A DNA stretch of 64,000 nucleotides from contig CM061250.1 in assembly GCA_022605425.2 (NCBI GenBank), forward strand, positions 434,001 through 498,000, given 5' to 3'. This DNA is from Hamiltosporidium tvaerminnensis (Eukaryota; Microsporidia; Dubosqiidae). The translations under genes were made by a program, and so were the position numbers. How positions within the stretch are numbered: the stretch's first letter is position 1; each line of letters begins with the position of its first letter. The notes under the pieces were generated by a model. That model ran no database searches, was not told the origin of the DNA, and saw nothing but the letters and a program-made list of their open reading frames with translations. Positions 1 through 64,000 of the stretch are shown here, one piece after another.

Positions 1-840
1 AGAAATTTTGAGAATAAGATTAGCAATATCAATTGAGTCTCTAAAACATTCATCAATATGTTGCTTTTTTTTCTCGAATAAGGACAATGTCGAGCTTTTG
101 GGAATAAAACATGCATCAATCGAGTTGATCAAGGTACAGAAAAAATACATGAAGGGCCTAATTCTATGTTTCTCATCAAAAAGATTTTCTCTGTAATGCG
201 CGGAATCTTCAAAAATTCTAACAGAGACTTTTTCCAACAGACACTCTCTGTATAAATGAGAATAAAATTGGTTCAGATATTCACTGCTAATCGGGTCTAG
301 AACATCTAAAATTTTTAGAAACCTATAGAAATTTTCATATGTAAGATTTTGACGAGGTGTACCGGAATCGAAAGTTAGATGTTTAACAAAAATTTGAAAT
401 TCTTGATAACTAACATTCAAAGAGTACTCGAATAAAAATGGATATTCTTCTAACTGCATATATACAAATCTATTTAATGAACGAAATTTTATTTTCCAGT
501 TTTCTTTATAGTTCACTTCAAAAGAATGCAATGGCTGATGGTTTTGAGATGATCTTTCCAGCGAACAAGCAAAATCTGTGATACTTAAGCCACGGCATTT
601 AATAACATGATTTCCGGGACAAAATGTAAAAGTTTCTTCCTCATTTGAACGTGATAACCAATATTTAATTTTTTTAATCTCAACTTTATCAATATCTTCT
701 TTCCAATTTAAATCTATAAGTGCAAACGTTATTTTTCCATCTTTTGATTCACTCGTACAAATTACAAACTGCCAAAATCCAAGACATATAAACAATAAAA
801 ATTTGACCCAATATAAAATTATCCAGTTTGAATTTGTCAT
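1..840 (-). CDS. Putative secreted protein, 5' part only (runs off the left edge)
   Basis: The reverse strand is open from an ATG at 840-838 to base 1, 280 codons without a stop, so the gene continues beyond the window. Residues about 6-28 form a hydrophobic stretch rich in Trp, Phe, Ile and Leu (YWVKFLLFICLGFWQFVIC), followed by a polar CTSESK. This reads as a signal peptide with cleavage near residues 28-30, or as an N-terminal anchor. The rest is a mixed-charge globular-looking protein with scattered Cys. No domain is recognised. No CCC run lies near the start; a TATAAATATG context does. An uninterrupted 280-codon frame in such AT-rich DNA, with higher GC at codon level than the flank, supports a real gene. 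It is probably a lineage-specific secreted or spore-surface protein, but that is inference. Confidence 0.75.
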   Translation of the reverse strand, partial: MTNSNWIILYWVKFLLFICLGFWQFVICTSESKDGKITFALIDLNWKEDIDKVEIKKIKYWLSRSNEEETFTFCPGNHVIKCRGLSITDFACSLERSSQNHQPLHSFEVNYKENWKIKFRSLNRFVYMQLEEYPFLFEYSLNVSYQEFQIFVKHLTFDSGTPRQNLTYENFYRFLKILDVLDPISSEYLNQFYSHLYRECLLEKVSVRIFEDSAHYRENLFDEKHRIRPFMYFFCTLINSIDACFIPKSSTLSLFEKKKQHIDECFRDSIDIANLILKIS

Positions 841-2800
841 ATTTATACTATTGTTTAGGTTAGTCTCAGATCTAGTAATTTTTTGGATCGAAATAAATAA
901 AAAATACATGGAGAAGAATTTCTATTACATTAAATATTTTTTTTCTTTTTATCTTATAATCAAAACTAAGAATTAACTGATAAAAATATTTTTAGGAACT
1001 AATATAAATAATGTTCGTAATAGTTCTGTCAAGAAAATTCTAGGCTTTTTATAAATATTTGATTAATATTAAAAAGATCAATATTTTACATTTATATTTT
1101 TTCATTTTTTATAAATTATTTTCTTCATAAAAACTCCCCGGATTTGTTTAAATTTCTCTAAAATTTAGAGTTTATTATAGAAAATTATCAAATAAGTTTT
1201 AAGATTGGTATTTTCTGTAATAAACTTACTATACCTCATTTAATAACAAAGCCGTTTTTCTGAGATTATAAATGAGGTTAATTTTAATACATAATCTAAG
1301 TTTTCTATTACAAAATTTGAATTTATTAAATATTTTTTACTTCGTAATACATGGTTTAAACGATATTGTAGCTAGCTAACGATCAACAAGTTAAATATGA
1401 TGTGTCAGCTATAAAAGCACAAATTTCGCGAACTTTGTTCTAATATAATATTTACACCACTTAGATTATTCTACATTAAAGGTGAACACAGCTTTAAGCT
1501 GCTGCGAAAAATATATTAAATATTTTAGGAAATTTTATCTAGAATGTATGTACAAATATGTTTAAAATGAATTTATGTATCATTGGGCTTAAAAGAACCA
1601 GGATAAATATTGTATCCCAAGAATTACAACAATAGTGGCCAAAGCTTTTAGCCCGAGAGTGATACTATTCTATAAAAGGTCTCGAGGACTAAAAACCAAA
1701 TATATTTTATACGAAAAAACGTGAAAAAAAGCTTACTTCAATGTTTATTAATGATATTTTTTGATAAAATGTTTTGAGTTTAATACAGACGACATACAAA
1801 AAAATAATAATATTTATTTTAGATAAATTTTTACAATAACTATTTCAAAATCAAATTAATAATCTTGAATAAAAAGTAAAAAATAAATAGATGATGAATT
1901 ATAATGTAAAAAAAACTCTAAATCGAAAAGTGGCGATTCAAAAATCTTATCATTTCATCAGACACACATAATGCACTTCAGTTTCAAAGATTATTTTTTA
2001 TTTTTACAGTTGATATTTACACTCAGATCCCAAACCTTCGGCTCATACATCTTCGTTTTAGTCTTATATTATTGTATTGTATTAAACATGATTATGACTC
2101 ATGTCGTTAGATTAGCCAGCATCGAATTTTCATTGTCCCGAGAAAATCAGATAAAACTTTATTTAGTGAACATTTTACAATATGAACCGAATTTCTGCAG
2201 TACAAAAATGTGTTGACCCTAAGATCGATTAAAAATATCTTCGACACAGCGTCTTGCTCCTGGCCTTCAGTAAGAGAGTCGGGAGTTTTTAAAAATACAT
2301 CAGTCTATCAAGGGGTTATAAGCATAAAATGTCTTCAAATGATAAACAAAATAACAATTAAGTCTTTGGAATCTTTTTAGTTAATTTTTATTTTTACTTT
2401 GCTATCAATATGTTAGGTGCTGTAAAAAAAATCAAGGCAACATATGTTTTCTCATTCTTGAATTAAAAATGAAAGTTATTATCTTTATAACCTTTAAATA
2501 TTTTTTTAGTGCAATTAGCTGCGGTAAATAAACTTATTAATTTTATTTTTTTTTGATTATGAATTTCGTGTGGTGTTTTTTTGTGTTTTTCATGTTGAAA
2601 AAAGTATGAATAACAGACAAAAAATGAAAGAAATATAGTGTATACAAACGTTCAAAGGGCTATGAGGAAGTCTTTACCTTTTTGTTGACTCAAGTCATAT
2701 TGTCATAGGTTTGTTTACAAAGAAAACATATCATTCTTGAACAATACGATATAAAAAGTCCCACTGAGACGCAAAATTCTGAATAACACACAATTCATGG
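841..2800. other. Intergenic, no gene recognised
   Basis: AT-rich DNA with frequent stops in all frames. An 81-codon ATG frame at 1971-2216 on the plus strand has a hydrophobic N-terminal half but no recognisable domain or upstream CCC run; I do not call it a gene. Confidence 0.6.
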
Positions 2801-2827
2801 AAGTAACGGGATGGAAAATCAAAAGCT

Positions 2828-3380
2828 TTGAAACGCAAATCTGAATCTCAACAATCGTTCTTTAAGAAAGTAAATGATGATCAAGTAAAAGCAAACAGAG
2901 CTGATTTTCATAAAGCATATTTATTATCAAAACTTTATAAATCTTTTCGGAAGCAAAAAAATCGCGTTTACCACTTAGGCAGTATTAGAAATGTAACCAG
3001 AAAAATCTATACATTTAAAAACACCAATTTGGCCGGCAACACAATTACAAGAAGAGTAGACCACATCGTGAAAATAGTGTTATTCAATTTTCTAAAAACG
3101 ACACATAGATGCTATTCTTAGGTTTTAAATGACTTAGCAGTTATTTCAGATATAGTTGAAGTTTTTCTTTTTATTGGAGAAGTCAACGATATTATGAAAT
3201 ATATAGGAAGATTTTGATGTTTTGGGCATTTACATCACGGCCACGAACTATATATTTCTATTGAAGTCGAAAAATTTGAAATATATTACAACTGATGGCT
3301 AGAACATATGAAGTATGATAATAATTTTTTTCGGAAAAATATATGGGAGACTGAAAACGTCGTTTCTCTTGTATCTAATA
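2828..3380 (+). pseudogene. Decayed hAT-superfamily transposase fragment (ZBED5/EPM2AIP1-like)
   Basis: A 97-codon frame without a proper ATG starts with a Lys/Ser-rich run and SQQSFFKKVN, followed by ADFHKAYLLSKLYKSFRKQ and then NLAGNTITRRVDHI near its end. This order matches the N-terminal part of hAT-like transposases of the ZBED5/EPM2AIP1/SCAND3 type: a 'YxxAYxIAKxxKPF' block followed by 'LSxNTVxRRIxxM'. Just past the stop at 3121, the same frame continues as DLAVISDIVEVFLFIGEV, which aligns by eye with the 'DESTDISDxAQLLIFIRGV' block carrying the first catalytic Asp; the DES residues are gone here. Further stops follow. The C-terminal dimerisation part is not visible. This is a remnant of an insertion, not a working gene. 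Confidence 0.5.
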
Positions 3381-3971
3381 CAGTAAAATAGACAATGATT
3401 CAAAATCAAGAAAATAAAGTGTGTTTTTCCTCAACAGTAATTGTGTAATAAAATACTTGTACATACTGGAAACCGTAAAACCAGACAAACATCTGTTAAA
3501 TATATCTAATCGCATGAATTAAATACCCGTAAATTCCGTTCATTTATTAGTAAAATTAAGAAAAATATTTAACATATTTTAACAAAATTTGCTATTTTTC
3601 AAACATAGCACAATAATCGAAATATTTTTAAAACAAAATGATAATCTAATTCGTGTTTTAAAAAGTAATGAATAGCTAAGAAGTTGTCTTTTCATATAAA
3701 TTTAACCGAATGTATGAAGTATCGCTATATAATCACATGGAAAAGATCGGATGCTTCCAAAATTTTACACTCATATAAAAACATTTTATCAAAAGAAATA
3801 GAGACGTTGCAGCCTAAATCAAAAAAGCATTTTGATTATTTCAATTTGTGCACAATATTTAGTAAACAAACAGAGATAAAATTGCCTATAAAATTTGCAC
3901 ATAAACTTTAGATAATTTAAGAATGTTTTGTTCTTGTTTTACTTATTTAGCTTTATCGAAAACTATATGAT

Positions 3972-4205
3972 GTGGAGGGAATATAACCACGCTAAAAACT
4001 TTCTGTTTTCAATTTATGCGTACAATTCGTATTGAAATCATTGCTGCCATTGCGATGGGATATAAACCACACCTGATCTATAAGCCAATCCTCTATAATC
4101 CCGAGTTAAAACTGCTTAGAGGAAATAAACAAAACATCCATTTGTTCATCCTCAACACCGAGAGATAAAAAAGGAATGGACTAAGTAAGCAAATAAGCAA
4201 ACGAT
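3972..4205 (+). repeat. Interspersed repeat family C, copy 1
   Basis: About 230 bp. It begins with a GTGGAGGGA..ATAACCAC head like that of family A, has GGGATATAAACCACAC about 90 bp in, and ends in an AAGTAAGCAAATAAGC tail. Copy 2 at 36704-36929 shares the whole length. The tail of short tandem AAGT/AAGC units is typical of SINE-like 3' ends. No clear target duplication was found. Confidence 0.7.
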
Positions 4206-5410
4206 ATTAAAATTTTTCATAATATTTCCGCTGCTGATATCGGAAAACATAATTAGAAACATCAATCAGAGGCAATAGATATTTTCTGCTGTGATATTTC
4301 AAAAAAAATTAAAATAGGCATGGCTGGATTTAATATTGGTCTCTAAGCCACGAAAGCAATTTCATTACTAAATTTGCTCGAAGTTTATTTCTGTTTTAGG
4401 CTCTAACTATCTGTAAAGATACATTCTCAAAAATGAAAGGAAGCAAATTTACAGATCTTGATTTTAGATAATGCGATTGCAGTCGTTTTTCAATAGTTTA
4501 TGTTGAGAAATTAATCTACTATTTCAAGTAAATTATTAGGTAGTATTCGCGCGTACTATCATTTTTTTGACAATAAAGCATGATACAATTTTTTTCTATT
4601 TCATTTTGTTATTTCAGTATATAACAATAAAACATATGTTTGGTTGTTCAAAAATATGTTGAAGACATATCGTTTTTCCTTTCTTTATATTAAAAATTAT
4701 AATCAGAATTACCTGCTAGGTAATATTTTTTGCAAACTCTAATTACCCTATTTTAGTTTATTCTGTCATTGAAAAAAAATCTACTCTGTAAAAAAAAATC
4801 GAGACAGGCAGATTTCGCCCAAGCGATGATTTTTATGACGATGTGGTTTTTTTTATCGATTTACTGATTTGTAGTCTATATAAACTCGTATATTACAAGT
4901 TTCTGTAAAATTTCGTCTATTGATCTTCAATATTATCTCACATCTACATCTTGGATCAGGCCCCGTCTGGGAAGCGCTTTGCAAAATCGTTTAATCTATG
5001 TTATAGGTTGATTTTTTGACGGAATTTGCTTATTCACTTTATTAGTGTTTCTATCCTCGCATTTTGAGAATGATAGAAACTACATTCTTTCTGGTAAGTA
5101 CTACAAATCCTATATTTAAAGTTTCTGAAAAAAACCAGAAATCTTTCTAAAATATCCCAAAGTATACAAAAGCAAGCTATTCTATGGACTTTCGAGTAAA
5201 ATTAGGGGAAAATTATTACACGCGCGATTTTCAAACAAAATGATCTATATAAAAAATTTTTTGTCACGCACTTTCTAGGTCAAAGCAGTTTTACGACGCT
5301 TTTTGATATTTATATACTGTAAAATTAACATTTTGGCATACAAACGAGTTCAAATCTGTTTGCATTTATTAGTTCTAGGACTAATATTTTAATCGTTTAA
5401 GATAGATTTA
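4206..5410. other. Intergenic, no gene recognised
   Basis: AT-rich, stops in all six frames. I see no coding or RNA feature in it. Confidence 0.6.
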
Positions 5411-5455
5411 GCCTCAACACCGAGAGGTACAATAGAACTGGAATAAGTGTGTAGA
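5411..5455 (+). repeat. 3' fragment of repeat family C
   Basis: The segment GCCTCAACACCGAGAGGTAC..GGAATAAGTG matches the last 45 bp of both longer family C copies (CTCAACACCGAGAGATAAAA..GGAATGGACTAAGT in copy 1). Only the 3' end is present, as expected for a 5'-truncated retroposed copy or an old deletion remnant. Confidence 0.55.
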
Positions 5456-5874
5456 TAAAGTTAGATATAAAAAAGTCTCGCGATAAAACTTCTGTATTAT
5501 ACCGTAACTCATTATACGTGTAGCTTTTTTGCGAAATTTTATGTATTTTATTGTTTTTAACATCGGAAACTTTTTTTATACATTAGATGAATATTTAAGC
5601 TTCATATCATATTAAATATTAGAATCCTAAGATTGAAATAAGGCCAACTAAATAAAATACCTTATCAGAATTTAATAAAAAAAATATTTTTTGAAAATAA
5701 ATTTTCACAACCGATTTTTTATGAAAAATATAATTTTTATATCATTTATAGTTGATAAAGTACAACAAACTTTTTTTTATGGGATAATATACTGTAAATT
5801 AAAATATCATTTTTAATTATTATATCTACAATGTAATTTAAGAAATTAAAAATTCACAACTTTTTATATTTTAC

Positions 5875-6391
5875 ATGGGTTCAAATAGAAATTCCGAAAT
5901 TTTAGATTTACAGAATAAAGAAGAAGGAAGCATATTCGAAATAAATGGCTCTAATTGTATTGAAAACGTGAATAAGTATAAAGAACCATATATTATCGAT
6001 ATACAAAGTGGAATATTGGTAAAACAAATTGACCTTCTCGAAATAAAAACTCCATATTTTTTAAAAAATATTAATGAAAACATATTTCCTAAAGAAAATG
6101 AAAGTCAAAAAAGAAACTTCCATGATTTTAGAAATAGAAAACCATCAATCTGATAAGAAAGAAGAAATTGCAAAAGATAATCCATATAAAGGACATTCAC
6201 AAGGTGCGAATGTAAATATAACTCAATATTATGTAAGACAATCTACAAATTGCTATTCGTCATTTATATATTGGTTTATACTGTTTTATATCTTTGTTAT
6301 AGCTTTTCTAATGTTTTATTTATTTTACAGTCTCATTCAAGATTTCTCTTACTCACCTTTAGTTTATAACGATTATGTGGATGGATATTGA
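5875..6391 (+). pseudogene. Small gene with C-terminal membrane anchor, split by a frameshift
   Basis: Two overlapping plus-strand frames seem to be parts of one gene. The first starts at ATG 5875 (MGSNRNSEILDLQ) and runs 92 codons to 6153. The second spans 6074-6391 and carries a hydrophilic part followed by a strong hydrophobic segment (FIYWFILFYIFVIAFLMFYLFY) and a short polar tail. Neither half alone looks complete: the first lacks an end and the second lacks a natural beginning. A one-base shift in the overlap, most likely in the A-run at about 6108-6113, would join them into a tail-anchored protein of roughly 170 aa. Read literally the gene is broken; an assembly error or programmed shift would also explain it. 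No family is recognised and there is no CCC start signal. Confidence 0.5.
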
Positions 6392-6666
6392 TTTTTATTC
6401 CGTTAAAAAAAATATTTTCAATAAAATCGTAATTCTTTAATATATTGAATCGATTTTGTTTCTTATCTTTTAATAAAGTGAAAAAAAAGCTAAATTTCTT
6501 AATTTTTAATTGATTTGAACGTTAATTTAAAAATGTAAATATCTTCTTTGTACAAAACTGATATTCCAACAATTATATTTTGTGTAATTTTGATAAATTT
6601 CATAACGGAAATTGTATATATAAGAAGAAAAATTCCTTTATACTAAATATATTTCTAGCTTAAAAA
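6392..6666. other. Intergenic, no gene recognised
   Basis: AT-rich spacer between the frameshifted small gene and family A copy 1. It holds AAATATATTT at 6645-6654, a possible upstream target duplication of the repeat. Confidence 0.5.
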
Positions 6667-7394
6667 GTGGAGGGAGGATAACCACATAAAAAACTTTCTG
6701 CTTGGCAATGAGTGTGTGAAACTGGTGTGAGATCATTGTTTAGATTTTTGGTGGGAATAAAACCACACTAAATCTTCGGTTGTTCCATGAGAGTTATTAT
6801 GAGGAGGAGAGGTCTACGAAATGGCGAAACTTTTTCTACAAATTCATTTGTAGTTTTTTATGTAACCAGATTACAGATCGCAGCTGAACATGTAGGTAAT
6901 TGCCATGTAAAAACATGGAAACCTAGCCTTGCTCACTCGGGTTAGAAGACTTAGTTCCTGGGAGATATAAAACAAAAAAACCATTTAAAGCCGGGAGAGC
7001 TAAGTAGCAGGTTATACCTGTTGGTATGACATTGCACTGTCTAGGTAAACCCCAAGTAAATCTCTGAAATATATCTTAGCTAGAAGTTTATTGGGTTCAG
7101 AAAGTGTAGAGTAAGTGGGAATGCTGCATAGTCTTGGGGGAGCCCAGGGGGGGCTTCGGCCCTCGATCACACTCCATGCAACGGACATTAACGAACTCCG
7201 GGCAACTGCCTCCTCTATTAATTAGGTTCTACACACCTGGTAGATGAAAGGCTTTGAGACGTAGGTATCGCAGGGGTTACCGATGGAGTGTTGGGGTAGC
7301 AGTCATTTATGTTAAACCTAGAACTGCGTTAATGTCATAAAAACAAATATAACACTTGCCACTATTTTAAAAAGATGTGATACTTTTAAATAAA
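6667..7394 (+). repeat. Interspersed repeat family A, copy 1 (full length)
   Basis: Full-length copy running from the GTGGAGGGAGGATAACCAC head to the ACTTTTAAATAAA end. It is GC-richer than the surroundings, with a hairpin-forming core (GGGGGAGCCCAGGGGGGGCT near 7136). AAATATATTT occurs on both sides (6645-6654 and 7393-7402), a possible target duplication, though with 12 extra bases before the head and in AT-rich DNA, so weak. No ATG-started reading frame of note is conserved in it. Confidence 0.85.
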
Positions 7395-8524
7395 ATATAT
7401 TTAGAAAAAAAACAACGGTTAGATTAATATTTTATGATTTTTGTTGTTTGTAACTTTTGAATTCTACAGATTATATTGAATAGAACAGACATTCGAATTG
7501 AATGTGAAAATTTTCTTGATATTTTCAAAACCAAAATAGCGCCTATTCATATATTTTTACATCTCATTCCAGGAACATACATCTACTATTGGCCTCTATT
7601 TATATATTAAAGTAGCTTAAAAGAAAAGAAAATCTGGTCAATTCTTATATAATTTAGTCATGAATCCCAATTTTTGGAAAAACTTTTAAATTTATCAAGT
7701 TAGATCGATGTTTTCTATCGTATATAAGCTATAATAAGAAAAAATTTATATTGAAAATTAGAAAATTGTTTTTATCAAATGCCCAACGAAAGAAGATTCG
7801 GTTTGATTTTTAGTGCTCTTTATATTTAATTCTGTTATTATACAAGGTATTTTTAACTATGAAAAATACTTGAATTCATTTTTTTTTCAAGATTTGAAAC
7901 ATTTCGTTACCTGTTTAGCATTTATATGAAAAGGCTTGAAAGTATATTTTTCTTTTTCTTTATATATATTGTGATATTTAAAATAATATGTTTTCAAGAG
8001 TTACTTCGGTAATTTCTGCTTTACTAAAATTTCCCGATATATTTTTTTAAATGAAAGCATTTTCTTTGGCCTATGCAATGCCTGATTTAACTGCGATTAT
8101 ATAATGAGTATAAAAATGCGATTTTGGTGGGTTATTCTAATTATACATTATATTGTAAGTAATACAGAGTTTTGTAATTTAAAAATTATCTACAGTACAT
8201 TCACATGTGTTCGGATAAATCAGCTTTAATCAATATAACGGTTGTCGGATATAATTGGCCTGAGAACTATATTTTTTAGATGAATATTGCTCTTTTTTAA
8301 TCTTCTCCAAAATTACATGAAAGAATGCTGTTATAGCTAATCAGATTATAATAAGACTATAGCATGAGTCGACTAAAATCCTTGATTTTAAAATTTTTTA
8401 AAGTTTATTGAAACCCGTATTCAAGACGAACTTTTTGGCCAATATTTTGTGTTTTACGATTTACTTCTTTTAGGCAAAAAAACGAATTTCATAACTTACC
8501 TAGAAGCAGCCGCATTTTTTAGCT
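7395..8524. other. Intergenic, no gene recognised
   Basis: AT-rich, stops in all frames, nothing recognised. Confidence 0.6.
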
Positions 8525-8815
8525 CTATATCTTGTTTTTTTGCCTTTTTTTCATAACATATAGATTAAATATATATTGTTCAATCACTTGTGTGACTTGC
8601 CCGATTAGAGTTCGGGCAAGTAGTTTGCTCACATTGTGATTTCCTTGAATACGGGCCAGAAAATTACACAAATGGGGCAAAAAACATTTAAATAAAAAAT
8701 AAGATGGTCTATTTTGACCTATTTTTACAAGAGTTTGACCACAAAGGTGGTCAATAATTTCTTTTGAACATCCAAATTCTATTAAAATTTTAAAAGTATT
8801 ACAAAATGTACTCAT
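8525..8815 (-). CDS. Possible small protein, 96 aa, unknown
   Basis: An ATG-started reverse-strand frame (MSTFCNTFKILIEFGCSKE) of 96 codons with Cys, His and mixed hydrophobic residues and a basic C-terminus (MKKRQKNKI). Composition is less biased than in random AT-rich frames. The same DNA holds at least two perfect inverted repeats (8596-8620 and 8737-8752), so the openness of the frame may follow from a repeat or RNA element rather than from coding. No CCC run was seen next to the start and no family is recognised. Weak call. Confidence 0.25.
   Translation of the reverse strand: MSTFCNTFKILIEFGCSKEIIDHLCGQTLVKIGQNRPSYFLFKCFLPHLCNFLARIQGNHNVSKLLARTLIGQVTQVIEQYIFNLYVMKKRQKNKI
8596..8620. 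repeat. Perfect 9-bp inverted repeat (hairpin)
   Basis: CTTGCCCGA at 8596-8604 and TCGGGCAAG at 8612-8620 are exact reverse complements around a 7-nt spacer. GC-rich for this region. A second perfect hairpin, GACCAC/GTGGTC with loop AAAG, lies 117 bp downstream. Confidence 0.7.
8737..8752. repeat. Perfect 6-bp inverted repeat (hairpin)
   Basis: GACCAC (8737-8742) and GTGGTC (8747-8752) around AAAG. Part of the same hairpin-rich 150-bp segment as the 9-bp repeat at 8596. Confidence 0.6.
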
Positions 8816-11800
8816 AGTTGCTTTCTAAGATCAGTTTGCTGAAATATAATACCGTTTGCTTTAAGTTTATTAGAGAAATGATTTTCTTAATTTTATAATT
8901 AATCTTAATTGGAATTTCCTGTATAAAAGAATTATCATTCAGCCAAGTATAACTTTCATGTAATAACCTTTTTGTTTTTGCAAATATTCATTATGATTGA
9001 ATAGAAAGTATAGTTTTATTCGTTTACGTTGTCCTTAATTCTTCAACATCAAACAAAAAATAAAAAGGATAAAACCATTGTCTAGGGTATTAATTCATTA
9101 ATTTCATATCGAAGTCGTATCTATGGAAAAGTGAAATAGCGAGTATTAAAAATTTTTATTTCTTTTCTAAAATAGAACTTATAAACATTCTAATTCAGCT
9201 TAAAATAAAAATAAATTTCTGTTTATAATCCCATCCAATTGAAAACTTTGAGAATTTTTTCTTGGCAACTTATAGGCATGTCTATATAAAAACTATATTC
9301 TTTTTTTAATTTTTTTGGTTTTGAAATACTTCATAGATATCTTAATCTCTAAGATGATCAAACACAATAAAAATGAACGTCTGGGTATTTCTTCATACAA
9401 CATTTAGACTTTTTGAAAAATATAACCAGAAAAATGACTAAAATCATTAATTGAAATTTTAATCAAAAAATCGCGGTGCATATAGTAAAGAAAAACTTGA
9501 ATCGAATCGTTAAATTTTTTTATTTCTGATATGTACGAATTATTGGCTGTTTTGATAAATTATATCCTGAAATTTTGCAATTTCGAAACCTTAAAGCTAC
9601 CGATGGGTTCTATAAATCATCTGTTTATTAATCCGCTCATGTGCCAAACCCGTTACATATATGTAAATATAAACCAATCAATGCTTTACATGTTGATGTT
9701 CTGAAATTTATTGCTAACTTGACTATCATAATCGAGTCACTAAACTAATTAAGTAGATACAAATATATTGTGTTCGAATTTTATTCGTATCTTTTTGGTT
9801 ACGATGGCTTTTCTTTTATTAGACTGAAGAGATTCTGACACATCTGAAGATTTGGGTTATTTAAAGCATATGCATTATTTTTTTCAATCCTATAAATAGT
9901 ACACAAATTAACGAAGGTGGGCGGCCAGAATGAGCAAGATCGAACTATTTTGCCATTAAAAATTGATTATTTTCTATTATACACTATTTCTCGAGTAATC
10001 TCATATTCTCGAAATGCTACATCAGAGCAATTACATCATTAATTCTTAAAAATAAATTCATTAGTAAAATTTTAATATATTATTATGTTTTTATATTTGA
10101 TTTCCCTTTTCCCTGATACCTCTGTATATCTAATTTGTATCGCACCTAAAAATGAACAATGAAATGTTTAGAAGCAAATATTTACACTTAGACCATTCTA
10201 TATGTTTTCTTGCTATCATTTTTTTAAATAAGTCTAGATAAGTTGTGTATCTTTTCATTTTTTATGTAAAATCAAGCAGAGGCTTTATAAAATAGCCTTT
10301 CTCTGTGATCTTCATACCAAATTAAAAAATTCTGCCTTAGAATTTACGAAATCTTAAGATTTTTTTGTTACAGTATGTGTATCACAACTAGTTTGGAACC
10401 ATTGAGATTCAAATTAAAGGATTTTTCTCACAAAAATAAGCTAAAAACATGGAATTCATGTTTATTCAGCGCTTTTAAATTGACCGAGAATTTTTTTCTA
10501 CGAGTTTCGTTTGACTTATATTTTTTTAATTTAATATTTTAAATGAATTCGACAATTCTTAAACAAAAAGACAGGTTTATGTTGCGTCTTGACATTTTCT
10601 TATATGTTTTGCATTTATTTTTGCCAATAATTCATAAAATAAAAAAAATTTATATTTCTTAGTTTCATTTTAAAATCTGGGCGAAAACCTAGAAATAATT
10701 TTTTTTTAAATAAAACAGCACTTATACACTTTTTTAAATATATGTACTTATCGTGTTTGACATGTATAAATAGCAAGTATAAATGTAAACTTCAATTGCA
10801 AATAATGATACAAAATGAGCATATTTTTATAGACATTATACTTTCGGGCGTAGAAATCATTCAAATCAACTACAATCATAAAGATCGCTCGGATTTTTGA
10901 AATTTCGCAGTAAAATTAGTTAATATTTGATTCAAGTATATATCAAAACAACAAACAACTTCCTTTCGTTTTTTGGTTTTTCTTTACTGATTTCGGTGAA
11001 ATAGAATGATTTTTAATATAGTTTTTCTATTGTAAATAAGAACTTTGATCTAAACTTGATTAATAAAACCAAATGAAACCCAATCCACAAATAAATAAAG
11101 TTGTGGTTTTTAATGTTATTCAACTGTAAATCTATTTTATAACTTCGAAAGGATATTCTCTCTTCTTATAAAATATCTAACTTCCTGTAAAAATGTACAT
11201 TAAATTACTTTCAAGTTGAAAAATTTTTTTTTAGCTAAATGTAAATGCAGTAATTAACACATTTATATCAATGGTCGTACTAAGAAGACTGGTAAAACTT
11301 CGAAAATCGGATTTGATTGCATGTTAAATTATATATAATTATTAAGTTTCGGGTTGATATTGAAGGCAACCTACGCATTCAAACATCTACTTCAAGATTC
11401 AATGTGGCAACGCTTTAATTATTCGTAATTTGCATTTATATTTAAAGAAAGAATCGATCTCTGAAAAATTCTAATCAGAATAAAGTTATTCCTTCAATTT
11501 GAAGTATATGATGAGGTATATTCTATTGTTTTCGAATGAAAGTGTAATTAAAGCCATAGTTAGAATTCTAAATGTTTTAAAGAAACATGTTGGGATATCC
11601 TATGAGGCAAAAAAACGGGACATCTTTGGTTTCCCGATATTTCACATGTTCAATATATTATAGTATCGAACAAATATTATTTGGCACCTTGAAATTTAAT
11701 TACATATTAAATTGTAGAAATACTGGGAGTGATTGTATATATTTATAAATATGATGAATAGAATATATTAAATGACACGTAAAGAAAAAAAATGAGATAA

Positions 11801-12353
11801 AAATGCACCAGATAAGCACATCATAGATCATCTCAATATTAAGTAGAAATTTTACAGATCAGAAATTATTTTGCAAGTAAAAGCATACCTGTTAATATAA
11901 TATGTTTTTCCTTCGTTTCAAAATCAAACTATATATCATTCTTCTTGCAATAAAAAGATATCTATAAATACCTGATATAAATTATTTATAAATTTATAGG
12001 CAGTTTATATAAATTTTATCTTTTACCTGCTTTTTATGAAATTAATTTGCCAAAATCGAATTAAAAATAAAATCAAACTTAAAGACATTTGAAAGTTAAA
12101 TATATCTTAATCATTAGTTTCAATTTAATAATCTATTAAAACATTTGGTTTTAACTTTCTAAATTTTAATAATTAACAATATTTTTTCTCTATAAATAAT
12201 TTGTTTTGAAACATTTTTATTGATTTGTTTTCTTTATTATTCTCGAATTCTATTTTTATTTATAAGATCAAAATTTCTCTACAAAATATAAAACCAAGTT
12301 TCAGTTTTTAATATTTAAAAATTAAAAAACCGTCACAAAAATAGAAATAAAAA
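8816..12353. other. Gene desert upstream of the exopolyphosphatase gene
   Basis: About 3.5 kb of AT-rich DNA with no reading frame above background and no recognised repeat or RNA gene. Confidence 0.6.
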
Positions 12354-13589
12354 ATGAAAATGCTTACACAAAAATTTAAAGAATATTTTACGAAGAACAA
12401 AAAGCGAATACAGCATTCCGAGGTAAAGATAGCTATTGGAAATGAAGGATGCGATTTGGATTCATTTGTTAGTTCTTTGGTTGTTGGTTATGCAGAAGAT
12501 ATAATACATGTGGTTAATATGAAAAAGGAAGTATTTAAATGTAAAGGTGAATTAATGTGGGTAATTGATAAATTTAAAATTGATATTGAAGATTTAATAT
12601 TTTTGGAACGACCACTTGGCAATTTCAAGGAGCATATAAGGAAAGCAGGTACTTCATTTGTTGTAGGTGATAAATCATATCGAATTACAGATAAAAATAT
12701 TACTTTGGTTTTGACAGATCATAATAAACCTATTGAGGAATTGAATGAAGCTAATGTTGAAATGATAATCGATCATCATAGATTAGAAGACAAAGTCTCT
12801 GAAGCCAAACGTATTTATATTGATACTGATGTTGGCTCAGCTACTACATTGGTATCTAAATACTTAGGATCTGATTTGGCTAAAAAACATCATTGTGTCA
12901 CTCATCCAGATGGTAAAGATAATATACCGCTATTGGAAGATGAAACTGATCCAGATAAAGATCATGAGACTCTATGTGTTTCTTTAGCTAAGTTGCTGCT
13001 TATTCCTATAATTATCGACACCGGACATCTTAAAAGAAGAACCTCGACCTTCGATTATTTAGAGTATCACCGATTAATGAAAGTAGCAAATCTTAAAAAG
13101 AAAGAAGTTAAAAAGTTTAGAAAAGTAATAAAAAAAGTCAGAAGAAATGATAACGAACAACCAACAAATATAATTTTACAAAAAGATTTTAAAATTTACC
13201 GATCACAAAATTTTACATTTGGATGTTCCACAATAAAATATGATTTCGAAGAATGGGCAGAGAGGGAAAGTAAAGAAGTTAAAGGATTCAATAAAGATAG
13301 AACAGGAATGATTTTGTATCTAGTGCTTGAAAACTTCAGAAGAGAAATCGGTTTGGATTTTCTTTTTGTGGGATGTAAGTTAAAAAAGAAAAGACATTTT
13401 ATTATTGTAGGATTTCCTTATATGTCATTCCTTAAAAAAACCTATGAGTTTGTGGAATTAGAATATAAAGGATTGATATATTATAAAGTACCTGTTAAAT
13501 TGTCGAGAAAAATTCTTATGCCAGATGTAAAAAATTTGGTTGAACGAATCAAACTGACAGAGGGAGATAGTAATTTAAGTAATGAGTAG
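12354..13589 (+). CDS. PPX1: Exopolyphosphatase, DHH family (Ppx1-like)
   Basis: A 411-aa protein starting at ATG 12354. Fungal Ppx1 removes terminal phosphates from inorganic polyphosphate chains with divalent metal ions. The DHH phosphoesterase motifs appear in order: motif I GNEGCDLDS (29-37, usual form GNExADLDS), motif II TDHN (121-124), the signature IDHHR (139-143), then DVGSATTL (159-166) and IIDTGHLKRR (221-230). The C-terminal half fits a DHHA2 domain that binds the chain. Length matches the roughly 400-aa fungal enzymes. Motif I has Gly-Cys where Ser-Ala is usual, but the metal-binding Asp residues remain, so activity is plausible. No CCC run lies near the start, unlike many neighbours. 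It stands alone between gene deserts. Related c-PPase or prune-type proteins are the only real alternatives. Confidence 0.9.
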   Translation: MKMLTQKFKEYFTKNKKRIQHSEVKIAIGNEGCDLDSFVSSLVVGYAEDIIHVVNMKKEVFKCKGELMWVIDKFKIDIEDLIFLERPLGNFKEHIRKAGTSFVVGDKSYRITDKNITLVLTDHNKPIEELNEANVEMIIDHHRLEDKVSEAKRIYIDTDVGSATTLVSKYLGSDLAKKHHCVTHPDGKDNIPLLEDETDPDKDHETLCVSLAKLLLIPIIIDTGHLKRRTSTFDYLEYHRLMKVANLKKKEVKKFRKVIKKVRRNDNEQPTNIILQKDFKIYRSQNFTFGCSTIKYDFEEWAERESKEVKGFNKDRTGMILYLVLENFRREIGLDFLFVGCKLKKKRHFIIVGFPYMSFLKKTYEFVELEYKGLIYYKVPVKLSRKILMPDVKNLVERIKLTEGDSNLSNE

Positions 13590-15084
13590 AATTTAAAGAA
13601 AATTAGGGATTGAAATAATAAATTTGCGGTTTTTCTAAATTAGGTAATTTATTAACTAATTTATACTTTGAATTCGAAGGATAGAAGGAAAGTGGAAAAT
13701 AATTTCTATAAAATTAATTATAAAAAGGTTATAGGGAAAAATAAAGGGGTTCGGCTTACTCTTTATGAAATATATATTTACCGTTTTATTTTATTCACTT
13801 CAAATTTTAAAAAAATCTGTTATCTTTAAAAACCATTATACCTTACTTAGAATACAATCTCGGTTGTCACAATATTTAAATCAATCCTTAAAGACATAAA
13901 AACATCATATATGTAGACCAAAAGCATCATTTTTCAAATAATTTTTGAAAAGATATACGAGTTTACTTCTTTCGAAACTCTTGCTCTATAAAATATGAAA
14001 CCTGTATTCGATAATCATTGATATTTCTTATATTAATACATTATCTAGAATGATTTGATATCACATTTTTGTTCTAGTCATAGGCAATGATATTTATTAG
14101 CCTGAAAAAAATAATAGCTAAGCCTTGATTTATCCGAGAATTGTGTTTATTTCTAAAGAACGGAAATTAAAATAAAAAAAACAAAAGATTAGTTTTCCGT
14201 TGCTTTTGACTGTTTTTGGTTTTTGTACATATAAATGTATTGTTTACTCGGTTATATGTTAAATTTTAGAAAACTAAATTGTTAATAAGTATTGTTATTT
14301 AACGATAATAGGCATCCATAAGATTTATTCTAAAATAGAAATATGAACCCATTATTTATTTTAGATAAAGCCATTTCTATCTAAAAAAATAATTTTAAAA
14401 AAAGAAAAGTGAAAATACTAATCAAGAATTCTGAAAATTTTTTAATTATTTTCTTCTAAAATATAAATATTTTGAAAAAAAATTTAAACCAATTTTAACA
14501 GAAAAGAAAATCATTCTATAAGCAATTTGCTACAAATATAACTTATAAAGTTATAGTATTGTTCTGTTCTGAATTCATTTACTATTCAAATTATTTCTGA
14601 TAGTAGTGAATTTGGAAAGTAAATTTGTATGATAATGTCGAAAAATTGAATAGGCAGTAAAAAAATTTACAAATTATTTAAAAAGTTTAGAAAAAGCATC
14701 TTTTAGTCTTGAAAAAGGTTTTTAATTATTTTAAAAATATAATATATAAAATTTAAATGATTTTAGTGATTCTTGTAATATTGTTGATATAGGCTTATAC
14801 ATGAATTTCAACATACCTATATATTTTTGAATTAATGCCCCCTATATGATTATATACAGAATTATTTTGCCAAATAACTACCAACGGCTTTATTAAAAAT
14901 CACAACAAAGAATTCGTATGATAAAAACGTTCATGAAAAAAACCCCTTGGGCTTCGCGGTATATAACTTTATAATTTTAGGAATCAAAAACTTTTTTTGA
15001 TGCAAAAAATTAAATTCTTTTAAATCTATTATACTTAAAATTTTTTTTAGAAAAAAATGTATAGAATATGAGACACTTTATATC
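13590..15084. other. Intergenic, no gene recognised
   Basis: AT-rich spacer downstream of the exopolyphosphatase gene, with stops in all frames and no recognised repeat. Confidence 0.6.
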
Positions 15085-15167
15085 TTGATAATCAAGGTTT
15101 CCATTTTAATGAATTTTGTAGTTTATAGAAGCCAGTTATTAGACTCTTCTAAATTTCTAAAAGAAGG

Positions 15168-15380
15168 TGCCGTAATTTTCAGGAAGGCAGAGCTAAGTTT
15201 GAAGTACGTCTCTAACAGAGAGATCGTCTTCCTGCTCAATGTTCGTTTGTTATTGTGTAAAGAATTGTATTTATAAGTAGAATAATTGTCTTTATTGGTT
15301 TTATTCATCATGGCACACCCCTTCTTCTTATTTTAAAATATAAAATAAAAATATTTATTTGTGATATAACTAATATCACA
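15168..15380 (-). repeat. Interspersed repeat family B, copy 1, with peptide-coding frame
   Basis: Matches the segment at 31361-31583 in opposite orientation. In its own sense it starts with the palindrome TGTGATATTAGTTATATCACA, then an A/T stretch, then GAAGGGGTGTGCCATGATG and an ATG-started frame (15311 down to 15123, 62 codons, MMNKTNKDNYSTYKYNSLHN..). The peptide has a KTISLLETYFKLS block that is also kept in copy 2. Similarity between copies stops near the AAAATTACGGCA junction at about 15168, although this copy's frame stays open to 15123. The family is not recognised. It may be the 5' end of a longer coding mobile element. Confidence 0.6.
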
Positions 15381-15675
15381 GAGTTTTTTTTATTTTCGAT
15401 GCTATAGAATTTTTTATTGTCGTATCCATTACTTACTATAAAAATAAAGTTTAAAAGAGATATGCGATCCCGACAGCAATTATAAAATTATTGACCCGAA
15501 TACCTTTTTAATCTAAAACGTAGCAGTAAAATCTATTTAGCTGGCCAAAAAAATCATGAATTAGATTTTTCAGATTTATACAGCAACGTGAAAAAAAATC
15601 ACCAATCACAAAAATAAGAGAAATAATAAATAATTTAACAAAAGTCAAAATTCTGTATAGTTATACAACTTTTAA

Positions 15676-16100
15676 ATGAACAACTTTGCAAAAAAAGTTA
15701 GGCGATTTCGCTCAATTGAAAAGAGTTTTATATTTGAAATATACATCGATAGCTATAAGAAACCGAAGGTGATGATTCGTGAATTATCAAAGAACCTTAA
15801 AGATAATCATATTCTAAATCAAAGTAGATTGAAACGGAATATTTTATTGGTCTCCATACAATGTGAAAGGTTTAGGGGTGAACTAATTAATAATATAGGG
15901 CTGGTATATGAAGCTTTCCAACTACTTCGCCCTCTAAAAGATCTAAGCCTTACAGTTATATCAACAAAGAAGCTTTGACAAACATTGAGACTGATTTAAT
16001 AGACCTCGAAAGCGTAATAATCGAACGGAAGTTATTAGTAGATTTTACCCGCTTTGATAATTACTTAAAATGTATTTTTGCAGTGCCTAAGCAAATTTAA
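15676..16100 (+). pseudogene. Unknown protein remnant, one frameshift
   Basis: An ATG frame (MNNFAKKVRRFRSIEKSF..) is open for 100 codons to 15978. Shifted by one base at AAGAAGCTTTGACA, a second frame carries on for about 43 codons (ALTNIETDLIDLESVIIERK) to a TAA near 16100. Both have balanced amino-acid composition, unlike the flanking AT-rich noise, so a single gene of about 145 codons with a one-base lesion is likely. It lies 300 bp from family B copy 1 and may belong to a mobile element. No domain is recognised. Confidence 0.4.
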
Positions 16101-18222
16101 TCGGCGAGATACATTGCGAAAACCGTTGCGACGTATTTTACAAAGAAGGAATAATTTAAACACTGTATTTAAAAATAGGAAGAATTTTCTAGTATATATG
16201 TGAAATAATCTTGTTTAAGCTTTAATATTAACGATTTGTTTTAGCTTTTCCTTTTTCTACGAATGGAACACAGTTTACTAGGTAATCAAAGCTCCACCAA
16301 GTTACTAGATTTCCAGTGCGTTTTCTTTTGATTGGTTAGGGTGCCAGTTCAACGCAGACTTACTTGAATGAAAGATAAAGGTTGTTCTAACTGGGGATAA
16401 ATGGTGTTTTCGCTCTTAGTCACATTTATTTTGGTATTTTTTTCGATTTGTTTTTTACACTATTCAGAATTTTAATTTATTTGATGTTATTTGAGTAAGT
16501 TATGCATAGAAATAACACTTACCATTTATTGTCAATTTATTCTTTCATAATGAAAAATTTCGAAAAAAAGATGGTGAATATGAAAGAAAAGACATAAAAT
16601 CATTATAATTGCTGGTATAACATAATTTAAATCTTTGTCTTGCTGCCTAAACACCTAATTTCTAAATATTTTGCTCGTTATGTATTTTGCTTTTTTACAC
16701 ATTTCAGAAACATTAAGAAAAGCTTTAACCAAGTAAATAGCTTTAAAATATTTTGATCGTTGTATTTCTGTTTCTTTTTCGGGTAAAATCTCCTAACTTA
16801 CCCTATAGTATGTTGTGGATACGACATTTATTAATTATATGTTATATGAAAAGGTTATATTTATTTGAAAAACAATCGTCTAGATATTGACTTTATTTGT
16901 AATGCGATTCAGAAAGGAAAGAAAAATACCTAGAGACACTATAACTTAATATTTTTGTCAAAGTGAATTTTGGATCCAAATTGTTTTTAGGTTGCAAAAA
17001 GTTGACTATTAACTCTTTCTGGTAACCTAATTGGGTCAGAGAGTTTCTAAACTAGTTAAAAGCGCAGAGCCTCTTTATTCCTGATCTAAAATCTATAATA
17101 TATGAAAAAAATTATGGCTTAATAAGTGATATTAATTCTAAGTGGTGGCAAAATGTATCGCTTAAGCCGCCTAAAAATTATAATAAAATCAAAGTGTTGA
17201 TTAAAAGAATAAAAATCATCAATAAATGCATGAAACAGACTCTAGTTTTTATGACAGTAAATGTGATTTGTGATAATAAAATGGCTTGTCGATATATCCA
17301 ATGCTTTCTTTATTTATTTTTTTTGTTTTGGAATTATATTACGTTTACAATTTTTCACAGAAGTTTATATCTGCAAACCATGATGTTAGCTACTTAATAG
17401 TTTAGGACATGAATAAATAAATAAAAAAATAAGGTTTATATATCTTTAAGCAGTAAATTTTCGATATAATTTAACTACTCATGAATAAATTTGATACTCA
17501 TAGGTTACCTTTTTCGTTATTCAAAAAAGCAATCAAATTTTTACTTACTCAGTCATCCTCAAAATATATATGCAAATATTACCGATTTTTTTAGCTTTTT
17601 GTTTGCTAGCATTGTGTATTTTTTTATTTCATTCTGTATTATTTATTAGCAGCTTGATCTGCATTCTATAGATGGAACACAATTCACATATAAATTACAT
17701 CTTTGTCAAGTTATAAGGCGTTTCATAGACATTTTTTTTGTTAGCTAAGTCTCTATCATCGAAACGTTTCGTATTATACTCACATTTAAAATGAATGGCT
17801 CTGTTTTCATAGCATTCATTGGTAATTTTTTTTGGACATGTTTTTTTTGCGAATAGATAGAAAAATTTCTAGAACATCGAAATAAATTTAACACAACGTA
17901 AAACATATATTTAAAATAATAAATCATTTGTTATAAGAAAATGCGTTCTGTTAGCTATAATAAAGCAAATGTATATAGCTAAGAATTTTGTACAAAAGTC
18001 ATCTTAATTTTAAAACTTCACAATTATTTAATAATTAGAAATTTTATTTTTAATGTTTATTATCTAGATTAATTTCTACTATTTATTTTACAATCTGATA
18101 TAAATTTAATGTTTAATAAATTAATATTCATAAAGTTTAACGGAATGGTTATAATTTTAAATAAAATAAGAAAAAGCCAAATAAAATAAAAATTTTAGAC
18201 ACTAGAAATCAATTCAATGGTT
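16101..18222. other. Intergenic, no gene recognised
   Basis: AT-rich. Two short look-alike segments (ATGGAACACAGTTTACTAGG near 16263 and ATGGAACACAATTCACAT near 17672) may be old copies of one repeat. A 67-codon frame at 17194-17397 is not convincing. Confidence 0.5.
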
Positions 18223-20067
18223 TTATTCAATAAAACTTGTAAAAATATGCCAGTTTTGACCCACAACTTTTTTTAATACCCGTATCAAGGCTGAGAGTAA
18301 CTGCTTTTCGAATATTTCATTATCATTCTCTTGAGACGGATCACTTCCATCCTTTCGAGATCGATTAATATCTTCTTCATAAAGTTTCAGAAGTGTACTT
18401 ATTACAAATTCAAGAAAATTTCCGATCGATTCTCCGCTCAAAGAAATTAATTTGCTTTTAATTTCGTTTTTCAAGAGAGAAACAGCCTTTGTTTTGTCTA
18501 AATCTTTTTTGTTGTTTTTAACTAACTTCGGAACATATTCTTTAATAAATACTGTCAAAAAATTTTCAATACATTCATTTATTTTGCCTTCCAAGAGAGA
18601 AACAGCCTCTGTTTTGGTTAACGATTCGTCTTTGTTTTGAACTAACTGTGGAAAATATTGTTTAAAAAAATCTGTCAAGAATTTCCCAATAAATTCATTT
18701 ACTTTGCCTTTCAAGAGAGCATCAGCCTCTGTTTTGATTAACGGTTCGTTGTTTTTTTCAACTAACTCCGGAACATATTCTTTAATAAAGTTTATCAAGA
18801 ATTCTTCAATGTATTCATCTATTGTGTCTGAAGATGTTGTAGTAACAGCCTCTTTTTTCCGGATTTTCTCTTTTCTATCTTCCAGCAGCCTTTCATATTC
18901 GGAATCAATACCTGTATCGATTTGTAGACTGTTTGAGATGTTAAATATATTGGTTTTGTTTGAAAGGTTCTCGAACATACTTTTGAGAATTAACAAGGGT
19001 GGTTTCCTGTTTTCTAAATCTTTTAAGATGTTATCTTTATTCTCATAAAACTCTTTCCACAGTGCATCACATGCAGAGCTTAACATGGAGATACCGAGGT
19101 TAAGAATAGGTTGCAAGTCATTTGTTTTTTCAATACTCGAAATCATTTGCTGTTTTAAGCAGAAAAGTGAACGGAGAAATGTATCCACATCTGAAGAAAT
19201 AAAATTAGTGATTGGGAGGAGGATAAAATCAGGGGTTTCGGTGATGATAAAATGCACGAAAAAATTAAGAATGTTAGGTAGACCTTTGCTTTTAACTACC
19301 CAATCTGTAAAGTTAAGAAAACATTCTTTTATATTGCTTTTACGTGATTTATACATAAAAAATAATAGAAAATCCATCCTTTTATCATTTTTAAAATCGA
19401 TTTTGACTGTAGAATTGTTTTCAGTTAAAAACTTTAGCGTTTCTGTTGGGCTGGATAAAGGAATATGAGTTGATTTGATATGCACGGTGTTGTTTGATAT
19501 ACACTGCTCCAAATAACCAAAGGGAATTTTGAAATTTAAAATGATCTTTTCTAAGCTTCCTATGTATTTTTGCAAAAAACGAATCGCATTTCCATTTTTA
19601 ACAAAGCGAAGCCCCATGCTTGCAAAGGAACTAGGTTCATAACTCTTCATGAATGCTTTAAGCTGGTTAACTTCAATAAAATATGGGAGAAAAACAATCT
19701 TTAAATTCTCAAAGTATGTAACATATTTTTGAAGTGCTGCTTGGGGTGTAATAACAGCGTCGCGGGTTGGAAAATAAATCATTTTTATTATTTCTTTAAT
19801 CGACTCAATATTTTTTATGCAAAAACTTATTGGAGGTACTGAGATGTTCGACTCAGTTTTAGTAAAAAGTGTAGAAATACTCTCACAATCGTTGAATTCT
19901 CGTAATATAGTAGCACCTTCCTTTGATTTTTTAAAATCTTCAAATTCTTTCATAAATTTCTTACTAATTTGATTCGCATTCAAATAAATCAAAGTAAAAA
20001 CTACTATCACAAGTAAAGACAAAAAACCAACAATAGCAAACAGTATTTTTTTCGTTTTCTTTTCCAT
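18223..20067 (-). CDS. Membrane-anchored repeat protein, 614 aa, lineage-specific family
   Basis: The longest intact gene here. It starts at ATG 20067 with CCCC four bases upstream (20072-20075 on the plus strand), which supports the start. Residues 8-28 (ILFAIVGFLSLLVIVVFTLIY) after a basic MEKKTKK make a signal-anchor or signal peptide. The middle is helical with aromatic/Cys blocks. Residues about 417-540 hold three imperfect 41-aa repeats: each has an acidic IxEFIxxFL start, an FFKxYxPxLV core, then NKxxxLxKTEAxSLLxxK. The repeats are alike at DNA level too, pointing to fairly recent tandem duplication. A broken paralogue lies at 32605-34100 on the same strand, so this is a gene family. 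No known domain. Probably secreted or membrane-facing, by inference from the anchor. Confidence 0.85.
   Translation of the reverse strand: MEKKTKKILFAIVGFLSLLVIVVFTLIYLNANQISKKFMKEFEDFKKSKEGATILREFNDCESISTLFTKTESNISVPPISFCIKNIESIKEIIKMIYFPTRDAVITPQAALQKYVTYFENLKIVFLPYFIEVNQLKAFMKSYEPSSFASMGLRFVKNGNAIRFLQKYIGSLEKIILNFKIPFGYLEQCISNNTVHIKSTHIPLSSPTETLKFLTENNSTVKIDFKNDKRMDFLLFFMYKSRKSNIKECFLNFTDWVVKSKGLPNILNFFVHFIITETPDFILLPITNFISSDVDTFLRSLFCLKQQMISSIEKTNDLQPILNLGISMLSSACDALWKEFYENKDNILKDLENRKPPLLILKSMFENLSNKTNIFNISNSLQIDTGIDSEYERLLEDRKEKIRKKEAVTTTSSDTIDEYIEEFLINFIKEYVPELVEKNNEPLIKTEADALLKGKVNEFIGKFLTDFFKQYFPQLVQNKDESLTKTEAVSLLEGKINECIENFLTVFIKEYVPKLVKNNKKDLDKTKAVSLLKNEIKSKLISLSGESIGNFLEFVISTLLKLYEEDINRSRKDGSDPSQENDNEIFEKQLLSALIRVLKKVVGQNWHIFTSFIE
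18445..18815 (-). repeat. Three 123-bp in-frame tandem repeats inside the 614-aa gene
   Basis: Minus-strand DNA coding for residues about 417-540 repeats with a 123-bp period. The plus strand shows it as recurring CAAGAGAG(A/C).CAGCCTCTGTTTTG(A/G)TTAACG(A/G)TTCGT blocks at about 18471, 18591 and 18711. Units differ by substitutions without frame loss. Edges are approximate. Confidence 0.75.
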
Positions 20068-20071
20068 TGAA

Positions 20072-20075
20072 GGGG
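20072..20075 (-). promoter_or_regulatory. CCC-type start signal of the 614-aa gene
   Basis: On the minus strand CACCCCTTCAATGG: the C-run ends four bases before the ATG. Runs of C or G just 5' of the start codon are a known transcription/start signal in microsporidian genes. Confidence 0.5.
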
Positions 20076-23000
20076 TGACAAAAAAAACGTATTTGTAGTT
20101 TTATAATTAACCCAAAAAAGAAATTATTCTGGCAATTTACTAAAAATAAAATTTTTATCAAATTTTTTTAAATAAAAAATATAATTTATTATTTCGGAAT
20201 TTAAAAATCAAAAAAATATCTTTTTATGGCTTATAAATCATCAAAATTTCTTCATCAATGATTTTGAATTTAAAAGATCTTTAATTACTTTGATAATTCG
20301 ATCATTTAAAGGAGAATTAATAATTTAAAACAAATTAAAATTATTTAAATAATATATTTTTTTTTGTAGTACACATTCATTTATCAATAAATAATACTGC
20401 TTTTTAATTTTCTATTTAATTTTTTTTCACAGCAAATTACTATTTGTTTGTAATACACATGAATGTATTTTATAAATTTTTTAAATGTACTCAAATTGAA
20501 TTTCCATGCATTTTTAAGAATATAAAAATTACTAAAAACTTATTGTTTCTTAAAAGAGAAATAGTAATTTTAACAATAAATTTGCAATTATTTTTTTCTA
20601 TTTTTAGTACAATAAAAGTTGATTTACGCGACTTAATATATTTAAAAATATTTATAAAAAAATAGTATTTTACTTTCTAGCAAAAATATTCAGCTGAATT
20701 CATTAAATATTGAACTTTACTTAAAATTTAAAGGCTTCTTTCTCATTGGTATATCATTATCTTATTTTAAATCTACTGGAAATTAAATATTAGAAATGTT
20801 TACAACAACTGCTAATTTGTATTTGTATTAAAGTTTTTGAAGATTTTAAATGTGTTTTTTTGTTGGAATTAGAGTTGAATTTCTAATTAGATAAAGCGAT
20901 TGTATCTGATTATTTTAAAGTGAGTGATATATTATATATCTTAAATAAGATTTAAGTTAATTGCAAAACTTATTATATTGGAAAATGAATTTAAATTCTG
21001 TTAATAATTTACGATTTTTATCTATCAAATACATTTTTAGATTCAAATTTACAATCATAAAATTTAATGGTTTCTTAAAAAAAAATGATTTTCATAAATT
21101 AATATGAGATCAACTAATTTAATTATATTCTACATTCATCATAAAGATGATCCATTAAACTAGTTTGATACTAAATTTCGAAATATTTCTTTAACCTTTG
21201 ATGATATTCTGAATACAATACGTAATTTTTCTATGAGTTAGATGAAACCGTACCACCAAAAGTAGGAAAAGAAGTTTCGTTATACATTTGATGATTCTAA
21301 AGACTTTTTTTTGTGTTAGAGTTCTTCGAATTATGAAAACCGGAATAAGAAAATGGAATTTGGTAATTTCTAATCAATGATATGTTCGTAAAATTTCTTA
21401 ATTACTGGAATAAATATGCAAAAAATTTTTGCAAGATATAAGTTCGAGTATTTATCGCAATAAATTACATTTTTAACGATATATTACGATTCAAATCATA
21501 TAATGTAATTCGAAAACACAGGAACAAAAAGAGAAAATTTTTTAGAAATGAACTCAGCATATAGATCTATAATCAAAGAACAATCTAATTTAAATACTTG
21601 TTTTTTGTCTATGTGTTAATGAAATATTGTAATCTTTCATAAAATTTTAGATCATTAAAATTAAAGACGATAATTATTAAAAAATAAATTCATTCTAAAT
21701 TTAGCAAAATAATACAGAAAGTAATATGTTTGTTTAATTTTGAGATTTCAGATTATCGAAACACATGATTTATAAAAAAAAATTCGAATCTTGTCTTAGG
21801 AAGATTATTCTTGCAAAAAATAAAACAAACTCTGCTATTTTTTTATCAAATTGTTGTAAATTGAAATTTATAAAAAAAATTAATTTATCTTTTTAGAAAC
21901 AATCCATTGTTGGCATGTATTGGTGTAAATCACAGACTAATATTGCGCTTCCTGCAATCTTTCTTCCTTCAATGTATATATTACTTTAAATTATATCGAA
22001 TAATATTTACTGAATTAAAATTGCAGGCTTTAGAAGCTAAACAAAAGAAAAAAGCTACAGAAGAAGTTATATGTGTGAAAATGTAAAATTTGCGCCAAAA
22101 AGAAATAACAAATACCGTAAGTAAAAAGGCGCCGTTTTATCATGCAAAAAACACTCTATAAATAATAAAAACACTGTACAATACACTAAATTGTTGGCAA
22201 TATAGCAAATAATGGTATACTAATCAATCACTTATCTGTTTATATCTTGGCGTGCATTTCATTGCATAAAATGACGAACCAATAAATTTCTGTTTTACTT
22301 GCAGAAAAAAGCATAAAAATACACCAAGTATCAAACTCGTCGCCGCCTATTAACAAAAAGAGTCTCCGCTTGATTTTTTTTGAAGCTGAAGAGCTTGGAA
22401 AAAATTCTTAAACAACTAAACATAAATTTTATGCTCTAAACCATGAAAATTGCATTGTGTAGGGTCTATGGTCTATCGATATTCCAAAAAATATGCAATA
22501 ATAGAGAGAAAGATAAATGTATTGAAATAAAATTGTGACTATATAATGGTAATTTAATCGTACGTTCCATGCTGATTTGAAGACCGGTTCAGTCTTAATC
22601 TCAGAATACAATTTAATTTGGTAAAATTAGAAAAAATCAGAGAAATTAAATTTCAAAATTGGTATCTAAGCTTAAAAGTGAATTATTCGATACTATATTT
22701 TTAGCCTTTTTATATCAAATATCTTGTGATTTGGCATACATCTTACCTTGTGTAAATCAATTGCACTGTACGTGACATCCAATGTCAATCGTGTGCTATT
22801 CAAAGCCATCATTAAAGTAGAAGCCTAATGTTGTCTCAAGCAGTTTAAAGATTTTTTTAATTTAAGAACTTCGCAAAACCTTTCACAATTTCAAAAAACC
22901 AATGTACTTAGATTTAAAAACAAAGTGATCTGTGCAATCATACATAATTCTAAATCAAATCAGAGCATAATAGTTAATTTCCGATTTTTAGCTGAAAAGC

Positions 23001-23759
23001 TTCAGTTGTTAGATCTTTACAGAAGTATCTTAAAATCTCTAAATTAAAGAATAAACTTCGAAACTATAAACATTCATATGCTATTAGTACTCTAATTAAT
23101 CTTGGGGTATTTTAGCATGTCAATCAAAGGTAGGCGTTATTGAAAATAAACTATGAGTTTTCTTTTGATGTGTAAAATGTAATATATAATAAACCATAAA
23201 ATAAATTTTAAATAATTTTCAGACATTTTTTCTATGTTTTAATGAATTAATTGTTGCAATAAATAAACCCAAGGTTTAAAGTCGCTGAATCAATAGTTTT
23301 TATAATTTTTCCATCTTAAAACATACCACTCATCAAAAATGTCTTTATGATACTTGAAATTTGTGTTCTGAAGGTAAATAGTGATGCAATGGTTTTACTG
23401 CAAAATTACATATTTGATTCCAAAAACCTTTTTGCAAAAATAGATCTCTCTGCTGATCAATCATCTAATAAAAAAATCTAATAATTCTGTTATAATAGTG
23501 TACCAAGGATTGTATATCTGATAAATAAGCGAAGAATACCAGTTGAAAATCCTCAAATTCTGGGGTTTGTGTGATTACCGAGAGAGAAAGTTTTGTTATA
23601 TGTCTCACAAGATTTAAAGCTCTGCCTAGTTCAAAAACAAAGCGAATTGATGCAAGAAAGCATATTTGTCACTGTAAATCATTTTTTTTACATATAATAC
23701 AACTAAATTCTGAACTTCTAGGATAGAGTCTTGAAATTTATTAAAGCAAAAATATCAGA
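20076..23759. other. Gene desert upstream of the 614-aa gene
   Basis: About 3.7 kb AT-rich DNA without a supported gene. The region may contain the decayed 5' part of the LINE whose reverse-transcriptase block is at 23.9 kb, but I cannot read it through. Confidence 0.5.
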
Positions 23760-24290
23760 AAAATTAAATTCTACTACGGTCTCGAAATCACGGCAAACAA
23801 ATTGGATATGGAAATTATTCAGATATAAAAAAGACAAATTTGGTTTATGTGATATGTTTGCATCTTTGAGCAATGAGGCTCAATCATTAATATAAGCAGT
23901 GATAATATATGTAGATACTGATTCCAGACATTATCATCTCTTTTTCATTGATGATCTTAAGCTTCTTACAAGATCTACAGACCTTAGGATTGTTATAGAG
24001 AGATAAATATGTTTAAAGAAAGATAATTTCAAAAATTTTCAAAAAAAAAACCATATTTGCAACAAGCCTATCATGTGAAAAAAGCTCTGCTACTCGTCGA
24101 ACGGGTGGTTTTTCCCCTTTAAAAATTATAAGATTAGAAAATCGAAGAGAAAATTCAGACTAAAGTCGTTCAAAAAAGCACGAAGCAAAGTAATATAAGA
24201 GTTAAGACTCGCGAGATTTGGTTTAATTAAAGATAGTTATTTCATGCAATTAATCGAGATGAAACATTATGGGTATATAGTTGTATAATA
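23760..24290 (+). pseudogene. Decayed LINE reverse transcriptase fragment (R4/Dong-like)
   Basis: One plus frame reads KFGLCDMFASLSNEAQSLI, a stop, and then YVDTDSRHYHLFFIDDLKLL at about 23911-23970. This matches the reverse-transcriptase order of R2/R4-type non-LTR elements: an 'LFxLCxDPLSxxLN' block followed within about 20 residues by 'HLxFMDDLKLxA', the catalytic motif. FIDDLKL is at 23944-23964. About 280 bp on, LIEMKHYGYIVV resembles the thumb block 'ExYKYLGI' of these enzymes. Stops and frame changes interrupt the region, so it is a fossil. The clade assignment rests on the DDLKL spelling and is tentative. Confidence 0.5.
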
Positions 24291-26953
24291 ATGCAACGAT
24301 TTTTACTGGTAGTAATTTGTAAGATAAATGATTCAGAACATTTGGTGATATTGAACACAAACGAGCTTCTTCGATAAAATGAAACTAGTTTTTACTGGAT
24401 TCACAAAAACGAATCCGAAGAGTTCTAAATTTATTTAAAAACAACTGATACAAGCGCCGGGAATTTCAAATGTTCTGAAAAAATTAAAAATATCGTATGC
24501 AAAAATTCACATTTTCATGACAAAAACGCTAATACATTCCATTTTTAAACGTAAAGGTTTCTAATTGTATCATATTAGCCAAAGAAGAAGTTTCCCAAAA
24601 TATATTATAAAAGTTATAACGGGAAATTTATATATCCAATTCGAATAACGAATCACCATTCTTAAATATTCAAACCAAAAAAATAACTTTTAGGTATTAT
24701 TGAATTTTTAAGATGGCTTGTAAAACAGAGTATAAAATCTCTTATTGAGGCTGTAGTCTTATTAAGAATAAATATCTATTCCTGTGAGCTAAATAAAAAT
24801 TTAAAGATTGAAATCAATTCTCAAAACAAAAAATGATCTACAACCTTGTATTATAAAATTTGAGCGGTGCTATAATACATACGCCTTAAAAAATGTTTCT
24901 TTTTTATTTCATTTTCTAATATATACATGTTAAGAGCAGCAAGAAGAATAAAGCTTTGATAGGTTTACGTCATCAATAAAAAATATTTTTGAAAGATTAG
25001 AGGTGGGCAGCGGAATAATAAAATGTCGAGATTCGAAACAATCGCATAGTATATATCTTTGATGAGAGAAAAATTAGGTCATGTGTTTTGAGTTATGACA
25101 TCTCACAAGATAAATTGCAACTAATACAACTACAAAACTTAGAGACTATGATATTTCATAAAAAAGTTACTCTTATTAATAATCCTAGGCTTAGATAGTT
25201 CTTTTTGGATAATATCGCGAAAAATCTTAACAAAATATCTTAAAATGAAATTAAAATGCTAAAAATACTCCGGAATGTTTAGAAATGTATCAGACTACTC
25301 TATAGTACTCAAAAATACAGTCAGAGCATTTTTATAATTTACAGAGAAAACTTAGGTCAAGAACAAATATTTAAGAGAGTTGGAATCATTATAAATGAGT
25401 CTCGGGTAAGGGACTGAAATGAAAAGGACATCAAAAAAACTCCTACGAAAATCAAGTAAGGAAAAAATTACTTAGAAAGGTAAAATAAAAAACGTTTTAG
25501 TCCTTAATTGTAGTCTAAAAAAATTGAAGAACTGTTAATAGAAAGAAACAAAGAATCGGATAAACAAGGTTGAATAAAGATGTAAAAACAGTGAAAGAAC
25601 AATAAAATAAGAAAATTTCAATCTAGGATTTAATCAAAAAACAAAGTAATTTTTTTAATTTTGTTTTCCAATCAGATATTATTTTGTTAGATGATTTTTT
25701 TTCCAATTTTATAAAAATCGTAATTTATCCGTATTATTATAATAGTCTGAGTTATAAATATCTTGTCGATTTATATATTAGATTTTCTCGATAAAAATAT
25801 ATATTTCTAAATTATTTGAAGAGTCAAACACAAACCTTATATCGTTTTTAGATGCTTTGCAATACGTATTTATAAAAATTTAAATTAATTATCACACAGG
25901 GGTAGAATTTCACTATTAACTGACAAAAGCTCAATTAAAGAATTAAACATTCGAATATTATAGTATTCGCTTAATTTAGCAGCTTAAAGTCTACTATTCT
26001 AAATATAAGACAATCGATATCATATAAATTATTAAAATACCAAAATCGAAGTTTAAATTATACAATTAGTAAGATTATTCAATCTCTTATAGTTAGAAAT
26101 ATCTTTATACAAGCCTGTGTAGATTATTTGTTGGTGATTATGAATTTAAGTGGATTTAATGATCTTTTAAAAATCTGTTTAATATATTATAACAAAATTA
26201 CCTATTATGGCAACTAATTTTTATTGCGGTTATTTTAGAATTTCAAATGAATTGGAATCAAATCTAGATTACCATATAGTTTCTAAAGACATAATACAAT
26301 ATAAAGATTTAATTTGTTACAAGATATACATTTTGAATATTTATCTTAAAAATATAAATTAATTAAGACTTAGATTTAATTTGGCAATCAATCCTTATGC
26401 TTTAGTCAAATTAAAAAATGGCTTTGAATACAATTGCGATCAAAAACCATAGATTTTTAATTTGATTAAAAAATGATTTTTTTTACAAATTTTATTTGTT
26501 TTTCTATTATACCTCATCTGTTCTAAATTATCCAAAACTAAAGACTTCTACTATTTCAGTTATTATTAAATTGATTTAAGAAACCTTTCTGATGATATTA
26601 TAGCAATTATGTCTAGGCACATGTCTTATAACTTCCTCAAATAATATAAATCATTTTTAGTTTAAATGCACCATTTTGAGCTCTTAATTTATTTATATTT
26701 AAGCCACATATTTTTTGAACTAAGAAAATACCTTTTACTCAATCCTTTAAATATTTTCGAAAAATTTGCCATTTATTGCTTTAAATGTTGATACAAGTTT
26801 TATTTTAAACAATAAAGTTTCATTAAGTAAAAAACCAATTAAAAAAGTGTGCTTAGATCTATTTTAATTATAAAATGTTTCAGCTCTAAAAACTAGACGC
26901 AAAATTATTCATAAAATTTTTTTATTTAAAATTAACTTGCCAAAAATAGAATT
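24291..26953. other. Gene desert, possible transposon decay
   Basis: AT-rich with no supported gene. The first kilobase could be the 3' part of the LINE remnant. Two short segments (TTTTAGTCCTTAATTG near 25496 and AATCTAGGATTTAATC near 25621) recall the TTTTAATCCAGGATTTTATT sequence at 36.6 kb and are probably old repeat debris. Confidence 0.4.
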
Positions 26954-27694
26954 TTATTTATTACTGTTCATATATGGTTTATAGACCCATTCTTTCTCTC
27001 CTTCACAATTAAAAGTACCTTTTCTAATTTCATATAATTTAGCATTGAATTTACATCCGTCTTCTATAACTTTATTTGTAAAATATTCTCTGAACATCAA
27101 CATATTGTCTTTCCAAAAAAGGCAAAGAAATCGATTGCTTTTATTACATTGCGGAAATAAAATTTTCCACGTTTCTTTAGCTTTTTCCCAGATTTTATCT
27201 TCTCCCTCACATATTAAAAATACATTTTTACCAATATTTTTCACATCTTTTAGTAAAAAATTGTGTATGGAATATTTATAAATAACACCCAAACTAAAGT
27301 AACAAACTATCATACCAGAAGGTATACCTTTGTTTTCTGTTAAAACCATTATTGCACAATTATTTTCTTTTCCAATTCTATCTAATTCTTCGATATTCAT
27401 ATTTCCTCTTTTAAGTAAAGTTGCGGTTGGAAATGTTAAAGAAATATGTTTTGCAAATCTCATTAAACTACTTGAAGGATCTCTAGAAGTTGTAACAAAC
27501 AACGAAATGCATTCCATCGTTTCTATTGGAGATGTAAATATTATCTCTTCTAATACATCTTTAGCTGTATCTCTCAATTCATATGGAATTTTTTTGTTGT
27601 CATTTAAACATTTAGAAATTAGATTTTTCTTATTTTCATACTCTTCATTCTCTTTTCGTAAAAGATAATCACGCTTTTCTCGTAATCTTGCCAT
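26954..27694 (-). CDS. IMP4: U3 snoRNP protein IMP4 (Brix domain)
   Basis: IMP4 is a Brix-domain part of the U3 small-subunit processome in the nucleolus, needed for the early 18S rRNA precursor cuts. The 246-aa protein begins MARLREKRDYLLRK, like the 'RLRREYLYRK' start of IMP4. It then has KKIPYELRDTA (residues 34-44, the 'IPTELR' block), the hallmark TTSRDPSSSLMRFAKHISL (68-86) and GNMNIEELDRIG with ENKGIPSGMIVCYFSLG ('HRGxPDGLVVCHLPFG'). It is shorter than the usual roughly 290 aa. A longer frame begins at a TTG six codons upstream; I chose ATG 27694 because CACCC sits directly before it and because the homologous N-terminus starts there. RPF1 and BRX1 are alternatives, but the N-terminal block favours IMP4. 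Confidence 0.88.
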   Translation of the reverse strand: MARLREKRDYLLRKENEEYENKKNLISKCLNDNKKIPYELRDTAKDVLEEIIFTSPIETMECISLFVTTSRDPSSSLMRFAKHISLTFPTATLLKRGNMNIEELDRIGKENNCAIMVLTENKGIPSGMIVCYFSLGVIYKYSIHNFLLKDVKNIGKNVFLICEGEDKIWEKAKETWKILFPQCNKSNRFLCLFWKDNMLMFREYFTNKVIEDGCKFNAKLYEIRKGTFNCEGEKEWVYKPYMNSNK

Positions 27695-28147
27695 ATGGGT
27701 GGTAAGACACAACCGTTATTTTTACAATAAATAAAATATTTTATTTCTAAATAAATCTTAACATGGAAATTACTTCGAAAAATTTCTTAAACAATTATAA
27801 AAAGATATTTTCTTTAAAGATTCGTAATATTTTAGTGAATGAGTAAATTTAAAATAAGAAATTTTTAGTTCAATTCAGCATTTTTTCAATAATAATCTAT
27901 TTCCATAAATAAAAAAAAATTGTAATTTTGTTTCGTAATATTAAAATTGTTTTCTTGTTAAAATTAAAATTTTAAGTTAAATTATACATTATTTTCAAAA
28001 TTTTTATTTATTAATTGGAATTTATGGTTTTTTTTATCCGTTTGTATTTAAAAAAATATTCTTTGTAATATAAAATTTTTCATCTAAAAATGAAGAATTG
28101 ATTGTAAATCACCACTTAAAAAATATTCTGATAATATAAAATGTGAA
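27695..28147. other. Intergenic, no gene recognised
   Basis: Apart from the CCC signal next to IMP4, only AT-rich sequence. Confidence 0.5.
27697..27699 (-). promoter_or_regulatory. CCC start signal that fixes the IMP4 start
   Basis: Minus strand ACCACCCATATGGC: CCC ends two bases before ATG 27694. It supports the ATG over the upstream in-frame TTG at 27712. Confidence 0.5.
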
Positions 28148-28852
28148 ACGAATAATAACCACATTTAAAAACATCTGTTAAGCAATGCGTTCGTGATATT
28201 GATGGGTAAAATCATTGTTTGGATGTTTAGTAAAGTGAAAATCACATTACATTTACGTTTTTTCAGTGGGTATTTGTAGAGGAGATGGCCTATAAAACGC
28301 TGAAACTTTTTAGACCAATTTATTTTGTAGTTTTTAATGCAACTAGATCGGTAAATACTAGTTAAATTGTAGAATATTCACATGTATGGAAGCGGGGTCT
28401 TGGCTACTCGGGTTAGAAGACTTGCGTGAGGAAGATACAAAAGCACATTTATAGAAAATTAGAAATGCTAAATATCAGTTTTTCCTTTGATATGATATTA
28501 CAGCATCTAGGCGGTTCCGTGTAAGTCACTTAGATATATCTTGGCGAGAAATCTTTTAAGTTCGAAATCTATGGAGTAGATAGAAACGCAGCCGATCTTG
28601 ATGGTACCTAGGGTGTATTTCGAACCTTAATAACACACTAGGCAAAGGAGATTAACAGGCACTTTACAAATTCTACACTCATTAAATGGCCTATGCACAT
28701 TTGTTAAGTGGAATCTTTGGGCTTTGGGTATCGAAATGAATTTCAATAGATTTTCAGACAGAATTTTATATGTTAAACCTAGAACTGCATCAATGTCATG
28801 AAAGCAAAAGATATTATTTAAAACATGGGTAATATTTTAAAATAAAAATAAT
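28148..28852 (+). repeat. Interspersed repeat family A, old diverged copy
   Basis: Nearly full length but heavily diverged. Recognisable landmarks in order: AATAACCACATTTAAAAAC head, ATCATTGTTTGGAT, CTCGGGTTAGAAGACTT, GATATATCTTGGC, and the 3' block TATGTTAAACCTAGAACTGC..AATGTCATGAAA. No clean target duplication remains. Confidence 0.75.
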
Positions 28853-28953
28853 TTGAATATAATATACATTTTCTACTGAAATACACGAATGTTTTATCTA
28901 ATTTATGACTAAGTAATATCTTTTTGAATAAAACTATTCATATAATAACATCA

Positions 28954-29973
28954 TTAGTCTATCTTTATAGAAGGATATAAATCTATTATATTTTCGATAA
29001 ATGATATTTCAATATCTTTATCAATAATTACTTCTTTTTCATATAAATTTAAATATTTCTTACATAAAGCTACTCGTTTATTTATTAAAATAATCATATC
29101 ATTTTCTATATTTACATCTATAATTTCATATTCCTTTTTTATATACATCATTAATTTTTCATATCCTTTTGAATTAAAAATATTTATTTCAATTGAATAA
29201 TTCCTATCAGAAATATTTTTTCTTATTTTATACTTATTTTCTGACTCAGTCTTGATTATACGGTTGTATTTAATATTTGATTTATGATTTATATTTAAAG
29301 AATCTTCAGAAATAAACTTTTTAATAAATCTGTTCTGATAGTTGCACTTGGAATCTGTAATATATTCATTATAAATACAATTATGATCTATATTATCTTC
29401 GCAATGAGAGATTATTCTTTTTATATTTATATTGTCACAAATATTTGCATTCATGCATTTTGGTTCCAAAATATCAAAATGCAGTTTTATAAATGAAATA
29501 TTTCTATAAAATTGACTTTGTATTTTTCTTTGGATTTTTATATAAAAATTTATTTTAAATTTTAAAAAGGAATGTTTTACTGTTTTTATAAAATATTGGT
29601 TTATACTTTTCATATAATTTATTTCTAATTTTGGAAAATAACATTTCTTTTTTTGTAAATTTTCAATTAAAAAATACTGTTTTTTTACATTAAATGGTTT
29701 TTTATCTTGAAGTTTTTTAAATCTTTTATGTTCTTTTATTGTTTTTGTAACGTATTTATATATTTGATTTGTTGAGAATGATATTAATCTCGGAATATAC
29801 AAACTGGAGTTGATTTTATTTAACTTAATATATTTGGAATTTTTATTTATAGCAAGATTCATTTTCTTTTTAATGTATTTTTTTTGTATATTTGTTGTAT
29901 TTTTATAGTTAAAAATAGTGTTTTTTGGTTTCAAATTAATTTCGAAATCTATTTTTTTATATGAAAATATCAT
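28954..29973 (-). CDS. Hypothetical Lys/Asn/Ile-rich protein, 339 aa
   Basis: An uninterrupted 339-codon frame from ATG 29973 (MIFSYKKIDFEIN). Composition is extremely rich in Lys, Ile, Asn and Tyr, mirroring the AT-rich DNA, with few acidic residues until the C-terminal third (KKEYEIIDVNIENDMIILINK). Cys occurs in a cluster around residues 174-213 (EPKCMNANICDN, ISHCEDNIDHNCI, SDKCN-like spacing), which might hint at metal binding but fits no known pattern. No membrane segment or signal peptide. A CCCCC run sits 78 bases upstream (30051-30055), farther than in other genes here. A frame this long at this base composition is unlikely by chance. Function unknown; it could be a fast-evolving nuclear or RNA-binding protein. 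Confidence 0.65.
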   Translation of the reverse strand: MIFSYKKIDFEINLKPKNTIFNYKNTTNIQKKYIKKKMNLAINKNSKYIKLNKINSSLYIPRLISFSTNQIYKYVTKTIKEHKRFKKLQDKKPFNVKKQYFLIENLQKKKCYFPKLEINYMKSINQYFIKTVKHSFLKFKINFYIKIQRKIQSQFYRNISFIKLHFDILEPKCMNANICDNINIKRIISHCEDNIDHNCIYNEYITDSKCNYQNRFIKKFISEDSLNINHKSNIKYNRIIKTESENKYKIRKNISDRNYSIEINIFNSKGYEKLMMYIKKEYEIIDVNIENDMIILINKRVALCKKYLNLYEKEVIIDKDIEISFIENIIDLYPSIKID

Positions 29974-30559
29974 CTATGCGATTTTTATTGTAATATTTCC
30001 TTAAATGAGTCGTGTAAAGCAATTAAAGAAAAGGCATTTTTATATATGCAGGGGGTATTTAAATTTTAATTAATTCAAATAATTAATTTAAAATAAATTT
30101 CATTCTATTTACGAAGTGTTTTGCGTTCTATAATTCTTATAGTTGATACTTTTGATAAATATTATTCATATTATTGATTTAAATGCATATAATTTTCTTT
30201 AAATAAAGTTTTTTCTCGTCTTAATTGAAATTTCTTGGTTTTTCCAAATTGATTCGTATTTTTTTTCAATATTTTTTTAATTAAACATAATTATTATTTA
30301 TTTAACTCCTTTTCAGTAATTTAGATCATGATATAATCAAGTGTTTGGAAAAATGCAAGAAAGTATTTAAAAGAGAGAAGATTTATTAGCCCGATGTTAA
30401 CAAAATAAAAAATAATTTCATATCATGATTTTTCTAAATATAAAAAAAATTTTGATTATGCATTTGTGGAATGATCCCAACGGACAGATAAGAAACCAGC
30501 AAGGAGAGTGGCGAATTCGTAACAATTTCGAGCTCCAATACTTTCATCGAAATACAGAT
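29974..30559. other. Intergenic, no gene recognised
   Basis: AT-rich spacer with the CCCCC run at 30051-30055 as the only notable point. Confidence 0.5.
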
Positions 30560-30810
30560 TGATAAACAGGGTTTTAAGAACCAGACTTCGATAACTGAGC
30601 CCTCTTGAACGATGCCAGAAAGGTAACAGTAAAAAAAGTATATATGCTCAATCCCGAAGATCGAAGACTCCCTGGTGGCCCCAAAACCAGATGACTAGAT
30701 AATGTACCAAAAGAACACAGTAACCCTGGTATAGACATATGAAAAGAGTGGCGCTTGTTCGTGACAGATGGAAGTTCATAATAAATAGGGCTAGAGCTCT
30801 TAATGAGCTG
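30560..30810 (+). pseudogene. LINE C-terminal tail remnant (second LINE type)
   Basis: A plus-strand frame reads GGPKTR, stop, LDNVPKEHSNPGIDI, stop, KEWRLFVTDGSS near 30671-30775. With Trp in place of both TGA stops this is the tail found at the C-terminus of many arthropod and worm LINE polyproteins, 'GGPKTRWLDNVKEDxxxxGI..W...A.DRxxWR'. Upstream, MPER at about 30612 fits the 'RMPEDR' block that precedes it. Both Trp codons have become TGA, as expected from G-to-A change. The rest of the element is gone. It lies directly before an old family A copy starting at 30882. Confidence 0.5.
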
Positions 30811-30881
30811 TAATTCCATTGAGGAAGTATTTGTGGAGTAATAATTGAATTTAAACCGTTGTTTTGGTGCTTTATGAATCA

Positions 30882-31660
30882 AGAGAGAATAACCAAATCG
30901 AAAACTTTTTTCTTGATAATGATTAAGTGAAAATTATTTATGAAACCATTCTTTGAATTTATGTTGGGAATAAAAAAATTATATTATATTTTTTGTTATC
31001 CAATGAGGATTTGTACAAGCAGAAGAATATCAGCAAAAATGATGAAAGCTTTTTCTACAAATTTATTTTGTAATTTTTTTTGTGAGTATATTAGAAACCA
31101 CACTGAAATTGTAGAAAGTTGCTATCAAAATGCATAGAAACCTAGACTTTCATACCCGAGAAAAAAAGATTTGGGAACTGGAGATTACAAAAAAGTACAC
31201 CCTTTATAAGCCAGTAAATCTTAGTAGAAAGTTATACCTTATATTTGAAATAGAACTCTCTAAGTAGTGTTGCTTTTGTAGCCAGAATAAAATTTCTCAG
31301 AAGTTTATTAAGTTTGGAAAGTATAGAGTAGGTAAATGTGTGGCTGGTCTTTGAAAAGCCTGTGATATTATTTATATCACAAAGATATAATATTTTTATT
31401 TTACATTTTTTAAAAATGAAGGAGGGGTGTGCCATGATGAATAAAACTAATAAAGACGATTATTTTACTTATAAAAACAATTCTTTACATGATAACAGAG
31501 GAACGGTGAGCTGGAAGACTATCTCCTTGTTAGATGCGTACTTCAAACTTAGCTGCCTTTCCAAAAATTACGACAAAGCCTAAGATAGATTTGATCTGCT
31601 TTCTGAGAACGGATCTCCGCTACTTATTAAATAGGCTCTATGTATCAGTTAGAGCAAGGG
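30882..31660 (+). repeat. Interspersed repeat family A, old copy interrupted by family B
   Basis: Diverged family A: AGAGAGAATAACCAAATCG head, TTGGGAATAAAAAAATTATA, TTTATTTTGTAATTTTTTT and CAGAAGTTTATTAAGTTTGG follow the order of intact copies until TGGTCTTTGAAAAGCC (31347-31360). A family B copy begins at 31361. After it, CTACTTATTAAATAGGCTCT (about 31619) resembles the family A segment GCCTATTAATTAGGTTCTAC, so A appears to resume. The distal part is uncertain. Confidence 0.6.
31361..31583 (+). repeat. Interspersed repeat family B, copy 2, nested in family A
   Basis: Starts with palindrome TGTGATATTATTTATATCACA (31361-31381), then AAGGAGGGGTGTGCCATGATG and an ATG frame beginning at 31432 (MMNKTNKDDYFTYKNNSLHD..KTISLLDAYFKLS..) that ends at 31583. 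Same order as copy 1 at 15168-15380, which lies in the opposite orientation. The peptides share about their first 40 residues; the frames then differ, so at least one copy is broken. Confidence 0.6.
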
Positions 31661-32604
31661 ACCTAAAACTTTTTAGTCTGCGGTTCAGATTGCCTCCCAT
31701 AAAAATTATCGAGCGCTTAAGGCTCAATTTTATTTTATACTGACGTACTGAAAGTATTTCGTCAATGTTTGTTATTAATATTTTCAATCAAATCTTCAAA
31801 GTTTCATACAGATTTTCAAAAAAATAAAAATTTATCATAACAATATTTATAAAGAAAAATATTCAAGTTAATTCCTGGAATTTTATAACAGTTTTCCAGC
31901 CTCATAATTCAATAATGTTCATAAATTTGCTCGAGGATTTTTATTTCCGCTTCGGCACTACTTTCGAAGTGAAGAAACATTCTTTAAAATGAAATAAACA
32001 AAAATATTTATAGATCCAAATTAACGGATAAGCACTCAAGTCGTTATTGCTAATTTCTAATCGTAAATTTAAACCAAATTTTCAACATATTATTCGTAAA
32101 GAATTTCAATATGTTATTCTAATTACTAATAAATTTTGGAATTAATTTTTTGCTATTCCATTTTAATATTTTAGTATAAAATAAAAGGAAATGAGATTAA
32201 TGGTTGAAAAAAATGTTTAAAGACAAATAAAATTTCTTGATATTACTTATTAATAGTAAAAAAAATATATAATTGTATTTTTTTGTATATTATTAACTTA
32301 TTGTAAGAAAAATTACTCGAAAAAAAAATTATGGCGATTCATAGTTTGGAGACACATGGGTTAGACAAAAGGTCTTGTAATATAAGTATCTAAAGAATAC
32401 CGATGAGATGTTGAAAAGCGGTTTTCTATCCAAAATTTAAAGCTATATTAATTCCATAGAAACAATACAGCACTCGATTTTTTCAAATAAAAAATTTAAT
32501 ATTTAAGAAAAGAAAATTGTATATTTATGAAAAGAAAAATTTATTGTTTAAAATTATTAGAAACGTTAAATATCTTAACTTTGAAATATTCAACAAAACT
32601 TTAT
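31661..32604. other. Intergenic, no gene recognised
   Basis: AT-rich, nothing supported. Confidence 0.5.
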
Positions 32605-34100
32605 TTAAAGCAAAGACCTTTTTAGTTTTGAAATGACACTTCTTAGGATTTTCCAATTCCGTAAAATAAGTTTAAATGCAAACTCTTCAATGAAATCAAT
32701 TGTATTAACTGCACCTGACTCGCCGCTTACAAACAAACCATATATTTCAACAAGAAATTTAAGAACTCTCTTATTTTCAATTTCAGATTCCAAAAATTCA
32801 TTTAATAATTTTTTTCTGAGAAAAGAAACAACCATCTCTCTATTTTTTTTCTTGTTATTGCAGTTGTTTTTTCTCGTTTGATGTAATATTTAAATGCGAC
32901 TTTTAAATTTTTATTACGTATTCTGCGATGTCTTTATAATCTTCAATAAGCTTTCTTCTTCTTATATCTAGTTTCGATTTAGATCTACCTAAATCATCTT
33001 GGGTTACACAAGAAGACAAATCCTCTTGAAACTCTTTTTGAGCCGACTCCAAATAATTCTTCGAATTATTAAAACATTCCGAGAAAACCTTTTTTTGTGC
33101 CGAGAACATTCCCATAAGATTTTAATTAAAAAATCCAAAATTAATTTACCCACATCACAAATATATTCTAAGTTTCTAGATTGCTTGTATTCCACTTGAA
33201 TTCTGATAAAATCTTCTTCAAATTTATCTTTTAATTTTGAAATAATATTGTTAATTTTTGGATGCGATTTTACCGTGTATCTGGAGAATAAATTTAATCG
33301 TAAAAATATACTTGAAAAAACTCCATCTATAAAATACTCTCCAGCTAATTTTAAAATTTCTTTAAAAAATACATGTGGATTATTTCTATATGATTTTCAG
33401 ATTAAAAACAAAAGCCACTCAAGTTTTCTATCGTTTCTGAAATCAATATCAGTTCCTGATATATCTTGAAACAAAGACTCAAGACAAAGAAAAGAGGTTT
33501 TGATCCATTTTATTTTAATTTTCATTGTTTTTTCAAGCACGCATTGCTCAGATATCCCAAAAATCTCTGCCTTTTTTTGAAAAGCTTGATCTAAGCTTTC
33601 TATATACTTTAGTAAAAAGAAAAGTATATTTTTATTATTTAAAAAGAAAAGCCCGATGCGTTGAAATAAATTCGGTTTATATTTTTCGCAAAATTCTTTT
33701 AGTGAATCCAACTCAAAAAACCAAGGTAGAAAAATTAAATTTGTACCGCTCAAATTACTTACCTCATTTTCTTCTTCTTCTGATAAAACTTGATAGAATT
33801 TCTCATTTAATATTCGAATTTCCTTCTGAACTGCTTCATGATTTTTAAAACAAGCACCCAGTGGAAACACAATTTTTTTTGAATTCTTTAATATTGCGAA
33901 ACCAAAAGAAACCTGATCACTTCCATTACATGTTTTTAAAACCTGTGCACCTATTTCTGAGTTTTCGAATTCTATAAATTCTTTTTGTAAATTTTTACAC
34001 AAGCGATTCGCATTTAAAACAGTTATACAGAGACCCAGTATAATAAATAGCAGAATACTACCATTAAAAATAAATAAACCTGTTTTGTTTTTTCTTTCAT
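32605..34100 (-). pseudogene. Broken paralogue of the 614-aa membrane-anchored family
   Basis: The best-kept part (34002-33397) matches the 614-aa protein: LNANRLCKNLQKEFIEFENS against LNANQISKKFMKEFEDFKKS, then LIFLPWFFELDSLKEF against IVFLPYFIEVNQLKAF, and IDFRNDRKLEWLLFLI against IDFKNDKRMDFLLFFM. Lesions, read from the 5' end: the ATG at 34100, preceded by CTCCC, is out of frame with the body, so a shift lies near 34080; an in-frame TGA at 33397-33399; a frameshift near 33115 (continuing as FSAQKKVFSECFNN..); a stop at 32903; and a last open stretch 32835-32605. The hydrophobic N-terminal anchor is still visible. The 41-aa repeats of the intact gene are not recognisable, so it may predate their duplication or have lost them. 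Confidence 0.75.
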
Positions 34101-36703
34101 ACTAAATGGGAGAAAAAAAAGCATTTATAGATTTATTTAACTTAAATAGTAATTTTTTCGATTTATTTGAAAGTTAAAAATTGAAATCAAAATTTTGATA
34201 TTTAATTCACGTAATAAGTCTAAAGATTGCAGAAAATAGTAAAGTGATATTTTTGAAATCTTTGATTGACTTTTGACATATAAAATTATATTTTTGGTTA
34301 AATTGCGCTTCAAAGAAAAGTAAAATCAAAATAAAAGTTTTTTTTATAGGAGCGAAATCACGGTTTATTATCCGAGGAAATCGGTTGAAAACATCTAAAT
34401 TGATGGATATAAAAAAATTCTGAATGAATAATTTTAAAAAATATAAAAAAAGACTTGAAAAATTCGGAAAAAATGTCAAAAAAATATAAAACTTATAAAA
34501 TTAAATTTTTCTGTGTAAATCCCTGCCTTCAGGAATTCAAACCTTAGAAGTCGACATACTAAGCCGGGCTGATATGATAAAGTTTTTCTATCACAATTTG
34601 TGCTTTCATCTTTTATATCGGGATTTCATATTAATGTCTACTGCAAGCGTTCGCGTATAGTCATTAATATGAAACTAAATACCTATCTCATTCTCAGAAG
34701 AGATAACCTAATAGCGAATATTCATACCATGTGTTTTTATTGAAGTCACGGTAAGGATTAGTCTAGAATTGTTTGTTAAATCATTTATATAATTCAGTAA
34801 TGTCCCGACGACGACTCACCTCGAAAAATTTGATCAGTTTAAAAAATAGAATGCACCAATAAGATGCTGTAATTAAGATATTTACCTTTATATTTGTTCA
34901 TAAAACTTACACAACCAATAATAGGGAGTAGAACTGAACAAAAAACAATTGAAAAGATTCTATCGGTTCAAAAAAATATTTGAATAAACTCTGTTAAATT
35001 GTTTCCAGATTTTGTATTTTTTAAGAATAACATGAAAAATTTGTTTTTTTTAATTTTCCATAAATTTTCATTTTTGAAAAAAAATTTAAATTAATTTGTT
35101 CTGATTTCGTTTCCAAGAATTTAAAGTGTTGCATAAAAAATTTTATGATACAAATGATGTTTTTTGCCGTTCTTCTGTGTAATATATTTATATTCTCAAT
35201 AATAATTGCAAAACACAAATATTACCTGAATAGCTTTATACAACTTTATATTTGATTAAATCGAAAGATTATTAATAAAAATGACTAAGAATTTTTAGAA
35301 TAAATAAATTTAATACTACAGCATATAGTTAAAAGAACGTTTTTTCAGATAAAGAAAATTCAACGTCTGAATAAATTTCTTTGAGAAAAAAAAGACAGAA
35401 TTGAATATAAATAAGTGGAAAGTGAACAGGCTAAACATAAAATGCCGAGCTGAAGCTCCGAAAAATTGAAAGTAAATTAAATGAAAGGAGGAGAATATGC
35501 TGTTAAAAAATATCCTAAATTTTATTGAAAAATTTCTTAAGAGCGGCAAATAATCCAAAAATGAAGGACTAAAAAATATACGAAAAACAGACTAGGTGAC
35601 AGTATAAAATTTTTATTGCAGTGATTTAGAAATTATGTCAGATAGTGAAGTTTAAGATTATTTTCGGGATTATTTCTCTTAGGAATATAAAATAAAGTTC
35701 GTTTCCATGAGCTTAACGTCTAGTATAATATAATTTAAAAAGATGTCTCGAAAATTTGAGAAAAATTACCAAAAATTAACTTAAACGAGATGCTCATATG
35801 TATTCTTACGTTTAATTTTCGCTTTCGCAGCATAAAATGGCGTTAAAAAACTCACTTCGACAAATAGAGAACGGTCTTTGGCGCATTCCACTCTAAAAAA
35901 TAAATTTTCTGTCTACTACTACCCATTTATTAATTCGGAGCTAAAGAGAAGGCTTTTTTGAAATAAATCACAATATTTTTCAAACTGAATTGAAACACTT
36001 TCAGAATTGCCCGATATTCCTAACACCTTAGAAAAATTTAAGTAAATGATACACCATGAAACAGTTTTTAAGAAGAATGCTTTTTTATTTTCAGAATCAC
36101 TAATCTTTAATTTTTTATTAGTTGGTAAAACTAAAAAAACAAATTAAATTATTTGAGATTTTAAGAATTACTACATAGTTGCTGAAAACGAAAGTATCTT
36201 TGACTCAAAGAAAAGAAGTCGGCAGCAAAAACAATAAAAATGAAAAATACAGGCTAAAAATGACACTGATGAGGTAAAAAAAGACAAATACATTGAAAAA
36301 ATATTGGAAACATCCACCGGCGAATTTCTTAGATTCCTTTATCTAAAGAAATTGAGTCGTAACCAAATTCTGAATAGAGACGGGAAAGAGCGTTAATATG
36401 TGTTATCAAAAGGGCCGAGAGGCATGAGGAACAAATACTCTATAAATCAAAGAAGAAATATGATCTTAAACATGTCAATATAAATATATTTCCACTCCTT
36501 TGTATGATGGAGGAACTGACAATGAAAACCCATAAATATCTGACTATAATGAAAAAATAAAGCGGTCAAAGAGGTAGAATAAAATATTTGAAAAGTAAAA
36601 ACATTTTAATCCAGGATTTTATTAGAAATAAACTCATTTTATTGCAAATTTATTTTTTAAAAAATAAAAACGAAGATAATATTATCATATTATTAATTTT
36701 GAT
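34101..36703. other. Intergenic, mixed decay, no gene supported
   Basis: AT-rich. A 45-codon open stretch near 34531-34660 (GIQTLEVDILSRADMIKFFY..) and a GC-richer patch at 36.3-36.5 kb look like eroded coding DNA, but I recognise no family. The last 120 bp before the family C copy (36570-36680) resemble 37990-38110. Confidence 0.4.
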
Positions 36704-36929
36704 GCGGAGGGAGGATAACCACATTAAAAACTTTCTGTTTGGTAATGATGTGTACAATTCGTTATATAATAATTGCTGCCATTATGGTGAAATATAAAGC
36801 ACATCAGATCTATAGACCAATTCTCTATAATCACGAGCTACAACTGATTAGAATAAATAAATAGAAAACTTTCATTTTTTCAGCCTCGATACCTAGAAGT
36901 AAAAGAGGAATGGAATAAGTAAGTAAGTA
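36704..36929 (+). repeat. Interspersed repeat family C, copy 2
   Basis: Begins GCGGAGGGAGGATAACCACA and continues TTAAAAACTTTCTGTTTGGTAATG, identical in layout to the family A head. From about 105 bp in it leaves family A and follows copy 1 of family C (AGATCTATAGACCAATTCTC..CTCGATACCTAGAAGTAAAA). It ends GGAATGGAATAAGTAAGTAAGTA, a tandem AAGT tail. No exact target duplication was found. Confidence 0.75.
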
Positions 36930-37175
36930 TTTTTAATTTCGAAAGAAAGTACTCTAAAAGTTTTTTATACCCTAAAAACTGAAGTATAATGTATAAAATA
37001 ATTGATTTTGAGAACTGAAATACTTGCGAAGAATTTAAAAGAACAAAAAAACTAACTTAAAAAAACGTAAAGATTATCAGAACCGCGCCTCAAAACAAAG
37101 TTTAGACTCTTTAAATTATAATTAAATTACTAATCTACAAAAAAAATTGTAGTTAGTCAAAACTAACAATACAAA
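36930..37175. other. Intergenic spacer between family C copy 2 and family A
   Basis: AT-rich, nothing recognised. Confidence 0.5.
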
Positions 37176-37188
37176 TACATATTTCTAA
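37176..37188. repeat. Target-site duplication, left
   Basis: TACATATTTCTAA, exact copy at 37922-37934 across a family A element. Confidence 0.85.
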
Positions 37189-37921
37189 GAGAATACTTTA
37201 TTTAAAAGTATCACATCTTTTTAAGATAGTGGCAAATGTTATATTTGTTTTCATGACATTAACGCAGTTCTAGGTTTAACATAAATGACTGCTACCCCAA
37301 CACTCCATCGGTAACCCTTGCGATACCTACGTCCCAAAGCCTTTCATCTACCAGGTGTGTAGAACCTAATTAATAGGCGAGGCAGTTGCCCGGAGTTCGT
37401 TAATGTCCGTTGCATGGAGTGTGATCGAAGCCCCCCCCCCGAGCTCCCCCAAGACTATGCAGCATTCCCACTTACTCTACATTTTCTGAAACCAATAAAC
37501 TTCTAGCTAAGATATATTTCAGAGGTTTACATGGGGTCCACCTATACAGTGCAATGTCATACCAACAGTTATAACCTGCTACTTAGCTTTTCTGGCTTTA
37601 AATGGTTTTTATTTTTATATCTCCCAGGCGCTAAGTCTTCTAACCCGAGTGAGCAAGGCTAGTTTTCTATGCTTTTACATGGCAATTACCTACATGTTCA
37701 GCAGCAGTCTGCAATCTGGTTACGTAAAAAACCACAAATAAATTTGTAGAAAAAGTTTCTCCAATTCTTAGACCTCTCCTCCTCATAACAACTCCCATAG
37801 ATCAACCGAAGATGTAGTGTGTTTTTAGTCCCACCAAAAATCCAAATAATGCTTATTACACCAGTTTCACACACTCATCGCCAAGCAGAAAGTTTTTTAT
37901 GTGGTTATCCTCCCTCCACCT
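37189..37921 (-). repeat. Interspersed repeat family A, full-length copy with target duplication
   Basis: Reverse-strand copy, 733 bp. TACATATTTCTAA flanks it exactly at 37176-37188 and 37922-37934, a 13-bp target-site duplication. Sense 5' end is GGTGGAGGGAGGATAACCAC; sense 3' end ACTTTTAAATAAAGTATTCTC. Terminal inverted repeats are absent. Internal runs of five or more T would stop RNA polymerase III, and an AATAAA lies at the 3' end, so a Pol II transcript is the likelier template. Confidence 0.9.
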
Positions 37922-37934
37922 TACATATTTCTAA
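37922..37934. repeat. Target-site duplication, right
   Basis: TACATATTTCTAA, exact copy of 37176-37188. Confidence 0.85.
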
Positions 37935-38704
37935 AATAATTATTGAAATATATTTATTTATATGAGTTGCTTGAATACTGAAGATAAATATAAATGAAGA
38001 GTCTGATTTGGAAGAAGAACCGGTAGTGGTAAAAGAGCTAGAAGAAAATGCATAAAAATCGTAAAACTATTTTAATCCAGAAATTAATTAAAAAAAAATT
38101 TATTTAGTTGCTTGAACGAAAACTCTTTTTTTTTTATTACGAGATGAAATAAAATGAGAAAAATATTTAATAAGAAGGTAAGGATGTTATTATAATAAGT
38201 TGCAACAAAGAGTTATGACAGTAAAGAAATGCAAAATCATTGATTTAGTATAGAAATATAAATATCGAATTTTAAGATTTAATACACAATAATTATAAAT
38301 TTAATTTAAGTTATATTTTTAAAAATTAGTTTAGAATTCGAATACAAAAAAAAGAAGACATCAAAAATACTAATCTGGTATTAATAAAATATTCAAATCA
38401 ACACTTAGATATTAAATACAAAAAAAGAAACAGCAAATAGAAACAATAAAATACTAAATAGCAATAAAAAATCAACTTTTATCATTTATTTATATTCTTT
38501 AAAAAAAACAATATTAATCAAAAATGGAATATTAATATAAATTATTTATACTGAAAATGAAGATATAATTTATATTTAATTAATAAGGTTATTTCCTATA
38601 AAACATGTATTAATTATTCCTTTATTAATATTAAATACAAATATTCTTTGGTTTGATACACTTTATAAGTACTACGCTTTATATATTATGATGATATTAT
38701 TTTT
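37935..38704. other. Spacer between two head-to-head family A copies
   Basis: AT-rich. The stretch 37990-38110 (with AACTATTTTAATCCAGAAATT) resembles 36570-36680 and 25.5-25.6 kb. Its short acidic frame (EESDLEEEPVVVKELEEN) ends just before that block. No gene called. Confidence 0.45.
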
Positions 38705-38716
38705 AGGTTAATTTTT
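38705..38716. repeat. Target-site duplication, left
   Basis: AGGTTAATTTTT, repeated exactly at 39447-39458. Confidence 0.85.
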
Positions 38717-39446
38717 GGGCGGAGGGAGGATAACCACATAAAAAACTTTCTGCTTGGCAATGAGTGTGTGAAACTGGTGTGAGATCATTGTTTGGATTTT
38801 TGGTGGGAATAAAACCACACTACATCTTCGGTTGTTCTATGGGAGTTGTTATGAGGAGAAGAGGTCTAAGAAATGGAGAAACTTTTTCTACAAATTTATT
38901 TGTAGTTTTTTACGTAACCAGATTGCAGACTGCTGCTGAACATGTAGGTAATTGCCATATAAAAACATGGAAACCTAGCCTTGCTCACTCGGGTTAGAAG
39001 ACTTAGCGCCTGGGAGATATAAAATAAAAAACCATTTAAAGCCGGGAGAGCTAAGTAGCAGGTTATACCTGTTGGTATGACATTGCACTGTCTAGGTGGA
39101 CCCCATGTAATTCTCTGAAATATATCTTAGCTAGAAGTTTATTGGGTTCAGAAAGTGTAGAGTAAGTGGGAATGCTGCATAGTCTTGGGGGAGCCCAGGG
39201 GGGGGCTTCGGCCTTAGATCATACTCCATGCAACAGACATTAACGAACTCCGGGCAACTGCTTCGCCTAGTAATTAGGTTCTACACAGCCGGTAGATGAA
39301 AGGCTTTGGGACGTAGGTATCGCAGGGGTTTCTGATGGAGTTTTGGGGTAGCAGTTATTTATGTTAAACCTAGAACTGCGTTAATGTCATGAAAACAAAT
39401 ATACCACTTGCCACTGTTTTAAAAAAGATGTTATACTTTTAAATAA
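38717..39446 (+). repeat. Interspersed repeat family A, full-length copy with target duplication
   Basis: Plus-strand copy, 730 bp, flanked by AGGTTAATTTTT at 38705-38716 and 39447-39458 (12-bp target duplication). Starts GGGCGGAGGGAGGATAACCA and ends ACTTTTAAATAA directly before the right duplication. Together with the inverted copy at 37189-37921 it makes a large inverted pair about 800 bp apart. An open frame of 77 codons at 38764-38997 begins with GTG rather than ATG, so I do not call it a gene. Confidence 0.92.
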
Positions 39447-39458
39447 AGGTTAATTTTT
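39447..39458. repeat. Target-site duplication, right
   Basis: AGGTTAATTTTT, exact copy of 38705-38716. Confidence 0.85.
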
Positions 39459-39493
39459 AAAATAATAACCTCTAAGTAATACAAATGATAAAT

Positions 39494-39720
39494 TTAGAAC
39501 ATCAAATAGTATAATATAAGAGAAATAATATAATATAAGAGAAACAAGGAATTAGAAATAATAAATATAATATAAAAATAATATAAGAAAAGAGAAATAA
39601 TAAATATAATATAAGACAAATATACATATAATATAGAAAAAAAAATATAAAAAATAATATAATATAAGAAATAATATAATATACGAGAAATAATAGAAAA
39701 ATAAATATTAACTTTATATC
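39494..39720. repeat. Degenerate AT/purine simple repeat
   Basis: Recurrent ATAATATAATATAAGAGAAATAATA blocks with drifting length. The reverse strand reads as an 81-codon hydrophobic Ile/Tyr/Ser frame; that is a by-product of the repeat, not a membrane protein. Confidence 0.7.
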
Positions 39721-39763
39721 CTAAATTTAAAATAGACATTTACAAAAAAACTATTTTAATTTA

Positions 39764-40354
39764 CTACTTTTTACTTTTTTTAACTTTATTGCTATTTGCA
39801 ATACTATAAGCTCTAATAAGAAAATTCCAAGCCTCTTCTCCTTTTAAACATACCTGACTCATTCTTTCCTGTATCTTAAGTAACAAATCAATAACACTTC
39901 TTTTTCTTCTGACATAATCACAGCACAAATAAGAAAACTTTTTGGTTTCTAAACTGGGACATAAATTCTTTTTAACAAAATAAAAAGTTCGAATAATTTG
40001 TTCAGTTTGTAATTTTTGTATTTTTAAATACTTAACTATCTCCATATTCATTCTACGCACGTGTGTACAATTCAGTACATTTTTAATATCTTTACTCACC
40101 AGTTCAGATAATTTACTTACTTCTCTAGAACGGGTGTCCCCATAAAATGCATCTGCCATTATATTGGGCATATATCCTAACGGATCGTTTATTTTCTTTT
40201 CAAAATTTCGTAATACACAGTTCTCATACTCTGGTTTGAACATGTACCGCTCTACACTCGGTATATATAGTTTGGGACGAATTACTTTTATTGTTTGTAG
40301 TTGATTTATTTCTTCTTTTTTCTCTGATTTTTCTATATTTTTTTGTATTTCCAT
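39764..40354 (-). CDS. Hypothetical protein, 196 aa
   Basis: An intact frame from ATG 40354, with GCCCCAAAT immediately upstream (C-run 40359-40362), the same start signal as recognised genes here. The protein has a charged N-terminus (MEIQKNIEKSEKKEE), then RPKLYIPSVERYMFKPEYEN, a DPLGYMPNIMADAFYGDTRSRE block, a largely helical middle with three Cys pairs spread out (ENCVLRN, NCTHVRR, NLCPSL, YLCCDYVRRKR) and a basic Lys-rich tail. No signal peptide or membrane segment. Composition is ordinary for a cytosolic or nuclear protein. No family is recognised. The 22-unit minisatellite begins about 280 bp upstream of its start. Confidence 0.75.
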   Translation of the reverse strand: MEIQKNIEKSEKKEEINQLQTIKVIRPKLYIPSVERYMFKPEYENCVLRNFEKKINDPLGYMPNIMADAFYGDTRSREVSKLSELVSKDIKNVLNCTHVRRMNMEIVKYLKIQKLQTEQIIRTFYFVKKNLCPSLETKKFSYLCCDYVRRKRSVIDLLLKIQERMSQVCLKGEEAWNFLIRAYSIANSNKVKKSKK

Positions 40355-40635
40355 ATTTGGGGCGGTTTAAATTTCTTTTTACTTTTTTTTATATTTTTCT
40401 TATATTTATTGGTAGAAGATAATACAAAGGTAACTTTTTGATATTTAAAGAGATACTTGTTTTATTTTTATAAGAAAGAATTGGTTATTTTATACTTGTA
40501 GAATGAATGTATAGTTTGATAAGTTAATTGGATTAAACTAAGATTTTTTTTCAAATTTTAATAGTTTTTTTTTAACAATGAAGAAGTGCTTCAAACTGTA
40601 ATTAAAGATATTAAAATAAAAAATATATTATGAAT
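40355..40635. other. Promoter side of the 196-aa gene
   Basis: AT-rich spacer with the CCCC run next to the start. The minisatellite starts at its right end. Confidence 0.5.
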
Positions 40636-41468
40636 TAACACCCCTTTAATAACATACCAGAGTACCTTCTATCTAACACCCCTTTAATAACATACCAGAG
40701 TACCTTCTATCTAACACCCCTTTAATAGCATAACAAATAATACCTTCTATCTAACACCCCTTTAATAACATACCAGAGTACCTTCTATCTAACACCCCTT
40801 TAAACCACATACTTACTGTAAATTGAATTTAACACACCTTTAACATCCTAGTAGTGTACCTTGTATCTACCACCCCTTTAATAACATACCTGTGTACCTT
40901 CTATCTAACACCCTTTTAATAGCATAACAAATAATACCTATATCTAACACCCCTTTAATAACATACCTGAGTACCTTCTATCTAACACCCTTTTAATAGC
41001 ATAACAAATAATACCTTTTATTTAACACCCCTTTAATAACCTACCAGAGTACCTTCTATCTAACACCCTTTTAATAGCATAACAAATAATACCTATATCT
41101 AACACCCCTTTAATAACATACCTGTGTACCTTCTATCTAACACCCTTTTAATAGCATAACAAATAATACCTATATCTAACACCCCTTTAATAACATACCT
41201 GTGTACCTTCTATCTAACACCCCTTTAATAACATACCTGAGTACCTTCTATCTAACACCCCTTTAATAACATACCTGTGTACCTTCTATCTAACACCCTT
41301 TTAATAGCATAACAAATAATACCTATATAACACCCCTTTAATAAGATACCTGAGTACCTTCTATCTAACACCCTTTTAATGCATAACAAATAAACCTTAT
41401 ATCTAACACCCCTTTAAAATATAACAAATATTACCTTTTATTTAACACCCCTTTAATAACATTTATAT
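40636..41468. repeat. Minisatellite, 22 units of 38-41 bp in two alternating types
   Basis: Units share TAACACCCCTTTAATA. Type a continues ACATACC(A/T)G(A/T)GTACCTTCTATC (38 bp); type b has TTTTAATAGCATAACAAATAATACC(TATATC) (39-40 bp). By my count 22 units, with a and b often alternating, so a higher-order a-b unit of about 77 bp is present. Units 5 and 6 are most diverged. The array lies between the 3' end of the secreted-protein gene (41535) and the start of the 196-aa gene. Confidence 0.92.
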
Positions 41469-41534
41469 AATAATATACTAAATAAGATATAATAATTTTA
41501 AAATAAGCTATTAGTAATACCTTTATTGATTCAC

Positions 41535-42263
41535 CTATCGTTTACCGTCTTCTTCAACTTCGATAATCTTATAATCCAGTCTTTCACTTGGTTTAAGAGA
41601 ACTATCTTTAAAAGTACTGTTATCCCCTTGAGCTTGTAACATATCAGTAAGTATCTTATCGTTAGCAGATATAATATTGGCAAGTTCGTTCATCATATTC
41701 TTAACAATACCTTGGTTTTCAAGTACTTTGGTGACTGGATTAGGGTTGTTGGGTGGATTGGTAGATTCCTCTTTCTTATTCATGGCTGTTGCTACGGGTG
41801 GCTGGTAGGTTTGTGATATGGCCATCATGTCGGGAGTGGAGAAGCCTTTTTGCTGCGTTGGATTTTCTTCGGGCTCTTTGTGGGTGTCCGGCAAGGTTTT
41901 AGAAACTTCTTCTTTTTTCTTTTTTGAAGACAATTTGTGCGACAAATCATCTGGGTTTCTCACGAGAGGCGGGGTTACTTTTTGTTTTTTGTTGGTTTTT
42001 AGGGAATTCTTTGTGTTTTCTTCATTGTCGTCTCTTGGCTTATTGGATTTGAATATACTGTAGCTCATTGCCGCCTTATGCTCAGGGTGTCCTTCTTCAT
42101 CCTCTGGTCCATCGAGGCTCTGTATAGCCTCAGATTTCGCTAATGGTGATTTACTAACCAACTTCTTGTCATCAGCACCGAGCAACTTTTGTTTGGTTGT
42201 CTTCAAAGCATACAAGGTATTTATTATAGCAAATAATATAAAAAGTCCTGTAGTGTTCTTCAT
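41535..42263 (-). CDS. Putative secreted low-complexity protein, 242 aa, GC-richer than neighbours
   Basis: Intact frame from ATG 42263. Residues 1-20 (MKNTTGLFILFAIINTLYAL) are a clear signal peptide with a likely cut after LYA or YAL. The mature part is hydrophilic, rich in Lys, Pro, Asn, Ser and Glu and Cys-free, with segments such as SLDGPEDEEGHPEHKAAMSY and PPNNPNPVTKVLENQ. It may be largely unstructured. Codon use and GC are clearly higher than in every neighbouring gene, with many codons ending in G or C. No CCC run lies at its start. CCCCTTTA-type repeats lie on both sides: an ordered minisatellite downstream and a decayed one upstream. A secreted effector or spore-wall/polar-tube component is possible; transfer from another genome or selection on composition could explain its base content. 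No homologue recognised. Confidence 0.75.
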   Translation of the reverse strand: MKNTTGLFILFAIINTLYALKTTKQKLLGADDKKLVSKSPLAKSEAIQSLDGPEDEEGHPEHKAAMSYSIFKSNKPRDDNEENTKNSLKTNKKQKVTPPLVRNPDDLSHKLSSKKKKEEVSKTLPDTHKEPEENPTQQKGFSTPDMMAISQTYQPPVATAMNKKEESTNPPNNPNPVTKVLENQGIVKNMMNELANIISANDKILTDMLQAQGDNSTFKDSSLKPSERLDYKIIEVEEDGKR

Positions 42264-42740
42264 TTATGTTTTTACAATTTTCGACGTATTTATACTTTTT
42301 CTGAAACATGTTTCGGAAATGTTTTTTTTATGTTTTCTAAACCAAATTGAAACATTATTTTCACAATTGACCAATCAAAATAGGTATTTCATTGAAATAT
42401 TTTTATGTCGAAACATGTTTCATGTGGGTATACACTGTATTTAGGTATAAACAAATATGGAGAAGAAGAAGAGAGAAAATAATTGTAAAAAATAGTATTT
42501 TAATAAACTCCTGGAGACTAAAAATGTGTGATTAGTGGTCTTTTTAATATCTTTTGATTTTTAATATCAAGGATTTTAAATTTTTCCTTATTTGTTCATT
42601 TTTTTAGTTTGGTTATGTTTTATTGGTGAATTGTAAATATTTATAATTAAAAATAGAATCGGTGTTCTAGTAGAAGCAATTTTAAGATTAATAAAGCAAT
42701 TTAAAAGTTTTGGTATATGTTTTCTTATGACTCCTTTAAT
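42264..42740. other. Upstream region of the secreted-protein gene
   Basis: Contains repeated GAAACATGTTTC-like palindromes: TGAAACATGTTTCGGAAATG at 42301-42320 and CGAAACATGTTTCATG at 42409-42424, within 160 bp of the ATG. They could be a paired protein-binding site. Confidence 0.4.
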
Positions 42741-43010
42741 ATTTTTTTTAAGACCCCTTTGGTTTATAGTGTTAATATTAAGACCCATTTAGTATATATT
42801 TTTGCTCTAAGACCTCTTTTATATATCTAGTATATTAAGACCCCTTTATTAATAGGGCGTTCTAAGAGTTCTTTGTTATATGCTGTTTTATTAAGACCCC
42901 TTTATCACACTCTAGTCTATCTAGACCCCTTTAATATATACCTGTATGGATAACACCCCTTTAGTATAATCTTATATGGATAACACCCTCTAATTTACTC
43001 ATGCCACCAA
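42741..43010. repeat. Decayed CCCCTTTA repeat between two divergent genes
   Basis: About seven spaced copies of AAGACCCCTTT(A/T) or AACACCCCTTTA. The last ones (ATAACACCCCTTTAGTATAA) match the minisatellite at 40636-41468, so this appears to be an older member of the same repeat on the other side of the secreted-protein gene. Confidence 0.65.
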
Positions 43011-43206
43011 CACCCTATACCAAGTCTTTATCACCAAGATCCCCTTATCTTTATATTCCAAGATTTCTTCTAATTTTTCCATATTAATACCGTTTTGGAA
43101 ACTCTTATAAAATAACACCTTTTAATTTTATGGTAAAAAATTGTGGACCCTTTATACTTTTTTGTAATTTTATTTTATTTTGAAATAAAACTTCTATTTT
43201 TTTGAA

Positions 43207-43210
43207 CCCC
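43207..43210 (+). promoter_or_regulatory. CCCC start signal that fixes the Derlin start
   Basis: GAACCCCATGG: the run touches ATG 43211 and argues against the in-frame TTG at 43202. Confidence 0.5.
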
Positions 43211-43873
43211 ATGGAAGAACTTAAAAAAATACCAAGAATAACACGTATTATACTTACAATGTCAATATTAATTCCAGTACTTTTCACTATGTCGCCATTT
43301 CTTTCAGAATATTTGTATTTCGATGCTGAATATTTAAAAAGATTACAAATTTGGAGACTAATTACAGGAATATTTGTATCTACATTTGATATAAATCTTG
43401 TGTTTATTCTATTAACCAGATATCAAATATTAAAATTTATAGAAATGTCAAAATTACAAATTGATGCTATATCTCATGAGATAGAATTGACATTTTTTAT
43501 TTTAAGTTTTTCTTTTACACTTTTCTTAGCAAATTTTATCAGTGAACTCGGTTCCTTCAACCAGTGTATCAATATGGCACTTGTAAATTATATGTGCAGA
43601 CTTTGCGGCACAGATAATATGATCAGCTTCTTTGGATTTAGTATCAGTCCAATTTATTTCCCATATTTTTATGGTTTCTACGAGTACATCATCAGTAAAG
43701 GAACTTCTAAGTTCTATTATGGTTTGATACACTCAGTAAGTTATATCTACTTAAGAAAAAAACTTTTTAAGATACCACAGTGTTATATAAATTTTTATAC
43801 ATATATTTTATCAAGAATTAACTGTCCTAAAGGATTTAAAGGCGTAGGTAGAAAAATAGGGAAAAAACAATAA
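43211..43873 (+). CDS. DER1: Derlin (Der1-like ER membrane protein)
   Basis: Derlins are inactive rhomboid-fold proteins of the ER membrane that help move misfolded proteins to the cytosol in ER-associated degradation. The 220-aa protein starts MEELKKIPRITRIILTMSIL, matching the family's 'IPPVTRxxxxxxxxxxL' opening. It has LKRLQIWRLITGIF at residues 42-55, containing the conserved WR pair, and then several hydrophobic spans (about 60-70, 93-111, 122-128, 140-160, 170-181). The 'MSFFGxFxxxAPYLP' block is kept as MISFFGFSISPIYFPYF (137-153). The later GxxxG motif is weaker: GLIHSVSYIYL in place of 'GxxxGHxYYF'. Length is normal to slightly short. ATG 43211 is preferred for the adjoining CCCC. 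Rhomboid protease is excluded by the missing GxSG and catalytic His. Confidence 0.85.
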   Translation: MEELKKIPRITRIILTMSILIPVLFTMSPFLSEYLYFDAEYLKRLQIWRLITGIFVSTFDINLVFILLTRYQILKFIEMSKLQIDAISHEIELTFFILSFSFTLFLANFISELGSFNQCINMALVNYMCRLCGTDNMISFFGFSISPIYFPYFYGFYEYIISKGTSKFYYGLIHSVSYIYLRKKLFKIPQCYINFYTYILSRINCPKGFKGVGRKIGKKQ

Positions 43874-46283
43874 AAATATTCAGTTCATATTTTAGACCAG
43901 AATCTTATATTTTTATATTTTAATTTTAGAATTAAATACCGCTATTAAATTAAAATTTTATTACAATTTATTACTTTTGATAGTTTAATATAAATTTCTT
44001 ATCTTTATAAATGTCTTAGCTTTATAATTGAATTATATTTTATATTTCAGTTATTCTATTAAATCTTTAAGATTATATTTTTAAGTTTTTGATTAAATTT
44101 TCTTTAAAAATTTTATTTGTAAATTTAAAAAAAATTATTTTGAAAATAAATATCCTTTTTGATTCCAACTTTCATATTTGTGACAATCTGTTGTTTCTTA
44201 GATCTGAGAGAAACTTACGTTTGAAAAATATATTAGATTTTTTATGTATTTAAGTTCTTTATATTAAATTCTTATTTTCACATTCTAACCTTGAATTATT
44301 CTTAGTTTAACTCAAATATTAAATAAAATAAATTACTTTGGCTGTCTTTTTAAGTAATATTGAGTAAATATAAGTTTAATTCCCAATATTTATAAATAAT
44401 AATATCTGATTTAAAAAATATTTTAATTTTTTTACAAAAAAAACGATAAAATAAAATCTCAGCAAAATAATTGCAAATTTATTTTTATTTTAAGAATAAT
44501 CTTTAAAAAGTAAAAAATTTTTATTAACTGATTCTCTGAATAAGATTTAGATTTTAGAAGCTTTACTACACACACATTTAATTTGATAATTTTTTTGAAT
44601 CAATTAAAAGTTTAAGAGATATTTTTTTTCTTTAATTGATACTATTATTGGTTTTATAATGTTTTCAAACAAATTAAGCAACTTTTTAGAATCATTTAGC
44701 AATGAAATACTATTCTTAAGAGTTTAATATTTCTTGACTTTTCTGAGGTGTGTATGTTATTGTTCAGAGATATCACATGATTCTTTAATTATAGATTTAA
44801 TTTTTTTTAAAATGTAATTATGAATTTAATTTTTTTATAAATGTAATTATGAATTTAATATTTTTTAAAATGTAAATGTAAATATAGCTAAATATTTTTA
44901 TAAATGTACATGTAATTAAAATTTTTAATATTTTTAAACAAAACTGTAATTAAAATTTTTAATATTTTTTTATCTAAATTCAGTTTTTCTACTTTTTGAT
45001 CAAAAATAAATAAAAAGTTGATTTAAATAGAGGTTTATATATATTTGATATTTTATTTCCACAACTATTTTTTTTCTATAAGTTTAAATAAATCTCATGG
45101 TTTTTTTTAGGGAAATTATAAATGTTTTAAATACGTTTTAATTTATGATTTAAATATGAAAAAATAATTCGTTATACTTACTGGTGTTTTTTATAATTTT
45201 TTATGGTGATTTTATTTATTATTTGTATTTTAGTGTGAATTGTTTAATGAAAAAATATTTTTGAAGATTCGATGAAATAAAATCTTTGAGAAAAATACGA
45301 AAGCATTACAAAAAGTTGGTGTAAATAAAAGATTTATTGCAGTATTGTTGTCACATAAATGATACATCACACTATCAACTGTAATCAAGCTTGTTTAATA
45401 TTCTTAAAAAAATCAAACAATAAGTAAAAACTAATTAATTTATGACTATATATGTAGAATAAATTAAATATGATTCAAATCATTTGATGAAACTAATTTC
45501 TTCAGTTGCATACACTTTAGTAGTAACCATTCGAAAAATCTTTACTGATATCAGAAACTTAATATATATGTGTAACTGAATTTCTATTTCATTGAGAATA
45601 AAATTTTACATTTTTTTAACCAAATACGAAGAAAATTTTGTAAAAAAATACAAAGTTTTGTTGTAGAAATGTACTTTTTAGATGAAATTATATTCAAAGA
45701 TTCAGTGATAATCCTCTCTTATATATCTATAAGATTTAAACTAATGATCATTTGTCATCTGTATCCGAAGGCTTTGAAATCGATAAATTCGTCAATTATT
45801 ATAAACTAGATATTTGTTTTTACTTTACATCTCATCAATATACATTAGGTTGATTGTTTTGTAGGAATTTATTTGATGAAATGTTTAATATATAAAAATT
45901 ACAATTCACATGCGGAAAATTTCTCAGTATAAAGATACATTTATACTAAGAAAACAAACCTCGAACAGAAAAGATTGTATTTATAATTTGAAATTTTGAG
46001 ATGCAAATTTTTTATAATAAATCAAAAATCAGGAAAACAGGAAAATTAAATTTTGGTCTTGAGTCAATATTTTAGTTTTTTTTAATTGTAAATCAAAACA
46101 AATCCTACTTAATACATTTTGTATTTTCAACCGAGCTTTTCGGTTAAAATATTGGCTATTATCAGGAAGAAAAAATCTTAATCAATAAGATGCGAAATAA
46201 ACACACAAACTCTATTATTGTAAACATAAATTATTTAGTATAAAAAATAATACACTCGATAAGATGAAAAGCTGTAATACAGT
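43874..46283. other. Gene desert
   Basis: About 2.4 kb of AT-rich DNA with no supported gene; includes the short tandem repeat at 44785-44875. Confidence 0.6.
44785..44875. repeat. Short tandem repeat, about 3 units of 30-34 bp
   Basis: TTTAATTTTTTTTAAAATGTAATTATGAA recurs with small changes, first unit near 44789 and last fading at about 44875. Confidence 0.6.
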
Positions 46284-46535
46284 GTTTTTTCCCCACCATG
46301 CCGGGAGCTGAATTTGCTTGGAGTATTCTCTGCTTATCGTAAGAGGCGACTAAAAGGAACTGATCCTCCATGTTGGAGTTGAGCGTATGAGGAACAACCC
46401 ATCTTTTAAAACTACCTTGTTATGAAACCCGATAAGTAAACGAACCCACTGGAAAAAGACCGGTGAGCGGTATTAACAAGGGAGACCAAGGCTTGCATAG
46501 GACTAAAGTGCCAAGGATGAAGGAATACAGTGTTT
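46284..46535 (+). other. GC-rich island, possible structured RNA or transposon 5' region
   Basis: A sharp rise in GC in an AT-rich desert. It includes TTTTCCCCACCATGCCGGGA, TATCGTAAGAGGCGACTAAA, TGTTATGAAACCCGATAAGT and GAGACCAAGGCTTGCATAGG. The edges are abrupt on both sides and there is no long frame (68 codons at most, starting inside the segment). The conserved look and CGTAAGAGGCGACTAAAAGG suggest either the 5' untranslated end of a non-LTR element or a non-coding RNA gene. I recall this motif from animal retroelement sequences but cannot confirm it. Only one copy is visible here. Confidence 0.35.
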
Positions 46536-48235
46536 TAAACCTTCTTCTTTTTACTGTCTTTTTACCTATCTTCTTCAAATATTACGTGTCATGTATTTTA
46601 TTATGCTTATATATTATTATTCAACACTTGTTTGATTATTTTATTCTCATTTTAGTGTTGATTTTTTGAATCGGAATTCTTCAATTCTATTCCTTATTTT
46701 TGAGTAGACAAATTAAATTTGGGTTTTTTTAATTGTCTAACGACTCATCATATGACATCTATTTTGTTCTTTTAATTGTTTATATCGAAATTTATTATTA
46801 ACTTTGAGCTTTTATTTGATCAAAAAAAGTCCTTTTGATGTTCTTTTTTATACAATCGACTGATCATATGCAGCTATTTTTAGTGATACTTAAGGTTTTT
46901 TTAATTTAGTTTATGGCATTTATTACAATACCATCAAATCTTATTAAACAAGCAATAATCTATGTAATAAAGGTGACAAGAAGGGCTTAAATGACTAACA
47001 ATTCGTAATTATTAATTTCTAGAATTCGATCATTTGAATTTAATCTTTTATGGTATATAATGTACCAAAGTCGTCATATTTATTTCTTATCTAAAAGAAA
47101 ATTATGGGTAAACTATTTGGGGTCTAAGCTTCGAATAAATCATATATCTATATTAAATCCCACATAGATATTATTTTGGTATTATTTCGAACTAAGGAAC
47201 ACCTTTCGTTTGGAAAGACTCGAACTTGCATATAATCGAATTAAAGTATAAATTGCATCCTTATTACCTCATAGGGATGCCCAGCAATATCATATATGTG
47301 CATTTTTTTGATTAATTTCCCAAAATATCAACCCAATTCTAGAACTGATATTATTTAGACTCTTTCTTTTTGTGATAAGAATACATTTATACCTTGAATA
47401 TGTTGCAAAACTGTCTGTTAATATAGCCAGATATTCCGTTTCTGTATTCGTTTTAAAAAAAACACTTATACATACGCACTAATTATTTTAAACACTATAT
47501 GAGCTTATATTTAATTCTCATCGTTAATTTTCCTAAAAATATTATTAATTTTGATTTTGATAATATTCCGATGTAATTTTTCTTTTAAACATACGCTCTA
47601 CTCATTTAAAGGCTTTTGTTCGTTTAGACGTGTTTTATTAACATTGCTACCATCGAGATTACTTCTATGCTGATGATATTTCTTTATTTCTTTTCCGCAA
47701 TTCTAAGAGCGCAAAAGCAAGGTTACTGTGGAAACTCAAAATTTGAATGGTTCTAACGTATATTGATTTTAGGCTTTTAAGGAGCTATTTACATTATGGT
47801 TTTAAGTTTATCTTATTCTTCGATTGCACTGTTCACAGCGCATAATATAACTTTAAATATTAGCCGATTCAAATTAAAAACATCTAAAGTGATAGTTTGT
47901 ACGAGATAGCTATTTCTAGTTTAATGAAATAGATTTCGAGCGTAAATTTAGCGGTAAAAGTTTTTTAACTAATAATATTAAATAGGCGTTCATTTCTAAG
48001 AATAAACTTTCAAAGAGTTATTTTTTGTATCTTCTATTACAAGGATCTCCACTATTTTGGCTTGTGACTCCATTGATTTCTTATAAGTTCTGCGGGCCAC
48101 GAACCTATTACTTTTTTTGGCACCATGCTGAAAAATATTTCTACAGTTTTAATTTTTAAGTTTTTAAAATAATTTTTAAAGTTTTATATACATGTTCATA
48201 AAAATAAAAATGTAATGAACGGTATTTCTATAACT
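46536..48235. other. Intergenic, no gene recognised
   Basis: AT-rich. A T-arm-like TTCGAGTC at about 47219-47234 (minus strand) has no matching tRNA around it. Confidence 0.5.
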
Positions 48236-48953
48236 TTATCGAAAAGTATCATATCTTTTTTAAAAAGGTGGTAAGTGTTATATTTATTTTCATGAGATTA
48301 ACGCAGTTCTAGGGGTAACATAAATAACTGCTACCCAACACTTCATCAGTACCACCTGCAATACCTACGTCTTAAAGCCTTTCATCTATCAGGTGTGTAT
48401 AACCTAATTAATGGGCGAGGCCGTTGCTCGTAGTTAGTTAATGTCTGTTGCAAGCAGTGTTTTCGAAGCCCACCTGCAATCCCCTAAGACTATGCAGCAT
48501 TCCCACTTACTCTACACTTTCTGAACCTAATAAACTTCTAGTTAAGATATATTTCCGAGACTTACACGAGGTCTCTTAGACAGTGCAATGTCATATCAAC
48601 AAGTATACCCCGCTACTTAGCTCTCCCGGCTTTAAATAGTTTTTTATATTTATATTTCCTAGGCGCTAAGTCTTCTAACTCGGGTGAGCAAGGCTAGCTT
48701 TCCATGCTTTTACATGGCAAACACCTACATGTTTAGCTGCGGTCTGAAATCTTGTTACATTAAAAACTACAAATAAATTTGTAAAAACGGTTTCGCTATT
48801 TCGTAGACCTCTACTCTTGATATAAACGCCCATGGAACAACAGAGAATATAGTGTAGTTTTATTCGCACCAAAAATCTAAACAATGATCTTCACATCAGT
48901 TTCACTCACTTATTGCCAAGCAGAAAGTTTTTTATGTGGTTGTTCTCCCTCCA
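48236..48953 (-). repeat. Interspersed repeat family A, intermediate-age copy
   Basis: Reverse-strand copy, nearly full length, visibly more diverged than those at 37189, 38717 and 49307 (e.g. GTTGTTCTCCCTCCA head, changed GC-rich core CCCACCTGCAATCCCC). No clean target duplication; flanks show only an imperfect ATAACT..TTAT match. Confidence 0.85.
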
Positions 48954-49293
48954 TAAATAACTGTCTTTATAATTAGCTATTAATACTTTCAAATCTTTTT
49001 TTTTCTAATTTTCCTTCATTTAACTATCTATATCCTATCTAGGCATTAAATTATATGAGAATAGACAAAACCAACATTTATTAGCTGTATACCTTTTTTT
49101 AAACATAGTGATGTGAATACTGATATGATTTGATTAAAAGACTTATCCTTTTTTAAATATAGTGATATGAATAATTATATGATTTGAATTATAAGATAAA
49201 TATATATCTTGTAAAACCAAATATTTTCTTATAAAAAACCTATTAGTTTTACAAATAAGTATTAATAATCTAAATATTTTGTAATAAAGAAAA
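48954..49293. other. Spacer between two tandemly oriented family A copies
   Basis: AT-rich. Contains AAACATAGTGATGTGAATA and AAATATAGTGATATGAATA about 50 bp apart, a short direct repeat. Confidence 0.5.
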
Positions 49294-49306
49294 TCTTAAT
49301 TCAAAT
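49294..49306. repeat. Target-site duplication, left
   Basis: TCTTAATTCAAAT, repeated exactly at 50038-50050. Confidence 0.87.
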
Positions 49307-50037
49307 TCTTTATTTAAAAGTATCACATCTTTTTTAAAACAGTGGCAAGTGTTATATTTGTTTTCATGACATTAACGCAGTTCTAGGTTTAACATAAATA
49401 ACTGCTACCCCAAAACTCCATCAGTAACCCCTGCGATACCTACGTCCCAAAGCCTTTCATCTACCAGGTGTGTAGAACCTAATTAATAGGCGAGGCAGTT
49501 GCCCGGAGTTCGTTAATGTCCGTTGCATGGAGTGTGATCGAAGGCCGAAGCCCCCCCTGGGCTCCCCCAAGACTATGCAGCATTCCCACTTACTCTACAC
49601 TTTCTGAACCCAATAAACTTCTAGCTAAGATATATTTCAGAGATTTACATGGGGTCCACCTAGACAGTGCAATGTCATACCAACAGGTATAACCTGCTAC
49701 TTAGCTCTCCCGGCTTTTAATGGTTTTTTATTTTATATCTCCCAGGCGCTAAGTCTTCTAACCCGAGTGAGCAAGGCTAGGTTTCCATGCTTTTACATGG
49801 CAATTACCTACATGTTCAGCTGCGGTCTGCAATCTGGTTACGTAAAAAACTACAAATAAATTAGTAGAAAAAGTTTCTCCATTTCTTAGACCTCTCCTCC
49901 TCATACAAACTCCCATGGAGCAACCGAAGATGTAGTGTGGTTTTATTCCCACTAAAAATCCAAACAATGATCTCACACCAGTTTCACACACTCATTGCCA
50001 AGCAGAAAGTTTTTTATGTGGTTATCCTCCCTCCACT
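49307..50037 (-). repeat. Interspersed repeat family A, full-length copy with target duplication
   Basis: Reverse-strand copy, 731 bp, flanked by TCTTAATTCAAAT on both sides (13-bp target duplication). Very close to the copy at 38717-39446, so probably a recent insertion. Same head, hairpin core and AATAAA-bearing 3' end. Its 77-codon frame (49991-49758) again starts with GTG, not ATG. Confidence 0.92.
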
Positions 50038-50050
50038 TCTTAATTCAAAT
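50038..50050. repeat. Target-site duplication, right
   Basis: TCTTAATTCAAAT, exact copy of 49294-49306. Confidence 0.87.
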
Positions 50051-50089
50051 AAGGTATAAATATTTTTAATATCGATATACAATCATTAA

Positions 50090-50214
50090 TTAATATTTCA
50101 TTCTAATTGAATAGATCAATAGTTAAATAAAGAATATATTATTTATAGATTTAATATAATTAATTAAATTATTATTAATTAAATAAATAGATTTATAGTT
50201 AAATAAAGAATATA
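50090..50214. repeat. AT-rich tandem repeat that received the mariner
   Basis: AGTTAAATAAAGAATATATTATTTATAGATTTAAT at 50121-50155 recurs at 50197-50214, where it is cut by the transposon and resumes at 51973-51991. The intact unit works as a natural empty site. Confidence 0.75.
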
Positions 50215-50240
50215 CTCCCTCTGTCCGGAAATATGGTATA
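50215..50240 (+). repeat. Mariner left terminal inverted repeat
   Basis: Starts CTCCCTCTGTCCGG; GTCCGGAAATATGGTATA follows the first eight bases. A direct copy of CTGTCCGGAAATATGGTATA begins 40 bp inward. Confidence 0.88.
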
Positions 50241-50466
50241 AATTTTAGCGATTTTTGCTGTCCGGAAATATGGTATACATTTGCGAAAAAATAAAATAAA
50301 TCAAAAAATTACATGACAAGTCTATTATATTACCTTTAATTCGAACATTTTAATAAATATTAATGTAAATATAAAATAAAATTAAAAAAAATATGTATTA
50401 AAATTAATAAGTTCACTCGAAATTTGATTTGGCTTTATTGTATGCTTCTTTGGAATGAACATATTT

Positions 50467-51750
50467 TTATAGCAGTTGACTTTCGCCACGAGGTTTTCCT
50501 TTACTTAAATGAGGTATTTTATAGCCATTTCCTCCATCTGCTAACATAATTGACTCCATACATGCTTGCAATGTTGTAAAAACGTTATCGAGAGTATTCG
50601 CTTCTAATTTATGAAATGCATCTTGAACACAATTTGTTAATTCGGCAATTGTGTGTGGTGAAGCTTCATGTTGCAGCGATTGTATGGAGTTGACGAAACC
50701 TAAATCGAAAACATTTAAATCAGGGCTATTTGCCAGTTGCGCCTTAAATTTAATATTCCAGCCAGCAGCAGGACCAAGAGCGACAATATCTGCATCATTA
50801 TCAGAAAAATAGGGTTTTGCATTGTCTTGTTGTAGGTAAATTGTTTTCTTTTGTATGCTGGAGGAAATTTAGATTTAATTGCGGGAATTACAATATCAAT
50901 GCTCATGTTTTGGCAATGTACTGCTGTAACAGATTCTACATTTTTTGTTAAGATTGTCCCTTTAGCCCTGTTCTTGGGATTTCTTTAAGTTGGTTCTTGA
51001 TAAACAAATGACCATATTCTAATTTTTCCATCAAAATAAAGCTTTCGATGTGCATCATAGCGTGGTCGAGCTATTGCAGCCATGAACATTATTTTCGTAA
51101 TAAATCGCTTACTTTTGCAGTTTCTCTCCGGTTCTTCTTTGTTTAACATTAAGTAATAAGAGCGCTTAACTTTAGTTAGATAAAACCACTTTTCATTCAT
51201 GTTGAACGTAGTCGTACAAATTATCAAAAAGCAAATCTTCATTATTAGCAGGATTTACTTTAGACAAACAAAATTTCAATCTGTCTATTTTATTTTTATC
51301 TGTTAAAGTTGGTTTAACTGTAGAAGATATTCTCTTGATATACTTTCCCGACTTGAATATATCAAACAAAGTTGATTTTGGCATATCAATTGCAAAGGAA
51401 AGACTGCGAAGCGTTCCTCGAAGATTTATGGTGTATTCTTTATTTGCGCTAAATTGTTCAAATAGTCTTTAGGTTTTCTTCCGCATCTTTTTTTTCATTT
51501 TTGAAGAAACATCGGCCCATATCTTACCCTTTCTGTATTGAGTTTGTGCTACATGCCAAATTCTGCTAACGGTTAGCCGGGAAACTTGAAAAGCAGAAGA
51601 AACTTCGTTGATGGCACCATGTTTTAAGTTATTATCCTTCATCTGCTGTAATAATTTTTCTAAAATACCTTGACGTTTTTCTTTGGTATAGTGTTTATAT
51701 TTTAAATCTTTTCTTTCTAAATTTAATAAATTTACTTCCACATTTTCCAT
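50467..51750 (-). pseudogene. Mariner transposase (DD39D), inactivated
   Basis: Cut-and-paste transposase. From ATG 51750 it has the helix-turn-helix domain (HGAINEVSSAFQVSRLTVSRIW, about residues 44-65, as in plant mariners). It continues through LRGTLRSLSFAIDMPKSTLF and VKPTLTDKNKIDRLKFCLSK, then NEKWFYLTK (usual DEKWFY, first catalytic Asp), RFITKIMFMAAIARPRYD and FDGKIRIWSFV, then VIPAIKSKFP. LQQDNAKPY follows with the second Asp at 50824-50826, and NSPDLNVFDLGF with the third at 50704-50706; exactly 39 residues lie between them. Lesions: in-frame TAA at 51469-51471, in-frame TAA at about 50985-50987, a frameshift at the first Asp codon (about 51200) and another just before LQQDN. The last segment ends with a TAA at 50467-50469. 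Confidence 0.9.
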
Positions 51751-51946
51751 ATTCGTCTTGCAGCGGTACTAATTTTATTTACCTCGAGAAAGACTGATGT
51801 TTGAACGGTAAGTTTGTAACTAAGAATGATACTACTAAAGTTAAATATTTTAGGTTATATTGTCATGAATATTTACTATGACAATGTCATGACAGTTGCG
51901 TATTTATTTTTTATATTCACGATAATCTACGGTTTTTGTTGAAATG

Positions 51947-51972
51947 TATACCATATTACCGGACACAGGGTG
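51947..51972 (-). repeat. Mariner right terminal inverted repeat
   Basis: Read from the outer end: CACCCTGTGTCCGGTAATAT then GGTATA; 22 of 26 or more positions match the left end by eye. Confidence 0.88.
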
Positions 51973-52499
51973 TATTATTTATAGATTTAATTAAATAAAA
52001 AGAATTATAATTAATTAAATATATAGATTTATAGTTAAATATATGTTTAGAATTATTGGTACTTTTACTTTGATTTTATATAGATTGGCTGTTTGAATTT
52101 AAATTTCAATATTTAGATTTAAGTATTCAAATTTAAATATAAAGAATCTTTAAAAATATTTTTTCAACTTTTTGAGCAGTAAAAATGATTAATAAATTAT
52201 GATTAATAATAAATTATAATCTATAAGAACCTATAAAATATTTAAAAGTAAATTCTTATATACTTACTATATTATTTATAAACCACAAACTATAAATAAT
52301 AAATCATAAACCATAAATATTAAACTAAAAACCAAAAATTATAGTAAATAACTAAAAACCACAAACCATAAATAATAAACTGTAAAATATTAAAAATAAA
52401 ACGTAAAAATTATAACGAATTCAATCTATTTATATTTAATTAATTGTTTATAATCGTTAAAAATAAAATATTTTAGGTTATTTTATTTTACATTAAATA
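51973..52499. repeat. AT-rich tandem repeat and low-complexity spacer
   Basis: Continues the tandem repeat cut by the mariner (TTATTTATAGATTTAATTAAAT, ATATAGATTTATAGTTAAATA). From 52270 on it changes to ACCACAAAC(C/T)ATAAATAATAAA units. No gene. Confidence 0.6.
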
Positions 52500-53873
52500 T
52501 TAAAACATATCAAATGTTTCATTTTCTAAATTACTTTGTATATTTAAATCATTTGCATTTTTTAAATCTTCATTTTTTAGAGTTTCTTCATTTGTGGGAG
52601 TATTTGAGGTATTTCTAGTATTAAAATATTCAATATTATTTTCTGTGGTAATATCGTACGGATACGAAACTAAATTTTTATTATTAAATTCCATTTCTTG
52701 TTTTTTTCTGATTTTGAAATAATTATTTGGTATTTTTTGTATAAAATGTGGCATTGTGTTTTCATTGAGAGTATTTTTATGACTCATATCTATATATGGA
52801 TTATAAAATCTAGAGATTGGATCTGAAAAAGGTGAATTTTTAAAATATTTGTAATTCGAGGCATTATACGGTATTGTAGTAGATCTATTATTGTATGGAT
52901 ACGAAGGAACCGGTATATTTCCATGTTGCATTTCATTTTGCTGATTGGGAGAAAAAGATATATTTTTTTTAAAATGTTCATTTTGTCTTAGATGTGGAGA
53001 TGGTTGGTAATAATTAGAAGATGGAATTTCTTTTGGTATTCCATGTTCTCTAAAATAGCTTTTATATACGTTTTTATAATTTTTTGAGTCAAAATTATCG
53101 TTAATTAAATTATTAGAATTTAATTTTTGCGTAAATGGATTTTTTAATTTATCAAATATCTTCTGATCGCACATTTTACAAATCTTTTCGTTTTTTTCTG
53201 AAAGAGGTTCTAAAGAACTAGAAACATAATTTTTATTTATAGAATTATTATTTCCAATATTTAAATCTGAACATTTAATTTCATTTAAAGTATTTAAAGA
53301 ATTATTTTTGGATTCTTCTGAATTTAAAAAAGAATTTTCATTTATCTTTTCGTTAAAACTCGCATCTTGTTTTCCAAAATCGAACAGTTCTGGCATATTA
53401 ATTGAAGAAACATTGGAATTTGAAATATTTTCTTGTTCGGTAGAAGCATACTTCAGATTGTTAAACATGTGTTCGTATTGATTGAAAAAAGTAGAAATTT
53501 TTGTTTTGTATTTCTGACAACAAATTCTTTTTTGATCGTCTTCATCGTTTTGATAAGCAACCACGTGATATTTCTTACCAGCTATATTCATATTTAAAGT
53601 CTTTTTTAATAGCTTTCCACCTTTTTCTTTGTAAAAAATAAAACAACCTCTCAACCGAGATGGATGCCATGCACGTCCATCGGTCCATCGAAAAATATTA
53701 CTTTCAGATTCTTCGTATACAAAAATACTTCCACATCTTATAGATGCTCGTTCATATGAGCTTAATCTTCTAATAATACGTCCTAAATGTCCATATTGAC
53801 ACAATAATATTAACTTTTGGCAATCTGATTGAGTATGCAAGCAACCATAAAAAGTTTCAATCGTAGAATTCAT
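52500..53873 (-). CDS. WOPR-domain transcription factor (Gti1/Pac2/Wor1 family)
   Basis: WOPR proteins bind DNA and act as switches of morphology and virulence programmes in fungi (Wor1, Ryp1, Gti1, Pac2). The 457-aa protein has the domain at its N-terminus: TFYGCLHTQSDCQKL (7-21, 'TFYGxVxTxxDAxxL'), GRIIRRLSSYERASIRCGSI (31-50, 'RRLxxxERxxIRSGSVFV'), RWTDGRAWHPSRLRGCF (62-78, 'RWTDGRxWSPSRVxGxF'), then KKTLNMNIAGKKYHVVAY (90-107, the WOPRb strand pair). Residues about 140-457 are Asn/Ser-rich low complexity with a CKMCDQKIFDKL element, typical of the divergent tails in the family. Start ATG 53873 has AACCCTTCACATCC upstream (C-run 53883-53885). The domain is restricted to fungi and close kin, so it helps place the organism. 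Confidence 0.92.
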   Translation of the reverse strand: MNSTIETFYGCLHTQSDCQKLILLCQYGHLGRIIRRLSSYERASIRCGSIFVYEESESNIFRWTDGRAWHPSRLRGCFIFYKEKGGKLLKKTLNMNIAGKKYHVVAYQNDEDDQKRICCQKYKTKISTFFNQYEHMFNNLKYASTEQENISNSNVSSINMPELFDFGKQDASFNEKINENSFLNSEESKNNSLNTLNEIKCSDLNIGNNNSINKNYVSSSLEPLSEKNEKICKMCDQKIFDKLKNPFTQKLNSNNLINDNFDSKNYKNVYKSYFREHGIPKEIPSSNYYQPSPHLRQNEHFKKNISFSPNQQNEMQHGNIPVPSYPYNNRSTTIPYNASNYKYFKNSPFSDPISRFYNPYIDMSHKNTLNENTMPHFIQKIPNNYFKIRKKQEMEFNNKNLVSYPYDITTENNIEYFNTRNTSNTPTNEETLKNEDLKNANDLNIQSNLENETFDMF

Positions 53874-54750
53874 GGATGTGAAGGGTTTACACTATTTATT
53901 TAAGATTTCATAATAATTACAAAATAGGAAAATTATTTTGATAAAAAGATATGATGGTTTAAAAAATGTTAAAGGTATAAATAAAATTAATTAAATGTAA
54001 AATAATCAGACTTAAGAAAAAATCAAGTAATTTTTTATTGATTTTAACTTATTTTAAGTTTCTTTTATTTAATACTTTATTTATAAATAAAGTTTAACTT
54101 ATTTTTTTGATTTATAAAAAAAGAAATTTTTTTATTTTCTAAAAATAATTTCTAATCAATTAATACATTTTAAAATATTATTTTAAATGTTTAAATTATC
54201 ATTCATTAAATATTTTAAATAATTGGTTAAGAAAGCATATTTTTATCGAGATTTTCTTATTTTGTACGATAAGATTTTGAATAGATTAACTGATATCTTT
54301 GTACTTAATATTTGTCTTGTTTAGATTTTTTTTTATGAGAAAATAAGATTTTTAAAATGTATTTTTAGTGTAAATATGTTGTATATTTGTATATTTTAAG
54401 TGATGGTGTTTTTTTTTGGTGAGAAAATGGTGTATTTAGTGTTTTTATTACGAAAATATAAATATTTACTGCGCTATTGTACAGTCGTAGTGGGGAAACT
54501 TTTTTAACGAAGAGAGAATATATGCAAAAAATTATTCCGTAAAAGTACAAATTATATTAGATTAACGAAAAATAATATTACGTTTTGGGAATATTTCACA
54601 TCAAATTATATTTTTTAATCTGCTTTTTTGGGGAATTTTTGATTTTTTAAAATTTTTTTTTAAAAAAAAATTAAAATTTTAATTTATCAAATATTTAATC
54701 CGGATATTTCTTTTTAAAGAAATTAAATTAATATTTTTGGGAAAAGAAAT
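53874..54750. other. Upstream region of the WOPR gene and AT-rich spacer
   Basis: CCC run at 53883-53885; otherwise AT-rich without recognised features. Confidence 0.5.
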
Positions 54751-54754
54751 AAAT

Positions 54755-55050
54755 TTTTAATTCAGAGATAACTTCCATTAGAAATTAAATAAATTATTTT
54801 TGAGAAAAGAAATAAATTTTTGTGACAAAAAGAAATAAATTTAAAAGAAATTTATTATTAATTCAGATATAACTTCTTTGAGAAATTAAATAAATTATTT
54901 TGAAGAAATTAACTAAATTTTATGAAGAAATTTATTATTAATTCAGATATAACTTCTTTGAGAAATTAAATAAATTATTTTGAAGAAATTAACTAAATTT
55001 TATAAAGAAATTTAATTTTCAATTCAGATATATCTGCTTTGAGAAATTAA
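54755..55050. repeat. 80-bp tandem repeat
   Basis: TTTATTATTAATTCAGATAT starts at 54851 and again at 54931, exactly 80 bp apart with a near-identical unit. A third unit from 55011 is diverged (CAATTCAGATATATCTGCTT), and a diverged one precedes the first, from about 54760. Confidence 0.8.
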
Positions 55051-55768
55051 AAATTTTTTATAATCAAATCCATTATTCTATTTTAAAATTACTTCCATTA
55101 GAAATAAAATAATTGTAAATTAAAAAATCAAATATTTTATTGTTTTTCATACGCTTCAAGAATAAAATATAGTATTTTTATTGTTTAATGATAACTATAT
55201 GTAAAAAATTAAAATTCAATAAATTTAATGTAGATCTAATCTTTAAGAAAGTATTTATTTTACTAAGAAATATATTTAATTTCTTCGAAAATTTTTTTGA
55301 AATGAAAATCTATGAATTTTTTAAATTATGAATATTTAAATTTTATTGTAAGTAAAAGTATTTAATTGAAATGAAAATCTATAAATTTTTTAAATTATGA
55401 AGAAATAATTTAAAATCTATTTCTTTGTAAAATTAAGCAACAGAACAAATTTAACAAACTCATAGATTCAATATTTGAATTATATATTTATATTTAAAAG
55501 AGAATAAGATTGCATATAATCGAATGTCTTGAATTAGATACAATTTATATACTTTTTTATTAAAAAAAATGGGAAATCTGATTTAATATTTCTATATCTC
55601 AAAATGAAATAAGATTTTATTACTAGAATTGTTGAAAATAAAAGATTTTTACATTTATAGCTACATATCCAAAGAGGATGTGATTTAATAGCTTTAGTCT
55701 TAAATATTAACAAAATATAATTAAAATAATATAAGTTTTACTAAAAATAGTAATTTCGTTATTTTATA
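55051..55768. other. Intergenic, no gene recognised
   Basis: AT-rich, nothing supported. Confidence 0.5.
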
Positions 55769-55769
55769 T

Positions 55770-55825
55770 AAAAAGGAGGAAGATAAAAAAAAACGGGAAA
55801 AAATCTCCTTTTTGCTTTTTTATCT
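55770..55825. promoter_or_regulatory. Interleaved inverted repeats upstream of the Yip1-like gene
   Basis: AAAAAGGAG (55770-55778) pairs with CTCCTTTTT (55805-55813), and AGATAAAAAA (55781-55790) pairs with TTTTTTATCT (55816-55825). The order A-B-A'-B' is pseudoknot-like if transcribed. A further AAAGATAAAAAA follows at about 55830. The ATG of the next gene is 75 bp downstream. Function unknown. Confidence 0.4.
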
Positions 55826-55899
55826 CCGTAAAGATAAAAAACCAATTAAATTTTATTTTTGGAAAAAAACATTCTTTTTAAATAACGAATACCCCCTAA

Positions 55900-56526
55900 A
55901 TGGTAGTAGCAGGTAAAGCACGGGCAATACGATACTTTACAAACAGTCGTAACGGTTTTATGAAGATATTTAATGAGGAATTTTCTGTTTTAAAAAGTTC
56001 ACTAAAGTTAAACAAAATTGATTTTTCAAATTATAGACCAAGAATAGCAGTAACGATTATATATTCATTGCTGCAGACAACCTTGGTTTCTATTATTGGA
56101 CTAGTAGTTAGCCTTTTAAAAAGCAAAACAGACTTTAATTTTGTATTCTATCCGGTTTCTTTTGGATGTATTTTGATTTATTCGTATGGAGCTGGATATT
56201 TTTATAAAGCGTGTTTTGACAAAAGAGATAGCTATACTTTCTCTATGCATGTATATATATGCATGTATTCTATTTCATATCTACCTGTGTTTTGTATTCT
56301 ACAATCTATACATAGAGTTTTGTCTTGGATATTCTTTTTGGCATTTTGGATTTTATCTGAATATGCTTTATGTCTCAATTACAGAGATATGATTTTGGGT
56401 TCTGATGATCCGCAAAGAACCAATTTCCTGTTAAATATATCTGCACTTGTGACACAGGGTATATTTTTAGCGGCATATTCTATTCTTTTAAGATATTTCT
56501 TTACGTGTTTTCTGGTGAGATTTTAA
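55900..56526 (+). CDS. Probable Yip1-domain membrane protein, 208 aa
   Basis: Start ATG 55900 follows CCCCC by three bases (55892-55896). After a soluble stretch of about 50 residues (SVLKSSLKLNKIDFSNYRPR) come five hydrophobic spans: VTIIYSLLQTTLVSIIGLVV, FVFYPVSFGCILIYSYGAGYF, a long span around YICMYSISYLPVFCILQSI, WIFFLAFWILSEYALCL, and the C-terminal FLAAYSILLRYFFTCFLV. Topology, length and the 'YxxSxxxxxPVxxLxxIxxxxxWI' part fit Yip1/Yif1-type proteins, which work with Rab GTPases in ER-Golgi vesicle traffic. The family's short DLY and GYG motifs are not clear (IYSYGAG may be the latter). Another polytopic ER/Golgi protein cannot be ruled out. Confidence 0.5.
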   Translation: MVVAGKARAIRYFTNSRNGFMKIFNEEFSVLKSSLKLNKIDFSNYRPRIAVTIIYSLLQTTLVSIIGLVVSLLKSKTDFNFVFYPVSFGCILIYSYGAGYFYKACFDKRDSYTFSMHVYICMYSISYLPVFCILQSIHRVLSWIFFLAFWILSEYALCLNYRDMILGSDDPQRTNFLLNISALVTQGIFLAAYSILLRYFFTCFLVRF

Positions 56527-59500
56527 TAAAGTTACGATTTTGCATTTTAATCTTTTTAAAGCATACTAAATTCTTTAATGATTCTATGTTTTTCTTTGTG
56601 ACTTGAAAAATAGAAAATTTTTAATAGTAGATCATATGTTACATCTATAACGTAATATAGCAGCTTTTTATTTTATAATTTATATTCTTAAAAAACGTTT
56701 TTTTGTAGAAAACTAAGTGCAAAAAAAAATATTGTCAATTTTCTTGATTAAGTATTAAAAACTTTGGTTTTAATTAAAATTAGTTAAAATTTCAATCCGA
56801 GCCCGATGACTCAAGTTTGAAATTGTTTAGACATATTCTATTCTTCTAATCAAGGTTGAAAGTTCTATATTGGAACAGATCAATATTATATACTTTCCAT
56901 GACATCTTCGAACAACATGACAACGTAACTAAAAGCATGAGGTATATTCGATAAATGCACTAATTACGTATAAAAAACCCAAATCTTACATATTTTAATG
57001 TCAGAAAATTTATTTTAAAATTAAAAATTTGATTCTGCTACTATATTTGAGAAAATACTGCATTGTTTTTACCTAAAAATGTTAAAATATTTCTTTGCAC
57101 ATGATTAATTCATTTAATCTAGGTTTTTCTTAGGTATAAGTATTGTATTTTATAGCTGATCATTTATTTATAATTTTATACAATTCTTTAATATTTTGGA
57201 AGAAATTTCACATAAATATTGGTATTTAGAAATATATTTACCAGTAGTATGTGTAACATTTAATTGCAAAATAAACTTATCTAAGTTCTTGTAATTTATA
57301 ATCATGGCTAAGTCAAACACAGTCTTTAGGATTAAAACATTTTTACTGATACTAAAAAGACAAAATTATTAGATTATTTTGAGATATTATTAAAAAAAAT
57401 ATGGCAAATTCATTTTCGAGCATTTTATCCCTAGAAACTAAATCGAAAATTGTACAACAAGTTTATTTCAATAAAACTATAATAATATAGTTTAAATCCG
57501 CGCACAAGATATTTTATTCTTGAACGATCCGAAGAAAGACCAGTTTTTTTTAGATCGATATAACATACTTTCGTTTGAATTTTGAATTCAATTTTTTTAT
57601 ATTATTTGCCATATTCTAATTGGTCTTTGTGTGAATTCAAAACAAATTTTTAAAATTGTTTTACTAATTTCTGCACCAATATTTCCAAAATATTTAAACA
57701 ATCTCCGTATAAAAATATTAATTACTATCCACGCCAAATGGTAACGGGAAATGAAATTTAAAACTGAAATTGTATGCGAAAAAATTGGAGCTTAAGTCAT
57801 AATGCAATGTTCGGATCAAAATCATACATTTAAAAAAAATAGCGATGGACACTTTAATTTGGTTTGATTCATCCACCATTTTTTAAATTGAATTGCATAG
57901 TGAATCACAAATGCTCTCTTAGATAAACCTCCGATCGATTTTATTTGCTATATTTCGATCGAAAATAAACCTATTGTAAATTTAAGATCGAGATAAGATG
58001 GTTTTCTAAACAAAAATCAATTTGCGATTCTTGTGATTTTGATGCATTAGAAGAAAAATGAAAAGTGGCAAAAAAAGGCAGTTAATTTGCCTTATAAACA
58101 TTTTAGTATACCAGAAAAATCATGAAGAGGATTCCTAAATGTTAATTTTTATTTCATTGTCAAGATAGGGATTTAGTGATAATTATTATTTGAAATATCA
58201 ATTCCAGAATGTAAATTTAAGATTTCCATGTGTTTAAACGGATTTAAGACATTTATTATACCATAAGAAATATCATGATTCAATCTCACATCATTAAAGT
58301 CCTAAAAACTACATTAATCCAACTTTAAAAAATGAAAGTCTACTAAACGAGTTTTAGGCCCCATCGATCATTTCATACACAAAAAAAGGAAAAATCAAAG
58401 ATTATTTTGCTTGAAGATTAGAAAGGTATTGTTATCTCATGAACAGAGTGATTTATTATCACATTAATGAAATTGGTTTTATTTACGAAAATTCCATGAA
58501 TCATATAATATAGTTTTTGGAAAAGTTTATTCTATTAAGCAGACAATCCATTAGATTTATATCAAAAGTTATGATTGTTATTATTTGCTCCCTTATAGAT
58601 AGATCTACAACAAAAATGACTTTTGATATAAATCGGCAAATAGTGCTTTTTACGGAAACAGCTGTACAATGAAACAGAAATATCGAACAAAAGAAACACA
58701 CGCTACAAATCCTAAAGAATTTGTTAAAAATACAAATATAAATTTTTTAGTGGCAAACATACTTCCTACAATTCAAAAAAAAAAACAGTTAGAACGAACA
58801 AAATATTACCATATTTTTAATAAACAAAAATACGCAAAATAATATCACAAAGACATGATTATTCCTACTAAAATAAAAAGGATTTCTTGATGAATAGAAA
58901 ATACACATAAAATCTCTCTTCTAAAAAACTTCGACTTTGATGTATCAGTACTCTAGTTTTCAAGCAAATACAGTCATTAAGCGAGAAGTCTCGGTCGGTA
59001 ATACGATAGTTTTTGGAAGCAGTACATACAACACTCTTTAATTAGCTAAAAGACTAAAAAATAATTTCGTCAATTCACCAAGCGATGATTCACAATGTAA
59101 AAACCAAAATCTACCAAATTTAAATACATTTATGTGAAAGCATTTTTTAGCCAATATATCTTAAATATAAGTATAAAATACACTAAATAACATATAAAAG
59201 AGACTTAGAAATCACCAAAAAGTCAAAATATTTCTTATTATGTGTAATATTTTAATTATTTTATTTTTTACAAATACATGCCGCTTTTCATATTTAGTTT
59301 GTTGTGTGATTGTTATTTTTAGACAAATTTATTTACCAACTTAAATTTAATTATGAAACTGATATAGTAATTGAGATTAAAAAATCATTCTTAAAATAAT
59401 TAAGAAAAATCTATTCGTTACAAATATTTCTTCTTAAATAGATGTATTTGAAACTAATAAAACAAATATTCCAATTTCGTAATTACTATTTGTCTTTTCG

Positions 59501-60614
59501 TGTAATATTTTAACGACTCATGTAAAAAAGCCATTTCTTATTCCCTTATATAGGTTACAGAGTGATTAAGAGATTATCTTTAATTAAAATTGATTGAAAT
59601 ATATTTATGGTAATCTTCTTTTTAAATAAGAAGTATTGGAATATATTTACCAAGAACAATCAATTGTCTATTTTTTTGTTTTTTCACTGCTTCAATAATT
59701 TCTACCAATATCTGAGGTAGTATCACTTAATATAAGCCAAAATCCATGAGTCTCATCTAAAAGATATTTGTACAAATCAAATCAACATATGTATTTTAAA
59801 AGTTTGAAAATCGGTTAATTGTTGTTCGTACTGCAATATATAGCTCCAGAGGCAGATGATATAAGCTAAAAATACTTTACATTTTATATTTTTATGGCTA
59901 CGAATTAAGATTTATAGGAAAATAGTAATTCGTTTAAGTATATGTAACAAAATTTCTGGGTTCTAAAAGCTCATAAGTTACCTTTAAAGAAAGTACTTCA
60001 CTAATAGAGGCTGTTTTCTTCCGCTATAAAAACCTAAAATCATTGATATTTCTAATCTCTAAATTATTGATAGCTTAGATTTTTAAAATAATACATTATA
60101 AATTATAAAAATAGTCATTAAAGTTAGAATTGATTCATTCTATTCTAGAAACTAACAAATTTTAAAATTAGCTATTTATATTGTAAGAATAAGTATCTCC
60201 ACATTCATTGTGTTTGACAAAATGATATAAAATATATTTTCCAATTAGTAAATCGAAAAAAACCCGTTTTTTTGGTTCTGTAAATAAATTTGAAAGTTTT
60301 ATTAAATTTCATACTAGTAATATAATTATTAAAATGATTAAAATTGATATGATGTGGTTGGATTCTTGTTCAAAATAAAAGAATATATGTGGAATTACTG
60401 CTCAGCATAGTTTAATTGATCAAATACCGGAATTATAGAATTTCTTACTTTAATTTAGTAGGTAGCCTTGGTAAAATGCAAATTATTACCTCAAATTATC
60501 TATTTATTTAAAAAAGATTGTAGAAAAGAATTGGATTATAATGATGAGTGTTTAAATTATACACATTTGAAATCGATCTTAAAAAAAATCTATAAAAGAA
60601 GAAAAAATGTAAAA
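56527..60614. other. Gene desert
   Basis: About 4 kb of AT-rich DNA with no supported gene, repeat or RNA. Some stretches (57.7-58.1 kb, 58.9-59.1 kb) are a little GC-richer and may be eroded sequence of unknown origin. Confidence 0.6.
60602..60607 (-). terminator. Pol III terminator of tRNA-Ala
   Basis: TTTTTT on the minus strand, seven bases past the tRNA's discriminator base, is the standard RNA polymerase III stop. Confidence 0.75.
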
Positions 60615-60686
60615 TGGAAAGACGGGGAATTGAACCCCGGACCTTCTGCATGCAAAGCAGACGTCATACCACTAGACCATCCTCCC
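60615..60686 (-). tRNA. tRNA-Ala (anticodon TGC)
   Basis: Reads GGGAGGA-TG on the minus strand from 60686. D-arm GTC/GAC with AGTGGTA loop, anticodon stem TCTGC/GCAGA with loop TTTGCAT (anticodon TGC, at 60652-60654), five-base variable loop AGGTC, T-arm CGGGG-TTCAATT-CCCCG, and 3' acceptor TCTTTCC. All stems pair, allowing G-U. The G3-U70 wobble pair, the identity mark for alanyl-tRNA synthetase, is present, and the discriminator is A. No intron, no encoded CCA. It lies 72 bp from the divergent NAC-alpha gene. Confidence 0.95.
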
Positions 60687-60758
60687 TTATTACGTTTAAT
60701 TTTTTACATTATTAATTCATAATAAATACATATATATACCTGTTTAATTCAACCCTAG

Positions 60759-61088
60759 ATGTCAAGAGAATTCACCACCAAAGAAAAACAAATTTATACA
60801 CTTCTTCAATCTAAATTAGTATTAGAAGAAGCAAAAAACACAGAAAAATTCTTTTTGGATCAAAATGAAACTAAATTTTCAATAAAATCTCCAAAAATAT
60901 ATTCTGTTCCGGACACTGATACGTTTATAGTTTTTGGAGATTTGAAACCTATAATTGATTTGGAGCGTCTTCGACAAGCACTTTCTAAACTTGGAATTGA
61001 TCAGAAGATTATTGATGATACGTTTGATAAAGTCAAAAGTGGTGATATGGACCTTGATTCTCTCAAAAATAATGACAGTAGCGAATAA
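60759..61088 (+). CDS. Nascent polypeptide-associated complex subunit alpha, short form
   Basis: NAC binds ribosomes near the exit tunnel and shields nascent chains from mistargeting. The 109-aa protein has FSIKSPKIYSVPDTDTFIVFGDLK at residues 40-63, closely matching the '[22 protein letters not shown]' end of the NAC-alpha domain. A C-terminal segment (about 66-103, IDLERLRQALSKLGIDQKII..DTFDKVKSGDMDLDSL) fits a small helical UBA-like domain, the alpha-specific feature. NAC-alpha usually has about 170-200 aa, and the basic ribosome-binding block and first half of the NAC domain are very reduced here (MSREFTTKEKQIYTLLQSKL). AACCCTAG directly precedes the ATG (C-run 60753-60755), so the short start is probably right. 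The beta subunit (BTF3) lacks the UBA part. Confidence 0.7.
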   Translation: MSREFTTKEKQIYTLLQSKLVLEEAKNTEKFFLDQNETKFSIKSPKIYSVPDTDTFIVFGDLKPIIDLERLRQALSKLGIDQKIIDDTFDKVKSGDMDLDSLKNNDSSE

Positions 61089-64000
61089 AATTATATTTTT
61101 TTAATATTAAATATTATATCTTCTTACCTTTATTTGGTATTTATTTTAGCTGAAATTATGTTTTTTCTGATTTTCTAGAGCCGTAATACGTGTGTATTTA
61201 TTTCGAATATAATTGAGAAGAAGTCTGTATTGTGTTAGGTTATATGGTAGACTTAAGATATTACAACTTAAATTGTCAATAAAATGATAATTAAATTTGA
61301 TCTAGAAAACAGTAATTTAGATTAAGAATAATTATAAATAAACTTATTTTTATTAAAGGGTGACTCTGAGCTAAACATAGAGAGAAGACTAGAGACCAAT
61401 GCTGAGGAATCCGAACTATCATAATTATCAAATTTAATATCAAAAAATAAAATAAAAAATACTTCGAAGGGTGTATATAATGCGAGAAGTATAGGCTAAA
61501 AAAATTGGTCTTTTAAAGGCGAACGAGAAGGGAAATAAAACTTTCTCATGAAAGATTTTTCTGAATTTTTTATTAAATAAATTATATCTGTATAACAGTA
61601 TGAAGTGGCTAAGTTATTTAAACTCGATAATTCGGTTAAAGGTTGTGTTACTCACAGTTATTATTGGTGCATATAGAAGCAGACCTGCTAATTAAACAAG
61701 AGTTCGGACCACCTTTGCTATTTTCAAAAAATGTTAATTCAACTTCTCAACTGTGGAGAAACATTTTAATAAAGAAATTGTAGATTAAAATTGCTGTAAA
61801 AGTAGTGAAACGTAGATTTAGAACCGCAAAATAGATTGGAAAAAAAAATGAAAAAATACTTTCCGGTTATAGGAACAGTATTCAAATATTTGTATTATAT
61901 TGTTTAATTCAAGGATTTGAAGGATTTGGATTGATTTTTCGGTAATTTAAACTTCATTTATGAATATAGTGTAGAAATTTAGAGAGAGATAGGTTGTGTT
62001 GAAACCATTCGCAAATAAACACAAATTTGATGTTAAATTTTTTTTTAACGTAAGATTTAGATGCAGATATATATTCATATATACTTAAAAAGGCAGTCTA
62101 AATCTTTTTTTTTCGTTTTTGAAACGGAGATACACAAGAGAACTACCATTTTTTTCGAAAAAATATATCACTGTATATTATGGAACAATCTAAGGAATGT
62201 ACTAAAACTCATGTTAACTATATCTGTATTACAAAAGAATATGAGGAAACATAAAAAAGATGCCAAATATAATGGTTTAATTTTGGATGATACTACAACT
62301 TATAAAAATCTTAACGAAAATTGAAAATTCGCGTCAATATAAAAGAAGTTAATAAAATAGTCAAAAGTATTTGATTAAAAAAGAAATTACGAATAATATG
62401 GCAGGTAAATATATAATTTATATTTCTTGTAAATCGATTAAACCAAAAACAAAATATAATTGCTAAATTGACACAGTCTGTCAACGATATAACGAAATAA
62501 ATTTGTATCTAATTAATCTAGAAAAAGGCATATTCTTACAAAATTCTAAGAATTTTTATTCTTCAGTTCATATCAAGAAAAATGTATTAAGACATCTGAA
62601 ATCAGATTATCAAAAGACACGAGATAAAAAATTCTAACTTTTAATTGTCTCTTGGTCAGTAATCATGGAGCAGTGTAGTAATCAGAAAAACCCATGATAA
62701 AGATGTTCGTCTCGCACAATCTAGGCGGATTTTAATGAACACAAATAATATCATATCTTTTTAGTTAAAAAAATGAGTAAGCGAAGAAATAAAATTCAAA
62801 ATTTTCCAAATATTGATAATAGTTGTAGACTGTAAATAAAATAGGCGAGAAGCAGAAATTTACAAATTTCTAATGACAGGTTTCTTCAAAATGTTCGTCG
62901 GGTAAAGAATACACTAACAGTGATCGCTTAGATACTAATTGAGATAGATGCTAAATCTCAAAGTTTATTTGTGTTCTCTGGTAATAAAAATAAGATGTTT
63001 ATTTTTAAATAATACAATGGCTAAAAAGTACATTTTTGCGTGTAAAAATGATAAAATAAACACCTTGTCGTATAAAAATAATATATTGAATATAAAAAAT
63101 TCTCAAATTTTTGGGTCTGAAAATATTTTTATAACTAAAAATGTATAGATTTATTAGATGTTTTTGATTTGGTTTTTTTTACTTGAATTCGGAATTCGTA
63201 GCAAATAAACTTTTGTTTCGTAAAAACCAACTTTTTTTCACAAAGTAAATTTTCACATTGAAGAATTTTTTATTTCGATTGTTTTTTTATAAGTAACCCG
63301 AGTCTAATTATAAATACGCATTTGCGAAATATTTGAATTTATTCTTACAAAAAACATATAAATTGAAAATTATATCAATTCCAGGATATTGTAAGGCTGT
63401 TTCTAAATGTGAAATTTTCAATATATAGAAATTCAGTTCCAAGAATTTTAAATATATTTATTTATTAATTATAGAATGGTAAGAGGTAAAAATCAGCTAG
63501 GATAAAAAAATTATCAGATAAAACGAAGTGTTATTCAATCTTATTGAATATATAAAAGAGATCGTATATTTATTTTTGGAAATAATTTTATTCTACTTTT
63601 AAAACATTGAAATTAATATCTACAAATTCTGAATACTATAATTATATATTTGAATCTCTAAAATGTATTGTATAATTTATAAAATGATGCAGCAAAAAAT
63701 TTTAATACGATTTGAGAAATAAGGCATGTTTCTGTATAATAATTGCTGTAGTTTCGTTTTACTTCTGTAAATTATATGGTATATATTTTGCAGCAGCACT
63801 TACTCTTTAAATTTCATCAAATGAAACAGGAAATAATAATAAAATTATTTTAAGTCAATTTATACATTAAGATGACAAATATAATAAGCATATAAACTGC
63901 GAGATATATTCTGACATGGAAAATTAGATAATACAATGTTTCAAAGCTATAATTTATGTCAGGAAATAATTACTAAAGCTGATCTAATACAGAAAAAAAA
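61089..64000. other. Gene desert to the right edge
   Basis: AT-rich. Two short ATG frames (62061-62324, 62948-63148) have no recognisable content and biased composition. No incomplete gene is seen crossing the right edge. Confidence 0.55.

Follow-up and report, generated by a model that had tools for sequence, protein, structure and literature searches.

A short LINE-dependent retroposon of the microsporidian Hamiltosporidium tvaerminnensis and an R2-like LINE as its likely partner

Introduction

The DNA analysed here, a stretch of 64 kb at positions 434001-498000 of contig C5 of Hamiltosporidium tvaerminnensis and called the window below, contains five full-length copies of a dispersed, non-coding repeat of 730 bp. 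The question that this locus raises is how such a repeat, which we call element A, is spread and what moves it. H. tvaerminnensis is a parasite of water fleas with a genome that is large for a microsporidian, and the portion of the genome report consulted gives an assembly of 21.64 Mb in 17 contigs with 26.60% GC, of which 25.45% is classed as 'other' interspersed repeats (PMC10542269). A literature search for Hamiltosporidium with SINE found no paper. For another microsporidian, Nosema bombycis, the excerpt at hand lists a Dong-R4 class of LINEs and a SINE class, the latter totalling 28,669 bp or 0.18% and given there as a length total without sequence or partner (PMC3614468).

Results and discussion

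Element A in the window and in the genome

The features of the window are collected in Table 1. Three copies of element A had been delimited by exact direct repeats of 13, 12 and 13 bp in an earlier sequence-only reading, and this held: the flanking duplications can be read directly, and the bounds 37189-37921, 38717-39446 and 49307-50037 are exact. The first and the last of these copies lie on the same strand and the middle one on the opposite strand. The flanks of the older copy at 48236-48954 were checked and no duplication was found. It had also been claimed that the element has no ATG-started coding frame. The longest ATG frame among the 60 copies described below has 83 aa, and the top eight differ in frame and position.

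Table 1. Element A and related features in the window (TSD, target duplication)
Feature	Position	Strand	Basis or remark
Family B element	3972..4180 (approximate ends)	plus	resembles element A over first 100 bases
Element A, full length	about 6667..7394	plus	94% identity to 38717-39446 copy; weak 9-bp candidate duplication
Old relative of element A	28155..28808	plus	66% identity
Old partial relative of element A	30882..31239	plus	69% identity
Candidate partner LINE, relic	36208..36632	plus	scattered matching pieces, the last from the LINE 3' end
Family B element	36702..36930 (approximate ends)	plus	matches first 49 bases of element A core
TSD TACATATTTCTAA	37176..37188 left, 37922..37934 right	.	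13 bp, read directly
Element A, full length	37189..37921	minus	sequence, TSD; RNA strand from 5'-truncated copies
Candidate partner LINE, 3'-end fragment	37987..38098	plus	80% identity
TSD AGGTTAATTTTT	38705..38716 left, 39447..39458 right	.	12 bp, read directly
Element A, full length	38717..39446	plus	sequence
Element A, older, full length	about 48236..48954	minus	85% identity
TSD TCTTAATTCAAAT	49294..49306 left, 50038..50050 right	.	13 bp, read directly
Element A, full length	49307..50037	minus	99.6% identity with contig C17 copy at another site

The copy number in the genome was estimated with three 31-base probes, allowing up to 3 mismatches. The 5', middle and near-3' probes had 570, 583 and 686 matches, respectively, and the control matches were 0 for each. 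These counts climb toward the 3' end, which fits 5' truncation, the three probes being unequally conserved. A 22-base probe of the 3' end, with one mismatch allowed, had 422 matches. Taking the 583 matches of the middle probe at 0.73 kb each, element A makes up about 2% of the genome.

Sixty complete copies were read, namely, 50 of the 100 listed exact matches of the 5' probe (L009-L038 and L112-L131), the best matches (L001-L008), and those of the window. Since most of them were chosen through the exact 5' probe, the sample is biased to copies with well-kept 5' ends. Left out were a match that repeats one of those in the window and is cut by the end of its locus, identical repeats of one copy, and partial or old copies, among them L124 and L015, the 3' part of L015 being lost in a low-complexity stretch. 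Two copies, L021 with the same flanks as L020 and L022 with the same upstream flank as L023, were removed for the counting of duplications, and this left 58. By a fixed criterion 46 of the 58 copies have a target duplication (46 of 59 when L022 is included) as against 7.1% of mismatched flank pairs (n = 1,500), and when the distance from both ends of the element was also bounded the number was 40 of 58. No duplication was found by the criterion in the other 12 copies, several of which are more diverged; neither L022 nor L023 has one. The duplications range from 8 to 18 bp, with a mode of 12, and are mostly 10-16 bp long: 8 bp in one copy, 10 bp in seven, 11 bp in five, 12 bp in twelve, 13 bp in seven, 14 bp in six, 15 bp in five, 16 bp in two, and 18 bp in one.

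Strand, ends and spread of element A

Two truncated copies, L029 and L009, have lost one end and kept the other, with duplications around them, as judged by eye. The end kept in both reads CTTTTAAATAA(A) and, therefore, the 3' end of the RNA lies there and its 5' end is GTGGAGGGAGGATAACC. For the copy at 37189-37921 the RNA strand is thus the minus strand of the window and reads 5' GTGGAGGG ... CTTTTAAATAAAG 3'. The AATAAA that had been pointed out near the 3' end is real, and it makes up the 3' terminus of the RNA strand, TTTTAAATAAAG.

At the 5' side, exactly two variable bases precede GTGGAGGG in 26 of the 46 copies with duplications, and close copies tend to have the same extra bases. If transcription began at this point, near-identical copies would be expected to have such bases in common. 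Of the same 46 copies, 14 end in AAATAAAG on the 3' side and 16 have tails there of at least 7 bases. Four of these 16 long tails end in AATAA(A) compared to 1.5% of flank positions (P = 8e-5), this ending having been picked after the tails were seen and then scored. L005 is the sole copy with a long poly(A), a run of 15 A, directly before the duplication, and the runs of 8 A near four other copies are outside the interval between element and duplication. The 3' tail of L002 and L004 was searched for genome-wide and found at those two places alone; since each of the two is the other's nearest neighbour within the 60 copies, their common tail was probably inherited in this one case. The RNA fold of one copy of element A had a z-score of -1.05 against 20 shuffles.

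Some pairs of copies are 99.2-99.7% identical and yet sit at different sites with different duplications. Two pairs are at 99.6-99.7%, and one of them includes the window copy 49307-50037. Measured against the majority base of each column, the copies diverge by a median of 3.3%. The family was probably active recently, and its recent insertions (the 99.7% pairs) could serve as strain markers. Target-primed reverse transcription had been proposed from the duplications of the window copies, and this is borne out by the variable length of the duplications, by two copies that are truncated at the 5' end but complete at the 3' end, and by near-identical copies at different sites. That element A spreads by target-primed retroposition is well supported.

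Transcription and the 5' end shared with family B

If element A were a classical SINE made by RNA polymerase III, with a head derived from a small RNA that was not recognised, its length, its copy number and the hallmarks of target-primed reverse transcription would all fit, and so would the conserved 5' end that it has in common with family B. Against this, a search of Rfam with 37100-39500 gave no match up to E = 5, and the one tRNA that ARAGORN found in the window, at 60615-60686, is outside element A. A head of the tRNA, 7SL or 5S kind with the A and B boxes of polymerase III was not found, the boxes being looked for by eye. The internal T-runs, which had been held to speak against polymerase III, are a property of the whole sample: runs of at least 5 T are in 60 of the 60 copies, mostly near +70, +160 and +180, and runs of at least 6 T in 56 of the 60. 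Because no small-RNA head was found and because all 60 copies have these T-runs, transcription by polymerase III is unlikely, and we regard a classical SINE of this type as improbable. The better guess from these features of the copies is that RNA polymerase II makes the RNA of element A.

Family B resembles element A in its first 50-100 bases and has a different 3' end. This common 5' end suggests a functional module, perhaps a promoter. In one locus, L056, a family B copy is inserted within an old copy of element A, as seen by eye. The two family B copies of the window, 36702-36930 and 3972-4180, end near AAGT-like repeats. Family B has 32 probe matches genome-wide, four of which are spaced 12.8 kb apart on contig C12.

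An R2-like LINE of the same genome

A search of the genome for reverse transcriptases gave 456 candidates, 150 of which were scored, and many of the scored matches have frames of 1,253-1,300 aa (about 1,255 aa). When 30 reverse transcriptase loci were fetched and grouped, 16 of them fell into one group, which is the R2-like LINE. A LINE protein of this genome has up to 92% identity with Hamiltosporidium tvaerminnensis records. In two near-complete pieces, L052 and L065, Pfam found the reverse transcriptase and nothing else above the cut-offs; apurinic endonuclease, protease, RNase H, and integrase were absent by Pfam in both. At the C-terminus a CCHC pattern is followed by RPDI..D..E, which we take to be the pattern of a restriction-like endonuclease. 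A profile of 16 sequences of this LINE, compared with solved structures, found R2 proteins first (E = 1e-40) and LINE-1 ORF2 after them (1e-31). In the fold comparison, too, seven R2 chains ranked first with E down to 6e-24, the predicted model being of moderate confidence (pLDDT 71.8, pTM 0.45). Thus, the candidate partner appears to be a LINE with an R2-like reverse transcriptase and a predicted C-terminal restriction-like endonuclease.

The junctions were examined in 20 copies with long frames that were fetched at both ends. Nineteen were readable, L086 being without a readable start, and 15 of the 19 have exact duplications of 11-16 bp. A score of 12 was reached by 0.3% of 342 mismatched LINE pairs. 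Of the other four, two are in repetitive flanks, one has 8 bp, and one has 11 bp with a mismatch. The 3' end of this LINE is CAGAATTTTATTAAATAA(A) or nearly so. At the LINE 5' junctions (L072, L075, L077 and L078-L110), the 15 copies with exact duplications have 0-9 bases between the duplication and the ATG. The LINE thus seems to have practically no 5' UTR, and its promoter would have to be either within the coding sequence or in the DNA upstream of the inserted copy.

A second group of LINEs (L042, L043, and L047) has frames of about 915 aa, and copies of it lie less than 10 kb from the starts of contigs C4 and C9. L042 has a weak match to an apurinic-type endonuclease that is below the cut-off.

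Evidence linking element A to the R2-like LINE

The sizes of the duplications of element A and of the R2-like LINE overlap, with medians of 12 and 13, respectively, and differ slightly (p = 0.07). The sites of insertion are also alike. With a matrix made from 15 nick sites of the LINE, from which L088 and L110 had been left out for their repetitive flanks, 42 sites of element A scored 0.09, compared to -2.43 in 3,525 flank positions (p = 1e-6) and -2.23 in the reverse complements of the sites (p = 6e-5). Limited to the five bases before the nick, where the element's own end has no influence, the same two comparisons gave p = 3e-6 and 3e-4. A smaller test with 24 sites of element A and 15 of the LINE gave p = 0.005 and 0.012, and a test with 17 LINE sites, L088 and L110 included, gave p = 2e-6 and 3e-4. 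The nick context common to both is ATT/(A,T)TTT. The R2-like LINE was the only LINE taken into this comparison.

Both elements end in TTAAATAAA. It had been suggested that a 3' end shared with a LINE would name the partner. The last nine bases of element A and of the R2-like LINE are identical, which only 4 of 7,150 flank positions reach, and an end-to-end alignment of the last 60 bases is better than that of Markov shuffles (p = 0.001). Beyond the nine bases there is only a weak resemblance, as the best local alignment of the 3' ends was equalled by 42% of shuffles and is not significant. Taken together, these sequence comparisons make the R2-like LINE the likely, though not proven, partner of element A.

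It is also conceivable that a different LINE moves element A, be it of the apurinic type, of the 915-aa group or one outside our sample, and that AAATAAA is simply the polyadenylation signal of the species and the nick context common to several LINEs. The genome does have other LINEs and, besides the local similarity of the 3' ends not being significant, TTAAATAAAG was also found downstream of the stop codon in five copies of the 915-aa group; therefore, the common terminus may be just a motif like a poly(A) signal. What makes this explanation unlikely to us is that the nick context is directional and exceeds both the flanks of the same copies and its own reverse complement, that L040, the sole apurinic-type copy whose end was read, has a TTTTA repeat tail unlike element A, and that 16 of the 30 grouped reverse transcriptase loci belong to the R2-like LINE. 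We consider it very improbable that element A derives from a longer coding element, by internal deletion or as a terminal part of it, as a SIDE, a solo LTR or a derivative of a DNA transposon would. Such elements are common, and inverted pairs of element A occur about 4.85 kb apart. On the other hand, the similarity between element A and the fetched LINE loci amounts to short matches due to chance and to the nested pieces in L056, the duplications vary in length, and the flanks of the copies are unrelated except in L020/L021 and L022/L023, apparently duplicated segments. The inverted pairs on contig C3 are a segmental inverted duplication with arms of 1.9 kb that contain whole copies of element A, and the inverted pair on C5 resembles them within element A alone. 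A composite transposon made of inverted element A pairs 4.85 kb apart was considered and rejected because L132 is such a segmental inverted duplication. In L132 (C3:821000-827400) the two arms are 97% identical with one copy of element A in each, and a near-identical arrangement is found about 35 kb further on.

Coming back to the R2-like LINE as the mover, we think it likely that its protein copies the RNA of element A into new sites by target-primed reverse transcription. The element would be transcribed by RNA polymerase II, with the promoter lying within the conserved 5' end and the RNA beginning about two bases before GTGGAGGG. ATT/(A,T)TTT would be the site at which the predicted endonuclease of the LINE nicks the bottom strand, and the reverse transcriptase of the LINE would begin either at the AAAUAAA(G) terminus of the RNA or immediately beyond it. 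A second cut, mostly 10-16 bases away, would yield the duplication. A more specific proposal, and one that we put forward as a possibility to which we give rather less than even weight, is that polymerase II makes the RNA of this short microsporidian retroposon and that the element exploits an R2-type LINE in which recognition of the RNA 3' end has been reduced to a terminal AAAUAAA resembling a poly(A) signal. If this were true, almost any transcript ending in AAAUAAA could be copied, and transcripts reading through the first such motif would have their end at one further along.

Comparison with known elements

The sequence-only reading had stated that the element has no known relative. This has to be amended, since there is the likely partner LINE, the 5' end of family B, and a known kind of system in the EhSINE and EhLINE elements of Entamoeba. 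As far as the excerpts of two reports go (PMC2996970, PMC3716655), EhSINE1 of Entamoeba histolytica is like element A in being non-coding, 0.5-0.7 kb long and without a tRNA or 7SL head, and in having target duplications, 5' truncations, a T-rich sequence upstream of the insertion, and a LINE, EhLINE1, that moves it; according to a title cited in these excerpts, common target sites of EhLINE1 are cut by a restriction-enzyme-like endonuclease. By the same excerpts (PMC2996970, PMC3716655) about 70 bp of the 3' end of EhSINE1 are common with EhLINE1, whereas element A and its candidate LINE have nine exact terminal bases in common, and EhSINE1 has internal repeats of 26-27 bp and B-box-like motifs, such repeats not having been noticed in element A. 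The authors of the EhSINE1 work, in the excerpted text, hold that a strict definition excludes it from the SINEs (PMC2996970). Element A is short, non-coding, dispersed and present in many copies, as the strict criterion asks of SINEs, but for the same kind of reason as EhSINE1 it is outside the strict definition, and it is best called a LINE-dependent short retroposon.

The R2 SIDEs of Drosophila are, in the excerpt consulted (PMC3414825), short and non-autonomous elements that use an R2-type protein, as element A may do. Unlike element A, they are described there as internally deleted elements with the R2 ribozyme and an R2 or R1 3' end that sit in rRNA genes. Element A has no similarity to the body of the LINE, and its insertion sites are scattered and AT-rich. 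With element A the microsporidia have a defined short retroposon for which a candidate partner can be named, and this suggests that elements living in the manner of EhSINE are not confined to Entamoeba. The minimum of 3' RNA sequence that an R2-type LINE requires also becomes open to test.

Two other repeats were seen in the window. At 40548-41471 there is a tandem array, family D1, that repeats about every 77 bases, and the stretches 15168-15227 and 31518-31575 have short matches (88-90%) to one end of a piece of an LTR-type element, L049.
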